Shown one piece after another: positions 1-64,000 of a stretch of 64,000 nt of DNA (position 1 is its first letter; the number at the start of each line of letters is the position of its first letter). The notes under the pieces were generated by a model. The model worked only from the letters and a program-made list of their open reading frames with translations, had not been told where the DNA came from and did not search any database. This DNA is from Streptomyces uncialis. Its GTDB lineage: Bacteria > Actinomycetota > Actinomycetes > Streptomycetales > Streptomycetaceae. The position numbers and the translations under genes were made by a program. The DNA lies in NCBI RefSeq assembly GCF_036250755.1, contig NZ_CP109583.1:5541501-5605500 (forward strand), in the 5' to 3' direction.

Positions 1-396
1 GAGGGCGAACGTGTCGCCGGGGCCGGGGACCATGCGCCAGCGCTGGTAGGAGGAGCCCGTGCAGTCCCACTGGATCAGCTGGGCCTCCTCGGCGAGCGCG
101 GCGCCGCGTACGTCCAGGCACTTCCCGCTGTTCACCGAGCGGATCTCGAACATGTCCGGGGCGGCCGGGGACACCGCCACCTCCCACGCCTGGTTGGGGG
201 CGCCCAGACACGTCCACTGGACGACCGGGGCGTCGTTCTCGTGGGCGGACTCGGCGACGTCCAGACACTTGCCGCCGAAGGCCGACCGGATCTCGTAGGG
301 GCCGGGCGGGACCTCGGCCGCCGACACGGGGGCCGACACCGCGGTCACCAGCGCTCCCGCCGCCAGAACTCCGCACAACAGGGAACGCACCCTCAT
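1..396 (-). CDS. Secreted ricin-B-type lectin-fold protein, C-terminus beyond window
   Basis: The reading frame starts at ATG 396 (minus) after a clear GGAAGG ribosome site 6 nt upstream and stays open to the window edge, so 132 residues are visible and the stop is missing. Residues 1-27 form a Sec signal peptide ending near SAPVSAAE. Two beta-trefoil repeats follow, each with a GKCLDV motif, an internal W-x-C and a Q-x-W signature (QAW, QRW), as in RICIN/CBM13 carbohydrate-binding modules. It probably binds carbohydrate outside the cell. It may be a stand-alone lectin of about 150-160 residues or the N-terminal module of a larger enzyme; the missing end decides this. No catalytic domain is visible. 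Confidence 0.85.
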   Translation of the reverse strand, partial: MRVRSLLCGVLAAGALVTAVSAPVSAAEVPPGPYEIRSAFGGKCLDVAESAHENDAPVVQWTCLGAPNQAWEVAVSPAAPDMFEIRSVNSGKCLDVRGAALAEEAQLIQWDCTGSSYQRWRMVPGPGDTFAL

Positions 397-690
397 ACCG
401 ATCCTTCCGCTGAAACACGCCGGTCCGCCCCGCCCTGCCGGCGGAACGGACGTCTACCGGAGTGAATCTGGCACACCGGCGCCCGGCACAAACCGAAGGC
501 GGACCCGGGGCGGAAGCGCGGGCCGGTGATGGCGCGGCGCGGGGCGCCCGCGCGCCGGTGCGGGGGGCCGCCCGCACGCCCCCGGCATGTCCCCGGGCAC
601 GCCGGAGCGGTACGGATACGTCCAGAGGCCGCCGGGGACCGCCCGCCCGGGGAGCTCCCGCGGACCCGCCCCCGGAGGGCCCGCCCTGAC

Positions 691-730
691 CGGGCCGACC
701 GGAGCCGGGCCGACCGGAGCCGGGCCGACC
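691..730. repeat. 15-bp tandem repeat, 2.7 copies
   Basis: The unit cgggccgaccggagc occurs twice in full and once in part. It lies in the noncoding stretch 397-751 between the lectin start and the cold-shock terminator. I see nothing else in that stretch. Confidence 0.7.
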
Positions 731-751
731 CGGCGCCGCCCGGAAACGGGC

Positions 752-796
752 AGGAGCCCCGCTTCCCGCCGCAGGCTGCGGGGGAGCGGGGCTCCT
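752..796 (-). terminator. Terminator of the cold-shock gene
   Basis: Perfect 12-bp inverted repeat (aggagccccgct at 752-763 and agcggggctcct at 785-796) about 55 bp after the cold-shock stop codon. There is no long U tract, which is usual for Streptomyces terminators. Confidence 0.75.
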
Positions 797-851
797 TGGG
801 TACTGCTATCCGTTCCGAAGATCAGCTCCCGAGTGGCCTCGGGACCCCGAT

Positions 852-1055
852 TTACAGCGGGGTGACGTTCTCCGCCTGCGGGCCCTTCGGACCCTGCGTG
901 ACGTCGAAGTTCACGGCCTGGTTCTCCTCAAGGGAGCGGAACCCAGCCGCGTTGATCGCGGAGTAGTGGACGAAGACGTCGGGGCCCCCGCCTTCCTGGG
1001 CGATGAATCCAAAGCCCTTTTCGGCGTTGAACCACTTCACGGTTCCGGTAGCCAT
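852..1055 (-). CDS. CspA-family cold-shock protein
   Basis: This is a 67-residue single cold-shock domain starting [18 protein letters not shown] and carrying both nucleic-acid-binding motifs: KGFGFI (RNP1) and VFVHYSAI (RNP2). The family consists of cytoplasmic RNA chaperones that melt mRNA structure. The frame is open further upstream, but ATG 1055 is the family start and has an AAGGAGG-type ribosome site. The gene is monocistronic, with a terminator downstream and a long upstream leader. In S. coelicolor a cold-shock gene likewise sits beside mqnA. Control is probably through the leader RNA (hairpin at 1132-1163). Confidence 0.97.
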
Positions 1056-1131
1056 AAGCCCTCCTTGGGCCAAAGGGTTGCCCTGCTCCAGAACCTGCTG
1101 TTGTAACAACTGCAAAAGTCTGAAAACGACA

Positions 1132-1163
1132 AAAGCCTGCGGGTCACATGCTCCGCAGGCTTT
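1132..1163 (-). promoter_or_regulatory. Terminator-like hairpin in the cold-shock 5' leader
   Basis: Perfect 11-bp stem (aaagcctgcgg / ccgcaggcttt) with a 10-nt loop. In the minus-strand transcript it is followed by a U-rich stretch (two runs of four U within 12 nt). It lies about 80 nt upstream of the cold-shock ATG. A -10-like TAAGCT (minus strand, 1199-1204) would put the start of a leader of about 140 nt just above it. A second hairpin (ggcacc / ggtgcc, 1243-1270) lies further upstream. The 360-bp stretch 1056-1415 holds nothing else apart from the mqnA promoter. Confidence 0.6.
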
Positions 1164-1406
1164 GTACTGCAAGGGAAACCAAACTGCAACTTGCGGCGAG
1201 CTTAGCACGAGGGCGCCCGAAAGCGATAGAGGCCAAGATCACGGCACCGGGATGTTTGAACCGGGGTGCCGACTCGGCGTACATGGCCGCCAATCGGCGG
1301 CAAACCGCCACGGCATAAGCCTGGCGCACACTCCGGGATAACGCCCCGGGTGCCGTCACCGTACCCGCTCGCCCCACTGCGTCCCGTACGGCGCCCCGGG
1401 AGCTAG

Positions 1407-2315
<909 letters not shown>

Positions 2316-2479
2316 CGCCGCGTGTACGGACCGTGCGACGTGCGCGGTCCGATGTGCGCGGTCCGATACGCGTCGTGCGCGGTGTGTCGTGAACCGTGTG
2401 CCGTGCGTCGCGGCCGTCGGCGGCGGTTATCGGCGGGCGCTGACGGCAATGGCGGAGGGCCTCTATTCCCGGCCTTCCA

Positions 2480-2527
2480 AAGGTCACGCACAAGGTCACG
2501 GACAAGGCCACCGACAAGGTCACCGGC
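2480..2527. repeat. 12-bp imperfect tandem repeat, 4 copies
   Basis: Four units of the type aaggtcaccgac. Read in frame they give KVTDKATDKVTGKA, but there is no start codon, and stops close both ends. The intergenic stretch 2316-2927 (612 bp) otherwise holds only short reiterations of tgcgcggtccg after mqnA and no supportable gene. Confidence 0.6.
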
Positions 2528-2927
2528 AAGGCCCGGCAGGTCACCGGCATGGTCGTCGGCCGTCGGGCCCGGGACGTTCCCCCGGTACCCGCCCGTGCCC
2601 TCCGTCGGGGTCACGGGCGGGCGTGATTCACGGACCCGCCCTGACGGCGGGGAATTCACCGGGACGGCGCCGGGTAATTCCCTTTCCCGTTCCGTACGGG
2701 GTGCGGGAGCGGCGTCCGGGCCGGAATGCGTCCGGATTCCGGGGCGACCGGTTCGCGGCATCTGACCGGCTTACCCGGAACCGGCGGTGAGGGCGCGTCA
2801 GCGAAGGCTCGTCCCGTCGAGCGGTGGGGACCGGACCGCCCGCCGCGGTCGGCCGCCCGTCGTACCGGGGCGGGGCGCACTACCCTGCTTGGGGCGTAGC
2901 CATGTGTTTCTGGGGGAGGCCACCGCC

Positions 2928-4640
2928 GTGCAGCCGGACACCGTGCGACCACTGGATTCCGACGAGCCGACCACCATCGGCCCCTACCGGCTGCTCGGCC
3001 GGCTGGGCGCGGGCGGGATGGGCCGGGTCTATCTCGGCCGCAGCGCGGGCGGGCGGACCGTCGCCGTCAAGGTGGTGCATCCGCACTTCGCGCTGGACGA
3101 GGAGTTCCGGGCCCGGTTCCGCCGGGAGGTGGAGGCCGCCCGGCGGGTCGGCGGCGACTGGACGGCTCCGGTCCTGGACGCGGACCCCACCGCCGCGGTG
3201 CCCTGGGTGGCGACCGGGTACGTCGCGGGCCCCTCCCTGGCGAGTGCCGTCGACGGACCGGACGGACCCGTCCCGCTGCCCCCGCACACGGTGCGGGTCA
3301 TGGGCGCGGGGCTCGCCGAGGCGCTGGCCCGGGTGCACGGCCTCGGGCTGGTGCACCGCGATGTGAAACCGTCGAACGTCCTGCTCACCCTCGACGGCCC
3401 CCGGCTGATCGACTTCGGTATCGCCCGCGCCACCGACGGCACCGCGTCCCTCACCTCGACCGGTGTCTCCATCGGCTCACCCGGCTACATGGCCCCCGAA
3501 CAGATCCTCGGCCGGGGTGTCACGGGCGCCGCCGACCTGTTCTCGCTCGGCGCGGTCCTCGCGTTCGGCGCCACCGGCCGCTCACCGTTCCCCGGGGACT
3601 CCTCGGCCTCGCTGCTCTACCACGTCGTCCACGGCACCCCGGAGCTGTCCGGGGTGCCCGACGGGCTGCGGGACGTCGTCGCCGCGTGTCTGGCCAAGGA
3701 CCCGGCCGACCGTCCCGGCGCCGGGGAACTCGTACGGCTGCTCACCCCGGAGGGGCCCGCCCGGCCCGTGGCGGCGGGCTGGCTGCCCGGACCGCTGGTC
3801 GCCCAGGTCAGCAGGGCGGCCGTACGGCTGCTGGATCTGGAGGCGGCCGAGGTGGCCCCGCCCGCGGCACCCATGGGCCGCCCGGCCGTCGGCGCTCCGT
3901 ACGCGGGCCCATCGCCCGTCGGCGGGTCCGGGCCCGTGCCGTTCAGCAGCCCGTCCCTGGGCGCGCCCACCGGGGCCGGACCCGTCGCCCTCGGGGAGTT
4001 CGGCCCGCCGGACCCCTCGCTCATCGCCCGCCCGTCCGGTGCCGGAGCGGGCGGGGACGGGACCGCGACCCCCGGCCGGTTCTCGCTGACCCTGGCCGCC
4101 GCGCGGACCCGTGGCGCCGACGGCCGCGGCCGTCGGCTGAGCTGCTCGGTCGCGCTCGCCGTCGCGGGGGCCCTCGCCGCGGTGACGTTCGGGGCGCTGC
4201 TCATGCCCGGACTGCTGCCCGGCGACGACGGCGACCGCAAGGACGGCGGTATGGCCGATGGCGCGCGGCCGAGCGCCGCGGACCCTGCCGTGCCGGACCG
4301 TTTCCTCGGCACCTGGGAGGGCAACGGGACGGGCCTGTCCGGCACCCTGCCGATGGGGACCTTCACCGTGACGGTCCGTCAGGGCGGCGAGGGGGCCGCG
4401 TTCGGTACGTTCCGGCAGGTCGACCCGATCGGCGGGATCTGCGAGAACGTCCTGATCCTGCGTGAGGCCGGGCCGGAGCGCGTCGTCGCGACGGGCCGCC
4501 CCAAGAAGTCCAACCCGCCCCAGTGCACGACCGGCGACCACGAGGTACGGCTCGAACCGGTCGGCGAGGGCGGCTTGTCCTACGCGTCGGACAACGCCCG
4601 CGCGGGCAACCCGACTGCCCGGCTCTCGAAGATGTCGTGA
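2928..4640 (+). CDS. Membrane-anchored Ser/Thr protein kinase (PknB type)
   Basis: The chosen start is GTG 2928, with GGGGAGG 9 nt upstream; the frame is open further up but the kinase fold begins here. This gives 570 residues. The Hanks-type domain (about 18-275) has the glycine loop GRLGAGGMGRV (24-34), Lys48, HRDVKPSN with catalytic Asp145, DFG (162-164) and APE (189-191). A proline/glycine-rich linker leads to one membrane segment (about 405-430). The extracellular part of about 130 residues has two cysteines and a GTWEGNG beta-rich start, and no PASTA repeats. It probably senses an external ligand and phosphorylates cytoplasmic targets. It appears to be transcribed alone. The ligand and targets cannot be read from the sequence. 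Confidence 0.93.
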   Translation: MQPDTVRPLDSDEPTTIGPYRLLGRLGAGGMGRVYLGRSAGGRTVAVKVVHPHFALDEEFRARFRREVEAARRVGGDWTAPVLDADPTAAVPWVATGYVAGPSLASAVDGPDGPVPLPPHTVRVMGAGLAEALARVHGLGLVHRDVKPSNVLLTLDGPRLIDFGIARATDGTASLTSTGVSIGSPGYMAPEQILGRGVTGAADLFSLGAVLAFGATGRSPFPGDSSASLLYHVVHGTPELSGVPDGLRDVVAACLAKDPADRPGAGELVRLLTPEGPARPVAAGWLPGPLVAQVSRAAVRLLDLEAAEVAPPAAPMGRPAVGAPYAGPSPVGGSGPVPFSSPSLGAPTGAGPVALGEFGPPDPSLIARPSGAGAGGDGTATPGRFSLTLAAARTRGADGRGRRLSCSVALAVAGALAAVTFGALLMPGLLPGDDGDRKDGGMADGARPSAADPAVPDRFLGTWEGNGTGLSGTLPMGTFTVTVRQGGEGAAFGTFRQVDPIGGICENVLILREAGPERVVATGRPKKSNPPQCTTGDHEVRLEPVGEGGLSYASDNARAGNPTARLSKMS

Positions 4641-4698
4641 CCCCTGCGGCCCGTGACCTCCGCGACTCATGCCCCCTGCGGCCCGTCACCCCCACGAC

Positions 4699-4743
4699 CC
4701 GTCACCGTGAGGTCCGTCACCGTCGGGTCCGTCACCGTGGGCG
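4699..4743. repeat. 15-bp tandem repeat, 3 copies
   Basis: Three units ccgtcaccgtgaggt / ccgtcaccgtcgggt / ccgtcaccgtgggcg fill the gap between the convergent kinase and lipoprotein genes. There is no open frame of note. Confidence 0.75.
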
Positions 4744-4748
4744 GCCCG

Positions 4749-5489
4749 TCAGGACGCGCAGGTGTCGACGCCGCGTCGCGTGGCCAGCTCGTACGTCTGC
4801 CACACGCCCGTGTCGCTGAGCCGCAGCCGGGTCTCGTAGTGGATCTGCGCGTCGGCGCCCGCCGGGGTGCGGTCGACCGCGCCGGTCGCGCGGTCCTCGC
4901 GGAACAGTTCCGACTCGTCGGCGCAGAACGACAGCGCGGCCGTGCCCTTCCCGGGGGCGTCCACGCGCGGGTCGGGCATCGCGAGTTCGGGCCGGTGGTA
5001 GCGGACGAAGCCGCTGCGGGACTCCCCGGCCCCGGCGAGGCCCCGTACATGCGCCTTGGCGGCCGACAGGGCCCGGCCGGTGAAGTAGAACGCCAGCGCG
5101 TCGGTGTCGGTGCCCCCGCGTGCGATGGCGTCCAGTACGACGGTCTGCGCGTGGCCCGCGTCCGCCATCGCCCGGTCGCGGTCCGGGTCGTGGGCGCGCC
5201 AGAGTTCGAACCGCTCCACGAGGCCGGCGGGCAGGGTGAGGTCCGGCCGGGCCGTGGCACCCGTGCCGGCAGCGTCCTCGGCGGGGGTGACCGTGGCGGG
5301 TGCGGCTGGTGCCGAGGGGCGGTCCGACGGGGCCGGTGTACCGCTCCGGGCCGGGGCGGCGCGCTCACCCTCGTCCGTGGCGCCGCTCCCGCACCCCGTC
5401 AGCGACAGGGCCGCCGCCACACCGAACGCGGCGGTTCCCCGCAACGCGCGGCGCTGTCCGCCCGGACCGGTCCCGGCTAACGTACGCAT
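4749..5489 (-). CDS. Putative lipoprotein of unknown function
   Basis: From ATG 5489 this gives 246 residues. A basic N-terminus (GGQRRALRG), a hydrophobic stretch and the lipobox LSLTGC predict export and lipid anchoring. A Pro/Ala/Thr-rich linker (about residues 42-85) precedes a folded domain of about 160 residues. That domain has W-RAHDPDRDRAMADAGHAQ, AFYFTGRALSAAKAHVRGLAG and a C-terminal pair of cysteines (SFCAD, DTCAS) that may form a disulfide. I do not recognise the domain. The frame is open upstream to 5690, but the signal peptide fixes the start near 5489; the ribosome site is weak. The gene converges with the kinase gene and diverges from the prepilin peptidase. Confidence 0.8.
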   Translation of the reverse strand: MRTLAGTGPGGQRRALRGTAAFGVAAALSLTGCGSGATDEGERAAPARSGTPAPSDRPSAPAAPATVTPAEDAAGTGATARPDLTLPAGLVERFELWRAHDPDRDRAMADAGHAQTVVLDAIARGGTDTDALAFYFTGRALSAAKAHVRGLAGAGESRSGFVRYHRPELAMPDPRVDAPGKGTAALSFCADESELFREDRATGAVDRTPAGADAQIHYETRLRLSDTGVWQTYELATRRGVDTCAS

Positions 5490-5715
5490 CTCTTGTGGCC
5501 CCGTTCCGAAGGGCTCCGGTACGGACCGGAGCGTGGTGGTCGATCTCGTGCACGGTGACGTCCCGTGGACGGCACCGGTTCCCGCGAGCGCGGTGGAACC
5601 GGCGGGCGGCGGGGTACGGGGCGTTCGGGCGTACGGGACGCCCGCGCGGGACGGTACGGACGCGGCACGCGCGCGTGCCGGACGGAGCACGACGAGCGGA
5701 CCGGGGGTGGGCGGG

Positions 5716-6453
5716 GTGAGCGGGGGGACCGTGCTGGTGACGGGGGCCGCGGCGGTGTGGGGACTGGCCGTCGGGGCGCTGCTGCCCCGGCCCGCCTACC
5801 GGCTGGCGGTGGACCCGGACGACGACTGGCACGACCACTGCCCGCACGGCGGTCCACTACCCCCCGGCGGCCGGGGCTGGCTGGGTCCGGCGCGCTGCGC
5901 CGACGGCTGGTTCGGCCCGCGGACCCCGCTGGTCATGGCGGTCACGGCGGCGCTCTGCGCACTGCTCGCGGGCGCCACCGGGGCGCGGCCGGAGCTGGCC
6001 GTGTGGCTGCTGGCCGCTCCGGTCGGGGTGCTGCTCGCGCTGGTCGACCTGTCGGTCCGGCGGCTGCCCGATGTGCTGACCCTGCCGCTGGCCGCGGGCG
6101 CGGTGCTGCTGCTGGGGGCCGCCGCGCTGCTGCCGGGGCACGGGGGCCACTGGCTCGGCGCGGTCCTCGGCGCGGTGGCCGTGGGCGCCGGGTTCCTCGT
6201 CCTGTTCCTGGTGAACCCGGACGGGCTGGGCTTCGGCGATGTGAAGCTCGCGCCCGCCCTCGGGGCCGTCCTCGGCTGGTACGGCTGGGGCGCCGTGTTC
6301 GTGGGGACGTTCGCGGGGTTCCTGTTCGCCACGCTGTACGGGGTGGTGCTGGTCGTCCTCGGCCGGGCGACCCGCCGTACCCCCGTCCCGTTCGGCCCGT
6401 TCCTCCTCGCGGGCGCGCTGGTCGGCGTCCTGCTCGGCGGGTACGCGGGCTGA
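5716..6453 (+). CDS. A24-family prepilin peptidase (TadV/PilD-like)
   Basis: This is an integral membrane aspartyl protease of 245 residues if GTG 5716 is used (GTG 5731 or 5737 are alternatives). The family cleaves type IV/Tad prepilin leaders and may N-methylate the mature pilin. Both catalytic motifs are present: Asp in [13 protein letters not shown] and the GxGD motif in GFGDVKL, with about six membrane segments. The cytoplasmic zinc loop of the family (two CxxC pairs) is reduced here to two cysteines in HCPHG...PARC. No pilin or secretion ATPase gene is in the window, so its substrate lies elsewhere. The open frame extends upstream, but that part is low-complexity and unlike the family. 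Confidence 0.88.
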
Positions 6454-6590
6454 CCGCCGCGCCGGACCGGGCCGACCGCCGCGCGGGACCGGGGTCGCGT
6501 CCCGTCCGGACCAGCCGGTACGAAGGGCTGTCACCGGCCTGACGTACGCTGGATCGGACCACCCACCCCCTGCCGAAAGGGACGACCCCG

Positions 6591-7790
6591 GTGACCGAGA
6601 AGGCCGGCCTTCAGCCCATCCTCGACCGCGCCGCGGCGGGTGGCCGTATCACCCCCGAGGAAGCCCTCGACCTGTACCGGGACGCTCCGTTGCACGCCCT
6701 GGGCTCCGCCGCCGACGCCGCCCGCCGGCTGCGCTACGCGGGGACCGAGCACATCGCGACGTACATCATCGAGCGGAACATCAACTACACCAATGTGTGT
6801 GTGACCGCCTGCAAGTTCTGCGCCTTCTACGCGGCCCCCAAGGACACGGAGAAGAGCTGGACCCGCGATCTCGACGACATCCTGCGGCGCTGCGCGGAGA
6901 CCGTCGAACTGGGCGGCACCCAGATCATGTTCCAGGGCGGGCATCACCCGGACTTCGGCGTCGAGTACTACGAGAAGCACTTCGCGGCCATCAAGCAGGC
7001 GTACCCGCAGCTCGTCATCCACTCGCTGGGCGCCTCCGAGGTCGAGCACATGGCCCGGATCTCCGAGGTCTCCGTGGAGGAGGCCGTCACCCGTATCCAC
7101 GCGGCCGGTCTCGATTCGTTCGCCGGGGCCGGGGCGGAGCTGCTGCCCGCGCGTCCGCGCAAGGCGATCGCCCCGCTGAAGGAGAGCGGCGAGCGCTGGC
7201 TGGAGATCATGGAGATCGCGCACGGCCTGGGCGTGGAGTCCACCTCCACGATGCTCATGGGCACCGGCGAGACCAACGCCGAGCGCATCGAGCACCTGAG
7301 CATGATCCGCGACGTACAGGACCGGACGGGCGGCTTCCGCGCCTTCATCCCGTACACGTACCAGCCGGAGAACAACCGGCTCAAGGGCCGCACCCAGGCC
7401 ACCCTCTTCGAGTACCTGCGCATCATCGCCGTGGCCCGGCTCTTCTTCGACAACGTCGCCCATATCCAGGGCTCCTGGCTGACCACGGGCAAGGAGGTCG
7501 GCCAGCTGTCGCTGCACTACGGCGCCGACGACCTCGGTTCGATCATGCTGGAGGAGAACGTCGTCTCGTCGGCCGGGGCCAAGCACCGCTCCAACCGGCT
7601 GGAGATCATCGACCTGATCCGCAAGGCCGGACGCGTCCCCGCGCAGCGCGCCACCACCTACGAGCACCTGCTCGTGCACGACGACCCGGCGAACGACCCC
7701 GTCGACGACCGCGTCCAGTCCCACATCTCGTCCACCGCGATCGCCGGGGGCACCGCGCACCCCGAGCTCAAGCTCCTCGCGCCCAACTGA
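6591..7790 (+). CDS. mqnC: Cyclic dehypoxanthinyl futalosine synthase MqnC
   Basis: This is a 399-residue radical-SAM enzyme. The [4Fe-4S] cluster motif CxxxCxxC is Cys70-Cys74-Cys77 in the context [12 protein letters not shown], followed by [16 protein letters not shown], typical of the MqnC/MqnE/CofH group. It cyclises dehypoxanthine futalosine, a middle step of the futalosine menaquinone pathway. The GTG start at 6591 is preceded by AAAGGGA. The next gene begins 6 bp after its stop, so the two are translationally coupled, and menG follows closely. In S. coelicolor mqnA and mqnC are published as SCO4506 and SCO4550; here only about 4.3 kb separates them. Confidence 0.96.
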
Positions 7791-7796
7791 CCGCCC

Positions 7797-8276
7797 GTGC
7801 TCACCCTGCACACCGGCCGGGCACTGGTCCTCTCCTGGGACGGCGGTACGCCTCTGCCCGGCGGCGCGGTCGCCGTCCAGGGGGACCGGATCGCCGCCGT
7901 CGGCACCCTGGACGAACTGCGCGCCCGGTTCCCGCAGGCCCGGGTGCGCAGCTGGCCCGGCGTGCTCGGGCCCGGCCGCACGCACGGCGGGGCGCTGCCC
8001 GCCGCGCCGTCCCCGCGGGAGCGGGTGCACGCCGTGCTGAAGACGGGCGGTGTCGCGGTGACCGCGGGCGCGGTCACCGATCCGGCGCTGCGGGCCGCCG
8101 CCGCGCGCGCGGGTGTGCTCGTGCTCCCCGCCGAACAGCCGGTCGCGCTCGCGGAGTCCGGTCGCGCGGACCTCGCGGTGTTCGACGCGGACCCCGGCGC
8201 CCCCGGGCGCCCCGCCGCCGACGCGGAAGCCGTGGTCACGGTCTGCGCGGGCCGGATCGTGCACCGCAGACACTGA
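7797..8276 (+). CDS. Amidohydrolase composite-domain protein lacking the catalytic barrel
   Basis: This 159-residue protein is coupled to mqnC (start GTG 7797). The N-terminal part ([13 protein letters not shown]...[25 protein letters not shown]) and the C-terminal part ([21 protein letters not shown]...[13 protein letters not shown]) are the two halves of the beta-sandwich that flanks the barrel in amidohydrolases such as imidazolonepropionase. The TIM barrel with its HxH, Lys and Asp metal ligands is missing. The expected PGLINxHTH is replaced by [11 protein letters not shown]. Hydrolase activity is therefore unlikely. Position suggests a role tied to menaquinone synthesis, but that is inference only. 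Confidence 0.85.
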
Positions 8277-8344
8277 GCACCCCCGCCGAGCCCTGGGGGC
8301 GGCCCGGGCCGGAGCGGTCCCGGGGCGGCTGCCACAATGGGCCC

Positions 8345-9040
8345 GTGACCCGCGCATCCCTGGACAAGCAGCCGCACGAAGTCGCTTCGATGTTCGACGA
8401 CGTCGCGGAACGGTACGACCTCACCAATGACGTCCTGTCCCTGGGACAGGACCGGATCTGGCGCCGCGCGGTCGCCAAGGCGGTCGACGCCCGGCCCGCG
8501 CAGCGGGTCCTCGACCTCGCCGCCGGTACCGCCACCTCCTCCCTGCCGTTCACCAAGGCCGGGGCGTACGTCGTGCCCTGCGACTTCTCGCTGGGCATGC
8601 TCCAGGTCGGCAAGCGGCGCCACCCCTGGCTGCCGCTCACCGCGGGCGACGCGACCCGGCTGCCCTTCAAGGACGACACCTTCGACGCGGTCACGATCTC
8701 CTTCGGGCTGCGCAACGTCCAGGGCACCGAGCGGGCGATGCGCGAGATGCTGCGGGTCACCCGGCCCGGCGGCCGGGTCGTGATCTGCGAGTTCTCGCAC
8801 CCGACCTGGGCCCCCTTCCGCACCCTGTACACCGAGTACCTGATGCGGGCGCTGCCGCCGGTGGCCCGCCGGGTGTCGTCCAACCCCGACGCGTACGTGT
8901 ACCTCGCCGAGTCCATCCGCGACTGGCCCGACCAGGCGGAGCTGGCGTCGATGCTGGGCGACGCGGGCTGGTCGCGGGTCGCGTGGCGCAATCTCTCGGG
9001 CGGTATCGCGACCCTGCACCGCGGCTTCAAGGACAGCTGA
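8345..9040 (+). CDS. menG: Demethylmenaquinone methyltransferase MenG/UbiE
   Basis: This class I SAM-dependent methyltransferase has 231 residues and starts at GTG 8345. It carries the UbiE signatures [39 protein letters not shown] (SAM motif I), [24 protein letters not shown] and CEFSHPT. It performs the last ring methylation, demethylmenaquinone to menaquinone. The mqnC-coupled gene ends 68 bp upstream. A -10-like CACAAT lies 8 nt before the start with no ribosome site, so a leaderless internal transcript is possible. Confidence 0.95.
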
Positions 9041-9234
9041 GCCCGTCCGGTTCCGCCTGTTCCGCCCGGTCTTCGTCCCCGCACCGCGCCTTCCCACGCC
9101 GTTCGTCCGAACTTCCCGCCGCCCAGGGCTGTCTGAGGGGAACCGGTCGGCCGGAAGATGTGTCCGTTGAGTACGTGATGGCGCCCGACCACGGGCGCCG
9201 CACCTCTCGGTCCCGGACGACGGAGCGTGCTTTC

Positions 9235-11139
9235 ATGGCGGCGTACTGCCCCTATTGCGGAACACCCGGCCCTGATGACGCCCGCTTCTGCATGAGCTGC
9301 GGTCGCGAACGCCCCCCGGTGCCCGGCGCACCGCCCGCCCCGTCCGCGCCACCGGGCCAGGCCCCGCCCACCGGAGCGATACCCGTACCGCCCCCGGCCG
9401 CCCCACCTGAGCCCGCCGCCCCACCAGCACCCACGACCCCGCCCGCACCGTCGTCCCCTCCAGCCCCGAAGTCCCTCACCGCCCCCACGACCGCACCACC
9501 CCCGGCGACCCAGCCCGCCCCGGCCGCCCCTGCCGTCCCGCCCGCTGCTCCGGCCCCGGCCCCGCAGTCACCGCCCGCACCCTCCGGCCCGCCCGCACCG
9601 TCCAGCCCGCCCTCACCCCCAGGCCCGCCCTCACCCCCAGGCCCGCCCTCACCCCCAGGCCCGCCCTCACCCCCCGGCCCGCCCCCGCCCTCCGGTCCGC
9701 CTCCGTCGGGCGGACCGGCGACCGGACAGCACACGTACACCGCCTTCCCGCCCGGCCATGTGCTGCCCCCGCCGCCGCCCCCGCCCTCGAACGGCGCCGC
9801 GTTCCTGCGGCGGGCCCTCTCCGGGGACTGGAGCGGCGCGCTCCGGGCCGCCGTCTGGCCCCTGGTGTTCGTGACGGCCCTCGCCTTCGCCCTCGCCGTC
9901 CCCGGCTACGGACAGGACATGTCCGACGACGACGCGGTGGGCTTCGGCGACCGGTTCCAGATCACCCTCGCCCTCGTCCTCCAGGGGGTGGGCGGGGAGC
10001 TTGAGGCCGAGACCTCCCGGACCGACCGCTCCGACGACATCGGTCCCGGCGAGGACTGGGACAGCGCACAGCCCGGCGAGGACTCGTACGGTTACGAGCC
10101 CACCCTGTCCGAACAGTTGGGCGTGGCCACGAGCTCCATCGAGCTGATCCCGTTCACGGTCACCGCGGGCTGGCTGCTCACGCTCTACGCCGGACTGCGG
10201 CTGCTGCGCAACCGCGACCGGCGGCGGCTCGCGGCCGGCGCGACGGGGGCCGCGGCGCCCGGTACGGGACCGCCAGCCGGTCCCTGGGCCGGTGCCGCGC
10301 CCTGGACCAACGGCGCCACCTCCGGACTTGAGGCGGCCCTGCGGGTCGGGCTGCTCGTCACCGCCGGAGTCCTCGTCCTGGCACTGTTCGCGCAGCCGAC
10401 CATCCAGGGCGTCGAGCTCTCCTCCGGGGTGCCGTTCGCCGTGCTGGGCGCCCTGCTGATGTCGGTCGTCCTGTCCGCCGTCGTGCTCGCCCGCGACGAA
10501 CACACCGGCTGGCTCGCCGCCCGCCCCGGCCTCCAGGCCCTCACCCGGGCCTGCGGCACCGCCCTGCGGGCCATGACGTTCGCCCTCGCCCTCTGCTCGG
10601 TCGTCCTGCTGATCGTCTACACCCAGCTCGACGAGTTCGACGAGGGCGGCTCCCTGTACGGGGAGGACTTCCCCGCCACCCTGACCGTCCTCCTGCTCCT
10701 GCTGAACCTCGGCGTCGCCGGACTCGGACTGTCCTGGGGCGCCCCGGTCGAGGCGGAGTTCAGCTCCCGGCTGCGCCCCGAGGAGGAAGCGCTCGGGCTC
10801 TCCGAGCTGGGGGACCTGGTCGGTTCCTGGGCCGTCGCCGGGACCCTCGCGGTCGGCGCGGTGTCCGTACTGTTCCTCGGAGTGCTCGCCGCGCGGCGCC
10901 ATGAGCGCCGCGCGGAACAACTCCTCGCGGGGGGACTGTTCCTGGGGCTGTTCCTGCTGCTCGCCGGGGTCGGCGGCTACGGGATGACGCAGGGCGGGTC
11001 CTACCGGGGCGGGGAGACGATGCACGTGGGTACGGCGATTCCGGACGCGCTGCTGTTCGGCACGGTGTGGGTGGCGGGTGGGTTGCTGGCGGGCGCCCTG
11101 CTGGTCACCCTGCTGCGCCCCCCTACGGCTCCCCGCTGA
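9235..11139 (+). CDS. Zinc-ribbon, proline-rich, multi-spanning membrane protein
   Basis: ATG 9235 follows GGAG by 9 nt and gives 634 residues. Residues 2-22 are a zinc ribbon, CPYCGTPGPDDARFCMSCGR. Residues of about 25-180 are almost only Pro, Ala, Ser and Gly and include SPPGPP repeats. The remainder has about seven or eight hydrophobic segments in two blocks. Between the first two lies an acidic loop (DMSDDDAVGFGD... and the DDIGPGEDWDSAQPGEDSYGY area) that is probably outside the cell. Streptomyces genomes carry families of such zinc-ribbon/membrane proteins with no known function; I cannot assign one. It is monocistronic and ends just before a large repeat region. Confidence 0.85.
   Translation: MAAYCPYCGTPGPDDARFCMSCGRERPPVPGAPPAPSAPPGQAPPTGAIPVPPPAAPPEPAAPPAPTTPPAPSSPPAPKSLTAPTTAPPPATQPAPAAPAVPPAAPAPAPQSPPAPSGPPAPSSPPSPPGPPSPPGPPSPPGPPSPPGPPPPSGPPPSGGPATGQHTYTAFPPGHVLPPPPPPPSNGAAFLRRALSGDWSGALRAAVWPLVFVTALAFALAVPGYGQDMSDDDAVGFGDRFQITLALVLQGVGGELEAETSRTDRSDDIGPGEDWDSAQPGEDSYGYEPTLSEQLGVATSSIELIPFTVTAGWLLTLYAGLRLLRNRDRRRLAAGATGAAAPGTGPPAGPWAGAAPWTNGATSGLEAALRVGLLVTAGVLVLALFAQPTIQGVELSSGVPFAVLGALLMSVVLSAVVLARDEHTGWLAARPGLQALTRACGTALRAMTFALALCSVVLLIVYTQLDEFDEGGSLYGEDFPATLTVLLLLLNLGVAGLGLSWGAPVEAEFSSRLRPEEEALGLSELGDLVGSWAVAGTLAVGAVSVLFLGVLAARRHERRAEQLLAGGLFLGLFLLLAGVGGYGMTQGGSYRGGETMHVGTAIPDALLFGTVWVAGGLLAGALLVTLLRPPTAPR
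9606..9677. repeat. 18-bp coding tandem repeat, 4 copies
   Basis: Four nearly identical units cccgccctcacccccagg inside the membrane-protein gene encode the PPSPPG periods of its linker. The near-identity at DNA level points to recent slippage or unequal exchange. Confidence 0.85.
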
Positions 11140-11169
11140 CGGTCGCGCCGCGCCTTCGCTCGCCCTTCT

Positions 11170-12230
11170 GAGGTCCGTCCACCTGGACGCACGTGTCCCT
11201 GTGCGGGTACGTCCGGGGGTGCGCGGTTCCTCGCGCCCCTGAGGTTCGTCCGGCTGGGCGTTCTTGTTCCTGTGCGGGCCGTCCGGGGGTGCGCAGTTCC
11301 TCGCGCCCCTGGGGTGCTGTCCTATTACGGTCGCTTTTCGGGTGCGGGCCGTCCTCGTTTTGCGCGGTTCCTCGCGCGCCTGGGGTTCCCCACCTGGGCG
11401 TACCTGTTCCTGTGCGGGTACGGACGGGGGTGCGCAGTTCCCCGCGCCCCTGAGGTTCGTCCGGCTGGGCGTTCTTGTTCCTGCGCGGGCCGTCCGGGGG
11501 TGCGCAGTTCCTCGCGCCCCTGGGGTGCTGTCCTATTACGGTCGCTTTTCGGGTGCGGGCCGTCCTCGTTTTGCGCGGTTCCTCGCGCCCCTGGGGTTCC
11601 CCACCTGGGCGTACCTGTCCCTGTGCGGGTACACCCGGGGGTGCGCGGTTCCTCGCGCCCCTGAGGTTCGTCCGGCTGGGCGTTCTTGTTCCTGTGCGGG
11701 CCGTCCGGGGGTGCGCAGTTCCTCGCGCCCCTGGGTGGTGCCCCCTTGCGGTCGTTCTTCGGGTGCGGGGCTGTCCTCGTTTTGCGCAGTTCCCCGTGCC
11801 CCTTTGGGGCGTCCGCCTGGGGCTGTCCGTCAGGTTGCGGGTGGGGTCAGGCTGCGGGGCGGCGTCAACCGGGGGCGGGGTTCAACCACACTCCTCGTGC
11901 AGTCGCCGGACTCAGCGAAGGGGGTGGGCGGGAATCTCTGCTCGCAGACTCCGATGCTCTTCAGTCGGGTCACTGGACGTGTTACCGAGCGTGTCGGATC
12001 GAGGACGGAGAATCCCGACCGGCACCGACCCGAAGAACAAGCAGAACGCGCCCCAAAGGGGCGCGGGGAACTGCGCACAACCACCGAGCGACGGCACAGG
12101 AAACAAGTTGGCCCACCCGGACAGACCTGGGAAGCGCAAGCGAAGGCGACCCGCAGGGGAACCGCGCACCCCACGAGCGACGGCACAGGAACGAAGTCCG
12201 TCCCGCCGGACGGACCTGGGACCCACCCGG
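11170..12230. repeat. Intergenic mosaic repeat region R1
   Basis: This noncoding region lies between the convergent membrane-protein and PASTA genes. The left side is a tandem array with a 211-bp period (11221, 11432, 11643; the third unit diverges after about 100 bp). Each unit contains gcgcagttcctcgcgcccct-type 20-mers and a tgtccggctgggcgt-type spacer. Then comes a core element (11931-12022), and then the inverse-oriented modules, starting with the exact 20-mer aggggcgcggggaactgcgc at 12057-12076. Open frames across it are repeat artefacts. Confidence 0.85.
11931..12022 (+). repeat. Conserved repeat core, copy A
   Basis: About 92 bp running from ggtgggcgggaatctctg to gagaatcccgacc. Its ends form an imperfect inverted repeat (cgggaatctc / gagaatcccg, 9 of 10). 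It matches copies B (16348), C (41998, inverted) and D (63646), and is the most diverged of the four. Confidence 0.8.
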
Positions 12231-12542
12231 TCAGGGGATTGCTTCGACCTCGACGCCTCCCGGGGCCGGGTCGGGCCGCCGCGGCTCCCGTACCCCCGCA
12301 CCGCCGTCGCCCTCGCCGGACGCCAGGTCGAACCAGACAGTGACCGTCGCGCCCCGCGGCACCTCCACCCCGGCCGGCGGATACTGCCGCACCACGTACT
12401 CGACCACCGTCGAGACAAGATCGGGCCGGTCCGCCGCGGCGAGCAGCAATCCCTCGCTCTCCGCGACCTCACGCGCGTCCACCGCCATCAGACCGACGAA
12501 ACGGGGCACACGTACATCCCGTGTTCTGGGTGCAATGCGCAC
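12231..12542 (-). CDS. Small PASTA-domain protein
   Basis: The best start is GTG 12542 (minus), with GGGGGTGAG directly upstream, giving 103 residues; the longer frame to 12695 has a low-complexity Arg/Gly head. Residues of about 8-70 form one PASTA domain: VPRFVGLMAVDAREVAESEGLLLAAADRP... VVRQYPPAGVEVPRGATVTVWFD. PASTA modules bind peptidoglycan fragments or beta-lactams when extracellular, but this protein has no signal peptide or membrane segment, so it is probably cytoplasmic and its ligand is unknown. The tail is Gly/Glu/Pro-rich. It lies downstream of the acetyltransferase gene, separated by a terminator. Confidence 0.75.
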   Translation of the reverse strand: MRIAPRTRDVRVPRFVGLMAVDAREVAESEGLLLAAADRPDLVSTVVEYVVRQYPPAGVEVPRGATVTVWFDLASGEGDGGAGVREPRRPDPAPGGVEVEAIP

Positions 12543-12640
12543 ATACTCACCCCCAGTCGTACCGGAAAGGGTAGCTCCAGCACCCGGCGCACCGGAACCG
12601 CCGCGACGCCCCGTACGCGGAGCGTGACCCCGCGTACCAA

Positions 12641-12670
12641 AGGGCGCGCGCCCTGGACGACGCGCGCCCT
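12641..12670 (-). terminator. Terminator downstream of the GNAT gene
   Basis: 10-bp perfect stem (agggcgcgcg at 12641-12650, cgcgcgccct at 12661-12670) with a 10-nt loop. On the minus strand it is followed by TTTGG. It lies between the acetyltransferase stop and the PASTA start. Confidence 0.6.
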
Positions 12671-12726
12671 CGACCCTCCGTACGCCGCCGGTCACCCGCC
12701 CCCGGGCACCGCGCCGGAGGGCCGGG

Positions 12727-13347
12727 TCACAGCTCCAGCCGGAAGCAGTGCCCCCGCCGCCCCGTGGGCGTCGCGAAGGTCTCCACCCGCTCCATCCCGA
12801 GCCGCTCGGTCACCGCGAGGGAGCGGGCGTTGCGCGCGTCGACCATCGCCACGACGTGCCGCACCCCCGTGGCCCGTACCTCGTCGAGCCCGGCGAGCGC
12901 CGCCTCGGTCGCGTACCCCCGGCCCCAGTGGTCCCGCCCGAGCCGCCAGCCGATCTCCACCTCACCGACGGGCCCCCACGCGTGCGGCCACGGCTGCGCC
13001 CCGGTGAACCCGATGACCTCACCGGTGACGGGGCCGTCGGGGGCGTCGGGGGCGACCATCGTCCACAGGCAGAAGCCGAGTTCGGCGTGATGACGCCGTT
13101 GCCGGGCCGTCAGCTCCTCGTACACCGAGACCTCCGCCGACGCGCCCCCGTGGAACTCCATCACCTCCGGGTGGTCGAACACCCGGTGCCAGTGGTACGC
13201 GTCCTCGTGGGTGGGCACCCGCAGCCGTACGGCGGGCCGCGGGCGGTCCGGCGCGGCGGGCGCGGGAACCGCGGACCGGGAAGGGGCGGAGGTGACGGAC
13301 GCGGAGGGTGTCGCGGTGGTCGCGACGGGGTGCACGGGTTGGCTCAC
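12727..13347 (-). CDS. GNAT-family (RimJ/RimL-like) N-acetyltransferase
   Basis: This is a 206-residue protein starting at GTG 13347. After a flexible Ala/Ser/Pro-rich head of about 40 residues, the acetyl-CoA-binding core is clear: LRVPTHEDAYHWHRVFDHPEV, GEVEIGWRLGRDHWGRGYATEAALAGLDE (motif A, GRGYATEA) and VDARNARSLAVTERLGMERVE. Such enzymes acetylate protein N-termini, amino sugars or antibiotics; the substrate cannot be read here. It diverges from the geranylgeranyl-reductase-type gene, with about 100 bp between the start codons. Confidence 0.9.
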   Translation of the reverse strand: MSQPVHPVATTATPSASVTSAPSRSAVPAPAAPDRPRPAVRLRVPTHEDAYHWHRVFDHPEVMEFHGGASAEVSVYEELTARQRRHHAELGFCLWTMVAPDAPDGPVTGEVIGFTGAQPWPHAWGPVGEVEIGWRLGRDHWGRGYATEAALAGLDEVRATGVRHVVAMVDARNARSLAVTERLGMERVETFATPTGRRGHCFRLEL

Positions 13348-13445
13348 AGGGCGGCCCTTCAGCTCGCTGATCAGTACCGCCTCCTAGACTGCACTTGTCC
13401 AGTGCCGGTCGGCACGCAGAATTCCGAGTCCCGGGAGAACCCGTC

Positions 13446-14729
13446 GTGACCGAGCCCCTCTCCGAACACCACGCAGATGTGATCGTCGTCGGAGCCGGAC
13501 CGGCGGGATCGACGACCGCGTACTACCTGGCCAAGGCGGGTCTGGACGTACTGCTGCTGGAGAAGACCGCCTTCCCGCGCGAGAAGGTGTGCGGCGACGG
13601 CCTCACGCCCCGCGCCACCAAACAGCTCGTCGCCATGGGCATCGACATCTCCGAGGAGGCGGGCTGGCTGCGCAACAAGGGCCTGCGGATCATCAGCGGG
13701 GGCGTACGGCTCCAGCTCGACTGGCCCGAGCTGGCCACCTTCCCGGACTACGGTCTGGTGCGCAAGCGCGACGACTTCGACGACCAACTCGCCCAGCAGG
13801 CGCAGAAGGCGGGCGCGCGGCTGTACGAGCGCTGCAACGTCGGCGCCCCGATCACCGACGACCGGACCGGCCGGATCACCGGTGTCGAGGCCAAGCTCGG
13901 CGAGGAGAAGACCCCGGTCACCTTCCACGCCCCGCTGGTCGTCGCCGCCGACGGCAACTCCACCCGGCTGTCGCTGGCGATGGGCCTGCACCGCCGGGAG
14001 GACCGCCCGATGGGCGTCGCCGTCCGGACGTACTTCACCTCGCCCCGGCACGAGGACGACTATCTGGAGTCCTGGCTGGAACTGTGGGACCGGCGCGGCC
14101 CGGTGGACCGGCTGCTCCCCGGCTACGGCTGGATCTTCGGGATGGGCGACGGCACGTCCAACGTCGGCCTCGGGGTCCTCAACACCTCCTCGTCCTTCAA
14201 GGAGCTGGACTGGCGCGAGGTGCTCAAGGCGTGGTGCGCGTCGATGCCCGAGGAGTGGGGCTACACCGACGAGAACATGACCGGTCCGGTCCGGGGCGCG
14301 GCGCTGCCCATGGCGTTCAACCGCCAGCCGCACTACACCCGCGGGCTGCTGCTCGTCGGTGACGCGGGCGGTCTGGTGAACCCGTTCAACGGCGAGGGCA
14401 TCGCGTACGCGATGGAGTCCGGGCAGATCGCCGCCGATGTCATCGTGCAGGCGCACGCCCGCTCGACGGACGCCCAGCGTGAACTCGCGCTCCAGCGCTA
14501 CCCGAAGGTCCTCAAGGACACCTACGGCGGTTACTACAACCTGGGCCGTGCCTTCGTGAAGCTCATCGGCAACCCGAAGATCATGCGGCTCGCGACCGAA
14601 CGCGGCCTCACGCACCCCGTGCTGATGCGCTTCACCCTCAAGATGCTCGCCAACCTGACCGACCCCACCGGCGGCGACGCGATGGACCGCATCATCAACG
14701 GTCTCAGCAAGGTCGCCCCGCGCGCCTGA
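13446..14729 (+). CDS. Geranylgeranyl-reductase-family flavoprotein, candidate menaquinone side-chain reductase
   Basis: From GTG 13446 (GGGAG upstream) this gives 427 residues. The N-terminal FAD Rossmann motif is VVGAGPAGSTTAYYLAKAGLDVLLLEK. The PREKVCGDGLTPRA motif and the C-terminal GDAGGLVNPFNGEGIAYAMESG motif are family hallmarks. Relatives reduce isoprenoid double bonds; mycobacterial MenJ (Rv0561c) saturates one unit of the menaquinone tail and is encoded close to menG. Streptomyces menaquinones are partly saturated, and menG, mqnA, mqnC and complex I are neighbours, so a MenJ-like role is the best inference. An alternative is reduction of other prenyl lipids. Confidence 0.9.
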   Translation: MTEPLSEHHADVIVVGAGPAGSTTAYYLAKAGLDVLLLEKTAFPREKVCGDGLTPRATKQLVAMGIDISEEAGWLRNKGLRIISGGVRLQLDWPELATFPDYGLVRKRDDFDDQLAQQAQKAGARLYERCNVGAPITDDRTGRITGVEAKLGEEKTPVTFHAPLVVAADGNSTRLSLAMGLHRREDRPMGVAVRTYFTSPRHEDDYLESWLELWDRRGPVDRLLPGYGWIFGMGDGTSNVGLGVLNTSSSFKELDWREVLKAWCASMPEEWGYTDENMTGPVRGAALPMAFNRQPHYTRGLLLVGDAGGLVNPFNGEGIAYAMESGQIAADVIVQAHARSTDAQRELALQRYPKVLKDTYGGYYNLGRAFVKLIGNPKIMRLATERGLTHPVLMRFTLKMLANLTDPTGGDAMDRIINGLSKVAPRA

Positions 14730-14757
14730 CCCGCCCGCCCGGAGACCCGGCACACGG

Positions 14758-14791
14758 AAGGGCCGCCACCCCGAGGGGTGGCGGCCCTTTT
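14758..14791. terminator. Bidirectional intrinsic terminator
   Basis: 15-bp perfect stem (aagggccgccacccc / gggtggcggcccttt) with loop gag and a T-run on both sides. It lies between the convergent reductase and NlpC/P60 genes and can serve both. Confidence 0.92.
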
Positions 14792-14822
14792 CGCTGTACG
14801 AATCGTGCGGTGGTGCCGGTGC

Positions 14823-15755
14823 TCAGAGCACCCGGACCGCGCCGTCGGCGGGGTAGCCCGACAGGTCCTGGATGACGACGCCCTTCGACGGGTTCGCCGC
14901 GTCCAGGTACTGGCCGTTACCGATGTAGACACCGGTGTGGTACGCGGAGCCCGCGCCACCCCAGTACAGGATGTCGCCGACCTGGAGGTTGGACGTGCCG
15001 ACCTGGGTACCGGCCGTCGACTGCGTCTGCGAGGTGCGCGGGAGGTCGATCCCGGCCTCCTTAAACGCGGCCTGGACGAGGCCCGAGCAGTCCCACGAGT
15101 TCGGGCCCGTGCCGCCCATGACGTACGCGTCGCCGACCTGCGCCTTGAGGAAGGCGATGACGGAGCCGAGGTTGCCGCTCGCCGGCGCGGTGGTGCTCTC
15201 CGAGGAGGAACCCGTGGACGGGGCGCTGGTGCCCGTGGAGTCCGACGTGCCGGTGGACGGCGTGTCCGACTGCGGCGTGGACGTCGACGCGGGCGCGGCG
15301 GCCGTGGTGGTGGTGAGCGGGGCACGCTCGGCGGTACGGGAGGCCCGCTCCGTCTCGGCGCGGCGCTCGGCCTCGGCCTTCGCCGCGCGCTCCGCGGCCT
15401 TCTTCTCGGCCTCGGCCTTGCGGACGGCCTCGGCCCGGTCCTTCTTGGCCTGCCCGGACGCCTTCTTGGCGGCCTGGTCCTGCTCGGCGCGGAGCTGCTC
15501 CTGCTGGGCCTGGAGCTCGTAGGCCGCGGCGGTGAGCTGGGTGGCACTCGCCGAGCGGGCGACCTGGGCCGAGAGGTCGGAGGTGAGCGTGGGCATTTCG
15601 ATGGTCTCGGTCACGGGTGCGGCGGCGCTGGCCGATCCCGAAGCACCGGCCACGGCCAGGGTGCTGAGGACGCCACCGGCGACACCGGCACGCAGCTTGT
15701 TGCTGCCGCTGCGGCGGGGCTTCCGGTGGCTGGGTATGTGAGCGGTGTGGGACAT
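14823..15755 (-). CDS. Secreted NlpC/P60 peptidoglycan endopeptidase
   Basis: This is a 310-residue exported wall hydrolase. It has a signal peptide (about 1-46, ending GSASAAA), a charged Ala/Lys/Glu coiled-coil region (about 70-135: QEQLRAEQDQAAKKA...), a Ser/Thr-rich linker, and a C-terminal NlpC/P60 domain (about 195-310). The catalytic Cys is in WDCSGLVQAAF, the His in AYHTGVYIGN, and the domain ends in QYLDAANPSKGV. The family cuts D-Glu-meso-DAP bonds in stem peptides. The coiled coil may dock on an activator or on the envelope. It diverges from nuoA across a 1.56-kb intergenic region that contains repeat region R2. Confidence 0.95.
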   Translation of the reverse strand: MSHTAHIPSHRKPRRSGSNKLRAGVAGGVLSTLAVAGASGSASAAAPVTETIEMPTLTSDLSAQVARSASATQLTAAAYELQAQQEQLRAEQDQAAKKASGQAKKDRAEAVRKAEAEKKAAERAAKAEAERRAETERASRTAERAPLTTTTAAAPASTSTPQSDTPSTGTSDSTGTSAPSTGSSSESTTAPASGNLGSVIAFLKAQVGDAYVMGGTGPNSWDCSGLVQAAFKEAGIDLPRTSQTQSTAGTQVGTSNLQVGDILYWGGAGSAYHTGVYIGNGQYLDAANPSKGVVIQDLSGYPADGAVRVL

Positions 15756-16084
15756 GGGACAACCGCTATCAGGGTGCCACCGTTACCTTCAAGAAACGTG
15801 GTCTGCGCCACAGTTGCGGGTCACCCTGCGTGAATCCCGGGCGTGTCGGCTCTTATTGACGCCGTAACGGACAATACGGGCGTTGGTGATCATGCGTGTG
15901 ATCACGGCTTTTCGTGGTTACGTCCGTATTGCCCCGCACCTACCACCCATCGATACGGTTGGCCAAGCCCGGCAATTCCCCCGGCCCCGCCGGTGTGGCG
16001 GAGGTCACGGAGCGATATCGCTACGGGCGGTTAGCGCCCAATGGGACCTTTTGCAGAAGTCTGCGCCAAAAAATGCGATACGAA
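15756..16084. other. Upstream region of the NlpC/P60 gene
   Basis: This is less GC-rich than its surroundings and noncoding. It holds a 7-bp inverted repeat gtgatca / tgatcac (15886-15905, 6-nt loop), flanked by cgtaacggacaatacgg and ggttacgtccgtattg, which share the aatacgg/ccgtatt element in inverted orientation. It probably contains the promoter and operator of the wall hydrolase. I cannot place the promoter firmly. Confidence 0.45.
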
Positions 16085-16770
16085 ACCTGACACAGCGTCA
16101 CGCCTTCGCTCGCGCTTTCGAGGTCCCACCACTGGACGTACTTGTCCCCCCACAGGTCGCCAGGTCCGTCCGGCGGGACGTACTCCGTTCCTGTGCCGTC
16201 GCTCGGTGGTTTCGCGCAGTTCCCCGCGCCCCTTAAGTGCTGCCCTCTTGCAGTCGCTCTTCGGGTGCGGGTCTGCCCTCGCCTTGCGCAGTTCCCCGCG
16301 CCCCTGACGGGGCACCCCTCTCCTCGCGCAGTCGCGGTGCTGCGGGAGGGGGTGGGCGGGAATCTCTGCCCGCAGACTCCGATGCTCTTCAGCAGGGCAA
16401 GGGGAGCGTCCGACCGAGCGCGTTGGAGCGAGGACGGAGAATCCCGACCGGCCCCGCCCCGAAGAACAAACAGAACGCGCCCCAAAGGGGCGCGGGGAAC
16501 TGCGCAGAACCACCGAGCGACGGCACAGCAGCGAAGTGCGCCCAGCCGGACGGACCTGGGAAGCGCAAGCGAAGGCGACCCGCGGGGAACTGCGCAGAAC
16601 CACCGAGCGACGGCACAGCAGCGAAGTACGCCCAGCCGGACGGACCTAGGAAGCGCAAGCGAAGGCGACCTGCGGGGAACTGCGCACCCACCGAGCGACG
16701 GCACAGCACCGAAGTACGCCCGCCCGGGCAGACCTCGAAAGCCCAAGCGAAGGCGGATCGTGAAAACGGG
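16085..16770. repeat. Intergenic mosaic repeat region R2
   Basis: Left modules with gcgcagttccccgcgcccct (near 16213 and 16285), a core element, then right modules in inverse orientation. The right modules repeat with a period of about 90 bp (accgagcgacggcacagca...gaagcgcaagcgaaggcgacc...ggggaactgcgc). It sits between the NlpC/P60 gene and the nuo promoter region. Confidence 0.85.
16348..16450 (+). repeat. Conserved repeat core, copy B
   Basis: About 103 bp, nearly identical to copies C and D. It contains the internal hairpin gcggg-aatctctg-cccgc and the invariant cagactccgatgctcttcag. It is enclosed by the outer inverted 20-mers of R2. Confidence 0.85.
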
Positions 16771-16976
16771 CACGCACTCCCACCCCCGTCCACACGCACC
16801 TCACCCCCGTCCACACCCCACAGCCCCGCCGGCGAGGTGTGAACGCTCCACTATCAGCGCCCCGCGTCCAACGCGAATTTGCTGCACGCGCCCGCTCCTT
16901 GATATTGCAAACGCCCTCCCACCTGCATCGACGAGGCAACTTGTCACGTCTCGTAACCACCCCACCGCTTCGCGTA

Positions 16977-17012
16977 CGAAGATCACCCCTCATCCGGCTT
17001 GGTGATCCTTCG
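16977..17012. promoter_or_regulatory. Inverted repeat upstream of nuoA
   Basis: cgaagatcacc (16977-16987) and ggtgatccttcg (17001-17012) form an 11-12 bp dyad with one mismatch. Two further agatcaca half-sites follow at about 17033 and 17056. It could be an operator or an RNA hairpin; no known regulator is recognised. Confidence 0.4.
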
Positions 17013-17098
17013 CCGGGTGGTGGAGATCACAAAGGCGATCATGGACCCCGTGTCGCAGATCACAGACCCGCAGGCATAGGATGCACGGCAGTTGGGCT

Positions 17099-17114
17099 TG
17101 TGACCTGCTTCACA
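17099..17114. promoter_or_regulatory. Rex (redox) operator-like site of the nuo operon
   Basis: TGTGACCTGCTTCACA matches the Streptomyces Rex operator TGTGAACNNNTTCACA except for one base. A -10-like TAGGAT lies 17 bp upstream (17077-17082), so bound protein would block early transcription. Rex binds when NADH is low and releases when NADH is high. This fits control of a complex I operon. The nuoA start is about 200 bp downstream. Confidence 0.7.
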
Positions 17115-17316
17115 TGAACACGATCTTGGGAACCGATCCGCGAGGGCTGCGGAGCGCCCCCCAAGGCCGGTGAGGCTCATGAGGCGCACGGAACCGAGGA
17201 GTTCCGTGGGGCTCGTGGGACGGGTGGGGCGGGTGACGGGTTCGACGCCTCCCCGGCCCCGAGGCCGCGGGGGGACCGCCGAAGCAGTCAGTGCCGACTG
17301 AAGGGAGCGAGGAGCG

Positions 17317-17676
17317 GTGAACGCTTATGCGCCCATCCTCGTACTGGGAGCCCTCGGGGCAGGCTTTGCGATCTTCTCCGTGGTCATGGCCACGCTTATC
17401 GGTCCAAAGCGTTACAACCGAGCGAAGCTCGAAGCGTATGAATGCGGGATCGAGCCGACACCAACGCCTGCGGGCGGCGGACGGTTCCCGATCAAGTACT
17501 ACCTCACGGCGATGCTCTTCATCATCTTCGATATCGAGATCGTCTTCCTCTACCCCTGGGCCGTCAGTTTCGACGCCCTCGGGTTGTTCGGGCTCGTGGA
17601 GATGCTGCTCTTCGTGCTCACCGTCTTCGTCGCGTACGCGTACGTATGGCGGCGCGGCGGCCTGGAATGGGACTGA
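17317..17676 (+). CDS. nuoA: NADH-quinone oxidoreductase subunit A
   Basis: 119-residue membrane subunit with three helices. It has the NuoA motif [12 protein letters not shown] and the [27 protein letters not shown] stretch around the quinone-chamber entrance, whose acidic FDIE residues are conserved. The GTG start at 17317 follows a GAGGAG ribosome site. It is the first gene of the 14-gene complex I operon. The ORF starts well downstream of the Rex-like site, leaving a leader of up to 200 nt. Confidence 0.97.
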
Positions 17677-17711
17677 AACCCGCGAGGGACAGAAGGGTCT
17701 AGGGGCCACCA

Positions 17712-18266
17712 ATGGGACTCGAAGAGAAGCTGCCGAGCGGTTTTCTGCTGACCACCGTCGAACAGGCCGCGGGCTGGGTGCGCAAGGCGTCCGTCTTTCC
17801 CGCCACCTTCGGCCTCGCGTGCTGCGCGATCGAGATGATGACGACGGGCGCGGGTCGCTACGACCTCGCCCGCTTCGGCATGGAGGTCTTCCGCGGTTCA
17901 CCGCGCCAGGCCGACCTCATGATCGTCGCCGGACGGGTCAGTCAGAAGATGGCGCCGGTACTGCGGCAGGTCTACGACCAGATGCCGAACCCCAAGTGGG
18001 TCATCTCGATGGGCGTCTGCGCGTCCTCGGGCGGCATGTTCAACAACTACGCGATCGTCCAGGGCGTCGACCACGTCGTCCCCGTCGACATCTATCTCCC
18101 CGGCTGCCCGCCGCGGCCCGAGATGCTGTTGGACGCGATCCTCAAGCTCCACCAGAAGATCCAGAGCTCCAAGCTCGGCGTGAACGCCGAGGAAGCGGCC
18201 CGCGAGGCGGAGGAGGCGGCGCTCAAGGCGCTCCCCACCATCGAGATGAAGGGGCTGCTGCGATGA
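17712..18266 (+). CDS. nuoB: NADH-quinone oxidoreductase subunit B (cluster N2)
   Basis: 184 residues. All four ligands of the terminal [4Fe-4S] cluster N2 are visible: Cys37 and Cys38 (GLACCAIEM), Cys103 (GVCASSGG) and Cys132 (PGCPPRPE). N2 passes electrons to menaquinone. The C-terminus has an alanine/glutamate-rich helix not needed for the core fold. It overlaps nuoC by ATGA. Confidence 0.98.
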
Positions 18267-18997
18267 GCGAGGGCAATGGCGTGAACCCCGACCGGGACCT
18301 CAACGAACAGAACCTGCCGGGGCAGCGCGGCGACCACGGCGAGGAGATCCGCGTCCAGCGCGGCATGTTCGGCGCCTCGGGCGGCGGTGACACCTCCGGC
18401 TTCGGCGGGCTGGTGCGCTCCGTGCGGCTGCCGGGCGCGGCGGTCCGCCCGTACGGCGGCTGGTTCGACGAGGTCGCCGACGAGCTGGAAGGGGCCCTGG
18501 AGGAACAGGGTCTCGTCCCGGAGAACGCGATCGAGAAGACCGTGGTCGACCGGGACGAACTGACCTTCCACGTCGAACGCGGCTACCTGGTGCGCGTCGC
18601 GCAGACCCTGCGCGACGACCCGGCGCTCCGCTTCGAACTGTGCACCGGGGTCAGCGGGGTGCACTACCCCAGCGACAAGGGCCGTGAGCTGCACGCCGTC
18701 TACCACCTGCGGTCGATCACCCACAACCGGCTGATCCGGGTGGAGGTCTGTGCCCCTGACAGCGACCCGCACATCCCCTCGCTGGTGCGGGTCTACCCGA
18801 CCAACGACTGGCACGAGCGTGAGACGTACGACTTCTTCGGGATCGTCTTCGACGGCCATCCCGCGCTCACCCGGATCATGATGCCGGACGACTGGCAGGG
18901 CTTCCCGCAGCGCAAGGACTACCCCCTGGGCGGTATCCCCGTCGAGTACAAGGGCGCCCAGATCCCGGCTCCCGACCAGCGGAGGTCGTACTCCTGA
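18263..18997 (+). CDS. nuoC: NADH-quinone oxidoreductase subunit C
   Basis: 244 residues from ATG 18263, which overlaps the nuoB stop. After a hydrophilic extension of about 75 residues (Gly/Asp-rich, absent from many bacterial NuoC), the 30-kDa subunit domain follows, with [36 protein letters not shown] and the signature [40 protein letters not shown]. It belongs to the peripheral arm that connects to NuoB and NuoD. It is a separate gene here, not fused to nuoD. Confidence 0.97.
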
Positions 18998-20319
18998 TGA
19001 CCACTTCATCTGCGTTTCCCAGGGAAACCACCGAGGGCACCGTCTACACGGTCACCGGCGGCGACTGGGACGAAGTCGTCCAGACAGCGGCCAAGGCGGA
19101 CGACGAGCGCATCATCGTCAACATGGGCCCCCAGCACCCCTCCACCCACGGGGTGCTCCGGCTGATCCTGGAGATCGACGGCGAGACGGTCACCGAGGCC
19201 CGCTGCGGGATCGGCTACCTCCACACCGGGATCGAGAAGAACCTCGAATACCGGACCTGGACCCAGGGCACGACCTTCGTGACCCGGATGGACTATCTGA
19301 CGCCGTTCTTCAACGAGGCCGCCTACTGCCTCGCCGTGGAGCGGCTGCTCGGTATCGAGGACGAGATCCCCGACCGGGCGACGATCGTCCGGGTGCTCCT
19401 GATGGAGCTCAACCGGCTGTCGTCGCACCTGGTGTGCATCGCCACCGGCGGGATGGAACTCGGCGCCACCACGATCATGATCTACGGCTTCCGGGACCGG
19501 GAACTCATCCTGGACCTGTTCGAGTTGATCACCGGTCTGCGGATGAACCACGCGTACATCCGGCCCGGCGGACTCTCCCAGGACCTGCCGCCCGGCGCGG
19601 TCCAGCAGATGCGGGACTTCGTCAAGACGATGAAGAAGAACCTCCCCGAGTACGACAAGCTCGCCACGGGGAACCCCATCTTCAAGGCCCGTATGCAGGA
19701 CGTGGGACATCTCGACCTCACCGGCTGCATGGCCCTCGGCGCCACCGGGCCCGTGCTGCGCTCCGCCGGACTCCCGCACGACCTGCGCAAGACGCAGCCC
19801 TACTGCGGGTACGAGACCTACGACTTCGAGGTCCCGACCACCGACACCTGCGACTCCTACGGACGCTTCCTGATCCGGCTGGAGGAGATGCGCCAGTCGC
19901 TGCGCATCGTCGAGCAGTGTCTGGACCGGCTGGAGCCCGGTCCGGTGATGGTCGCCGACAAGAAGATCGCCTGGCCCGCGCAGCTCGCGCAGGGGCCCGA
20001 CGGACTCGGCAACTCGCTCGACCACATCAAGAAGATCATGGGCACCTCCATGGAGGCCCTGATCCACCACTTCAAGCTGGTGACCGAGGGCTTCCGGGTC
20101 CCCGCCGGCCAGGTGTACGCCGCCGTCGAGTCCCCCAAGGGCGAACTCGGGGTGCACGCCGTGTCCGACGGCGGTACCCGCCCGTTCCGGGTGCACTTCC
20201 GCGACCCGTCGTTCACCAACCTCCAGGCCATGGCGGCGATGTGCGAAGGCGGCCAGGTCGCCGACGTCATCGTCGCTGTCGCGTCCATCGACCCCGTGAT
20301 GGGAGGCGTCGACCGGTGA
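18997..20319 (+). CDS. nuoD: NADH-quinone oxidoreductase subunit D
   Basis: 440 residues; its ATG overlaps the nuoC stop by one base. It has the 49-kDa subunit motifs [22 protein letters not shown], the quinone-site His/Tyr region [16 protein letters not shown], and [25 protein letters not shown]. With NuoB it forms the quinone-reducing pocket. The N-terminal 40 residues are polar and variable. Confidence 0.98.
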
Positions 20320-21208
20320 GCGCCACACCTTCCGAGGTGAGCCTCGGGATGCCCCAGCTCCCCGCCCCCGACTACCCGGCCGACGTCCGTGCCCGGCTGG
20401 AGGCGGACGCCGGGGAGCTGATCTCCCGCTACCCGGACTCCCGCTCGGCACTGCTGCCGCTGCTGCATCTCGTCCAGGGCGAGGAGGGCCATGTCACCCG
20501 GACCGGGGTGCGGTTCTGCGCGGAGGTCCTGGAACTGACGACGGCCGAGGTCACCGCCGTCGCCACCTTCTACTCGATGTACCGGCGCAAGCCGGGCGGG
20601 GAGTACCAGGTCGGCGTGTGCACCAACACGCTGTGCGCCGTCATGGGCGGTGACGCCATCTTCGACACCCTCAAGGAACATCTGGGTGTCGGCAACGGCG
20701 AGACCACCGAGGACGGCAAGGTCACCCTCGAACACATCGAGTGCAACGCGGCCTGCGACTTCGCGCCCGTGGTGATGGTGAACTGGGAGTTCTTCGACAA
20801 CCAGACCCCCGGCTCCGCGATCCGCCTCGTCGACGACCTGCGCGCGGGCGCCACCGTGGAACCCACGCGCGGGGCGCCGCTGTGCAGCTTCAAGGAGACC
20901 TCCCGCATCCTCGCGGGCTTCCCCGACGAGCGCCCCGGAGCCGTCGAGGCGACCGGCGGCGCCGGACCCGCGTCCCTCATCGGGCTGCGGCTGGCCAAGG
21001 GCGAGCCCACCGCGAAGGTCGTCTCACCGCGCACCGGCGGACCGGGCGCCCGGACCGCCGAGGACCGGGCCCCTGATGGCCGTACCCGCGCCGCCGAGCA
21101 CCTCAGCTCGCACGACGCACCGCAGGACACCTCGGCGTCCGACCCGTCCCATCCGTCGGGTCCGGTCACCGGGAATGCCGGGGACCCCGGCATCACCGAG
21201 GAGGGGGA

Positions 21209-21212
<4 letters not shown>
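20316..21212 (+). CDS. nuoE: NADH-quinone oxidoreductase subunit E with long C-terminal extension
   Basis: 298 residues from GTG 20316 (overlaps nuoD). Residues of about 20-190 are the 24-kDa thioredoxin-fold domain holding [2Fe-2S] cluster N1a: [11 protein letters not shown] and [15 protein letters not shown] supply the four cysteines. The last 100 or so residues (from about 200) are Gly/Ala/Pro/Asp-rich, look disordered and are absent from short NuoE proteins of about 170-180 residues. The extension ends in acidic ITEEGE and its gene end overlaps nuoF. Confidence 0.96.
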
Positions 21213-22566
<1,354 letters not shown>

Positions 22567-22570
<4 letters not shown>

Positions 22571-25077
22571 CGGTCACCACTGGCGCTCCCTCCGGGAGCT
22601 CGGGGGCGGCGGTCCCGCCCGAGGACCTCGTGTCCCTGACGATCGACGGCGTCGGCATCAGCGTGCCCAAGGGCACCCTGGTGATCCGTGCCGCCGAACT
22701 GCTCGGCATCGAGATCCCCCGCTTCTGCGACCACCCCCTCCTCGACCCCGCGGGCGCCTGCCGCCAGTGCATCGTCGAGGTGGAGGGCCAGCGCAAGCCG
22801 ATGGCGTCCTGCACGATCACCTGCACCGACGGCATGGTCGTGAAGACCCAGATCACCTCGCCCGTCGCCGAGAAGGCCCAGCGCGGGGTGATGGAGCTGC
22901 TGCTCATCAACCACCCGCTGGACTGCCCGGTCTGCGACAAGGGCGGCGAGTGCCCGCTCCAGAACCAGGCCATGGCGGTCGGTTCGGCGGACTCCCGCTT
23001 CGAGGGGAGGAAGCGCACCTTCGAGAAGCCCGTACCGATCTCCACCCAGGTGCTCCTCGACCGTGAGCGCTGTGTGCTGTGCGCGCGCTGCACCCGCTTC
23101 AGCAACCAGATCGCGGGCGACCCGATGATCGAGCTGATCGAGCGCGGCGCCCTCCAGCAGGTCGGCACCGGCGAGGGCGACCCCTTCGAGTCGTACTTCT
23201 CCGGGAACACCATCCAGATCTGCCCGGTGGGCGCGCTGACCTCGGCGGCGTACCGGTTCCGCTCCCGGCCCTTCGACCTGGTGTCGTCGCCGAGCGTGTG
23301 CGAGCACTGCTCCGGCGGCTGCGCCACCCGCACCGACCACCGGCGCGGCAAGGTCATGCGCCGTCTCGCGGCGGACGACCCCGAGGTCAACGAGGAGTGG
23401 ATGTGCGACAAGGGCCGCTTCGGGTTCCGCTACGCGCAGCGCCCCGACCGGCTCCAGCAGCCGCTGGTGCGCGACGCCGCGTCGGGTGAGCTGGAGCCCG
23501 CGAGCTGGCCCGAGGCACTGGACGCGGCGGCCCGCGGGCTCGCCGCCGCCCGTGGCCGTACCGGTGTGCTGACCGGTGGCCGGCTCACCGTCGAGGACGC
23601 CTACGCGTACAGCAAGTTCGCGCGCGTGGCGCTCGACACCAACGACATCGACTTCCGCGCGCGCGTGCACAGCGCCGAGGAGGCCGACTTCCTGGCCGCC
23701 CGGGTCGCGGGCCACGGCCGGGACCTCGACGGCGACGGTGTCACCTACCGCACGCTGGAACAGGCGCCCGCCGTGCTCCTCGTCGGCTTCGAGGCCGAGG
23801 AGGAGGCGCCCGGGGTGTTCCTGCGGCTGCGCAAGGCGTGGCGCACCCACGGACAGCAGGTGTTCGCGCTCGCCACGCACGCCAGCCGGGGTCTGAAGAA
23901 GGCCGGCGGCACGCTGCTGCCCGCCGCGCCCGGCACCGAGACCGAGTGGCTGGACGCGCTCGCGAGCGGGGTCGGTCTGGAGGCGGGCGGTGAGCGGGCC
24001 GCGGAGGCGCTGCGCGCCGAAGGGTCCGTGCTGGTGGTCGGGGAGCGTCTCGCCGCCGTGCGGGGCGGTCTGACGGCCGCCGTGCGGGCCGCGACCGCGA
24101 CCGGCGCGCGGCTGGTGTGGATTCCGCGCCGCTCCGGTGAGCGGGGCGCGATCGAGGCGGGCGCGCTGCCGTCGCTGCTGCCGGGCGGCCGTCCGGCGAC
24201 CGACCCGCGCGCGCGCCAGGAGATCGCCGTCGCCTGGGGCGTCGCCGAACTCCCGCACCGTTACGGCCGTGACACCGGGGAGATCGTGGAGGCCGCCGCC
24301 GGTGGTCTGCTCGGCGCGCTCCTGGTGGGCGGGGTCGAGGTCGCGGATCTGCCGGACCCCACGCGCGCGCGTGCCGCGCTCGACGGGGCGGGCTTCGTGG
24401 TCTCCCTGGAGCTGCGGCCCAGCGAGGTCACGGACCGCGCGGACGTGGTCCTGCCGGTCGCCGCGGTCGCGGAGAAGGCGGGCACGTTCCTCAACTGGGA
24501 GGGCCGGGGCCGTCCGTTCGAGGCGGCGCTGAAGCCCGAGCAGATGACGCGGCGGGTCGCGCCGACCGACGCGCGGGTGCTCCAGATGCTGGCCGACGCG
24601 ATGGACGTCCATCTGGGTCTGCCGGATCTGCGCACCCTGCGCGGGGAGCTGGACCGCCTCGGCGGCTGGGACGGCCCGCGCGCGGGCGACCCCCTGGAGT
24701 CGGGGACGGCCCTGCCGCGACCGGCCGCCGGGGAGGCGGTCCTCGCCGGGCACCGGCTGCTGCTCGACCAGGGACGTCTCCAGGACGGCGACGACGCCCT
24801 GGCCGGGACCCGGCATCCCGCCGTCGCCCGGCTGTCGGCGACGACGGCGGCCGAGGCGGGCGTCAAGGACGGCGACGTCCTCGCGGTGACGGGTCCCGCC
24901 GGGAGCACGGCGCTTGTGCTGCGGGTGACCCGGATGCCGGACCGGGTGGTGTGGCTGCCGCTGAACTCGGCGGGCGCGGGTGTCACCGGTGACACCGGAG
25001 CGCGTCCCGGCGAACTCGTCCGTATCGGTCCGGCGGTGGAGCCGGTGTCACAGGAGGCCACGGAGGTGGAGTCATGA
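22567..25077 (+). CDS. nuoG: NADH-quinone oxidoreductase subunit G
   Basis: 836 residues. The N-terminal ferredoxin-like part binds [2Fe-2S] N1b (FCDHPL...CRQCIVEV...MASC). It is followed by the HxxxCxxCxxxxxC cluster ([17 protein letters not shown]) and a [10 protein letters not shown]...ICPVGAL [4Fe-4S] site. An additional CEHCSGGC...CDKGRFGF set corresponds to N7, the cluster found in only some bacteria. The rest is a molybdopterin-oxidoreductase-like scaffold without a cofactor role. It continues the overlapping ATGA chain into nuoH. Confidence 0.97.
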
Positions 25078-26453
25078 CGCCCTCGACTCTGACACCGCTC
25101 GCCCTGGAGGACCTGTCGATGTTCGGCCGGGACCCCTGGTGGCTCGTGCTGATCAAGGCGGTGTTCTGCTTCGCGTTCCTGATGGTGACCGTGCTGTTCT
25201 CGATCGTGTGGGAACGCAAGGTCGTCGCCTGGATGCAGCTGCGGATCGGTCCCAACCGGCACGGCCCCTGGGGCATGCTCCAGTCGCTGGCCGACGGCAT
25301 CAAGCTGATGCTCAAGGAGGACATCATCGTCAAACGCGCGGACAAGGTGGTCTACGTCCTCGCGCCGGTCGTGGCGGCGATCCCCGCGTTCATGGCGATC
25401 GCGGTGATCCCGTTCGGTCCCGCCGACAACCAGGTCTCCATCTTCGGCCAGCGCACCACGATGCAGCTGACCGACCTGCCGATCGCGATGCTGTACATCC
25501 TCGCGGTCGCCTCGGTCGGGATCTACGGCATCGTGCTGGCGGGCTGGAGCTCCGGTTCGACGTATCCGCTGCTCGGCGGGCTCCGCTCGTGCGCGCAGAT
25601 GATCTCGTACGAGATCGCGATGGGCGCCGCGTTCGCGTCGGTGTTCCTGTACTCCGGTTCGATGTCGACCTCCGCGATCGTGGAGGCGCAGGCCGACCGC
25701 TGGTACGTGATCCTGCTGCCGGTGTCGTTCCTGATCTACATCGTGACGATGGTCGGGGAGACCAACCGGGCCCCGTTCGACATGCCGGAGTCCGAGGGCG
25801 ACCTGGTGGGCGGCTTCAACACCGAGTACTCGTCCATCAAGTTCGCGCTGTTCATGCTCGCCGAGTACGTGAACATGGTGACGGTGTCGGCGGTGTCGGT
25901 GACGCTGTTCCTGGGCGGCTGGCGGGCCCCGTACCCCATCAGCACCTTCTGGGAGGGGGCGAACCAGGGCTGGTGGCCGATGCTCTGGTTCATCGTCAAG
26001 GTGCAGTTGCTGTTGTTCTTCTTCATCTGGCTGCGCGGCACCCTGCCCCGGGTGCGTTACGACCAGCTGATGAAGCTCGGCTGGAAGGTCCTCATCCCGG
26101 TCTCGGTGGTGTGGCTGATGCTCGTCGCCACCGTGCGGACCCTGCGCAACGAGAACTACGACTTCGCCGACATCGCGCTGTACGTCGGCGGCGGTGTCCT
26201 GGCGTTGCTGCTGCTGTCCGTCGTCGTGGACATCTACCGCGACAGAGGACGGGCCCGGGCCGCCGCCGAACAGGTCGTGGACCCGGTGGCGTTCGACCCG
26301 ATGGCCGGCGGGTTCCCCGTACCGCCGCTGCCCGGTCAGGAGGCTCCCGCGGTGCCCCGCAGGCGTCCCCGCCGGGAGCGCGAGCTGATTGTCAGTGGCG
26401 GGCCGGATACTGCGAGTGACGGAGCTGTTGACGGAAAGGAGGCGTCCGAATGA
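25074..26453 (+). CDS. nuoH: NADH-quinone oxidoreductase subunit H
   Basis: 459-residue membrane subunit with about eight helices that links the quinone site to the proton-pumping arm. Motifs: [80 protein letters not shown] and [22 protein letters not shown] cytoplasmic tail of about 70 residues, rich in Pro and Arg, is longer than in enterobacteria. Confidence 0.98.
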
Positions 26454-27136
26454 CTGAGCGATCCAAGGAGCCCGGCGGGACGGACGCGGCGAAGCAGGGG
26501 TTCCAGAACCCGGTCGCGGGCTTCGGTGTGACCTTCAAGGCCATGTTCAAGAAGCGGCTCACCGAGCAGTACCCCGAGCAGCCGAAGACCACGGCCCCCC
26601 GCTTCCACGGCCGCCACCAGCTCAACCGTCACCCCGACGGGCTGGAGAAGTGCGTCGGCTGCGAGCTGTGCGCCTGGGCGTGCCCGGCCGACGCCATCTA
26701 TGTGGAGGGTGCCGACAACACCGAGGAGGAGCGCTACTCCCCGGGCGAGCGCTACGGCCGCGTCTACCAGATCAACTACGCGCGCTGCATCCTGTGCGGG
26801 CTGTGCATCGAGGCGTGCCCCACCCGCGCGCTCACGATGACGAACGAGTTCGAGCTCGCCGACAGCAGCCGCGCGAACCTGATCTACACCAAGGAGCAGC
26901 TCCTCGCCGGTCTTGAGGAGGGCATGGTCGACAGCCCGCACTCGATCTTCCCCGGCGCCGACGAGCAGGACTACTACAGCGGTCTCGTCACCCACGCCGC
27001 GCCGGGCACGATCCCCCAGCGGGCCGTGTCCAAGGGCGAGAAGCCGGACAGCGACGAGTCGGGCCGGGGCGGTGTGCCGGAGCCGTCGGCGCAGCGTCCC
27101 GGAGCGGCCCACCTGGGCGAGCGGAGCGGCTCATGA
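26450..27136 (+). CDS. nuoI: NADH-quinone oxidoreductase subunit I
   Basis: 228 residues with two ferredoxin motifs for clusters N6a and N6b: [16 protein letters not shown] and [16 protein letters not shown]. It carries electrons between NuoG and NuoB. The polar C-terminal tail (after about residue 165) is an actinobacterial-type extension. It overlaps nuoH and nuoJ by 4 bp each. Confidence 0.98.
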
Positions 27137-27948
27137 GCCAGCTCGCCGCCTACACCACGTCCACCGGTGAGTCGATCCAGTTCTGGGTGCTCGGCACGGT
27201 CGCGGTGATCGGCGCCCTGTGCACGATCCTGATGCGCCGGGCCGTGCACAGCGCGCTGTGCCTGGCCGGGACCATGATCATCCTCGCGGTGTTCTATCTC
27301 GCCAACGGCGCGTACTTCCTCGGCATCGTCCAGATCGTCGTCTACACCGGCGCGATCATGATGCTGTTCCTGTTCGTGGTCATGCTCGTCGGTGTGACCG
27401 CCGCGGACTCCCTCAAGGAGACCCTGAAGGGCCAGCGCTGGCTGGCCGCCCTGTGCGGTCTCGGCTTCGGCGCGCTGCTCATCGGCGGCATCGGCAACGC
27501 GTCCCTCACCGAGTTCACCGGTCTGGCCCAGGCCAACGCCGGGGGCAATGTCGAGGGCCTGGCCGCGCTGATCTTCACCAAGTACGTCTTCGCCTTCGAG
27601 ATCACCGGCGCGCTGCTCATCACGGCGGCCGTCGGCGCGATGGTGCTCACCCACCGGGAGCGCACCGAGCGGGCGAAGACCCAGCGGGAGATGGCCGAGG
27701 AGCGGGTCCGCGCGGGCAAGCACCTCCCGCCGCTGCCCGCCCCGGGTGTCTACGCCCGGCACAACGCGGTCGACATCGCCGGTCTCCTCCCCGACGGCAC
27801 CCCGTCCGAGCTGACCGTCAACCAGACGCTGCGCGCGCGGGGCCAGATCCGGGACGTGTCCCAGAAGGCCATGGAGGACCTCAAGGCCATCGAGGACCGT
27901 TCCACGGACCGCCTGGAGCGGCCCCGGTCCGAGGAGGCGTCGAAGTGA
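27133..27948 (+). CDS. nuoJ: NADH-quinone oxidoreductase subunit J
   Basis: 271-residue membrane subunit with five predicted helices in the first 170 residues. It contains the conserved [25 protein letters not shown] segment, whose pi-bulge helix couples to quinone reduction. The C-terminal 90 residues are soluble and charged ([26 protein letters not shown]), longer than in E. coli NuoJ. Confidence 0.97.
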
Positions 27949-28244
27949 ACCCGGTCAATTACCTGTATCTCGCCGCCCTGTTGTTCACCATCGGTGCCAC
28001 AGGCGTCCTGATCAGGCGTAACGCCATCGTGGTGTTCATGTGCATCGAGCTGATGCTGAACGCCTGCAACCTCGCGCTCGTCGCCTTCTCCCGGATGCAC
28101 GGCAACCTCGACGGACAGATCATCGCCTTCTTCACGATGGTCGTCGCCGCCGCCGAGGTCGTGGTCGGACTCGCGATCATCGTGTCGCTGTTCCGCTCCC
28201 GGCATTCGGCCTCGGTCGACGACGCCAGCCTGATGAAGCTGTAA
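27945..28244 (+). CDS. nuoK: NADH-quinone oxidoreductase subunit K
   Basis: 99-residue, three-helix subunit starting at GTG 27945, overlapping nuoJ. It has the conserved buried Glu in [16 protein letters not shown] and a second Glu in [20 protein letters not shown], both part of the proton path. Confidence 0.98.
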
Positions 28245-28258
28245 GGGGACCCGGAACC

Positions 28259-30157
28259 GTGGAGAACCTGATCGCGCTGCTGGTGGCGGCGCCCCTGCTC
28301 GGAGCGGTGGTCCTGCTGTGCGGGGGCCACCGGCTGGACCGCGCCGGACATCTGCTGGGCACGCTCCTCGCCGGTGCCTCCTTCGTCATCGGCGCCGTGC
28401 TGTTCCTGGGCCTGCTCGGCCGTGACGCCGACGACCGGACCCTGCACCAGCACCTCTTCAGCTGGATTCCCGTCGAGGGCTTCCAGGCGGACATCGCCTT
28501 CCAGCTCGACCAGCTGTCGATGACCTTCGTCCTGCTGATCACCGGTGTGGGCACCCTGATCCACATCTACTCGATCGGCTACATGGAGCACGACGAGCGG
28601 CGCCGCCGCTTCTTCGGCTACCTCAACCTCTTCCTCGCGGCGATGCTGCTCCTGGTCCTCGCCGACAACTACCTGCTGCTGTACTTCGGCTGGGAGGGCG
28701 TGGGCCTCGCCTCGTACCTCCTGATCGGGTTCTGGCAGCACAAGCCCAGTGCCGCGACCGCCGCCAAGAAGGCGTTCCTGGTCAACCGGGTCGGTGACAT
28801 CGGACTGTCCATCGCGATCATGCTGATGTTCACCACCTTCGGGACGTTCGCCTTCGGCCCGGTCCTCGGCGCCGTCGGGGACACCTCCGAGGGCACGCTC
28901 ACCGCGATCGGCCTGATGCTGCTGCTCGCCGCGTGCGGCAAGTCGGCCCAGGTGCCGCTCCAGTCCTGGCTGGGCGACGCGATGGAGGGCCCGACCCCGG
29001 TCTCGGCCCTCATCCACGCGGCGACGATGGTGACCGCCGGTGTCTATCTGATCGTCCGCTCCGGCGCCATCTTCAACGCCGCCCCGGACGCGCAGCTCGT
29101 CGTCGCCATCGTCGGCGCGGTGACGCTGCTGTTCGGTGCGATCGTCGGTTGCGCCAAGGACGACATCAAGAAGGCGCTCGCCGGTTCGACGATGTCGCAG
29201 ATCGGCTACATGGTGCTGGCCGCGGGCCTCGGCCCCATCGGCTACGTCTTCGCGATCATGCACCTGGTGACGCACGGCTTCTTCAAGGCCGGGCTGTTCC
29301 TCGGTGCCGGTTCCGTCATGCACGGCATGAACGACGAGGTCGACATGCGCAAGTACGGCGGGCTGCGCAAGTACATGCCCGTCACCTTCGTGACGTTCGG
29401 TCTCGGGTATCTCGCGATCATCGGCTTCCCGGGCCTGTCCGGCTTCTTCTCCAAGGACAAGATCATCGAGGCGGCGTTCGCCAAGGGCGGCACCGAGGGC
29501 TGGATCTTCGGCGGGGTCGCCCTGCTGGGCGCCGCCCTCACCGCGTTCTACATGACCCGCGTGATGATCATGACGTTCTTCGGTGAGAAGCGCTGGCAGC
29601 CCGACGCCGACGGCAACCCGCCGCACCCCCACGAGTCCCCGAAGTCCATGACGATCCCCATGATCATCCTGGCCTTCGGCTCGGTCTTCGCGGGCGCCCT
29701 GTTCAGCATCGGTGACCGCTTCCAGCTCTGGCTGGAGCCCGTCACCGGCGCCACCGAGCACGGCCACCCGCCGATCAGCGCCCTGACGGTCACCATCTCC
29801 ACGGTCGTCGCGCTGGTCGTCGGCGCGGCGATCGCGTACGGCATGTACGGCCGCCGGCCCGTGCCCGTCGTCGCCCCGCGCGGCTCCCTGCTCACCCGCG
29901 CCGCCCGCCGCGACCTCCTCCAGGACGACTTCAACCATGTCGTCCTGGTCCGCGGCGGCGAGCACCTCACCCGCTCCCTGGTGTACGTCGACCACACCCT
30001 GGTCGACGGCGTCGTCAACGGCACGGCCGCCTCCGTCGGCGGTCTGTCCGGCCGGCTGCGCCGCCTCCAGAACGGTTACGCGCGCTCGTACGCGGTCTCG
30101 ATGTTCGGCGGCGTGGCTGTCCTCATCGCCGCGACCCTGCTGATGAGGGCGGTCTGA
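28259..30157 (+). CDS. nuoL: NADH-quinone oxidoreductase subunit L (antiporter-like)
   Basis: 632 residues from GTG 28259, 14 bp after nuoK. Antiporter-like proton channel with motifs [70 protein letters not shown] and [21 protein letters not shown]. The C-terminus continues through a polar stretch to a final helix, as expected for the long lateral helix of this subunit. Confidence 0.98.
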
Positions 30158-30162
30158 TACCG

Positions 30163-31734
30163 ATGTCCTTTCCCCTGCTCACCGTGACGGCGGCGCTCCC
30201 GGCGATCGGCGCGATCGCCACCGCCGCCGTCCCCGCCGCACGGCGCACCGCGGCCAAATGGCTCGCGCTGCTGTTCTCCCTCGCCACCCTGGTCCTCGCC
30301 GCGATCGTCATGATCCGCTTCGAGCCGGGCGGCGACCGCTACCAGCTCACCGAGTCGCACTCCTGGATCAGCGACTTCGGGGTGCGCTACGAACTCGGCG
30401 TCGACGGCATCGCCGTCGTCCTCATCGGGCTCACCGCGCTGCTGATCCCGTTCATCATCCTGGCCGGCTGGCACGACGCCGACCCGCTGGAGGACAGCAA
30501 CTCCCGCTGGCGGCCCACCCAGGGCTTCTTCGCCCTGATCCTCTCCGTCGAGGCGATGGTGATCCTCTCCTTCGAGGCCACCGACATCTTCCTCTTCTAC
30601 ATCTTCTTCGAAGCCATGCTGATCCCGATGTACTTCCTCATCGGCGGCTTCGGGGACCGTGCCCACGAGGGCGGCGACAAGGCGGCGGCGACCCAGCGGT
30701 CGTACGCCGCCGTGAAGTTCCTGCTCTACAACCTCGCGGGCGGGCTCATCATGCTCGCCGCCGTCATCGGGCTCTACGTCGTCGCCGGGAGCTTCTCGCT
30801 CCAGGAGATCACCGCCGCCCGTGCCAGCGGTTCGCTGGAGATGGCGACCAACACCGAACGGCTGCTGTTCCTCGGCTTCTTCTTCGCGTTCGCGGTGAAG
30901 GCGCCGCTGTGGCCGCTGCACACCTGGCTGCCCAACGCGATGGGCGAGGCCACCGCACCGGTCGCCGTGCTCATCACCGCCGTCGTCGACAAGGTCGGCA
31001 CGTTCGCGATGCTCCGCTTCTGCCTGGGGCTCTTCCCCGAGGCGTCGAAGTGGGCCACCCCGGTCGTGCTGGTCCTCGCCCTGGTCAGCATCGTCTACGG
31101 GGCGCTGCTCGCCGTCGGCCAGCGCGACATGAAGCGCCTGGTCGCCTACGCGTCGATCTCGCACTTCGGGTTCATCGTCCTCGGCATCTTCGCGATGACG
31201 TCGCAGGGCCAGAGCGGCGCCACGCTCTACATGGTCAACCACGGCATCTCCACGGCCGCCCTGATGCTCGTCGCCGGATTCCTGATCTCCCGGCGCGGCT
31301 CGCGGCTCATCGCCGACTACGGAGGAGTCCAGAAGGTCGCCCCGGTACTCGCCGGGACGTTCCTGATCGGCGGACTGGCGACCCTCTCACTGCCGGGCCT
31401 CGCGCCCTTCGTCAGTGAGTTCCTGGTCCTGGTCGGCACCTTCGCGCGGTACCCGGTCGCCGGGATCATCGCGACCCTCGGCATCGTCCTGGCCGCGCTG
31501 TACGTCCTCGTCCTCTACCAGCGGACGATGACCGGCCCCGTGAAACCCGAGGTCTCCACCATGCCCGACCTGCGGGTCCGGGAGCTCGCGGTGGTGGCCC
31601 CGCTGATCGCGCTGCTCATCTTCCTGGGCGTCTTCCCGAAGCCGCTCACGGACATCGTCAACCCGGCGGTCCAGCACACCATGTCCGACGTCCAGCAGAA
31701 GGACCCCAAGCCCGAGGTGGAGGCGGCCAAGTGA
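30163..31734 (+). CDS. nuoM: NADH-quinone oxidoreductase subunit M (antiporter-like)
   Basis: 523 residues, starting 5 bp after nuoL. Second antiporter-like pump: LGVDGIAVVLIGLTALLIPF, FFEAMLIPMYFLIGGFG, the key Lys/His region FAVKAPLWPLHTWLPNAMGEATAPVAVLI and ISHFGFIVLGIFAMTSQG. The end overlaps nuoN by GTGA. Confidence 0.98.
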   Translation: MSFPLLTVTAALPAIGAIATAAVPAARRTAAKWLALLFSLATLVLAAIVMIRFEPGGDRYQLTESHSWISDFGVRYELGVDGIAVVLIGLTALLIPFIILAGWHDADPLEDSNSRWRPTQGFFALILSVEAMVILSFEATDIFLFYIFFEAMLIPMYFLIGGFGDRAHEGGDKAAATQRSYAAVKFLLYNLAGGLIMLAAVIGLYVVAGSFSLQEITAARASGSLEMATNTERLLFLGFFFAFAVKAPLWPLHTWLPNAMGEATAPVAVLITAVVDKVGTFAMLRFCLGLFPEASKWATPVVLVLALVSIVYGALLAVGQRDMKRLVAYASISHFGFIVLGIFAMTSQGQSGATLYMVNHGISTAALMLVAGFLISRRGSRLIADYGGVQKVAPVLAGTFLIGGLATLSLPGLAPFVSEFLVLVGTFARYPVAGIIATLGIVLAALYVLVLYQRTMTGPVKPEVSTMPDLRVRELAVVAPLIALLIFLGVFPKPLTDIVNPAVQHTMSDVQQKDPKPEVEAAK

Positions 31735-33380
31735 ACGCATCAGCCGTCCACAGCCTGTGGACAACGGCGGCCGAACCCGTCACCAAGATCGACACCCCCA
31801 AGATCGAGTACGGGCAGCTCTCGCCCATCCTGATCATCATCGCCGCCGCGGTGCTCGGCATCCTCATCGAGGCCGTCGTCCCGCGCAAAGCGCGCTACCA
31901 CACCCAGCTCTTCACCGCCGTGGTGGCGCTGACCGCGGCGTTCGCCGCGGTCGTCGCCCTCGCGGCGAGCGGCTACGGCACCACCAAGGCGGGCATCGTC
32001 GCGATGGGCGCCGTCGCCGTCGACGGACCCGCCCTGTTCCTCCAGGGCACCATCCTGCTGACCGGCCTGGTCGCGATCTTCACCTTCGCCGAACGCCGCC
32101 TCGACCCCGCCACACACGGCAACCAGGTCGACTCGTTCGCCGCGCAGGCCGCGTCCGTACCCGGCAGCGACAGCGAGAAGGCCGCGGTCAAGGCCGGATT
32201 CACCACCACCGAGGTGTTCCCGCTCGCGCTGTTCGCCATCGGCGGCATGCTCGTCTTCCCCGCCGCGAACGACCTCCTGACGCTGTTCATCGCCCTGGAG
32301 GTCTTCTCCCTGCCGCTGTACCTGCTCTGCGCGCTCGCCCGGCGCAAGCGGCTCATGTCGCAGGAAGCGGCCGTCAAGTACTTCCTGCTCGGCGCCTTCG
32401 CCTCCGCGTTCACCCTCTTCGGCATCGCCCTGCTCTACGGCTACGCGGGCTCCGTGTCGTACGCGAGGATCGCCGAGGTCGTCGACGGCACCGTCGGGAA
32501 GATCACCCCGGCCCTCGCCGGGACCATGGGCAACGACGCGCTGCTGCTCGTCGGCGCCGCCCTCATCGTGATGGGCCTGCTCTTCAAGGTCGGCGCGGTG
32601 CCGTTCCATATGTGGACCCCGGACGTCTACCAGGGCGCGCCCACCCCCGTCACCGGCTTCATGGCGGCGGCCACCAAGGTCGCGGCCTTCGGCGCGCTGC
32701 TGCGGCTGCTGTACGTGGTGCTCCCGGGGCTGCGCTGGGACTGGCGGCCCGTGATGTACGCCGTCGCCATCCTCACGATGCTCGGCGGGGCGATCGTCGC
32801 GATCACCCAGACCGACATCAAGCGGCTGCTCGCGTACTCGTCGATCGCGCACGCGGGGTTCATCCTCGCGGGTGTCATCGCCGCGACGCCCGAGGGCGTG
32901 TCCTCGGTGCTGTTCTACCTCGGGGCGTACTCCTTCGTGACGATCGGCGCGTTCGCCGTGGTCACGCTGGTACGGGACGCCGGCGGCGAGGCCACGCACC
33001 TGTCGAAGTGGGCGGGGCTGGGGCGGCGGTCGCCGCTGGTCGCGGCGGTCTTCGCGGTGTTCCTGCTGGCCTTCGCCGGGATTCCGCTGACCTCCGGGTT
33101 CTCGGGGAAGTTCGCCGTGTTCAAGGCGGCGGCGGAGGGCGGTGCCGGGGCGCTGGTCGTCGTCGGTGTCGTGTCCTCGGCCGTCGCGGCGTTCTTCTAT
33201 GTCCGGGTGATCGTGCTGATGTTCTTCAGCGAGCCGAACCCGGAGGGGCCGACCGTCGCGGTGCCGTCCGCGCTGACGTACGCGGCGATCGGGACGGGGG
33301 TCGTGGTCACGCTGGTGCTCGGTGTCGCGCCCCAGTACTTCCTCGACCTCGCCAGTCAGGCGGGAGTGTTCGTGCGCTGA
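31731..33380 (+). CDS. nuoN: NADH-quinone oxidoreductase subunit N (antiporter-like)
   Basis: 549 residues, last gene of the operon, start GTG 31731. Third antiporter-like subunit: [85 protein letters not shown] and [25 protein letters not shown] repeat region and a terminator-like hairpin follow. Confidence 0.98.
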
Positions 33381-33427
33381 CGTTCCGTGTCGGCGGGGTG
33401 ATCCGCGCCGGCGTGGCCGTCCGTCCT

Positions 33428-33453
33428 GGCCCGGTCCCTTCGGGGGCCGGGCC
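33428..33453 (+). terminator. Probable terminator of the nuo operon
   Basis: ggcccggtccc / gggggccgggcc hairpin with a short loop, 48 bp after the nuoN stop and followed by gtcgcgtttcg. It directly precedes repeat region R3. Confidence 0.6.
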
Positions 33454-33454
33454 G

Positions 33455-33715
33455 TCGCGTTTCGCCTTCGCTTGCGCCCCGGGTTGCCTGTGCTGGGCGT
33501 ACTTGTTCCCGTGCGGGTCGCCTTCGCTTGCGCTTTCTGGGTCTGTCCGGGTGGGCGTACTTGTTCCCTGTGCCGTCGCTCGTGGGGTGCGCAGTTCCCC
33601 GCGCCCCTGGATGCTGCCCCGGTCCGTTGTTCGTCGGGTGCGGGCCGGTCCTCGTCTTTGCGCAGTTCCCCGCGCCCCTTTGGGGGCGCCCCTTGCGGTG
33701 GTCGTTCGGGGGCGC
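33455..33715. repeat. Intergenic mosaic repeat region R3 (no core)
   Basis: Contains only left-type modules: two exact gcgcagttccccgcgcccct 20-mers (33588 and 33660 area) and the cgccttcgcttgcg / tgtccgggtgggcgtacttg spacers. The conserved core and the inverse modules are missing, so this looks like a half-element. Confidence 0.8.
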
Positions 33716-33825
33716 CACTTCCGGAATTCGTACGGGGGCGGGGTTGTGGACAAGTGGTTCGGGGTGTCGGTGGGGGCGCCTATGGTGGCTGGGGAGTACG
33801 GGGACAGACGGTGGGACGGGCAGAG

Positions 33826-35907
33826 GTGACCGGGGTGACGGACATGAGCGGCGTGGTCGCGGAGCGTGCGGGCGGGGCCGCGCTGGAGACCTTGCGGAGG
33901 GTCTTCGGGTACGAGGCGTTCCGGGGGGACCAGGAAGCGGTCATCGAGCATGTGGTGGCCGGTGGGGACGCCGTCGTGCTGATGCCGACCGGCGGCGGCA
34001 AGTCGCTGTGCTACCAGATCCCCGCGCTGGTCCGGCCGGGCACCGGGGTCGTCGTGTCCCCGCTGATCGCCCTGATGCAGGACCAGGTGGACGCGCTGCG
34101 CGCGCTCGGTGTGCGCGCCGGGTTCATCAACTCCACCCAGGACTTCGACGAGCGCAGGGTGGTCGAGGCCCAGTTCGTCTCCGGCGAGCTGGACCTGCTG
34201 TACCTCGCGCCCGAGCGGCTGAAGCTGAACTCCAGCCTGGAGCTGCTCTCGCGCGGCAAGGTCTCGGTCTTCGCGATCGACGAGGCCCACTGCGTCGCCC
34301 AGTGGGGCCATGACTTCCGGCCGGACTACCTCGCCCTGTCGGTGCTGGGGGAGCGCTGGCCCGACGTCCCGAGGGTCGCCCTCACCGCGACGGCCACGCA
34401 CGCCACCCACCAGGAGATCACCGCGCGGCTCGGGATGCCCGACGCGCGGCACTTCGAGGCGAGCTTCGACCGGCCGAACATCCAGTACCGGATCGTGCCG
34501 AAGGCCGAGCAGCGCAAGCAGCTGCTGGCGTTCCTGAAAGAGGAGCACGCGGGCGACGCGGGCATCGTCTACTGCCTGTCGCGGGCGTCGGTGGACCGGA
34601 CGGCGGAGTTCCTGGTGCGCAACGGCATCGCGGCCGTGCCGTACCACGCCGGTCTCGAAGGGCGCGTCCGTGCCGAGCACCAGTCCCGGTTCCTGCGGGA
34701 GGACGGCCTGGTCGTCGTCGCGACCATCGCGTTCGGTATGGGCATCGACAAGCCCGACGTACGGTTCGTCGCCCATCTCGATCTGCCGAAGTCCGTCGAG
34801 GGCTACTACCAGGAGACGGGCCGCGCCGGCCGGGACGGCCTGCCGTCCACGGCGTGGATGGCGTACGGGCTCAACGACGTCGTCCAGCAGCGCAGGATGA
34901 TCCAGTCCAGCCAGGGGGACGACGCGTTCCGGCGCCGTGCCAGTGCCCATCTCGACGCGATGCTCGCCCTGTGCGAGACCGTCGAGTGCCGCCGGGGCCG
35001 CCTTCTCCAGTACTTCGGCCAGGAGCCGCGGACGGGCGGCTGCGGCAACTGCGACACCTGCCTGAGCCCGCCGGAGACCTGGGACGGCACGGTGGCCGCG
35101 CAGAAGGTGCTCTCCACGATCGTGCGGCTGGACCGTGAGCGGCGCGGGCAGAAATTCGGCGGTGTGCACATCGTCGACATCCTGCTGGGCCGCAGGACCG
35201 CGAAGGTCATCCAGTTCGACCACGACCAGCTGTCGGTCTTCGGTATCGGTGAGGACCTGACCGAGGCGGAGTGGCGCGGTGTCGTACGCCAGCTGCTCGC
35301 CATGGAACTGCTCGGGGTCGAGGGCGAGCACGGCGCGCTGGTCCTCACGGAGGAGAGCGGGACCGTGCTGCGCGGCGAGCGCAAGGTGCCGCTGCGCAAG
35401 GAGCCCAAGCGCCCCACCACCCGTACCCCGGCCGCCGCCAAGGGCGAGCGCAAGCCCAAGGCCGTCGTCGATCTGGCGCCGGGGCTGCTGCCCGCCTTCG
35501 AGGCGCTGCGCGCGTGGCGTGCCGAGCAGGCCCGGGAGCAGGGCGTTCCCGCGTATGTGATCTTCCATGACGCGACCCTGCGGGAGATCGTGACGGCGTC
35601 GCCGTCCTCGGTCCGTGAGCTGGGCGGGATCAGCGGGGTCGGCGAGAAGAAGCTCGCCACGTACGGGGAGGGGGTGCTGGAGGTCCTGGCGGCCTTCGGT
35701 GACGGTCCTGGTCCGGGTGAGGAGCCGGTGTCCCCGGCCGCACAGTCACCCGCGCCGACGCCCACCGCCAAGCCGTCCGCGTCGAAGCCGTCCGCCGCCA
35801 AGCCGGTCGCCGCGAAGGCGCCCGCCCATGCCGCGGACGACGGGTACGACTGGAGTCGTGAGCCCGCCCCGGAGGACGAGCCGGAGCCCGAGGACCTGGG
35901 CTGGTAG
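33826..35907 (+). CDS. recQ: ATP-dependent DNA helicase RecQ
   Basis: 693 residues from GTG 33826; GTG 33835 and ATG 33844 are alternative starts. SF2 helicase motifs: [10 protein letters not shown] (Walker A), [31 protein letters not shown] (DEAH), [34 protein letters not shown] and [12 protein letters not shown]. The RecQ zinc motif ([17 protein letters not shown]...CGNCDTC), a winged-helix region and an HRDC domain ([34 protein letters not shown]) follow. The last 80 residues are a Pro/Ala/Lys-rich tail. It unwinds DNA 3'-5' in recombination repair. It is transcribed alone. Confidence 0.96.
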
Positions 35908-35909
35908 TC

Positions 35910-35929
35910 GCCGGTCCGGCCGGACCGGC
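35910..35929. terminator. Palindrome between recQ and the fumarylacetoacetase gene
   Basis: A 20-bp perfect palindrome, gccggtccggccggaccggc, begins 3 bp after the recQ stop, in a 96-bp gap between convergent genes. It can act as a terminator for recQ and possibly for both genes. Confidence 0.6.
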
Positions 35930-36003
35930 ACCGGGCGCGTGGATGCCTTCCGCGGCCCGGCGGCCGGTCTCACGACCGGTGGCCCTTACGGTGCGGTGCG
36001 CCG

Positions 36004-37377
36004 TTACGCGTCGCCGCCCACGACCCGGCCCCGTACCTCGCCGAGGCCCACCCGCGTACCGTCCGGGCCGGGGGCCCAAGCGGTCAGGGTGACCTCGTCC
36101 TTGTCCGCGAGGAAGGTACGGGGGCCGTCGTCGAGGGGCAGCGGGTCCCGGCCGTTCCACGTCAGTTCCAGCAGGGAACCGCGCTGGTCGGGGCGGGGGC
36201 CGCTGACCGTCCCCGAGCCGTAGAGGTCACCGGTGCGCAGCGAGGCGCCGTTGACCGTCATATGGGCGAGCTGCTGGGCGGCCGTCCAGTACATGGTGGC
36301 GAACGGCGGCTCGGAGACCACCTGTCCGTTGATGGCGACGGAGATCCGCAGGTCGTAGCCGTCGGGCTCATGGCCGCCGGGTTCGCCGGACGCCTCGGGG
36401 GAGTCGTCGAGGTACGGCAGCAGCGGATGGGTGCGTTCCGGCGGGGACACCCGGGCGCCCTCCAGCGCGTCGAGCGGGGTGATCCACGCGGACACGGACG
36501 TGGCGAAGGACTTGCCGAGGAACGGACCCAGCGGGACGTACTCCCACGCCTGGACGTCCCGGGCCGACCAGTCGTTGAGCAGGCACAGCCCGAAGACATG
36601 CTCCCGGAACTCCCCGAGACCGACCGGGGTGCCGCGCTCCGAGGGGGCGCCGACGACGAAGCCCACCTCGGCCTCGATGTCCAGCTTCACCGACGGCCCG
36701 AACACCGGCGCGGGATCGGTGGGCGCCTTGCGCTGCCCCCGTGGGCGGACGATGTCGGTGCCGGACACGACGACGGTCCCGGAGCGGCCGTGGTAACCGA
36801 TCGGCAGATGCTTCCAGTTGGGGGTCAGTGAGTCCTCGGCGTCCGGGCGGAAGATCTGCCCGACATTGCGGGCGTGGTGCTCGGACGCGTAGAAGTCGAC
36901 GTAGTCCGCCACGTCGAACGGCAGATGCAGCGTCACCTCCGACAGCGGGTGCAGCAGGGGCCGTACGGTCTCGCGGTACGCGGGCACCGTCACCCACGCG
37001 GTGAGCGCGCGGCGTACGTCGCTCCAGGCGGTGCGGCCCGCCGCGAGAAGGGGGTTCAGGGTGGGCCGGGCGAGCAGGGACACATACGGCGAACCGAGGG
37101 CGGCGGCCACCGCGCCCGCGTCCAGGACATGGTCCCCGAGCCGTACGCCCACCCGGCGGCCGTCCACCGCCCCGGAGGACGAGCCGGAGCCGGGGGCGGG
37201 CGACGGACCGGACCCGGGCGACGGGCCGGGGGCGCCGGGGGCGGGGTCCGCGTCGGGGGTGGGCAGGGAGAAGACACCGTACGGAAGGTTGTGCGGACCG
37301 AAAGGGTCGCCCGCGGAGAGGTCGAAGGGGTCGCCCTGGGGACGGTCGAGCGGGGTCTGCTCGTGCTGGTCGGGCAT
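36004..37377 (-). CDS. fahA: Fumarylacetoacetase with a low-complexity insert
   Basis: The best start is ATG 37377 (MPDQHEQ), giving 457 residues; the 17 extra codons upstream look non-native. Family motifs: YASEHHARNVGQIFRP, LPIGYHGRSGTVVVSGT, IEAEVGFVVG, and LCLLNDWSARDVQAWEYVPLGPFLGKSFATSVSAWI. These hold the metal ligands and catalytic residues. The enzyme splits fumarylacetoacetate into fumarate and acetoacetate, the last step of tyrosine breakdown. Unusual: residues of about 36-70 are an almost pure Pro/Gly/Ser/Ala insert in the N-terminal SH3-like domain, just after YGVFSLPTP. No other tyrosine-catabolic gene is nearby. Confidence 0.93.
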   Translation of the reverse strand: MPDQHEQTPLDRPQGDPFDLSAGDPFGPHNLPYGVFSLPTPDADPAPGAPGPSPGSGPSPAPGSGSSSGAVDGRRVGVRLGDHVLDAGAVAAALGSPYVSLLARPTLNPLLAAGRTAWSDVRRALTAWVTVPAYRETVRPLLHPLSEVTLHLPFDVADYVDFYASEHHARNVGQIFRPDAEDSLTPNWKHLPIGYHGRSGTVVVSGTDIVRPRGQRKAPTDPAPVFGPSVKLDIEAEVGFVVGAPSERGTPVGLGEFREHVFGLCLLNDWSARDVQAWEYVPLGPFLGKSFATSVSAWITPLDALEGARVSPPERTHPLLPYLDDSPEASGEPGGHEPDGYDLRISVAINGQVVSEPPFATMYWTAAQQLAHMTVNGASLRTGDLYGSGTVSGPRPDQRGSLLELTWNGRDPLPLDDGPRTFLADKDEVTLTAWAPGPDGTRVGLGEVRGRVVGGDA

Positions 37378-37574
37378 CGGCTGCTGCCTCACTTTCCGTG
37401 TGGTTGGGGCACACGTTACGTCGGACACGCGAGCCGGGGCAGTGACTAAAGAGTTCGCAATGCCGGATTAAAGCGCGTTGCCGGACTCCTCGGTTCCGCC
37501 TCGCCGTCCCGTAGCGTCCTCGCAGGGAACGCGGACCGGTCCGATCCGTGTCCTGGGGACGTTGTGGAGGGCCC

Positions 37575-37913
37575 ATGGCCGGACGCACGACCGTGCCGTC
37601 AACAGCGGACCAGGACGTACCGCCCCTGCTCGTCAAGTTTGGCCAGTACCCGTCCCACCACGGTGGCCCGGGCGTGGTCCGCGGCCCCGGACGGTTCGGT
37701 GTCCCCGTGTGTGCCCGCGGCGGGGACCGGTTCCTCGTGGATGTCCCACGCCATCGCGCCGTGGCGCCCGCCCGCCTTGTCCGTCCGCCCCTGGGCGTGG
37801 TGTCCGCGGTGGTTCCGGCGGGCCGGGCGCCCCGGCTCCGGCGCCCGCCGGGCCGTGCGGGACACCGGTTCCACGCGCGCGTGACGGGCGTCCGGCCCGC
37901 GCGGCCGTGGTGA
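37575..37913 (+). pseudogene. Remnant of an ATP-grasp family gene (N-terminus only)
   Basis: From ATG 37575 the frame reads PPLLVKFGQYPSHHGGPGVVRGPGRFGVPVC. This closely resembles the N-terminus of Streptomyces ATP-grasp (carboxylate-amine ligase-like) proteins, which have an LLxKFGQYPxHHGGxGxxRSLGRLGVPVYA-type start (my recollection of the family, not a search). After ARGGDRFLVDVPRHRAVAP the match fades into Arg/Pro-rich sequence, and the frame stops after 112 codons instead of about 400. No ATP-grasp nucleotide-binding motifs follow in any forward frame. A small functional protein cannot be excluded. Confidence 0.45.
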
Positions 37914-37942
37914 GGCAAGTCGCCGTCCTCAGGAGGGACTTC

Positions 37943-39166
37943 GTGAATCATCCGGTCGCAGTCGTCGGAGCCGGGCCGTACGGCCTGTCCACCGCCGCAC
38001 ACTTACGCGCACGCGGTCTGCCGGTGCGCGTCTTCGGCGAGCCGATGGCGAGCTGGCGGGCGAACATGCCCGCCGGGATGCTCCTCAAGTCGACGCCCGC
38101 CGCGTCGAACATCGACGCGCCCCGGCCGGGCCACACCCTGGCCGACTACTGCGCGGCGATCGGCGCGCGGCCCCTGGTGAGCGACGAGGACCTGGTCCCC
38201 GTCGAGACGTTCACCGCCTATGGAGAATGGTTTCAGCAGGAGTTGGTCCCCGAGCTGGAACGGGTACGGGTCGTCGCCGTCGAACCGCGCGGTGACACCT
38301 TCGAACTGAAGCTGGACTCCGGCGAGACCTGCGTGGCCCGCGCGGTCGTCGTCGCGACCGGACTGTCCTCGTTCACCCACCTCCCGCGCGAGCTGACCGG
38401 GGCGGCGCCCGACGGGCCCAGCCCGCAGGGACCGCTGTCGCACAGCTCCCAGCACACCGACCTGAGCGTGTTCGCCGGCAAGGACCTCGCCGTCGTCGGA
38501 GCCGGGCAGTCCGCCCTGGAGACGGCCGTGCTGGCCGCCGAGGCGGGGGCCCGGGTACGGGTGGTGGCCCGCGGCAAGGGCGCGGTGGACTTCGGGGACC
38601 CGCCCTGGGAGCAGCCGCGGCTGCGTCCCGTGTCGCCCTTCGGCCGGGCCTGGTCGCTGTACGCGCTCAGCTATCACGCGCAGCCGTACCGCTTCCTGCC
38701 GCCGCAGGCCCGCCACCATCTGGTCCGCCGGGTCCTCGGACCGCTGGGCGCCTGGTGGCTGCGGGAGCGGTTCGAGCGCTCGGTGACCGTGCGCGAGGTG
38801 CGGCGGGTCGTGCGTTCCGGGGTCGAGGGCAGCGGGCCGGACAGCCGTCCGCTGCTGGCCCTGGAGGCCCCCGCGGGCCGTATAGCGGCACGTATAGGGG
38901 AGCTCTCCGCCGACCATGTGATCGCCGCCACCGGCTACCGCGTCGACCTCGCCGCGCTGGACTTCCTCGGCCACTCGCTGCGCGCCCGGCTCGGGACGAG
39001 CCGGGGCACCCCGCTGCTGCGCGCGGGCTTCGTCTCCTCCGTCCCCGGCCTGTACTTCACGGGGCTCCCGGCGGCGGCGTCGTACGGGCCGGTGATGCGC
39101 TTCGTGTGCGGCACCCGGTTCGCGTCACCACGGTTGGCCGCGCATCTCGCGGCGGCCCACGGATGA
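37943..39166 (+). CDS. FAD/NAD(P)-dependent oxidoreductase, unknown substrate
   Basis: GTG 37943 has a perfect AGGAGGG ribosome site 5 nt upstream, giving 407 residues; the frame upstream belongs to the decayed gene. Two dinucleotide folds are visible: VAVVGAGPYGLSTAAHLRARG (FAD, N-terminus) and LAVVGAGQSALETAVLAAEAGARVRVVAR (NAD(P), about residues 180-215). A VIAATGYRVDL motif near the end is typical of flavin monooxygenase/lysine N-hydroxylase-like enzymes. It lies directly after the ATP-grasp remnant, so the two may once have acted together. The substrate is unknown. Confidence 0.88.
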   Translation: MNHPVAVVGAGPYGLSTAAHLRARGLPVRVFGEPMASWRANMPAGMLLKSTPAASNIDAPRPGHTLADYCAAIGARPLVSDEDLVPVETFTAYGEWFQQELVPELERVRVVAVEPRGDTFELKLDSGETCVARAVVVATGLSSFTHLPRELTGAAPDGPSPQGPLSHSSQHTDLSVFAGKDLAVVGAGQSALETAVLAAEAGARVRVVARGKGAVDFGDPPWEQPRLRPVSPFGRAWSLYALSYHAQPYRFLPPQARHHLVRRVLGPLGAWWLRERFERSVTVREVRRVVRSGVEGSGPDSRPLLALEAPAGRIAARIGELSADHVIAATGYRVDLAALDFLGHSLRARLGTSRGTPLLRAGFVSSVPGLYFTGLPAAASYGPVMRFVCGTRFASPRLAAHLAAAHG

Positions 39167-39186
39167 CGATGCGGTGGGGTGGTCGA

Positions 39187-39310
39187 CGGGTACGGGTACG
39201 GGTACTGCGGTCGACGGGTGCGGGTGCGGGTGCTGCGCTGGCGGTCACGGGTTGGGGTGCTGCGGCCGAGGGTGCGGGTGCGGGTGCTGCGGCGACGGGT
39301 ACTGGTGCGG
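39187..39310. repeat. GGGT-rich hexamer repeats with G-quadruplex potential
   Basis: Clusters of gggtac and gggtgc hexamers (three at 39188-39205, three at 39216-39233, and further runs near 39270 and 39300), all with G on the plus strand. Runs of three G with 3-nt loops meet the usual quadruplex pattern. The 308-bp gap 39167-39474 contains no gene. Confidence 0.75.
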
Positions 39311-39474
39311 CCCACGGGTGACGGTGCGGTGTCGCACGGGGGCCGGTGCCGCCGGGCCCGGTCCGGGGGAGGGGCGGAGTGGTCCGGGGCCCCATTACCG
39401 TACGGAGCCCGTCCCGGTCATCTCCTCTTCACAGTCGGCCCGTTGACCCCCGGAGCATCCGTATTCTCGGGATC

Positions 39475-40296
39475 ATGGCCGCACTCGCATACTCGCTCAT
39501 CGCCACCGACCTCGACGGCACGCTGCTGCGCGCCGACGATTCGCTCTCGCCGCGTACCCGCGCGGCCCTGACCCGCGCGGTCGCTGCGGGCGCGGCCCAC
39601 ATCGTGGCCACCGGGCGGCCGGTCCCGCAGGTCGTCCCCGTGCTGCGGGAGCTGGGGCACCGGGGGCTCGCGGTGTGCGGGCAGGGCGCGCAGCTGTACG
39701 ACGCCGGATCGGGCCGGATCGTGTGGTCGGTGACCCTGGACCGGGAGATCGCCGAGGTCGCGCTGGGCAAGGTGGAGGCCGAGGTGGGCAGCGTCCTCGC
39801 GGCGGTGAACCAGGACGGCACCGACGGGCTGATGCTGATGGAGCCCGGGTTCACCGTCCGTCATCCGACACTGTCCGGGGAGCGTGCGGGGCATCGTGAC
39901 GAGCTGTGGGACCGGCCGCTGACCAAGGTGCTGATCCACCACCCCGAGCTGGCCGAGGACGAGCTGGCGGCGGCGGCCCGGACCGTCGTCGGCGATCTGG
40001 TGACCGTCACCATGGCCGGTCCCGGCGCGGTCGAGCTCCAGCCGCTGGGCATCACCAAGGCCACCGCCCTCGCGCGGGCCGCCGATCTGCTCGGCACCGG
40101 GCCCCGGGACACCCTCGCCTTCGGGGACATGCCGAACGACATCCCCATGTTCCTGTGGTCCGCCCACGGCGTGGCGATGGCCAACGCCCATGACGAGCTG
40201 AAGGCCGTCTCCGACGAGATCACCGGCTCCAACGAGGACGACGGCGTGGCGGCGGTGCTGGAACGGCTCTACGGGGCCGCGCCCGTACGGACCTGA
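39475..40296 (+). CDS. HAD-superfamily Cof-type phosphatase
   Basis: 273 residues from ATG 39475. HAD motif I is ATDLDGTLLRADDSLSPRT, motif II is IVATGRP, and motif IV is LAFGDMPNDIPMFLWSAHGVAMANA, with a type IIB cap between them, as in Cof/YidA sugar-phosphate or flavin-precursor phosphatases. The catalytic nucleophile is the first Asp of DLDGT. The substrate cannot be told. It is probably transcribed alone. The ribosome site is weak. Confidence 0.92.
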   Translation: MAALAYSLIATDLDGTLLRADDSLSPRTRAALTRAVAAGAAHIVATGRPVPQVVPVLRELGHRGLAVCGQGAQLYDAGSGRIVWSVTLDREIAEVALGKVEAEVGSVLAAVNQDGTDGLMLMEPGFTVRHPTLSGERAGHRDELWDRPLTKVLIHHPELAEDELAAAARTVVGDLVTVTMAGPGAVELQPLGITKATALARAADLLGTGPRDTLAFGDMPNDIPMFLWSAHGVAMANAHDELKAVSDEITGSNEDDGVAAVLERLYGAAPVRT

Positions 40297-40684
40297 TCCG
40301 GCCGGAATCCGATACGCCGGGTGACACGTGTGCGGTCCCGGCGGGCGCCGGTCCGCGCGGGACCGGGACCCCGGGGCGGGGCGGGTCGCGGTTGCGGTGC
40401 CCACCGGACGGACGGGGGCGGTGACCAGGGACTCCGGTGCGGATGGGAACCTTGTCCCCGGGTCGGCGGTTCCCGTCTTTCCCTGGGTTTCGTGTGTGTC
40501 TCCGGTGAAATCGGATGAGCTGATCAAAAACCTACCGGCATTGATCGCGTGGTGCCCCGCACGGTCGGGCGGGGGCTCACAGTGATCGAAAGGGGACCGG
40601 ATACGCTGACTTGAGTGATAGCGGCGACACATCGACAAACCGTGTGTACGACCTCGTGACCGTCAGCAGACAGGAGACCCCCTC
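40297..40684. other. Intergenic region upstream of the polyprenyl synthase gene
   Basis: 388 bp without a gene. A ggtcccggc / gcgggacc hairpin near 40334-40370 may end the HAD transcript. The stretch from about 40490 to 40660 is clearly less GC-rich and should contain the promoter of the next gene. I cannot assign -35/-10 boxes with confidence. Confidence 0.35.
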
Positions 40685-41695
40685 GTGACCGTCGTCGGGC
40701 CTTTCGGGCTGAGCGTGCGGGACCAGGCTCTCGAAGCCGATGTCCAGGCCGGATTGGCTGCTGTCGAGGAGGGGCTGCTCGAAGCCACCAAGAGCGAGGT
40801 GCCCTTCATCACCGGGGCCGCCCAGCACCTGGTGCGTGCCGGGGGCAAGCGCTTCCGGCCCCTGCTGGCGATGCTCGCGGCGCAGTTCGGTGACCCGTAC
40901 GCGCCGGGTGTGGTGCCCTCGGCCGTGGTCGTGGAGCTGACGCATCTGGCGACGCTCTACCACGACGACGTGATGGACGAGGCGGACGTACGGCGCGGGG
41001 TGCCCAGCGCCAACAGCCGCTGGGACAACTCGGTGGCCGTGCTCACCGGCGACTTCCTGTTCGCCCGCGCGTCCCACATCCTGGCCGACCTCGGGCCCGA
41101 GGCCGTCCGTATCCAGGCCGAGGCGTTCGAACGCCTGGTCACCGGTCAGATCCTGGAGACCGCCGGCCCGCGCGACGGACGGGACCCCGTCGACCACTAC
41201 CTCGATGTGATCGGCGGCAAGACGGGGTCGCTGATCGCGGTCGCCGGCCGCTTCGGGGCGATGATGTCGGGCGCCGACGACACGGTCGTCGACGTGCTCA
41301 CGCAGTACGGGGAGCGGCTCGGGGTCGCGTTCCAGCTCGCGGACGACGTCCTCGACATCGCGTCCGACTCCCATGAGTCGGGCAAGACGCCCGGCACGGA
41401 TCTGCGGGAGGGCATTCCCACGCTGCCCGTGCTGCGGCTGCGGGAGCGGGCCGCGCGGCTCGGGCACGCGGAGGATCTCGCGCTGTGCGCGTTGCTGGAC
41501 TCCGATCTGAGTGACGACGCGCGCCATCGTGAGGCGCTGACGCGGTTGCGGGCGCATCCCGCGCTGGAGCAGGCCCGGCGGGACACCGTGCGGTACGCGC
41601 AGGACGCTCGGGCCGCGCTCGGGCCCTTGCCGGAGTGTTACGCGAAGGCGGCGTTGGTGGAGCTGTGCGATGCGGTGGTCCACCGCGCGGGCTGA
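40685..41695 (+). CDS. Trans-polyprenyl diphosphate synthase
   Basis: 336 residues, GTG start with AGGAG upstream. Both aspartate-rich motifs are present: FARM in LYHDDVMDEADVRRG and SARM in FQLADDVLDIASD, with GGKRFRPLL before and GKTGSLIA between them. The residues before the first motif are small (THLAT), which favours a long product. It condenses isopentenyl diphosphate units into an all-trans chain; in this context it is the likely supplier of the menaquinone side chain (octa/nonaprenyl range), by inference. Repeat region R4 starts 5 bp after its stop. Confidence 0.94.
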   Translation: MTVVGPFGLSVRDQALEADVQAGLAAVEEGLLEATKSEVPFITGAAQHLVRAGGKRFRPLLAMLAAQFGDPYAPGVVPSAVVVELTHLATLYHDDVMDEADVRRGVPSANSRWDNSVAVLTGDFLFARASHILADLGPEAVRIQAEAFERLVTGQILETAGPRDGRDPVDHYLDVIGGKTGSLIAVAGRFGAMMSGADDTVVDVLTQYGERLGVAFQLADDVLDIASDSHESGKTPGTDLREGIPTLPVLRLRERAARLGHAEDLALCALLDSDLSDDARHREALTRLRAHPALEQARRDTVRYAQDARAALGPLPECYAKAALVELCDAVVHRAG

Positions 41696-41699
41696 ATCC

Positions 41700-42835
41700 C
41701 CTTCGCGGGTCGCCTTCGCTTGCGCTTCCCAGGTCCGTCCGGGTGGACGAACTTCGTTGCTGTGCCGTCGCTCGTCGTTTTCGCGCAGTTCCCCGCAGGT
41801 CGCCTTCGCTCGCGCCTCCCAGGTCTGTCCGGGTGGGCGCACTTCGTTCGTGTGCCGTCGCTCGGTGGGTGCGCAGTTCCCCGCGCCCCTGGATGCTGCC
41901 TCCTGCTGTCGCTCGTCGGGTGCGGGCCGGTTCTCGTCTTCGCGCAGTTCCCCGCGCCCCTTTGGGGCGCGTTCTGTCGGTCCTTCGGGTCGGGGCCGGT
42001 CGGGATTCTCCGTCCTCGATCCAACGCGCTCGGTCGGACGTTCCCCTTGCCGTGCTGAAGAGCATCGGAGTCTGCGGGCAGAGATTCCCGCCCACCCCCT
42101 CCCGTAGCAACGCGACTGCGCGAGGAGAGGGGTGCCCCGTCAGGGGCGCGGGGAACTGCGCAACAACGAGGGCCGACCCGCACCCGAAGAGCGACCGTGA
42201 TGGGGCAGCACCTCAGGGGCGCGGGGAACTGCGCGAGCAACCTCGGGCGATCCGCAGCCGAACGGGAACCGTAAGGGGCGCGACCTGAGGGGCGCGGGGA
42301 ACTGCGCACCCCACGAGCGACGGCACCGGGAACAGGTACGCCCAGCCGGACAGACCTGGGAAGCGCGAGCGAAGGGCGACCTGCGGGGAACTGCGCGAGC
42401 AACCTCGGGCGATCCGCAGCCGAACGGGAACCGTAAGGGGCGCGACCTGAGGGGCGCGGGGAACTGCGCACCCCACGAGCGACGGCGCAGGGGCAAGTAC
42501 GTCCAGCACCGGAAACCTCGGGGGCGCGAGCGAAGGCGACCTGCGGGGAACTGCGCGAGAACGAGGGCGACCCGCACTCGAAGAAGCGACCGCAAGAGGG
42601 CAGCACGTAAGGGGCGCGGGGAACTGCGCACCCACCGAGCGACGGCACCGCGAACAAGTGCGCCCACCCGGACAGACCTGGGAAGCGCGAGCGAAGGGCG
42701 ACCTGCGGGGAACTGCGCACCCCACGAGCGACGGCACAGGGAACAAGTACGTCCAGCCGGACAGACCTGGGAAGCGCGAGCGAAGGCGACCCGCGGGGAA
42801 CTGCGCACCCACCGAGCGACGGCGCGGGGAACCGG
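41700..42835. repeat. Intergenic mosaic repeat region R4
   Basis: The largest mosaic (about 1.1 kb), between two genes of the same direction. Left modules occur twice, then core copy C (inverted relative to A, B and D), then six or seven inverse modules, each ending in aggggcgcggggaactgcgc or a short form. A block of about 160 bp (cgagcaacctcgggcgatccgcagccgaacgggaaccgtaagg...) is duplicated exactly near 42235 and 42395. Open frames in it are artefacts. Confidence 0.85.
41998..42100 (-). repeat. Conserved repeat core, copy C (inverted)
   Basis: Same element of about 103 bp as at 16348 and 63646 but on the minus strand, starting with the complement of ggtgggcgggaatctctgcccgc. It is enclosed by outer inverted 20-mers. 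Confidence 0.85.
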
Positions 42836-42991
42836 GGTGAACCAGGTCCGGCGGAGCCACGTGTGGGGGGTGGGCGCGCTCAGCCGGGTGGATCTCCGCT
42901 TGGGCCGACCGCGAAGGGGGAACCGGTCCCTTCGCCACACGCCGCAGGCAGACGCCGCAGTCGTCCGCCTCGAACGGGGAGGTTTACTGAT

Positions 42992-44032
42992 ATGAACGTA
43001 TTTGCCAATCGCCGCCGCACCGTGATCACGGTCGGCTCCCTGGCCGCCGCCACCGCGCTGGGCGTCACCGTCACGGTCCTGCCCGCGACAGCGGACAGCG
43101 GCGCCCGGGACACCGGGGGCCATGGCCTCACCCACCGCGACGGGCATGCCGCCGGCCACGGCAGCGGTACCCCGTCAGGGGCGGGCACCACAGAAGGTGC
43201 GGCTACCGCCGCCGGTACGAGTACCGTCCTCGCCGCGTCCCTGCGCGGGGCCAACGAGGTGCCGCCCGCCAGCGGCGCGGCCGTGGGCGACCCGGACGGA
43301 GGCGCCCTCCTGTTCCTGCGGGTCAAGGGCGACAAGGTGTCCGTCGCGGTGAAGTGGCACGGCGTCACCCCGCCCACCGCGCTGCACATCCACGACGGGG
43401 TCAAGGGCGTCAACGGAGCCATCGAGGTCGACTACACCCCGCTGCTCGGCGCCGCCAGGGGCAACAGCCTGACCGCCACCGTCACCGTCACGGACCGGAC
43501 GGTGCTCCAGCGGCTGAGGGACGACCCGGCCGGCTTCTACGCGAATCTGCACACCGCCGAGTTCCCGGGCGGGGCGGTCCGGGGCCAGCTCCACAAGGTC
43601 ACCGCCCGCGTCGACTTCCGGCACGCCCCGGACAGCTTCCAGGCGTCCGTCGTCAAGGGCGAGCAGATCTACCGTTGCGAGCGTAACCGCGCCGGTGGCC
43701 ACAGCTTCGCGCAGCGCGATGTGCGGGCCGTGCTCGACGGCCGGATCGGCCACACCTTCACCCGGCCCGGCTCCGGGACCCCCCGGTGGGTCGCGCGCGA
43801 CGGCAGCGCCGTCACCGGCGAGGTCGTCGGCCGGACGCCGAACGGCGCCGCGAACATCCCCGAACTGGACCTCAGGGCAAAGAAGTCGGGCAAGAAGCAG
43901 GGGCTGCTCGCCACCACCGCCGAGATCCTCCGGCTCAACACGACCGGCGGCGTCGCCCCGGCGGGGAACTGCGTGCCCGGCACGGTCAAGGGGGTCCCGT
44001 ACGGCGCGGACTACGTCTTCGTCCAGCGCTGA
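42992..44032 (+). CDS. Secreted CHRD-DUF3455 two-domain protein
   Basis: ATG 42992 follows GGGGAGG and gives 346 residues. A signal peptide (about 1-36, ending LPATADS) and a Gly/His/Thr-rich linker precede a CHRD domain (about 75-200: LAASLRGANEVPPASG...ALHIHDGVKGVNGAIEVDY...FYANLHTAEFPGGAVRGQL). The last 140 residues match DUF3455 (GEQIYRCERN...FTRPGSGTPRWVARDGSAVTGEV...LLATTAEILRLNTTGGVAPAGNCVPG). Each domain is usually found alone, so the fusion is notable. The function is unknown; it is extracellular. Confidence 0.88.
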   Translation: MNVFANRRRTVITVGSLAAATALGVTVTVLPATADSGARDTGGHGLTHRDGHAAGHGSGTPSGAGTTEGAATAAGTSTVLAASLRGANEVPPASGAAVGDPDGGALLFLRVKGDKVSVAVKWHGVTPPTALHIHDGVKGVNGAIEVDYTPLLGAARGNSLTATVTVTDRTVLQRLRDDPAGFYANLHTAEFPGGAVRGQLHKVTARVDFRHAPDSFQASVVKGEQIYRCERNRAGGHSFAQRDVRAVLDGRIGHTFTRPGSGTPRWVARDGSAVTGEVVGRTPNGAANIPELDLRAKKSGKKQGLLATTAEILRLNTTGGVAPAGNCVPGTVKGVPYGADYVFVQR

Positions 44033-44300
44033 CGGCGTCCCGGGAGCCGACGCGCGGCCCTGGGGCGGGCCTTGCACACGCACACGGGTGGTGTCATCCC
44101 CTACGGGAGAGTGAACGTGGTACCCGTGGATGTCATACCTCGGCAGTACGGGAAGTTGGCTCCGAGGTCTGACGCCCCGGGGCATGGGATTTGGTCTCAT
44201 GGAGAGGAGCACTCCTGAGCACCCGGGTGAGAATGGCGGCGCGGGGTGGACCCATCAGGGGTACGGAAGGTCGTCGCCGGACCACGGAGGTAGGGCACAC

Positions 44301-45599
44301 ATGGCACCGTACGAATCCGAGAAGACTCCCGTCGAGGGCGCAGCAGGCTCCGCGCGGGCCGCACGACCCCGCGCGGGGCGCCGCCGGGCGGCACGGTACG
44401 CCGTCCCGGTGACGGTCGTGGGGGTGGCGGTGGCGACCATCGGCCTCGTCCCCGCGCTCGCCGACTCGGGCGACCCGGACCTGCCGGAGATCAGCGCACA
44501 GCAGCTCATCGAGAAGATCGCCGCGTCGGAGACCGAGCAGCTCTCGGGCACGGTGAAGATCAGTACCGATCTCGGGCTGCCGAGCATCGCGTCCGGGGCC
44601 CTCGGCTCCTTCGCCCCCGAGGGTGAGGGGAGCTCGACGGCCGATCCGCAGGCCAAGCTGCTGGAGCTCGCGCAGGGCACCCACACCCTGCGGGTCGCGG
44701 CGGACGGCGCGGAGCGCGCCAAGCTGTCGGTGCTGGGCGAGGCGTCCGAGTACAGCCTCATCCGCAACGGCGGGGACGTATGGGCGTACGACAGCGGGTC
44801 GAACGAGGTGTTCCACGCCAAGGGCGGGGCCCATGAGAGCGCGGGGAAGGACCGCGCGCAGAAGGACAAGCGGCAGAGCAAGGCCGACGACCTCCCGGCC
44901 ACGCCCAAGGCGTTCGCCGACGAGGTGCTGAAGGCCGCCGGGGACACCACCTCGGTCACCGTGGACGGCAGCACGCGCGTCGCGGGCCGGGACGCGTACA
45001 AGCTCGTCGTCAAGCCGAAGGCGTCGGGTTCGACCGTCGGGTCGATCCAGCTCGCGGTCGACGCGAAGAACGGCACCCCGCTGAAGTTCACACTGGTCCC
45101 CGCGGCCGGTGGCAGCGCGATCGTGGACGTCACCTTCACCAAGGTCGACTTCGCCAAGCCGGCGGCCTCGACCTTCGACTTCACCCCGCCCAAGGGCGCC
45201 GAGGTCACCGAGGCGGACGGCCTGGCGGACGCCAAGGACGCCCCCAAGGACAGGCCGAAGGGCGGGGACGCGCCGAAGTTCGACGGTCTCCCGCTGCCCG
45301 GCATCGGGGACGCGGCCACGGCCGACGGCGCCCGGACGAAGGTCATCGGCTCCGGGTGGAACGCCATAGCCGAGATCAGCACACCCGGCGGGGCGGCCCT
45401 GCCGTCCGGCGGGGAGGACGTGCCGGGCGCGGCGGGCCAGTTCCTCGACTCCCTCGGGGACAAGGTCTCCGGGAAGTTCGGTTCCGGCACGGTCTACTCG
45501 ACCCGCCTGGTGAACGCCCTGGTCACCGACGACGGCAAGGTGTACGTCGGCGCGGTCACCAAGGACACGCTGCTGAAGGCGGCGGAGGGCGCCCGCTGA
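44301..45599 (+). CDS. LolA-like exported protein
   Basis: ATG 44301 with GGAGG 10 nt upstream gives 432 residues; the frame is open upstream to 44130 but that part is non-native. An Arg-rich head ([13 protein letters not shown]) and a hydrophobic helix (VPVTVVGVAVATIGLVPALADSG) form a signal or anchor. The large outside domain has the LolA/LppX half-barrel pattern: LIEKIAASETEQLSGTVKISTDLG, DGAERAKLSVLGEASEYSLIRNGGDVWAYDSGSNEVFHAKG and STFDFTPPKGAEV. Such proteins in Gram-positives carry or sense lipids at the membrane. It lies upstream of an ABC exporter pair in the same direction (217-bp gap), so a joint role is possible. Confidence 0.85.
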   Translation: MAPYESEKTPVEGAAGSARAARPRAGRRRAARYAVPVTVVGVAVATIGLVPALADSGDPDLPEISAQQLIEKIAASETEQLSGTVKISTDLGLPSIASGALGSFAPEGEGSSTADPQAKLLELAQGTHTLRVAADGAERAKLSVLGEASEYSLIRNGGDVWAYDSGSNEVFHAKGGAHESAGKDRAQKDKRQSKADDLPATPKAFADEVLKAAGDTTSVTVDGSTRVAGRDAYKLVVKPKASGSTVGSIQLAVDAKNGTPLKFTLVPAAGGSAIVDVTFTKVDFAKPAASTFDFTPPKGAEVTEADGLADAKDAPKDRPKGGDAPKFDGLPLPGIGDAATADGARTKVIGSGWNAIAEISTPGGAALPSGGEDVPGAAGQFLDSLGDKVSGKFGSGTVYSTRLVNALVTDDGKVYVGAVTKDTLLKAAEGAR

Positions 45600-45816
45600 C
45601 CCCTCCGGGGTCCGGGCGGATCTGATCGACCCGGAGGTCCGGGGCGGACCGTTCGCGGCCCGCCCCGCACCACCCGGCGAGCCCGCACGGCCGGGTCCGG
45701 GCGCCCGGCGGTTCCCGTCCCGGTACCCAGGACAGACGGGTGGGCACCGGCCCCGTACACACGGGGCCGGGGGCCCGAGGAGGTCGGGTAGCGTCGGCCG
45801 GGGGAGGTGGGCCACT

Positions 45817-46767
45817 GTGGCGGAAACCGACGACGGCCCGGCGGTCATCACGACCAAGGGGCTGACGAAGCGGTACGGCCGGGGACAGCTCGCGGTCGAC
45901 GGACTGGACCTCAGCGTCCCCGAAGGCAGCGTCTTCGGCTTCCTCGGGCCCAACGGCTCCGGGAAGACCACCACCATCCGCATGCTGATGGGCCTGATCG
46001 AGCCGACCACGGGCACCGCCGAGGTGCTGGGCAGCCCGATGCCCCGCGCGTCCCGCACGGTGCTCCCCCAGGTGGGCGCCCTGATCGAGGGCCCCGCGCT
46101 GTACGGATTCCTGACCGGCCGCGACAACCTCGTCCGCTACGACTCCGCCGACCCCACCGCCGACCCCCGCACCCGCCGCGCCCGGGTGGAGACCGCCCTT
46201 CAGCGGGTGGGACTCACCGCCGCCGCGGGGAAGAAGGCGCGTGCCTACAGCCTCGGGATGAAACAGCGGCTCGGGCTCGCGGCGGCCCTGCTGCGCCCCC
46301 GTCGGCTGCTCGTCCTCGACGAGCCGACCAACGGTCTCGACCCGCAGGGCATGCGGGAGATCCGCGCGCTGGTACGGGAGCTGGCCTCGGACGGGACGAC
46401 GGTGTTCCTGTCCTCCCATCTCCTCGACGAGATCGAGCAGGTGTGCACCCACGCGGCGGTGATGGCCCGGGGCCGGCTGATCGTCCAGGGCCCGGTGGCC
46501 GAGCTGGCCTCGGGTGTCCGGGGCAGACTCGTCGTCACCACCCCCGACCCGGCCGACGCCGCCCGGCTGCTGAAGGAACGGGGCCTGGTCGATGTCGTCG
46601 TCACGGACGACCGCGTCACGGCCGAGCCTCCCGACGGTGAACTCGCCGAGGTCTCCCGGGCCCTGGTGGAGGCGGGCGTACGGGTACGGGGCTTCGCCGT
46701 GGAGCGGGCCTCGCTGGAGGACGCGTTCATGGCGCTGACGGGGGAGGGCTTCGATGTCGCGCAGTGA
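45817..46767 (+). CDS. ABC exporter ATP-binding protein
   Basis: 316 residues, start GTG 45817 after GGGGGAGGTGG. Walker A GPNGSGKTTT, signature YSLGMKQRLGLAAALL, Walker B LLVLDEPTNGLDP and the switch His in LSSHLLDEI are intact. It belongs to the drug/lantibiotic/lipid exporter type (CcmA-like) with a C-terminal regulatory part. It pairs with the permease gene that overlaps it by 14 bp. Confidence 0.96.
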   Translation: MAETDDGPAVITTKGLTKRYGRGQLAVDGLDLSVPEGSVFGFLGPNGSGKTTTIRMLMGLIEPTTGTAEVLGSPMPRASRTVLPQVGALIEGPALYGFLTGRDNLVRYDSADPTADPRTRRARVETALQRVGLTAAAGKKARAYSLGMKQRLGLAAALLRPRRLLVLDEPTNGLDPQGMREIRALVRELASDGTTVFLSSHLLDEIEQVCTHAAVMARGRLIVQGPVAELASGVRGRLVVTTPDPADAARLLKERGLVDVVVTDDRVTAEPPDGELAEVSRALVEAGVRVRGFAVERASLEDAFMALTGEGFDVAQ

Positions 46768-47722
46768 GACGGCCGGGGCGGGGGAAGCCCGTGCCGGAGC
46801 GGATGACGTGGACATGGGGACGGATGACGTGGGAACGGGTCCCGCAGGGCCGGGTGCCGCCGGTGTGCCGTCCGCCGCCGGTCGTGAGCCGCGGTGGACC
46901 TGGACGTTCGGGCTGTTCCGGTCCGAGCTGGTGATGACGTTCCGGCGCTGGCGGACGGTCGCGCTGCTCGGGGTGCTCGCGGCCGTACCGCTCCTGGTGG
47001 GCATCGCCGTGCGGATCGAGACCGGCGGTGGTCCGGGCGGGGCGGGCGCGGGCCCGGCCTTCATCGCGCAGGTCACGAACAACGGGCTCTTCCTCGTCTT
47101 CACCGGGCTCGCCGCGACCCTGCCGTTCTTCCTGCCGATGGCCGTCGGGGTGGTGGCCGGGGACGCCGTCGCGGGCGAGTCCGGTGCGGGCACCCTGCGG
47201 TATCTGCTGGTGGCCCCGGCCGGCCGGACCAGACTGCTGCTGGTCAAGTACGCCGCGGTGCTCACGTTCTGCCTGGTCGCGACGCTGGTGGTGGCGGTGT
47301 CGGCGCTCACCGTGGGGGCGCTGCTGTTCCCGCTCGGTGATCTCACCACCATCTCCGGGACCCGGATCAGCTTCGGTGAGGGGCTGGTGCGGACCGCGCT
47401 GATCGCGGTCGCCGTCGCGCTGTCGCTGGTCGGGATCGCGGCGCTGGGGCTGTTCGTGTCCACGCTGACCCACAGCGGTATCGCCGCGATGGCGACGACG
47501 GTGGGGCTGCTGATCACGGTGCAGATCCTCGACCAGATACCCCAGTTGCACGCGATACAGCCGTACCTCTTCTCGCATCACTGGCTGTCGTTCGCGGATC
47601 TGATGCGGGAGCCGGTGTACTGGGACGACCTGGTCCGTAACGCGGGAGTCCAGGCGGTGTACGCGGCGGTGTTCGGGTCGGCGGCCTGGGCGAGGTTCAC
47701 GGCGAAGGACGTCACGGCGTAA
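46754..47722 (+). CDS. ABC-2 type permease
   Basis: 322 residues, ATG 46754 inside the end of the ATPase gene. After a polar Gly/Ala/Asp-rich head of about 45 residues there are six hydrophobic segments (for example TVALLGVLAAVPLLVGIAV, FFLPMAVGVVAGDAVAGESGAGTLRYLLV) with the ABC-2 loop motif ESGAGTLRYLL. It forms an exporter with the preceding ATPase. The substrate is unknown; the gene pair has no nearby immunity or lantibiotic gene. Confidence 0.93.
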   Translation: MSRSETAGAGEARAGADDVDMGTDDVGTGPAGPGAAGVPSAAGREPRWTWTFGLFRSELVMTFRRWRTVALLGVLAAVPLLVGIAVRIETGGGPGGAGAGPAFIAQVTNNGLFLVFTGLAATLPFFLPMAVGVVAGDAVAGESGAGTLRYLLVAPAGRTRLLLVKYAAVLTFCLVATLVVAVSALTVGALLFPLGDLTTISGTRISFGEGLVRTALIAVAVALSLVGIAALGLFVSTLTHSGIAAMATTVGLLITVQILDQIPQLHAIQPYLFSHHWLSFADLMREPVYWDDLVRNAGVQAVYAAVFGSAAWARFTAKDVTA

Positions 47723-47845
47723 CGCCACACCCGACGCCCCCCGTTACGGCACCCGGCACACCGAACCACCCGGCACACCGAGCACCCGAACCGCACGCCC
47801 GCGACCCGCGCCCCGGGCGCCCCGTGCCCCTCAGCCCATCCCGCC

Positions 47846-48922
47846 TCAGACCATCCCGGCTTCCTTGAGCATCTCCTGGGTCTTCTTGAGCGAGTCCAGC
47901 CTGCCGAGGTCGATCTTCGGGGCGTCCAGGGACTTCAGCGACGGAAGGAGGTCCTTGACGGGGGAGGTGACGCCCTCGGCGAGCGGGTACTCCTTGGTCT
48001 TCCCGGCGAAGTACTTCTGCGCCTCCTTGCCGAGCAGATAGTCGACGGCCCGCCCGGCGGCCGCGTTCTGCCCGCCGTCCTTGAGGACACCCACGCCCGC
48101 CGTGTTGATCAGGGCGCCCGGGTCGCCGCCCGGCAGGAAGTGGATCTTCGAGTGGACCTTGCCGCCGCGTGCCTCGATCGCGGCGTGCTGCTCGTACCAG
48201 TAGTAGTGGTTGATCAGGCCGAGGGCGATCTCGCCGGATTCCACGCCGTTGAGGATCGCGTCGTTCTTCCCGTACGGGCGGGCGCCGTTGGCCTTGAGGT
48301 CCTTGAGCCACTTCAGGGTGGTCCTATCGCCCTCCAGGACGCGCATCCCGGTGACGAACGACTGGAAGGACGCGTTGGTGGGCGCGTAGCCGACCTTGCC
48401 CTTCCACTTGGGCCCGGTCAGCTCCTTGACGCTGTCCGGGGCCGCGTCGGTCTGCCGTGCGTCGTACGCGATGACCCGCGACCGGCCGGAGACGCCGATC
48501 CAGTCGCCCCCGCTGCCGCGGAACGCGGAGTCGACCTTCTCCAGCGAGGCCCGGGGCAGTTCGGCGAGCATCCCGGCGCGCGACAGCGCGCCGAGCGCGC
48601 CCGCGTCCTGCGAGAAGAACAGCCCGGCCTGGGTCCGGTGGCCCTCCTTCAGGATGCGGGCGGCCAGTTCGGCGCTGTCGCCGTAGTGGATCTCGACCTT
48701 GGTGTTGGTGGCCTTCTCCAGCTTGGCGACGATCGGGGCGACCAGTTTCTCGTCGCGCCCGGAGTAGATGACCAGCTTCTCGGCGGCCCGCACCTTGGGG
48801 TCGGCCTTCCGCTCCTTCTTGTCGCCCGAACCGCTGCCGGACCCGCCGCAGGCGGCGAGCGCGGGCAGCAGCAGCGCGGACAGCGCGAGGGTGCTGCCGC
48901 GATGGGTGGGGGGACGGCGCAT
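47846..48922 (-). CDS. Fe(III)-type ABC substrate-binding lipoprotein, orphan
   Basis: 358 residues from ATG 48922, with GGAGG 6 nt upstream. The lipobox is LPALAAC. The fold is that of FbpA/FutA proteins: LVIYSGRDEKLVAPIVAKLEKATNTKVEIHYGDSAELAARILKEG, SQDAGALGALSRAG, and the iron-binding tyrosine motif NHYYWYEQ. It should capture ferric iron outside the membrane. The usual permease and ATPase genes are absent: the next gene downstream is a convergent, unrelated exporter. It must work with a transporter encoded elsewhere. The promoter region shows an operator-like dyad. Confidence 0.93.
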   Translation of the reverse strand: MRRPPTHRGSTLALSALLLPALAACGGSGSGSGDKKERKADPKVRAAEKLVIYSGRDEKLVAPIVAKLEKATNTKVEIHYGDSAELAARILKEGHRTQAGLFFSQDAGALGALSRAGMLAELPRASLEKVDSAFRGSGGDWIGVSGRSRVIAYDARQTDAAPDSVKELTGPKWKGKVGYAPTNASFQSFVTGMRVLEGDRTTLKWLKDLKANGARPYGKNDAILNGVESGEIALGLINHYYWYEQHAAIEARGGKVHSKIHFLPGGDPGALINTAGVGVLKDGGQNAAAGRAVDYLLGKEAQKYFAGKTKEYPLAEGVTSPVKDLLPSLKSLDAPKIDLGRLDSLKKTQEMLKEAGMV

Positions 48923-48990
48923 GAAGGACCTCCGGGCCGGCCCGGGGCCGGGGGTCTGGGCGGCCGCCGGGGGCGAGTTGGGAAGTCCCA

Positions 48991-49043
48991 TCAATAGGGT
49001 CAGCCTTGTTTGACTGTCAATTGCTGGCCAAGTAACAGTCAAA
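48991..49043 (-). promoter_or_regulatory. Promoter and operator-like dyad of the Fe-binding protein gene
   Basis: On the minus strand, TTGACA (49015-49020) and TATTGA (48991-48996) are spaced by 18 bp. A perfect 9-bp inverted repeat, tttgactgt (49009-49017) / acagtcaaa (49035-49043), overlaps the -35 box. The spacer contains gggtcagccttg, a partial match to DtxR/DmdR iron boxes (about half of the consensus). Confidence 0.65.
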
Positions 49044-49267
49044 TCACGACAGCGGCGCGCTCCCGAGCGGGGCAAGAGCAGCGGAAGTTGGACTCTGAGT
49101 TGTATTGACCCGGGCTCTGAGTGTGATTTGCGAGCCCTGGGACTTGATAGTGGGGGCGCCCGCCCTGGCAGTTCCGCGAGGGTCACCCGGGGCGGCGATA
49201 CGGAAATCTCCCACCGGACGGTGACACAAGGGTATCCCGTGCCCGAATCCCCGCCGTGCCCGAATCC

Positions 49268-49339
49268 CAGCCAGGGCCGACCGCCCAGCCAGGGCCGACC
49301 GCCCCGTCGGAGCCGACCGCCCCATCGGAGCCGACCGCC
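49268..49339. repeat. 18-bp tandem repeat, 4 copies
   Basis: Two units cagccagggccgaccgcc and two units ccgtcggagccgaccgcc / ccatcggagccgaccgcc, in the 718-bp noncoding gap between the Fe-binding protein and the aminopeptidase genes. Confidence 0.8.
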
Positions 49340-49569
49340 CCGGTGGCGGACCGTCCCTCCTGGACCCGAGGTCCCGCCAGGGGGCCGACCGCCCTGATGG
49401 ACGGCCGGCCCCCGGCCGGGACGGCGGGGCGCCGCGTGTTCGCACGGCGCACCCCCGTCCACGTGGCCTGCGCCGCGGGCCGGGGGGCGGAGCCCTGCCC
49501 GGTCGGCGGGCCCGTGCCACGGGACCCGATGACGCCCTGACGCCCGACAGCCGGTGCCCGGCACCTGAC

Positions 49570-49604
49570 GTCCGACGTCCGACGTCCGACGTCCGACGTC
49601 CGAC
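49570..49604. repeat. 7-bp tandem repeat, 5 copies
   Basis: Five perfect gtccgac units in a row, just downstream of the aminopeptidase stop codon. This is a simple-sequence tract that can change length by slippage. Confidence 0.9.
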
Positions 49605-49640
49605 ACCCGGGACCGGATGTCCGGCGCCCGGCCGCCGCTG

Positions 49641-50645
<1,005 letters not shown>

Positions 50646-50755
50646 TCAGCGGAACATGAGATTCCATCAAGAGCGCTATTTGGACACTGGTGTTCGGATA
50701 GCGGGAATCGTTCGATAGTCGAACGTGCGGCGATCCGGTGCCGGGGCGCGGACCG

Positions 50756-51214
50756 TCAGCTCACGCAGAACTCGTTGCCCTCGGGATCGCTCATGACGAC
50801 CCACTCACCTCCCGGTTCCTTCACCCGCGTCAGTACGGTGGCGCCGCGATCCGCCAGCCGGGCCACTTCCGCCTCGCGCTCACCGGCCGCCGGGTGCACG
50901 TCGATATGTAGCCGATTCTTGACGGTCTTCACCTCGGGCACCCGCTGGAACAGCAGCCGCCGCCCCAGCCCCGTCCCGCTCGCCTCGTCGTAGGGGTCGT
51001 CGGGGTGCCGCACCGCGACGAGGTCCCGCCAGGCCCGGCGCCCCCAGCGCTCGACGGTCAGCTCCTCGGGGGCGTGTCCGGCGGCCAGCAGCCCCTCGAT
51101 GAGCGCGTTGTTGTCCTCGATCGCATAGCCGAGGGCGTCGGCCCAGAACTCCGCCTGTGCGTGCGGGTCCCCGGCGTCGATGACGAGCTTCCAGTGCAGG
51201 GTGCGTGAAGTCAT
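50756..51214 (-). CDS. VOC (glyoxalase/bleomycin-resistance fold) family protein
   Basis: 152 residues from ATG 51214. A vicinal-oxygen-chelate fold with TLHWKLVIDAGDPHAQAEFWADALGYAIED at the start, LLFQRVPEVKTVKNRLHIDVHPAAGEREAEVARLADRGATVL in the middle and VMSDPEGNEFCVS at the end, the usual pattern of Streptomyces glyoxalase-like proteins. The reaction is unknown. The frame opens further upstream, but ATG 51214 coincides with the expected transcription start of a strong promoter, so the mRNA appears leaderless. An operator-like palindrome abuts the ATG. Confidence 0.9.
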   Translation of the reverse strand: MTSRTLHWKLVIDAGDPHAQAEFWADALGYAIEDNNALIEGLLAAGHAPEELTVERWGRRAWRDLVAVRHPDDPYDEASGTGLGRRLLFQRVPEVKTVKNRLHIDVHPAAGEREAEVARLADRGATVLTRVKEPGGEWVVMSDPEGNEFCVS

Positions 51215-51250
51215 GTAACCAGTTATAGAGGTTACGTTCGGGAGCCGCAA
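51215..51250 (-). promoter_or_regulatory. Leaderless promoter with GTAACC-N9-GGTTAC palindrome
   Basis: On the minus strand, TTGCGG (51245-51250) and TATAAC (51222-51227) are 17 bp apart, and the ATG begins 7 nt after the -10 box. The palindrome GTAACC-N9-GGTTAC (51215-51235) covers the -10 box and touches the ATG. The same palindrome in the same position precedes the CGNR gene at 57491. Confidence 0.75.
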
Positions 51251-51396
51251 GCGCCGGACGGGTACGGGGTGTTGGAGTCGTCACGGGAGCGTGGGGGTGG
51301 CCTGAGTGGCGCAGGTCACACGCGTCCGTGTCACATCCTGACGCGCCGTTCCGTCGAAGAGGTGCAACCCGATGACGATGGCGCAAGGAGTGCACC

Positions 51397-51870
51397 ATGA
51401 GTGCTCGTTTGAACCTCTTCGGCAACCAGCTCGCTGGCAAGTTCGTGCAGCAGCTCAGCGCGGCGGGGAAGGTGATATCGGACTCGACGCTGCCGGCCGC
51501 GACACAGGAACTGGTGAAGATCCGCGCCAGCCAGATCAACGGCTGTGGATTCTGCACCGACATGCACACCAAGGAGGCCACGCACGCGGGGGAGACCGCC
51601 ACCCGCCTCCACCTGGTCGCGGCCTGGCGCGAGGCCACGGTGTTCACCGACGCCGAGCGCGCCGCGCTGGAGCTGGCGGAGGAGGGCACCCGTATCGCCG
51701 ACGCGGCGGGCGGTGTCCCGGACGAGGTCTGGGCGAACGCCGCCAAGCACTACGACGAGGAGCAGCTGGCCGCGCTGGTGGCCCTCATCGCCATCATCAA
51801 CGCCTTCAACCGCGCCAACGTCATCGTCCAGCAGCCCGCGGGCAGCTACCAGCCCGGCCAGTTCGGCTGA
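51397..51870 (+). CDS. AhpD-like carboxymuconolactone decarboxylase family protein
   Basis: 157 residues, ATG with AAGGAG upstream. It has the family core ELVKIRASQINGCGFCTDMHTKEATHAGET with the redox CxxC pair and the proton-relay His. Such proteins act as alkylhydroperoxidase/thiol peroxidase partners; the whole-protein length and ending (AIINAFNRANVIVQQPAGSYQPGQFG) fit the actinobacterial subgroup often encoded next to a SigJ-type sigma factor, which is not found here. It is monocistronic. Confidence 0.92.
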   Translation: MSARLNLFGNQLAGKFVQQLSAAGKVISDSTLPAATQELVKIRASQINGCGFCTDMHTKEATHAGETATRLHLVAAWREATVFTDAERAALELAEEGTRIADAAGGVPDEVWANAAKHYDEEQLAALVALIAIINAFNRANVIVQQPAGSYQPGQFG

Positions 51871-51907
51871 CGGCGACCGCTTGAGAAGTCCGGCACGCGG
51901 TACCCGG

Positions 51908-51929
51908 CCGGGGGCGCACCCGCCCCCGG
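51908..51929 (+). terminator. Terminator of the AhpD-like gene
   Basis: 9-bp perfect stem ccgggggcg / cgcccccgg with a 4-nt loop, 38 bp after the stop codon. Confidence 0.7.
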
Positions 51930-52090
51930 CGGGGCCCGCTCCCGCACGGGGCCCGCCGGTGCCCCGTGCGCGTACGGGGTCCGTGGTGCGGTGGGGCGGG
52001 GGTCGGGGCGCCGCACTCCGGGTACCGCCGCAGGTCAGGGCCCGGCGTGGGACGAACATGCCGTCTCCAGGTATCTCCCCTTCGTGATCA

Positions 52091-52108
52091 TGTCACCGGT
52101 CTGTGACA
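52091..52108. promoter_or_regulatory. Inverted repeat upstream of the DUF4232 gene
   Basis: tgtcac-cggtct-gtgaca, a perfect 6-6-6 dyad about 120 bp before the start codon and a possible operator. Otherwise the gap 51930-52230 shows only GC-rich noncoding sequence. Confidence 0.4.
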
Positions 52109-52230
52109 GCCGGGTTCTGGAACGAATACGCGGGGAGCCGTCCGGCTCACCGCCGCCTCATAGTGATCGAGCGACCACCGAGCGGCCGAGACCGATTCGG
52201 CCTCGACCACCGATCACCCAAGGGGATTTC

Positions 52231-52956
52231 ATGTTCCGCGACCGTCGCAAGTCCTTCCTCGTCTCCGCGGCCCTCGTGGGCGGCGCCATGCTGCTGACGG
52301 CGTGCCAGGACACGGCCAAGGACAACGGCGCGCGGGATTCGTCGTCCGCCGCTTCGGCCGGGAGCGAGGCCGCCGAGTCCGGCTCGTCGGCCGCGGAGAG
52401 CGGTGCGGGCGGCGACAAGGGTGCCGACTCGACGGACAAGGGTGCCGAGGAAGCGCCGGGCTCCGGTGCCGACACGGGCGACGGGGAGCGGCAGCCGGTC
52501 ACCGAGGACCAGGGCGGTTCCGGTGTCGACACCGGCGACGGGGAGCGGACGCCGGTCGGGCAGAGCTGCGGCACCAACGACATCTCCTGGAGCACCAGGG
52601 CCGAGAGCCAGGCCGGCGGATACATCCTGATCATCGCGAAGGCGAAGCCGGGGATCACCTGTGACCTGGCGGCCGCGCTCCCGGTCGTGGCGTTCGGCTC
52701 CGACGGCACCGAGGCGGGTCCCGCCGAGCAGTCCGCAGGCCGGCAGATCACGCTGACCGGGGACACCACCGCCTACGCCGGGCTGAACCCGAAGACCACC
52801 ACGGAGGACGGTGGCAAGGAGCTGGAGCACATCATCGTCAGCGCCGCCGACGACGACCCGAACCCGGTCTCCCTGCCGGTCGGCACCATCACCGTCGACA
52901 AGCCGGTCGTCACCAACTGGCACACCGCCCCGTCCGACGCCGTCCCCGTCAGCTGA
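52231..52956 (+). CDS. DUF4232-domain lipoprotein
   Basis: 241 residues from ATG 52231, with AAGGGG upstream. Signal peptide with lipobox MLLTAC. The next 80 or so residues are a disordered Ser/Ala/Gly/Asp/Glu linker that includes a duplicated segment GSGADTGDGERQPV / GSGVDTGDGERTPV. The C-terminal domain of about 140 residues (CGTNDISWSTRAESQAGGYILIIAKAKPGITCDL...YAGLNPKTTTEDGGKELEHIIV) fits DUF4232, a beta-sandwich with a conserved cysteine pair. It is an envelope protein of unknown function. Confidence 0.88.
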   Translation: MFRDRRKSFLVSAALVGGAMLLTACQDTAKDNGARDSSSAASAGSEAAESGSSAAESGAGGDKGADSTDKGAEEAPGSGADTGDGERQPVTEDQGGSGVDTGDGERTPVGQSCGTNDISWSTRAESQAGGYILIIAKAKPGITCDLAAALPVVAFGSDGTEAGPAEQSAGRQITLTGDTTAYAGLNPKTTTEDGGKELEHIIVSAADDDPNPVSLPVGTITVDKPVVTNWHTAPSDAVPVS

Positions 52957-53152
52957 ACAGCCCCCGGCGCATGACGCGCGCCCGCTCGCCCACCCGAATG
53001 CGCGGCCCCGTCCCGTCCCGACTCGGGCAACGCCCGGCCCGGTCCCGGAGGATCTGGCCTGATGACGGCCCCGCCGACCGGACCGGCGGAACCGATGTCC
53101 GGCGGAACCGATCCGCGGCGGAGCCGGTTTCCGATCACGGGAACAGCTTTGC

Positions 53153-53158
53153 TAGCGT
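53153..53158 (+). promoter_or_regulatory. -10 box of a leaderless cupin gene
   Basis: TAGCGT lies 8 nt before GTG 53167, with a weak TTCCGA 18 bp further up (53129-53134) and no ribosome site. This supports transcription starting at the GTG. Confidence 0.5.
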
Positions 53159-53166
53159 CCGGCCTC

Positions 53167-53544
53167 GTGAACGACAGCGTGTACGTGGGCAATGCGGGCA
53201 AGGATGCGGCACTGGACCGGGGATGGCTCCTCGGACACTTCAAGGATGTCGGTGACCCGCGCCACAGCGAGGCCGTGGAGATCAAGTGGGGCGTCCACCC
53301 CCCGGGCGACGAGCGCTCCCAGTGGGTGGAGGGCGAGGAACGCGTCGCTCTTCTGGTGCTCATCAGCGGCCGGTTCCGGGTCGAGCTCCCCGGTCGCAGC
53401 GTGCTTCTGGAGCAGCAGGGTGACTACGTCGTGTGGGGGCGCGGAGTCGACCACTCCTGGATCGCGGAGGAGGAGTCGGTGGTGCTGACCGTCCGCTGGC
53501 CGTCGGTACCCGGCTACGCGGTGCCGGAGAAGCCCGAGGCCTAG
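53167..53544 (+). CDS. Small cupin-like protein
   Basis: 125 residues from GTG 53167. The earlier start at 53062 gives a Pro/Gly-rich head unlike the rest. A compact beta-barrel pattern is visible: HPPGDERSQWVEGEERVALLVLISGRFRVELPGRSVLLEQQGDYVVWGRGVDHSWIAEEESVVLTVRWPS. The conserved GDYVVWGRGVDHSW stretch resembles the second cupin motif. Relatives in Streptomyces are sometimes misnamed signal peptidase I, but no protease motif is present. The role may be small-molecule binding, by inference. Confidence 0.75.
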   Translation: MNDSVYVGNAGKDAALDRGWLLGHFKDVGDPRHSEAVEIKWGVHPPGDERSQWVEGEERVALLVLISGRFRVELPGRSVLLEQQGDYVVWGRGVDHSWIAEEESVVLTVRWPSVPGYAVPEKPEA

Positions 53545-53814
53545 GTCCGCGCTTCCGGCACGTGCCGACTTCACCCGCCCGGACACCGCCCGGACAGCAT
53601 GAGCGTCCGTATGCCCGCTGCGTACGCGGCTTCCAGGTCACGCCGCTGAAGAGGTGACACGGCAAGCGCGGCTTGCGACATGGCACCTCGGCGGGCTCGG
53701 TTCCGCCGGTCCGTGTGCCCGATCGACCGGCGGGCGTGTTTTCGGCGGCCTCGGCGTCGCCCAGGTCCCGGAAGGTGTTCGCGTGTTCCCCGCGCGGGTA
53801 CGCGGAGCGGGCAG

Positions 53815-54288
53815 TCACGCCTGCTGCGGCCTGCGGCGCGGCCAGGTCCAGGCGGAGCGCAGGATGAAGGCCAGGAGCAGCACCTCCAGTCCGATGGAGA
53901 GGCCGTAGAAGTAGGAGTAGGTCCAGGACTCCCCTGCCGCGTTGAACAGCGAGACGGGGATGTAGAGCGCTGCTACGACGAGGTTGATGCCGCGGTTGAC
54001 ACGGGCGGGCAGTGTCACGGAGAGCAGGATCATGAGGATCGGGACGGCCATGAGCGTGAGCGCGACGGCGACAAACGTCGGACCGGTGTCGAACTCGTGG
54101 ACGGTGCCGGCCAGGAGGTCGTCGATGAAACCGGGCTTGTACAGGGCGAGGTAGTCGACGTAGATGTAGAGGAACATGAAGCTGGTCCATGCCGCCGCGA
54201 GCTTGGCCCGCACGGGCATGCGCGGATCTTCCAGCGTGCTCCGGGGCGGCGGATTCTCCGGTGCGGTACGGGATCGAGGCGTTCTCAT
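53815..54288 (-). CDS. DUF6326-type four-helix membrane protein
   Basis: 157 residues, ATG 54288 with GGGAG 8 nt upstream. After a polar head there are four hydrophobic segments: AAWTSFMFLYIYVDYLALYKPGFIDDLLAG, FVAVALTLMAVPILMILLSVTLPARVNRGINLVVAALYIPVSLFN and SYFYGLSIGLEVLLLAFILRSAW. The pattern matches a widespread family of unknown function. It diverges from the two-component genes, so it may be a target of that system. The 270 bp between its stop and the cupin gene contain nothing I can support. Confidence 0.75.
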   Translation of the reverse strand: MRTPRSRTAPENPPPRSTLEDPRMPVRAKLAAAWTSFMFLYIYVDYLALYKPGFIDDLLAGTVHEFDTGPTFVAVALTLMAVPILMILLSVTLPARVNRGINLVVAALYIPVSLFNAAGESWTYSYFYGLSIGLEVLLLAFILRSAWTWPRRRPQQA

Positions 54289-54448
54289 CGCAATGCTCCC
54301 TTGCTCGATCGGGTGGTGCTTCCACCTTCACGGATGCCGGCGGCGGGCACATCAGCCGCAGAGCCTGATTCGACCTGGCCATCGGCACAGCCGGGCTCTT
54401 GTACTTTCGGCGGATACACCGAGCACGCGGGCCGCCTAGGCTGATCAG

Positions 54449-55594
54449 ATGGCCACCAACGCACTCCGCTCGCTGTGGGCCGAACCCCGACCCGCCAATG
54501 CCCCGGGCCGGAGGCCGCGGGACTGGGCCCTGGTCGCGGTACTGAGCTGCTGGTCCCTGCTGGAAGCGGTGCTTCGCCAGGACCTGGCGCCACGCCCGCT
54601 GCTGCTGCTCGCGGTGCCCGCGGTCCTCGGACCCCTGCTGTGGCGGCGCACGCACCCGCTCGTCGCGGTCGCGGTCTCCTTCGGCACGCTGACGGTCGTC
54701 GACATCGTCAGAATCCTCACCGGGTCGCAAGGCGCCCTGCTGAACAGCATCTCCGCGGCGCTGATCCTGGCCTACGCCCTGTTCCGGTGGGGCTCCGGCC
54801 GGGAAGCCGCCGGCGGCCTCGGCGTCATCCTGCTCTGGCTGGCCCTCACCAACATCGCCGACACCACCAGCCTGGCGGATTCGGTCGCGGCATACGGGTT
54901 CTTCCTGTTCGCCGCCGCGCTCGGCGCCGCGATCCGCTATCACACGAAGATCCTTATCCGCGACATCGACCAGGCCAAGGCCCGCGAACGCGAACAGCTC
55001 GCCCGTGAGCTCCACGACACCGTCGCCCACCACGTCTCGGGCATCGCCATCCAGGCCCAAGCGGGACGTGCCGTCGCGGCCTCCCGCCCCGAGCGTGCCG
55101 TCGAGGCCCTGGCTGTCATCGAGGACGCGGCGACCCGCACCCTCACCGAGCTGCGCGCCATCGTCGGCGTACTCCGCGACACACAGGACACCGAGTTCGC
55201 GCCGCAACCCGGCATGGCCGAGGTCGAGCAGCTCGCCACCGATGGCCGGACGCGTCCCTGCGTCGAGGTGACGCTGTCCGGCGAGTTCGACGGCCTCAGC
55301 CCGGCGGTCGGGGCCGCGGTCTACCGCCTGGCCCAGGAGTCCGTCACCAACGCCCGACGGCACGCCCGCCAGGCGACCCAGGTCACCGTCGCCGTCACAG
55401 GCGACGCCGACCACGTACGGCTGACCATCGACGACGACGGCTCCGCCGCCGGCCGCCGCGCCCCGGCCGGGTACGGCCTCGTGGGCATGCGGGAACGCGC
55501 CTCACTGCTCGGCGGCACCTTCCACGCGGGCCCCGCCGCCGAGCGGGGCTGGCGGGTGGAGGCGGTCCTGCCCCGAACCGGGACGCCACGATGA
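54449..55594 (+). CDS. NarL-type sensor histidine kinase
   Basis: 381 residues. About five hydrophobic segments (residues 26-165) make the membrane input part. The HisKA_3 motif is RELHDTVAHHVSGIAIQAQAG with phosphoacceptor His189, and the HATPase part has YRLAQESVTNARRHARQATQVTVAV, LTIDDDG and GYGLVGMRERASLLGG. No ribosome site is visible; TAGGCT lies 6 nt before the ATG, so the mRNA may be leaderless. It overlaps the response-regulator gene by ATGA. The signal is unknown. Confidence 0.95.
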   Translation: MATNALRSLWAEPRPANAPGRRPRDWALVAVLSCWSLLEAVLRQDLAPRPLLLLAVPAVLGPLLWRRTHPLVAVAVSFGTLTVVDIVRILTGSQGALLNSISAALILAYALFRWGSGREAAGGLGVILLWLALTNIADTTSLADSVAAYGFFLFAAALGAAIRYHTKILIRDIDQAKAREREQLARELHDTVAHHVSGIAIQAQAGRAVAASRPERAVEALAVIEDAATRTLTELRAIVGVLRDTQDTEFAPQPGMAEVEQLATDGRTRPCVEVTLSGEFDGLSPAVGAAVYRLAQESVTNARRHARQATQVTVAVTGDADHVRLTIDDDGSAAGRRAPAGYGLVGMRERASLLGGTFHAGPAAERGWRVEAVLPRTGTPR

Positions 55595-56238
55595 GCATCA
55601 GGGTCCTCATCGCCGACGACCAGCCCATCGTGCGCTCCGGGCTGACGATGCTGCTCGACGCCCAGCCCGACATCGAAGTGGTCGGCGCCGCCGCCGACGG
55701 GCGCGAGGCAGTCCGCCTGGCGCTCCAGCTGCGCCCCGACGTCGGCCTGTTCGACATCCGCATGCCGCTGATGGACGGCATCGAAGCCACCCGACGCCTC
55801 GCCGGCCCCGACGTCCCCGATCCCCTGCCGATCGTGGTCATCACCACCTTCGATCTCGACGAGTACGTCCACGGGGCGCTCAAAGCCGGCGCCCGCGGGT
55901 TCCTGCTCAAGGACGCCGGACCCGCCCTGCTGACCCAGGCCGTCCACGCCGCCGCCGACGGAGACGCACTGATCGCACCCAGCGTCACCGTCCGACTGCT
56001 CGCAGCGTTCGCCCGCGCACAGACCCCGCCACCCAGGCAGCCGATGGAACCGCTCACCGCCCGCGAGGAGGAAGTCCTCGTGCCGGTAGCCCAAGGCCGC
56101 ACCAACAATGAGATCGCCGACGAGCTCCACATCACCCCGAGCACCGTCAAGGCCCACCTCGCCGCCCTCATGCGAAAGCTCGGCGCCCGAAACCGCGTCG
56201 AGGTCGCCATGTGGGCCCACGAGACCGGCCGCATCTGA
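55591..56238 (+). CDS. NarL/LuxR-family response regulator
   Basis: 215 residues. Receiver domain with acidic pocket Asp9/Asp10, phosphorylation site Asp55 (GLFDIRMP), the Thr in VVITTFD and Lys106 (RGFLLKDAG). The C-terminal LuxR helix-turn-helix is LTAREEEVLVPVAQGRTNNEIADELHITPSTVKAHLAALMRKLGARNRVE. It works with the preceding kinase. Likely targets are its own promoter and the divergent membrane gene, by position only. Confidence 0.96.
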   Translation: MSIRVLIADDQPIVRSGLTMLLDAQPDIEVVGAAADGREAVRLALQLRPDVGLFDIRMPLMDGIEATRRLAGPDVPDPLPIVVITTFDLDEYVHGALKAGARGFLLKDAGPALLTQAVHAAADGDALIAPSVTVRLLAAFARAQTPPPRQPMEPLTAREEEVLVPVAQGRTNNEIADELHITPSTVKAHLAALMRKLGARNRVEVAMWAHETGRI

Positions 56239-56456
56239 CGCCGCAAGGCTCCCGCCGCCGTTTGCCGCCCCCCACAGCGTCACCAAGCGGCTCGCGCGCA
56301 TATCGACCAGCCTGGGTACGCCACTCCTCCGGTCCGTTGCTGTTCGAACGGCTCGGTCTGGAACACGCTGCGGGTTCGGGACCGTCCGGCATGGGGACAC
56401 CGTCCCTGTTGCCCGCTCGTGAAGTGCGTGCCTCCCGCCGGGCCGGGGGAGCGGGT

Positions 56457-56729
56457 CTAGCCCCCGCTGCCGGACGGGCCTTCGGCGGTCCGGTCGGTGA
56501 CGTACGTGCCCCGGTGCGGCACGGTGAAGACGTATCCCTCGTCGCGCAGGAACCGGACCGCGTTGCGCGCCGTTTCGCGGGCCACGCCGTACTCCTGGAC
56601 CATGTCCGACTCCGACGGGATCTTCCTGTTCACGGCCAGGGTGCCCCGCTCGATGTCGGCGATGATCCTCGCCGCGATCTGCCGGTAGACCGGAACCGGT
56701 GAGCCGTGGTCAATCGCGCCCTCTGTCAT
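56457..56729 (-). CDS. Short GntR-family transcriptional regulator
   Basis: 90 residues from ATG 56729. It consists of little more than the winged helix: PVYRQIAARIIADIERGTLAVNRKIPSESDMVQEYGVARETARNAVRFLRDEGYVFTVPHRGTYV. No effector domain follows, as in the shortest GntR proteins, so it may need a partner or respond by dimerisation alone. ATG 56741 is an alternative, but the -10-like TATGGT overlaps it and lies 7 nt before ATG 56729, which points to a leaderless start there. Confidence 0.9.
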   Translation of the reverse strand: MTEGAIDHGSPVPVYRQIAARIIADIERGTLAVNRKIPSESDMVQEYGVARETARNAVRFLRDEGYVFTVPHRGTYVTDRTAEGPSGSGG

Positions 56730-56736
56730 GCGCCAA

Positions 56737-56776
56737 ACCATAGGTGAGCCGGTACGTACAGCTGTCGATGTGTACG
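56737..56776 (-). promoter_or_regulatory. GntR gene promoter and operator-like repeat
   Basis: Minus-strand TATGGT (56737-56742) 7 nt before the ATG. Upstream of it lies an inverted repeat cgtaca (56755-56760) / tgtacg (56771-56776), with an embedded ggtacgtac. This is the expected place for an autoregulatory GntR operator. Confidence 0.5.
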
Positions 56777-56833
56777 CCTATGGCCAGAGGTAGACGAGTG
56801 CAGACAAGGGTGAGTACTGTCGGACATGAAAAT

Positions 56834-56867
56834 GCCCCGGCAGCCGCTTAGGACCGGCTGCCGGGGC
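56834..56867. promoter_or_regulatory. Strong hairpin in the leader of the small-protein cassette
   Basis: 13-bp perfect stem gccccggcagccg / cggctgccggggc with an 8-nt loop, 34 bp before ATG 56902. There is no U tract in the plus direction; the minus direction has ATTTT. It could end transcripts entering from the right or fold in the leader of the downstream pair. Confidence 0.55.
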
Positions 56868-56901
56868 TCCGAACGACCAGCTTTCAAGGAGCTGACCGAA
56901 C

Positions 56902-57237
56902 ATGCGTGATGTTATCGCCCATGCCCTCGTGCGGGTGCTCGACCTCATCCTGTCGACGCGGCGTACCGGGCCGGGGCGGCACTCCGCCGCCCATTTCGCC
57001 GCGCGCGACGTACGCGGTGTGGCGGAGGAGGTGGCCGCCGACCCTGGATCGGTGTGGCGGCGTCCTTGGCCCGGACCCTCCTCCGCCCAGGCACGGGCCG
57101 TCTTCCGGGCGGAGGAGGCGTGCGGCCTCGACCCCGAGCGCCGGGAACGCTTCTTCGTGACCGCGTGGGCCGAACTCGGCTACGACTACCCGTATGCGGC
57201 CGACGGGGTGCACCAGTTCCGGACGGCGGCGGCGTGA
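56902..57237 (+). CDS. Small conserved-looking protein of unknown function
   Basis: 111 residues, ATG 56902 with AAGGAG 10 nt upstream. It starts with an amphipathic helix (MRDVIAHALVRVLDLILS), then an Arg/Gly/His-rich stretch, a WRRPWPGPSSAQARAVFRAEEACGL segment and an ending rich in Trp and Tyr (WAELGYDYPYAADGVHQF). I do not recognise a domain. Similar short proteins accompany GntR genes in streptomycetes in my recollection. Its stop overlaps the start of the next gene, so they form an operon. Confidence 0.75.
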   Translation: MRDVIAHALVRVLDLILSTRRTGPGRHSAAHFAARDVRGVAEEVAADPGSVWRRPWPGPSSAQARAVFRAEEACGLDPERRERFFVTAWAELGYDYPYAADGVHQFRTAAA

Positions 57238-57473
57238 CGCGTGACGCGCTGACCGGCCGGGTTTCCGAGCCCCCGCGCGAACAGTGCTGTGTATGCGGGC
57301 GCTGGACGGCGGCCCCCGTGGTGATCGGGTACGGGAGGGTGGGCTGCGGTGGCGCGGGCACGCATCATGTGTGCCCCGAGCACGTCCATGCCGCCGCCTC
57401 GGGCCCGTGTGCGGCGGAGCATTCCGCGTACCGTCCGCCGGAGTTGCCGCGCGTGATGTCCGGGGCGACGTAA
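57234..57473 (+). CDS. Small cysteine-rich, zinc-ribbon-like protein
   Basis: 79 residues from GTG 57234, overlapping the upstream stop (GTGA). Two metal-binding half-motifs are visible: QCCVCGRW and, later, CGGAGTHHVCPEHVHA, with a further Cys near the end. This fits one zinc site. No enzymatic motif is present. With its upstream neighbour and the divergent GntR gene it forms a compact three-gene cassette. Confidence 0.75.
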   Translation: MTRDALTGRVSEPPREQCCVCGRWTAAPVVIGYGRVGCGGAGTHHVCPEHVHAAASGPCAAEHSAYRPPELPRVMSGAT

Positions 57474-57490
57474 CCGTTTATGGTGGTTAC
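57470..57490 (+). promoter_or_regulatory. GTAACC-N9-GGTTAC palindrome at the CGNR gene start
   Basis: gtaacc (57470-57475) and ggttac (57485-57490) flank 9 bp that contain most of the -10-like TATGGT (57479-57484). The ATG follows with no gap. This is the same arrangement as at 51215-51235. The -35 region is poor. Confidence 0.7.
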
Positions 57491-58144
57491 ATGACGAATG
57501 AGGCAGGCGCCGGACCGGTCGGGCTCTGGCTGGGTGACCGGCGGCGGACGCCCGGCCTCACTCTGCACTCGCACGGAGGGACCTCGTTCCGCTTCGACCC
57601 CGGCGCCCTGTGCCTGGAGCTGCTGCTCACCGGGGGACCGGGGTGGCTCGCGCGGTTCGAGGTGCTGCACGAGCCCGCCGACCTGGCGCGGTGGGCGGTA
57701 CTGAGCCGACTGCCGGACGGGCTCGACCTCACCGTGGACGAGGACGAACTGGCCGCCGCCCGTACCGTACGGGACGCGCTCCACGTGATCGCCGCGGACC
57801 GGGCGCACGGCCGGACGCCGGACCCGGCACGGCTCGCACAGGTCAGCGCCGCCGCGGCCGTCCCCCCGCTGGGCGTCCGCTTCACCCCGGACGGGGGACG
57901 GGCCTGGGCGCCGGGGGCCACGGGCGGACAGCTGCTGTCGACCGTCGCCCGGGACGCCGTCGAACTGTTCGGCGGACCGCACGGGGACCGGGTCCGGGAG
58001 TGCGCCACGGACAACTGCGCCCTGCTGTTCGTGGACACGTCGCGGCCGGGACGGCGGCGCTGGTGCTCGATGGAACGGTGCGGCAACCGGCACAAGGTCC
58101 GCACCCACCGGGCCCGCCCGGCGGACCCGAACGCGGGGACCTGA
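57491..58144 (+). CDS. CGNR zinc-finger (ABATE-type) putative regulator
   Basis: 217 residues from ATG 57491. The N-terminal part is a ligand-binding-like domain (about 25-160), with LELLLTGGPGWLARFEVLHEPADLARW and ELAAARTVRDALHVIAADRA. The C-terminal CGNR zinc finger is complete: RECATDNCALLFVDTSRPGRRRWCSMERCGNRHKVRTHR. The family is thought to be stress-related transcription regulators. The start abuts a palindrome over its own -10 box and no ribosome site exists, so the mRNA is probably leaderless and autoregulated. Confidence 0.9.
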   Translation: MTNEAGAGPVGLWLGDRRRTPGLTLHSHGGTSFRFDPGALCLELLLTGGPGWLARFEVLHEPADLARWAVLSRLPDGLDLTVDEDELAAARTVRDALHVIAADRAHGRTPDPARLAQVSAAAAVPPLGVRFTPDGGRAWAPGATGGQLLSTVARDAVELFGGPHGDRVRECATDNCALLFVDTSRPGRRRWCSMERCGNRHKVRTHRARPADPNAGT

Positions 58145-58370
58145 ACGCGGGGGACCCGAAGGTGGGGGACCCGACCGTGGAGGACTCGAACGCGGCCGAC
58201 CCCGGTGACGGCCGGACGGTTCGAGCAGCAGGACCACCGGGGCGACCGTCAGGACCGACGGCGGCCCGGCGGTGCCCGGTAAATGCGTGGCCTTCGTCTG
58301 GGCGCCGTTGTTACTGTCGCGGGGTTCCTTCGATGTGTTCTGGGCCCTGTGTGCCCGAGGAGAGAGATCT

Positions 58371-58412
58371 ATGTTTCGGCTCGCGCCGCGCGCGCCTCGC
58401 GGCACCGTCTAG
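58371..58412 (+). CDS. Possible 13-codon leader peptide
   Basis: ATG 58371 follows GAGGAGA by 8 nt, and the frame encodes MFRLAPRAPRGTV before TAG. The stop is followed by an inverted element tagctgtagcta. It lies about 280 bp upstream of the FBP gene. The rest of 58145-58692 holds an imperfect 17-18 bp reiteration (gggggacccgaacg type, 58130-58190) and no other supportable gene. The good ribosome site is the main evidence. Confidence 0.35.
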   Translation: MFRLAPRAPRGTV

Positions 58413-58692
58413 CTGTAGCTAGTAGTCCGTCCTCGTGACGCCGTCCTCTCTCCGACGGTGACCGGACGTGACGATCTCCGGTGCTCTGAATCAGCCCACG
58501 TCTCCGCCCGCGCGTATGTCGCGGTGCCCGGGGGCGGGTGTCTTCGTCGAGGCCGCTCGGCCTGCTCTTGCTGCCATCGCAGACCTCCCAGCAAGGAGCA
58601 CCCCGGGTGTCCAGCACCTGCAAGACTCTCTCCAGCACTCCACCGAACATCCTGACCGGCACTTTCGTCTGCCACCGGCGGCAGGTGAAGTC

Positions 58693-59211
58693 ATGCGCCC
58701 GATGAGCAGGGAAGAGGTGCGCGGCGCGATCGTGAACCTCGACCGAACCGGGAGCAAGGTACGACTGCCGGCCTGGTTCGACGACGCCCCATGGCATCGG
58801 ATCGACTACCTCGGGTGGCGGGATCCGCGCGCCGCGAAGTGCGCCTACCTCGTCACGGAGGCCGACGGCCAGGCGTTGGGGGTGCTGCTGCGGCAGGCCC
58901 CGAACCATGCGGACGGATCGCGCGCGATGATGTGCGACCTGTGCCGGTCCAGCCGCCGGTTCAACGAGGTCTCACTGTTCACCGCCCGGCGCCCGTCCCG
59001 CGACAAACGCGAACGCCTGAACACCGTCGGTCTCCTCCTGTGCACCGATCTCGACTGCGCGGTGAAGACGCGTACCGAGCCGACCCGCCATGCCTACGAT
59101 CCCCCGGGCGACGACATCATCGCCGCGCGCCGCGAAGGCGTGCGTTCGCGCGCGATCGCCTTCATACGTTCGGTGCCCGACGCCGAACGAACCGCACGCC
59201 GCAGAACGTGA
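58693..59211 (+). CDS. FBP-domain (EF-G-binding-type treble-clef zinc finger) protein
   Basis: 172 residues from ATG 58693 (AGGTGA upstream); the longer frame from 58468 has an unrelated head. The signature is MMCDLCRSSRRFNEVSLFTARRPSRDKRERLNTVGLLLCTDLDCAVKTRT, a four-cysteine treble clef, as in the C-terminal domain of FusB/FBP-type proteins that bind elongation factor G. The start (MSREEVRGAIVNLDRTGSKVRLP) is also family-like. It may modulate translation or protect EF-G; direct fusidic-acid resistance is not implied. Confidence 0.85.
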   Translation: MRPMSREEVRGAIVNLDRTGSKVRLPAWFDDAPWHRIDYLGWRDPRAAKCAYLVTEADGQALGVLLRQAPNHADGSRAMMCDLCRSSRRFNEVSLFTARRPSRDKRERLNTVGLLLCTDLDCAVKTRTEPTRHAYDPPGDDIIAARREGVRSRAIAFIRSVPDAERTARRRT

Positions 59212-59422
59212 GGTGATCCGGAGAGGGAGGACGACGAGGTCTTCCCGGCAACACGGTCGCGGCCGGCGAGCTCCGACCCGTACACGTACCCGGTCCGCAC
59301 CCGAGGCGCGACAGGTGTCACCGGGGCGGGAGGTCTGGCACCGGGATTTCCGGGCAGGCGCGGCGGAAAGCTGTGGGCGTCCGACCCCTTGACGGACGGC
59401 TGCCGGTCACCCGGGAGGGCAC

Positions 59423-59737
59423 GTGGCGAAGAAGGACCTGACAACGGACGCGGCGAAGGACCGCGAGAAGTGGCTGGCCCGTTTCCAGGTGCGGCTGGCC
59501 ATGCAGCCGGGCGTGGACCGGGCAGTGGTGCTCCAGGCGGTGAAGGAGGTCACGGCGCACTGCGCGGATACGGGAGAGCAGCCGCGGGCCGCGTTCGGCG
59601 ACCCGGACGCCTGTGCCGTACAGGCTGCCGCGCGGCTGGTACCGGCGGACCGGGCGGCGCGGGAGAGGCGGCAGGGTGCCGCGGTGGACAGGCTCGGCTC
59701 CGTGCTGAAGAAGGGCCGGGAGATCACCGGTCTGTGA
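59423..59737 (+). CDS. Small HAAS-like protein
   Basis: 104 residues, GTG 59423 after GGGAGGG. The pattern VVLQAVKEVTAHCADTGEQPRAAFGDPDACAVQAAARL resembles the helical HAAS-type module (E-V-x-x-H-C...G...P...FGDP...A) found at the N-terminus of longer membrane proteins. No membrane segment follows, so this is either a stand-alone module or a shortened version. The gap 59212-59422 shows nothing. Confidence 0.75.
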   Translation: MAKKDLTTDAAKDREKWLARFQVRLAMQPGVDRAVVLQAVKEVTAHCADTGEQPRAAFGDPDACAVQAAARLVPADRAARERRQGAAVDRLGSVLKKGREITGL

Positions 59738-59936
59738 CCGGTCGGAGCGACGCCCGCCACGGCGTTCGCCGCTCGTCTCCCCGCAGCACGCCCGTCTCAG
59801 CCGTTTCCGTTCGGGGGACGGTCACCGTGACCGTCCCCCGAACGCTTCCCCGAAGCTCCCCTCTCGGGCCAGCGCCCTCCGGCCTGCCGATACGGGATTC
59901 GGAAACCGGCACAGGCACAGGCACAGGCGCAGGCAC

Positions 59937-61469
59937 TCAGCGGTGCGACGGGGTCACGAGGGAACCGGGATCCGGGGAACCCGGGATGCCCGGGACGATC
60001 TGCTCCACGGGGACGGTCTGCTCGGCGGGGGAGCGGACCGGGCGTTCGGCGCGGCGTACCCCGTGGATCGCGAGGGCGAGTCCGACCAGGACCATCACCA
60101 CCGGCACGAACAACGCGGAGCGGAACGCGTCCAGCCGGGCGCCCGGATCGTCGCCCGCGCCGGCCGAGGCGATCCCGTACACCGCCGTCACCGCCGAGAT
60201 GCCGATGGCCGAGCCGAACTGCACGGAGGTGTGCAGCAGTCCACCGGCCAGCCCCTGCTCCTCCGCGTCGATACCGTCGGTCGCCGCGATGGTCAGCGGC
60301 CCGTACGCCAGCCCGAAGGCGACCCCCGCGAGCAGCAGCGTCGGGAGCATCGCCGTGTACGACCAGTCCATGCCCACCGGCAGGAACATCACGTACGCGA
60401 GGACCGCGGCGACGAAACCGCCGAGGATCACCCGGGCGTTGCCGAAGCGTTCGACCAGCTTCGGGGTGAGCGTCGGCGCCAGGATCGCGTCCACGCCCAT
60501 CACGACCAGCGCCACCGCGGTCTGGAGCGAGGACCAGCCGCGCAGCTCCTGGAGGTAGAGGGTCAGCACGAACTGGAAGCCGAAGAAGGCCCCGACGAAG
60601 AGCAGCGCCCCGAGGTCCGCGCGGACCATCGGCGCCTTGCGGAAGATCCCCAGCCGCACCAGCGGATCGCTGCTGCGCCGTTCGACCGCGACGAACGCGC
60701 CCAGCAGCAGCGCCCCGGCGGCCAGCGCGCCCACGGTCAGCCGCCACCCGTCGAAACCGTGCTCCAGCCGTACGATCCCGTACGCGGTGAGCAGCATCGC
60801 CCCCGCGGCCGTCACCGCGCCCAGCGCGTCGAAGCCGGCCGGTCCGCCGGTGCGCACGGGCACCGGCTGCACGGGGATCAGCCGGACCGCCGCGATCAGC
60901 AGCGCGCCGGCGAGCAGGACCGGTGCGAAGAACACCCAGCGCCAGCCCAGTTCCGTGAGCAGACCGCCGATGACGAGCCCGAGCGAGAAGCCCGCGGCGG
61001 CGGTCCCGGCGAAGATCAGCAGGGCCTTGTTGCGTGCGGGGCCCTCCTCGTACGACGTGGTGATCAGGGACAGCGCGGCGGGGGTCATGAACGCGGCGGC
61101 GACACCGGTCACGAAGCGGGCGACGACCAGCATCCAGCCCTCGGTGGCGAAGCCGCCGAGCCCGGAGAAGAGCAGGAAGACGGTGAGCCAGAAGAGGAAC
61201 ATCCGCCGTCTGCCCAGCAGGTCCGCCGCTCTGCCGCCCAGCAGGGTGAAGCCCGCGTAGCCCAGTACGTAGCCGCTCACCACCCATGCCGCGGTGCCTG
61301 TGCCGAGTCCTAGATCGGCGCGGATCGTGGGGATCGCCACGGCGAGCATCGCGACGTCGATGCCCTCCAGGAAGATCGTTCCGCAGAGGACGAGCAGCAG
61401 TGCCCAGGCGCGGGTGCCCATACCGGTGCCTGTACCGGCGCCCGTACCGGTGCTCATGCTCGTGGCCAT
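59937..61469 (-). CDS. MFS drug-type efflux transporter (DHA2-like)
   Basis: 510 residues, ATG 61469 with AAGGAG 7 nt upstream. At least 12 and probably 14 hydrophobic segments; motif A is GGRAADLLGRRRMF and the motif C-like region is GFSLGLVIGGLLTELGWRWVFF. The first 20 residues are a Gly/Thr repeat (GTGAGTGTGMGT) from a ggtacc-type DNA reiteration. It is a proton-driven exporter of drugs or metabolites. It diverges from an HxlR regulator that very likely represses it. Confidence 0.94.
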   Translation of the reverse strand: MATSMSTGTGAGTGTGMGTRAWALLLVLCGTIFLEGIDVAMLAVAIPTIRADLGLGTGTAAWVVSGYVLGYAGFTLLGGRAADLLGRRRMFLFWLTVFLLFSGLGGFATEGWMLVVARFVTGVAAAFMTPAALSLITTSYEEGPARNKALLIFAGTAAAGFSLGLVIGGLLTELGWRWVFFAPVLLAGALLIAAVRLIPVQPVPVRTGGPAGFDALGAVTAAGAMLLTAYGIVRLEHGFDGWRLTVGALAAGALLLGAFVAVERRSSDPLVRLGIFRKAPMVRADLGALLFVGAFFGFQFVLTLYLQELRGWSSLQTAVALVVMGVDAILAPTLTPKLVERFGNARVILGGFVAAVLAYVMFLPVGMDWSYTAMLPTLLLAGVAFGLAYGPLTIAATDGIDAEEQGLAGGLLHTSVQFGSAIGISAVTAVYGIASAGAGDDPGARLDAFRSALFVPVVMVLVGLALAIHGVRRAERPVRSPAEQTVPVEQIVPGIPGSPDPGSLVTPSHR

Positions 61470-61506
61470 GACGAGGCTCCTTCACAGAGGTCGCGCGGGA
61501 TCGGTC

Positions 61507-61560
61507 GGTTACCGGAGTGAGGGTCGGTTCCCCATCGGGGGTCGGTTCCCTCTTGTAACC
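61507..61560. promoter_or_regulatory. Operator region between the MFS and HxlR genes
   Basis: A 12-bp direct repeat gggtcggttccc (61521-61532 and 61539-61550) lies between an outer inverted pair ggttac (61507-61512) and gtaacc (61555-61560). TTGTAA (61553-61558) and CATGCT (61576-61581), 17 bp apart, form a likely HxlR promoter. The outer pair overlaps it. Confidence 0.6.
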
Positions 61561-61589
61561 AAGGCGATCCTGCGGCATGCTCGGCCAGC

Positions 61590-62075
61590 ATGGAAGAAGG
61601 CACTTCGAAGTCACCGAGTAACCCCGGCGGCACCATGGCCGTGGCCGACGCTCCAGGCGTGGACGGGTCCGGCGCACCGGTCGTGGACGGGACCGACGCG
61701 GACTGCTTCGACCCGTTCCAGTGGGACACCCGTGAGGACTGCGAGGTACGGCAGATCCTCGACCGGATCGCGGACAAGTGGTCCCTGCTGGTGATCGCGC
61801 TCCTCGACAACAGGACGCTGCGGTTCACGGAACTGCGGCGGGAGATCGACGGCATCAGCCAGCGGATGCTGACGGTGACGCTGCGGCAGCTGGAGCGGGA
61901 CGGGCTGGTCCACCGGACGGTTCACCCCGTGGTGCCGCCCCGGGTGGAGTACGGGCTGACCTCGCTGGGGTGCACGTTGCACGAGACGATCCAGTCCCTG
62001 GTGAACTGGACGGAGGCGCATCGGGCGGAGATCGCGGCGGCGCGGGCCGCGTACGACGCGCGGGCGGTCGGTTGA
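61590..62075 (+). CDS. HxlR-family transcriptional regulator
   Basis: 161 residues. The winged-helix domain (about 45-150) is typical: CEVRQILDRIADKWSLLVIALLDNRTLRFTELRREIDGISQRMLTVTLRQLERDGLVHRTVHPVVPPRVEYGLTSLG. A Cys in DTREDC before helix 1 and one in DADC could serve as redox or electrophile sensors, as in YodB/HypR-like members. ATG 61590 lies 8 nt after the -10-like box (leaderless); ATG 61635 is an alternative. It likely controls the divergent exporter. Confidence 0.93.
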   Translation: MEEGTSKSPSNPGGTMAVADAPGVDGSGAPVVDGTDADCFDPFQWDTREDCEVRQILDRIADKWSLLVIALLDNRTLRFTELRREIDGISQRMLTVTLRQLERDGLVHRTVHPVVPPRVEYGLTSLGCTLHETIQSLVNWTEAHRAEIAAARAAYDARAVG

Positions 62076-62218
62076 GGGGCCGTCCGGCCCGTCCCCCGTG
62101 GTGTCCTCCCACCTGGGCGTAGGTGCCCCCGGACAAACGTGCAGGAACGGGAGCGCGGGGTTCCGCCGGTACCGGTATTCCGTGCGGGCTTCGGCGCGAG
62201 TGCGATCGCTCGGGCGGT

Positions 62219-63223
62219 TCAGGTACGGCGGGTGAGGGTGTTCTGGGCGGCGAGGAGCCTGCGGTTGTTGCGGGCTGTGCGGATCGCGTCCCAGGTCAGC
62301 AGTGACAGCGCGGCCCACACCAGGGCGAAGCCGAGCCAGCGTTCCAGCGGCATGGCCTCCTTGAAGTACAGGACACCCAGCAGGAACTGGAACATCGGCG
62401 CCATGTACTGGAGCAGCCCCAGCGTGGACAGCGGGACCCGGATCGCCGCGGCCCCGAAGCAGACCAGCGGTACGGCGGTCACCAGGCCGGTCGCCGCGAG
62501 CAGCGCCATATGGCCGAAGCCCTCGCTGCCGAACGTCGACTCACCGCGTGCGCCCAGCCACAGCAGATAGCCGAGCGCCGGCAGGAACAGGACCGCGGTC
62601 TCGGCGGACAGCGACTCCAGCCCCCCGAGCCCCACCTTCTTCTTCAGCAGCCCGTACACCGCGAACGAGAACGCCAGGCACAGCGAGATCCATGGCGGCC
62701 GGCCGTACCCGATGGTGAGCACGACGACCGCGGCGGCACCGGTGCCCACCGCCACCCACTGCCAGCGGCGCAGCCGCTCCTTGAGCAGCAGCACGCCGAT
62801 CGCGATGGTGACCAGCGGGTTGATGAAGTACCCGAGCGACGCCTCGACCACGTGGCCGGCGTTCACCGACCAGATGTACACGCCCCAGTTGATGGTGATC
62901 ACCACCGCCGCGCCGACGAGCATCGCCAGCTGACGGGGGCTGCGTATGAGCTCCCCGGCCCACGCCCAGCGGCGTACGACGAGCAGGCCCAGGGCGACGA
63001 AGGCGAGCGACCACACCATGCGGTGGGCCAGGATCTCCGCCGCCGCGGCGGGCTTCAGCAGCGGCCAGAAGAGGGGGACGAGCCCCCACATGGCGTACGC
63101 GGTGACGCCGTTCAGCAGGCCGAAACGGTGCTCGCCGTGGGCGTCCCTCGGGGCGCCCGGGGACGCGCCGGTCGACGCCCCCGGTCCGGCCGTCGCAGCG
63201 GCTCCCGCCTCCGTCGCAGCCAT
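62219..63223 (-). CDS. rarD: RarD/EamA-family permease
   Basis: 334 residues from ATG 63223 (GGGGGAG upstream; an earlier ATG at 63268 is less likely). Ten membrane segments in two EamA repeats after an Ala/Gly/Thr-rich head. RarD signatures: GVTAYAMWGLVPLFWPLLKPAAAAEILAHRMVWSL, NWGVYIWSVNAGHVVEASLGYFINPLVTIAIGVLLLKERLRRWQW and STLGLLQYMAPMFQFLLGVLYFKEAMPLERW. It is a drug/metabolite transporter-type permease. The natural substrate is unknown. Confidence 0.94.
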   Translation of the reverse strand: MAATEAGAAATAGPGASTGASPGAPRDAHGEHRFGLLNGVTAYAMWGLVPLFWPLLKPAAAAEILAHRMVWSLAFVALGLLVVRRWAWAGELIRSPRQLAMLVGAAVVITINWGVYIWSVNAGHVVEASLGYFINPLVTIAIGVLLLKERLRRWQWVAVGTGAAAVVVLTIGYGRPPWISLCLAFSFAVYGLLKKKVGLGGLESLSAETAVLFLPALGYLLWLGARGESTFGSEGFGHMALLAATGLVTAVPLVCFGAAAIRVPLSTLGLLQYMAPMFQFLLGVLYFKEAMPLERWLGFALVWAALSLLTWDAIRTARNNRRLLAAQNTLTRRT

Positions 63224-63334
63224 GGCTCCCCCTCGTACCGGATGCGCGTGCGAACGGCACGCCTCCAAGAAGGTAGCGCCGACTCCCCCGCCCTGTCATG
63301 CCCGTACCGCGATACGGTCATGACACCCCGTGAG

Positions 63335-64000
63335 CCGCCCTCGCGTCGCCTTCGCTCCCGCTCCCGCTCCCCAGGTTCGTCCGGCTGGGCGTACTTGTCC
63401 CTGTGCGGGTCGCTCGTGGGGTGCGCAGTTCCCCGCGGGTCGCCTTCGCTTGCGCTTCCCAGGTCTGTCCGGCTGGGCGTACTTGTTTCCTGTGCGGGTC
63501 GCTCGTGGGGTGCGCAGTTCCCCGCGCCCCTGGGTGCTGCCCCTTGCGGTCGTTCGCCGGGTGCGGGGCCGTCCTCGTCTTTGCGTAGTTCCCCGCGCCC
63601 CTGACGGGGCACCCCCTTCCCTCCCGCAGTCGCGCTGCTGCGGGAGGGGGTGGGCGGGAATCTCTGCCCGCAGACTCCGATGCTCTTCAGTCGGGCAAGG
63701 GGAATGTCCGACCGAGCGCGTTGGAGCGAGGACGGAGAATCCCGACCGGCACCGACCCGAAGAACAAGCAGATGGCGCCCCGATAGGGGCGCGGGGAACT
63801 GCGCGAAACCCACGAGCGACGGCACAGGAACGAAGTGCGTCCCGCCGGACGGACCTGGGAAGCGCAAGCGAAGGCGACCCGCGGGGAATTGCGCGAACCC
63901 ACCGAGCGACGGCACAGGAAACAGGTGCGCCCCCAGGTACGAACCCGGGGGCGCGAGCAAAGGCGACCTGCGACGTGCGACTTACGAAGGCCACCTGCCA
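63335..64000. repeat. Intergenic mosaic repeat region R5 (runs to window end)
   Basis: Left modules (with gcgcagttccccgcgcccct near 63511), core copy D, then inverse modules with aggggcgcggggaactgcgc near 63785, continuing past the window edge. The 110 bp between the rarD start and this region hold the rarD promoter area only. Confidence 0.85.
63646..63748 (+). repeat. Conserved repeat core, copy D
   Basis: About 103 bp, nearly identical to copy B over its full length, including the gcggg-aatctctg-cccgc hairpin and the invariant cagactccgatgctcttcag. Confidence 0.85.

Follow-up and report, generated by a model that had tools for sequence, protein, structure and literature searches.

Layout of the repeat regions

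Five intergenic regions of a 64,000-nucleotide stretch of the Streptomyces uncialis chromosome (the window) are built from the same modules, which raises the questions of what kind of element they form, how it spread and how it changes. A preliminary description had seen in them a near-symmetric mosaic family, either a non-autonomous mobile or recombinogenic element or a chromosome-organising repeat. The 20-mer on which it was based, GCGCAGTTCCCCGCGCCCCT, matched the window 25 times at up to three mismatches, against 0.04 matches expected, and all 25 lay within the five regions (R1 to R5), in agreement with the shared modules and the dozen or more copies originally reported. Below, '<' denotes the motif reading GCGCAGTTCCCCGC and '>' its reverse complement.

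R1, R2, R4 and R5 followed a common plan, with '<' motifs on the left, a core of ~176 bp and '>' motifs on the right, as the preliminary description had held for the 20-mer and its complement. The arms of these full elements were tandem arrays of ~70 and 89 bp units with the core in the middle. R1 (11151..12221, outer limits drawn by eye from the repeated modules in the sequence) had a plus-strand left arm at 11221..11803, where motif matches and tandem repeats gave nine '<' units spaced ~70 bp apart and arranged as three 211-bp repeats; its core occupied 11886..12061 and its minus-strand right arm, one '>' motif followed by further modules (motif matches, repeats), 12057..12221. R2 (16101..16760, by repeat comparison) carried two '<' units on the plus strand by motif matches (16214..16305), a core at 16315..16490 (16306-16490 served as search query) and a minus-strand right arm of three ~90-bp units at 16486..16755 (motif matches, repeats). 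R5 (63347..63975, by repeat comparison) had its core at 63613..63788. These three cores lay on the plus strand and belonged to one repeat family (D8). The core of R4 (41704..42832, by repeat comparison) was reversed relative to them, on the minus strand at 41957..42132 (inverted repeat pair I2), and was followed on the minus strand by a right arm of nine '>' units at 42142..42832 (motif matches, repeats), the upstream side of the core. R3 (33462..33690, plus strand; motif matches, repeats) consisted of left-arm modules only, with two exact '<' copies at 33589 and 33660 and no core, and is the half element it had been taken for.

All five regions lay in gaps between the genes called by a simple gene caller, in each of the contexts previously named: a convergent gap for R1, a divergent gap for R2 (nearest called genes 599 and 631 bp away), codirectional plus-strand gaps for R3 and R4, and a codirectional minus-strand gap for R5. 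Between R2 and R3, proteins with complex I domains (PF00329 at 17327-18997, PF00361 at 31731-33380) suggested a nuo operon. R3 directly followed the latter gene and preceded a RecQ-like helicase.

Abundance and taxonomic range

The count of five copies was correct for the window but under-described the family, both in its tandem arms and in its scale. The 19-mer GGGGCGCGGGGAACTGCGC, part of the 20-mer, occurred in 1,156 exact copies in the genome, balanced between the strands (572 and 584), and its reversed control in none. Among the 295 Streptomyces genomes sampled this count ranked first, followed by 748 in another species (G083). Roughly 1,150 motif copies are a large share of the intergenic DNA of this chromosome. 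The copies were also collected across the genus, as the preliminary description had proposed: the 19-mer was present at least once in 174 of the 295 genomes and absent from 121, and none of 24 genomes outside Streptomyces contained it.

The core was far narrower in range. A 29-nt core pattern (up to three mismatches) had 210 copies in this genome and none in the 294 other sampled Streptomyces genomes. In an exact core scan of 84,980 species genomes, every one of the 99 stretches returned came from S. uncialis DCA2648. BLAST against 60 relatives yielded five partial matches and no others, each in a different genome, short (27-50 bp) and with E values from 6e-5 to 9e-4; these were taken as chance similarity. 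DCA2648 itself contained 1,162 copies of the 19-mer and 212 cores, and its long BLAST blocks were mostly 95-99.8% identical to this genome, with one at 75%.

The 19-mer was found in 13 of 20 sampled 20-kb stretches between 2.86 and 7.25 Mb vs. 1 of 20 outside, with these limits set after viewing the data from 40 stretches. Such a zone, together with two near-invariant inverted blocks within the core, would suit sites that organise the chromosome through the binding of a nucleoid or recombination protein. From the sequence, we regard that function as very improbable: many species have zero copies, copies are present in the chromosome arms too, and core orientation is balanced (109 vs. 101), for which a strand bias of the core was also dismissed.

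Construction of the elements

Successive motifs pointing in the same direction (less than 200 bp apart, in 464 kb of this chromosome) were spaced at 68-77 bp in 90 of 134 cases and at 86-92 bp in 33. No unit pointing the wrong way was found within ~500 bp of the core at 74 distinct cores here and 95 in DCA2648, these being the cores (of 210 and 212) with enough flank at hand once identical ones were merged. The motif counts, the empty reversed control and the lack of wrong-way units bear out the earlier view of one near-symmetric family rather than drift. The arm upstream of the core was longer both here (3.49 vs. 1.80 units; 54 vs. 12 loci with 8 ties, p 1e-6) and in DCA2648 (3.61 vs. 1.82 units; 61 vs. 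15 with 19 ties, p 7e-9).

From innermost '<' to innermost '>', the predicted fold was far stronger than that of shuffled sequence for every one of the 31 elements folded (z -7.4 on average and -4.1 at the weakest; stretches under 400 bp, 30 shuffles each). The core comprised a variable loop between the two near-invariant blocks, which by eye are imperfect inverted copies of each other. For 26 cores, alifold energy fell below that of column shuffles (z -3.7 on the plus strand, -2.1 on the minus), and no base pair showed a two-sided change; a structured RNA was thus set aside, and the palindrome alone is supported. Rfam covariance models run over R1 and R2 (11-17 kb) matched neither element and gave one sub-threshold hit, outside them at 15528.

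Arms of the same kind surrounded other centres elsewhere in the genus. In 400 kb of G083, 49 motifs formed 22 clusters (adjacent pairs '<<' 8, '>>' 8, '<>' 10, '><' 1) with same-direction spacing of 57-60 bp in 11 of 16 cases, and several clusters had a palindromic centre unlike the S. uncialis core. At up to three mismatches this centre occurred 146 times in G083 and 18 times in G127; G185 and G313 had a single copy apiece, and the remaining 291 genomes, that of S. uncialis included, had none. The motif thus recurs as an arm over much of the genus, and each of the two centres studied is specific to its lineage. In 9 of 12 high-copy genomes searched, two motif arms and a short loop formed a bare hairpin, often in the company of other palindromic modules (16 of the 18 loci displayed). 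At loci of other Streptomyces (L229-L246), the bare hairpin often lay between modules such as CTCGCCCCCGCCGCCCCTACCCGTCCC and GGGGCTGCGCCCC on one side and their reverse complements on the other. Judged by eye, other species seem to have nested mosaics of their own.

Differences between two strains

The elements were compared with those of DCA2648, a near-identical strain. In 464 kb we counted 43 motif clusters, of which 34 were comparable after setting aside three outside the aligned stretch, one without anchors and five lone motifs. Arm motifs were present at the matching place in DCA2648 at all 34 loci, and no comparable locus had been gained or lost. Two DCA2648 clusters were unmatched, a lone motif and one '<core>' element that is probably the partner of the anchorless cluster.

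Although shared, the loci differed in architecture at 31 of 34. By at least 20 bp, 16 were longer here and 13 longer in DCA2648, with many of the small differences amounting to one or two units; arm motif totals over the shared loci were 188 and 186. Among well-anchored gaps of 100-1,500 bp, 27 of 33 with an element changed in length by at least 20 bp vs. 19 of 152 without one, and 24 of 33 vs. 9 of 152 by at least 60 bp. Gaps with an element were longer (median 742 bp vs. 278 bp), and among element-free gaps of at least 300 bp, 11 of 71 changed by at least 20 bp. One of the 27 changed element gaps (2,370 bp) reflected an extra gene beside a lone motif. No core was flipped between the strains; at two loci, stretches of 112 bp and 69 bp within the core differed.

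Cores differed as well. At 26 loci both strains had a core, in the same direction. Identity between orthologous cores there averaged 93.1% (82.1-100%) vs. 86.9% for paralogous cores, within element flanks that were 99.5% identical (52 best pieces). The orthologue was the best core match, or jointly so, at 16 of 26 loci. At eight of 26, the DCA2648 core was closer by at least three points to a different locus here (e.g., 98.0% vs. 86.7%), and in the reverse direction seven of 26 cores here were closer to a different DCA2648 locus. Diagnostic core alleles differed at five of 26 loci for the left site and at seven of 26 for the right block, of which two could not be read in DCA2648. Non-orthologous cores fit ectopic conversion. 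The 31 altered loci and the eight cores closer to another locus agree with the recombinogenic character first proposed, with the caveat of draft-assembly error.

Unit turnover and core replacement are here differences between two assemblies, and the main caveat is that some of the swapped cores and differing unit numbers may stem from misassembly, since DCA2648 is a multi-scaffold draft and the loci are repeat-rich. That the strain differences as a whole are artefacts is nonetheless hardly credible: they run both ways, the motif totals are nearly equal with no sign of collapse, many are small steps of one or two units, and the unique flanks are almost identical.

Putative gain of R4 and gene context

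One site, that of R4, was compared with relatives. R4 adjoins a gene with a polyprenyl synthetase domain, beyond which lies a gene with a CHRD domain. In the 29 most similar of 294 genomes (86-87% identity at the R4-adjacent gene), no arm motif occurred within 700 bp downstream of that gene. The CHRD gene began 141-295 bp after the stop codon in 13 relatives and 837-888 bp after it in three, compared with ~1.33 kb here, and was not found within reach in the other 13. Given the motif-free site and these distances, R4 is a putative gain in the S. uncialis lineage, at one locus and with a junction unreadable at this level of identity.

Gene context was taken from a simple caller based on codon usage, which placed 382 genes over 75% of 464 kb. 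Of the 238 gaps that reached 100 bp, 38 held elements with at least two motifs. Convergent gaps were over-represented among these 38 (15 of 38 vs. 25 of 200 other gaps, p 0.0002) and divergent gaps under-represented (2 of 38 vs. 58 of 200, p 0.001). In codirectional gaps, the element lay nearer the 3' end of a gene in 19 of 21 cases, at a median of 102 bp vs. 215 bp to the 5' end.

Hairpins without U-tracts are able to terminate transcription in Streptomyces. The host could have selected the elements as bidirectional terminators or as stabilisers of 3' ends, with local expansion of the arms and a mobility limited to recombination. The 3'-end preference, the convergent enrichment and the bare perfect hairpins of the high-copy species are what such a role would produce. 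We nevertheless consider it quite improbable as the explanation of the family: the 19-mer is missing from 121 genomes and from the R4 site in relatives and is therefore dispensable, arms of as many as nine units go beyond the needs of termination, and 210 similar cores are left unaccounted for.

Search for a copying agent

Matches to PF01797 (Y1 transposase of RAYT/IS200 type) were absent from both S. uncialis genomes and from G083, the three genomes with most motif copies. Present RAYT-driven spread is thus unsupported in S. uncialis. Besides the two S. uncialis genomes, Y1 genes were present in 8 of 14 high-copy genomes vs. 1 of 14 zero-copy genomes (p 0.013), a comparison uncorrected for genome size and kinship and with G083 among the six high-copy genomes that had none. 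All four Y1 genes that were typed were of IS200 type and fell short of the cut-off of the RAYT model, on which three of them scored. No arm motif lay within ~1.5 kb of 11 of 12 Y1 loci, and one had a weak hit.

Other carriers were sought. blastn of window positions 16160-16700 found no match in 72,556 plasmid and 50,697 phage records, a search from which records closely related to the window's genome may be missing. The elements examined contained no open frame for a transposase. A candidate autonomous copy came from the C1:5707129 region, where DCA2648 alone has ~2.4 kb of additional sequence next to a lone motif; this sequence proved to be mostly one long ORF of an ordinary gene type.

Two readings that invoke a transposase can be weighed against these results. 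Relic REPINs, spread by a RAYT since lost, would account for the inverted doublets, hairpins and extragenic sites; RAYT-less E. coli genomes keep REPINs, as reported in an extract from PMC8049555, and the excess of Y1 genes in high-copy genomes points the same way. With no PF01797 match in the three top-copy genomes, IS200-type genes elsewhere and hardly any motif near them, we find this origin distinctly unlikely. In the other reading, a transposase of another family is still copying elements or cores, perhaps into existing copies, in the manner of an active MITE. A lineage-specific core in 210 copies, the putative R4 gain and the core replacement between strains would be expected of it. It is nonetheless unlikely, as all 34 comparable loci are shared with none gained or lost, the elements examined held no transposase ORF and the plasmid and phage records gave no match. 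The non-autonomous mobility first proposed consequently stands in part: the lineage-specific core and the motif-free R4 site speak for it, and the shared loci and missing PF01797 partner against it.

Proposed origin and comparison with known families

The reading that we hold to be somewhat probable is that of a REPIN/BIME-like family of composite palindromes without a RAYT, which was spread earlier by another agent and now evolves by unit gain and loss and ectopic conversion. We infer that an earlier chromosome-wide spread took place through a copying agent other than a present-day Y1 (RAYT/IS200) transposase. Since then, slippage or unequal exchange between tandem units would be the main mode of change, accompanied by ectopic gene conversion between dispersed copies. 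Elements may have been retained at gene 3' ends where hairpins are tolerated, and the hairpins might, as a conjecture, add a terminator or mRNA 3'-end function. Several observations sit uneasily with this proposal. No copying step was seen between the strains, Y1 genes are commoner in high-copy species, two of the 38 elements lie in divergent gaps, and the polar arm length falls outside the explanation.

The polarity is addressed by a different possibility, to which we give a small but real chance: in a self-propagating system independent of RAYT, the genus-wide arms would be landing sites and lineage-specific cores would copy themselves into elements already in place, so that a core would sweep a genome by homing-like replacement and not by fresh insertion, and directional copying starting at the core could lengthen the upstream arm.

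The REPIN/BIME-like reading draws on families known from other bacteria. REPINs are described in a portion of PMC3116915 as extragenic, high-copy, hairpin-forming inverted doublets, with lone copies as probable remnants and with tandem clusters. The Streptomyces elements are likewise extragenic, high in copy number, inverted and predicted to form hairpins, and they too include lone copies and tandem clusters. They differ in that REPINs are accompanied by a RAYT, whereas S. uncialis has no Y1/RAYT gene, in their multi-unit tandem arms, and in their conserved ~176-bp centre, replaced by another in another species. BIMEs, in the parts of PMC2817692 and PMC1525189 used here, are intergenic mosaics of palindromic modules with a convergent preference and a length that varies among strains, and mosaic construction, the favouring of convergent gaps, gene-end siting and strain-to-strain length change are features the present elements share. 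BIME units alternate in direction (same part of PMC2817692), whereas those of the Streptomyces arms point one way with a single turn at the core.

Pneumococcal BOX elements, according to sections of PMC3049150, are modular intergenic repeats with predicted stem-loops and a module number that varies among strains, all of which is matched here. In those sections, the inner module of BOX varies between fixed ends, whereas here the outer arrays vary around a fixed and polar core. In layout, the elements do not follow the boxA-(boxB)n-boxC order, the variable units lying outside the core in both arms. MITEs resemble the elements in being non-coding and high in copy number with inverted ends; the Streptomyces elements differ in their proposed growth by tandem units and conversion, and no Y1 (PF01797) partner was found for them. 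No description of such a Streptomyces family or of the exact motif was found among open-licence papers.

If this reading is true, families of REP-like palindromes are able to expand and remain homogeneous in the absence of the transposase held to maintain them, and a pair of near-identical strains offers a direct means of measuring how units turn over and how often ectopic conversion occurs. The arrays could also provide hypervariable markers for telling strains apart, and could complicate Streptomyces genome assembly.

Other repeats in the window

Two simple tandem repeats were also observed. An 18-bp repeat of 7.3 copies at 9571-9701, which lies close to or inside the gene called at 9760-11139 or its longer frame, is unrelated to the palindromes. 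A perfect 7-bp repeat, GACGTCC, was present in 5.4 copies at 49567-49604.
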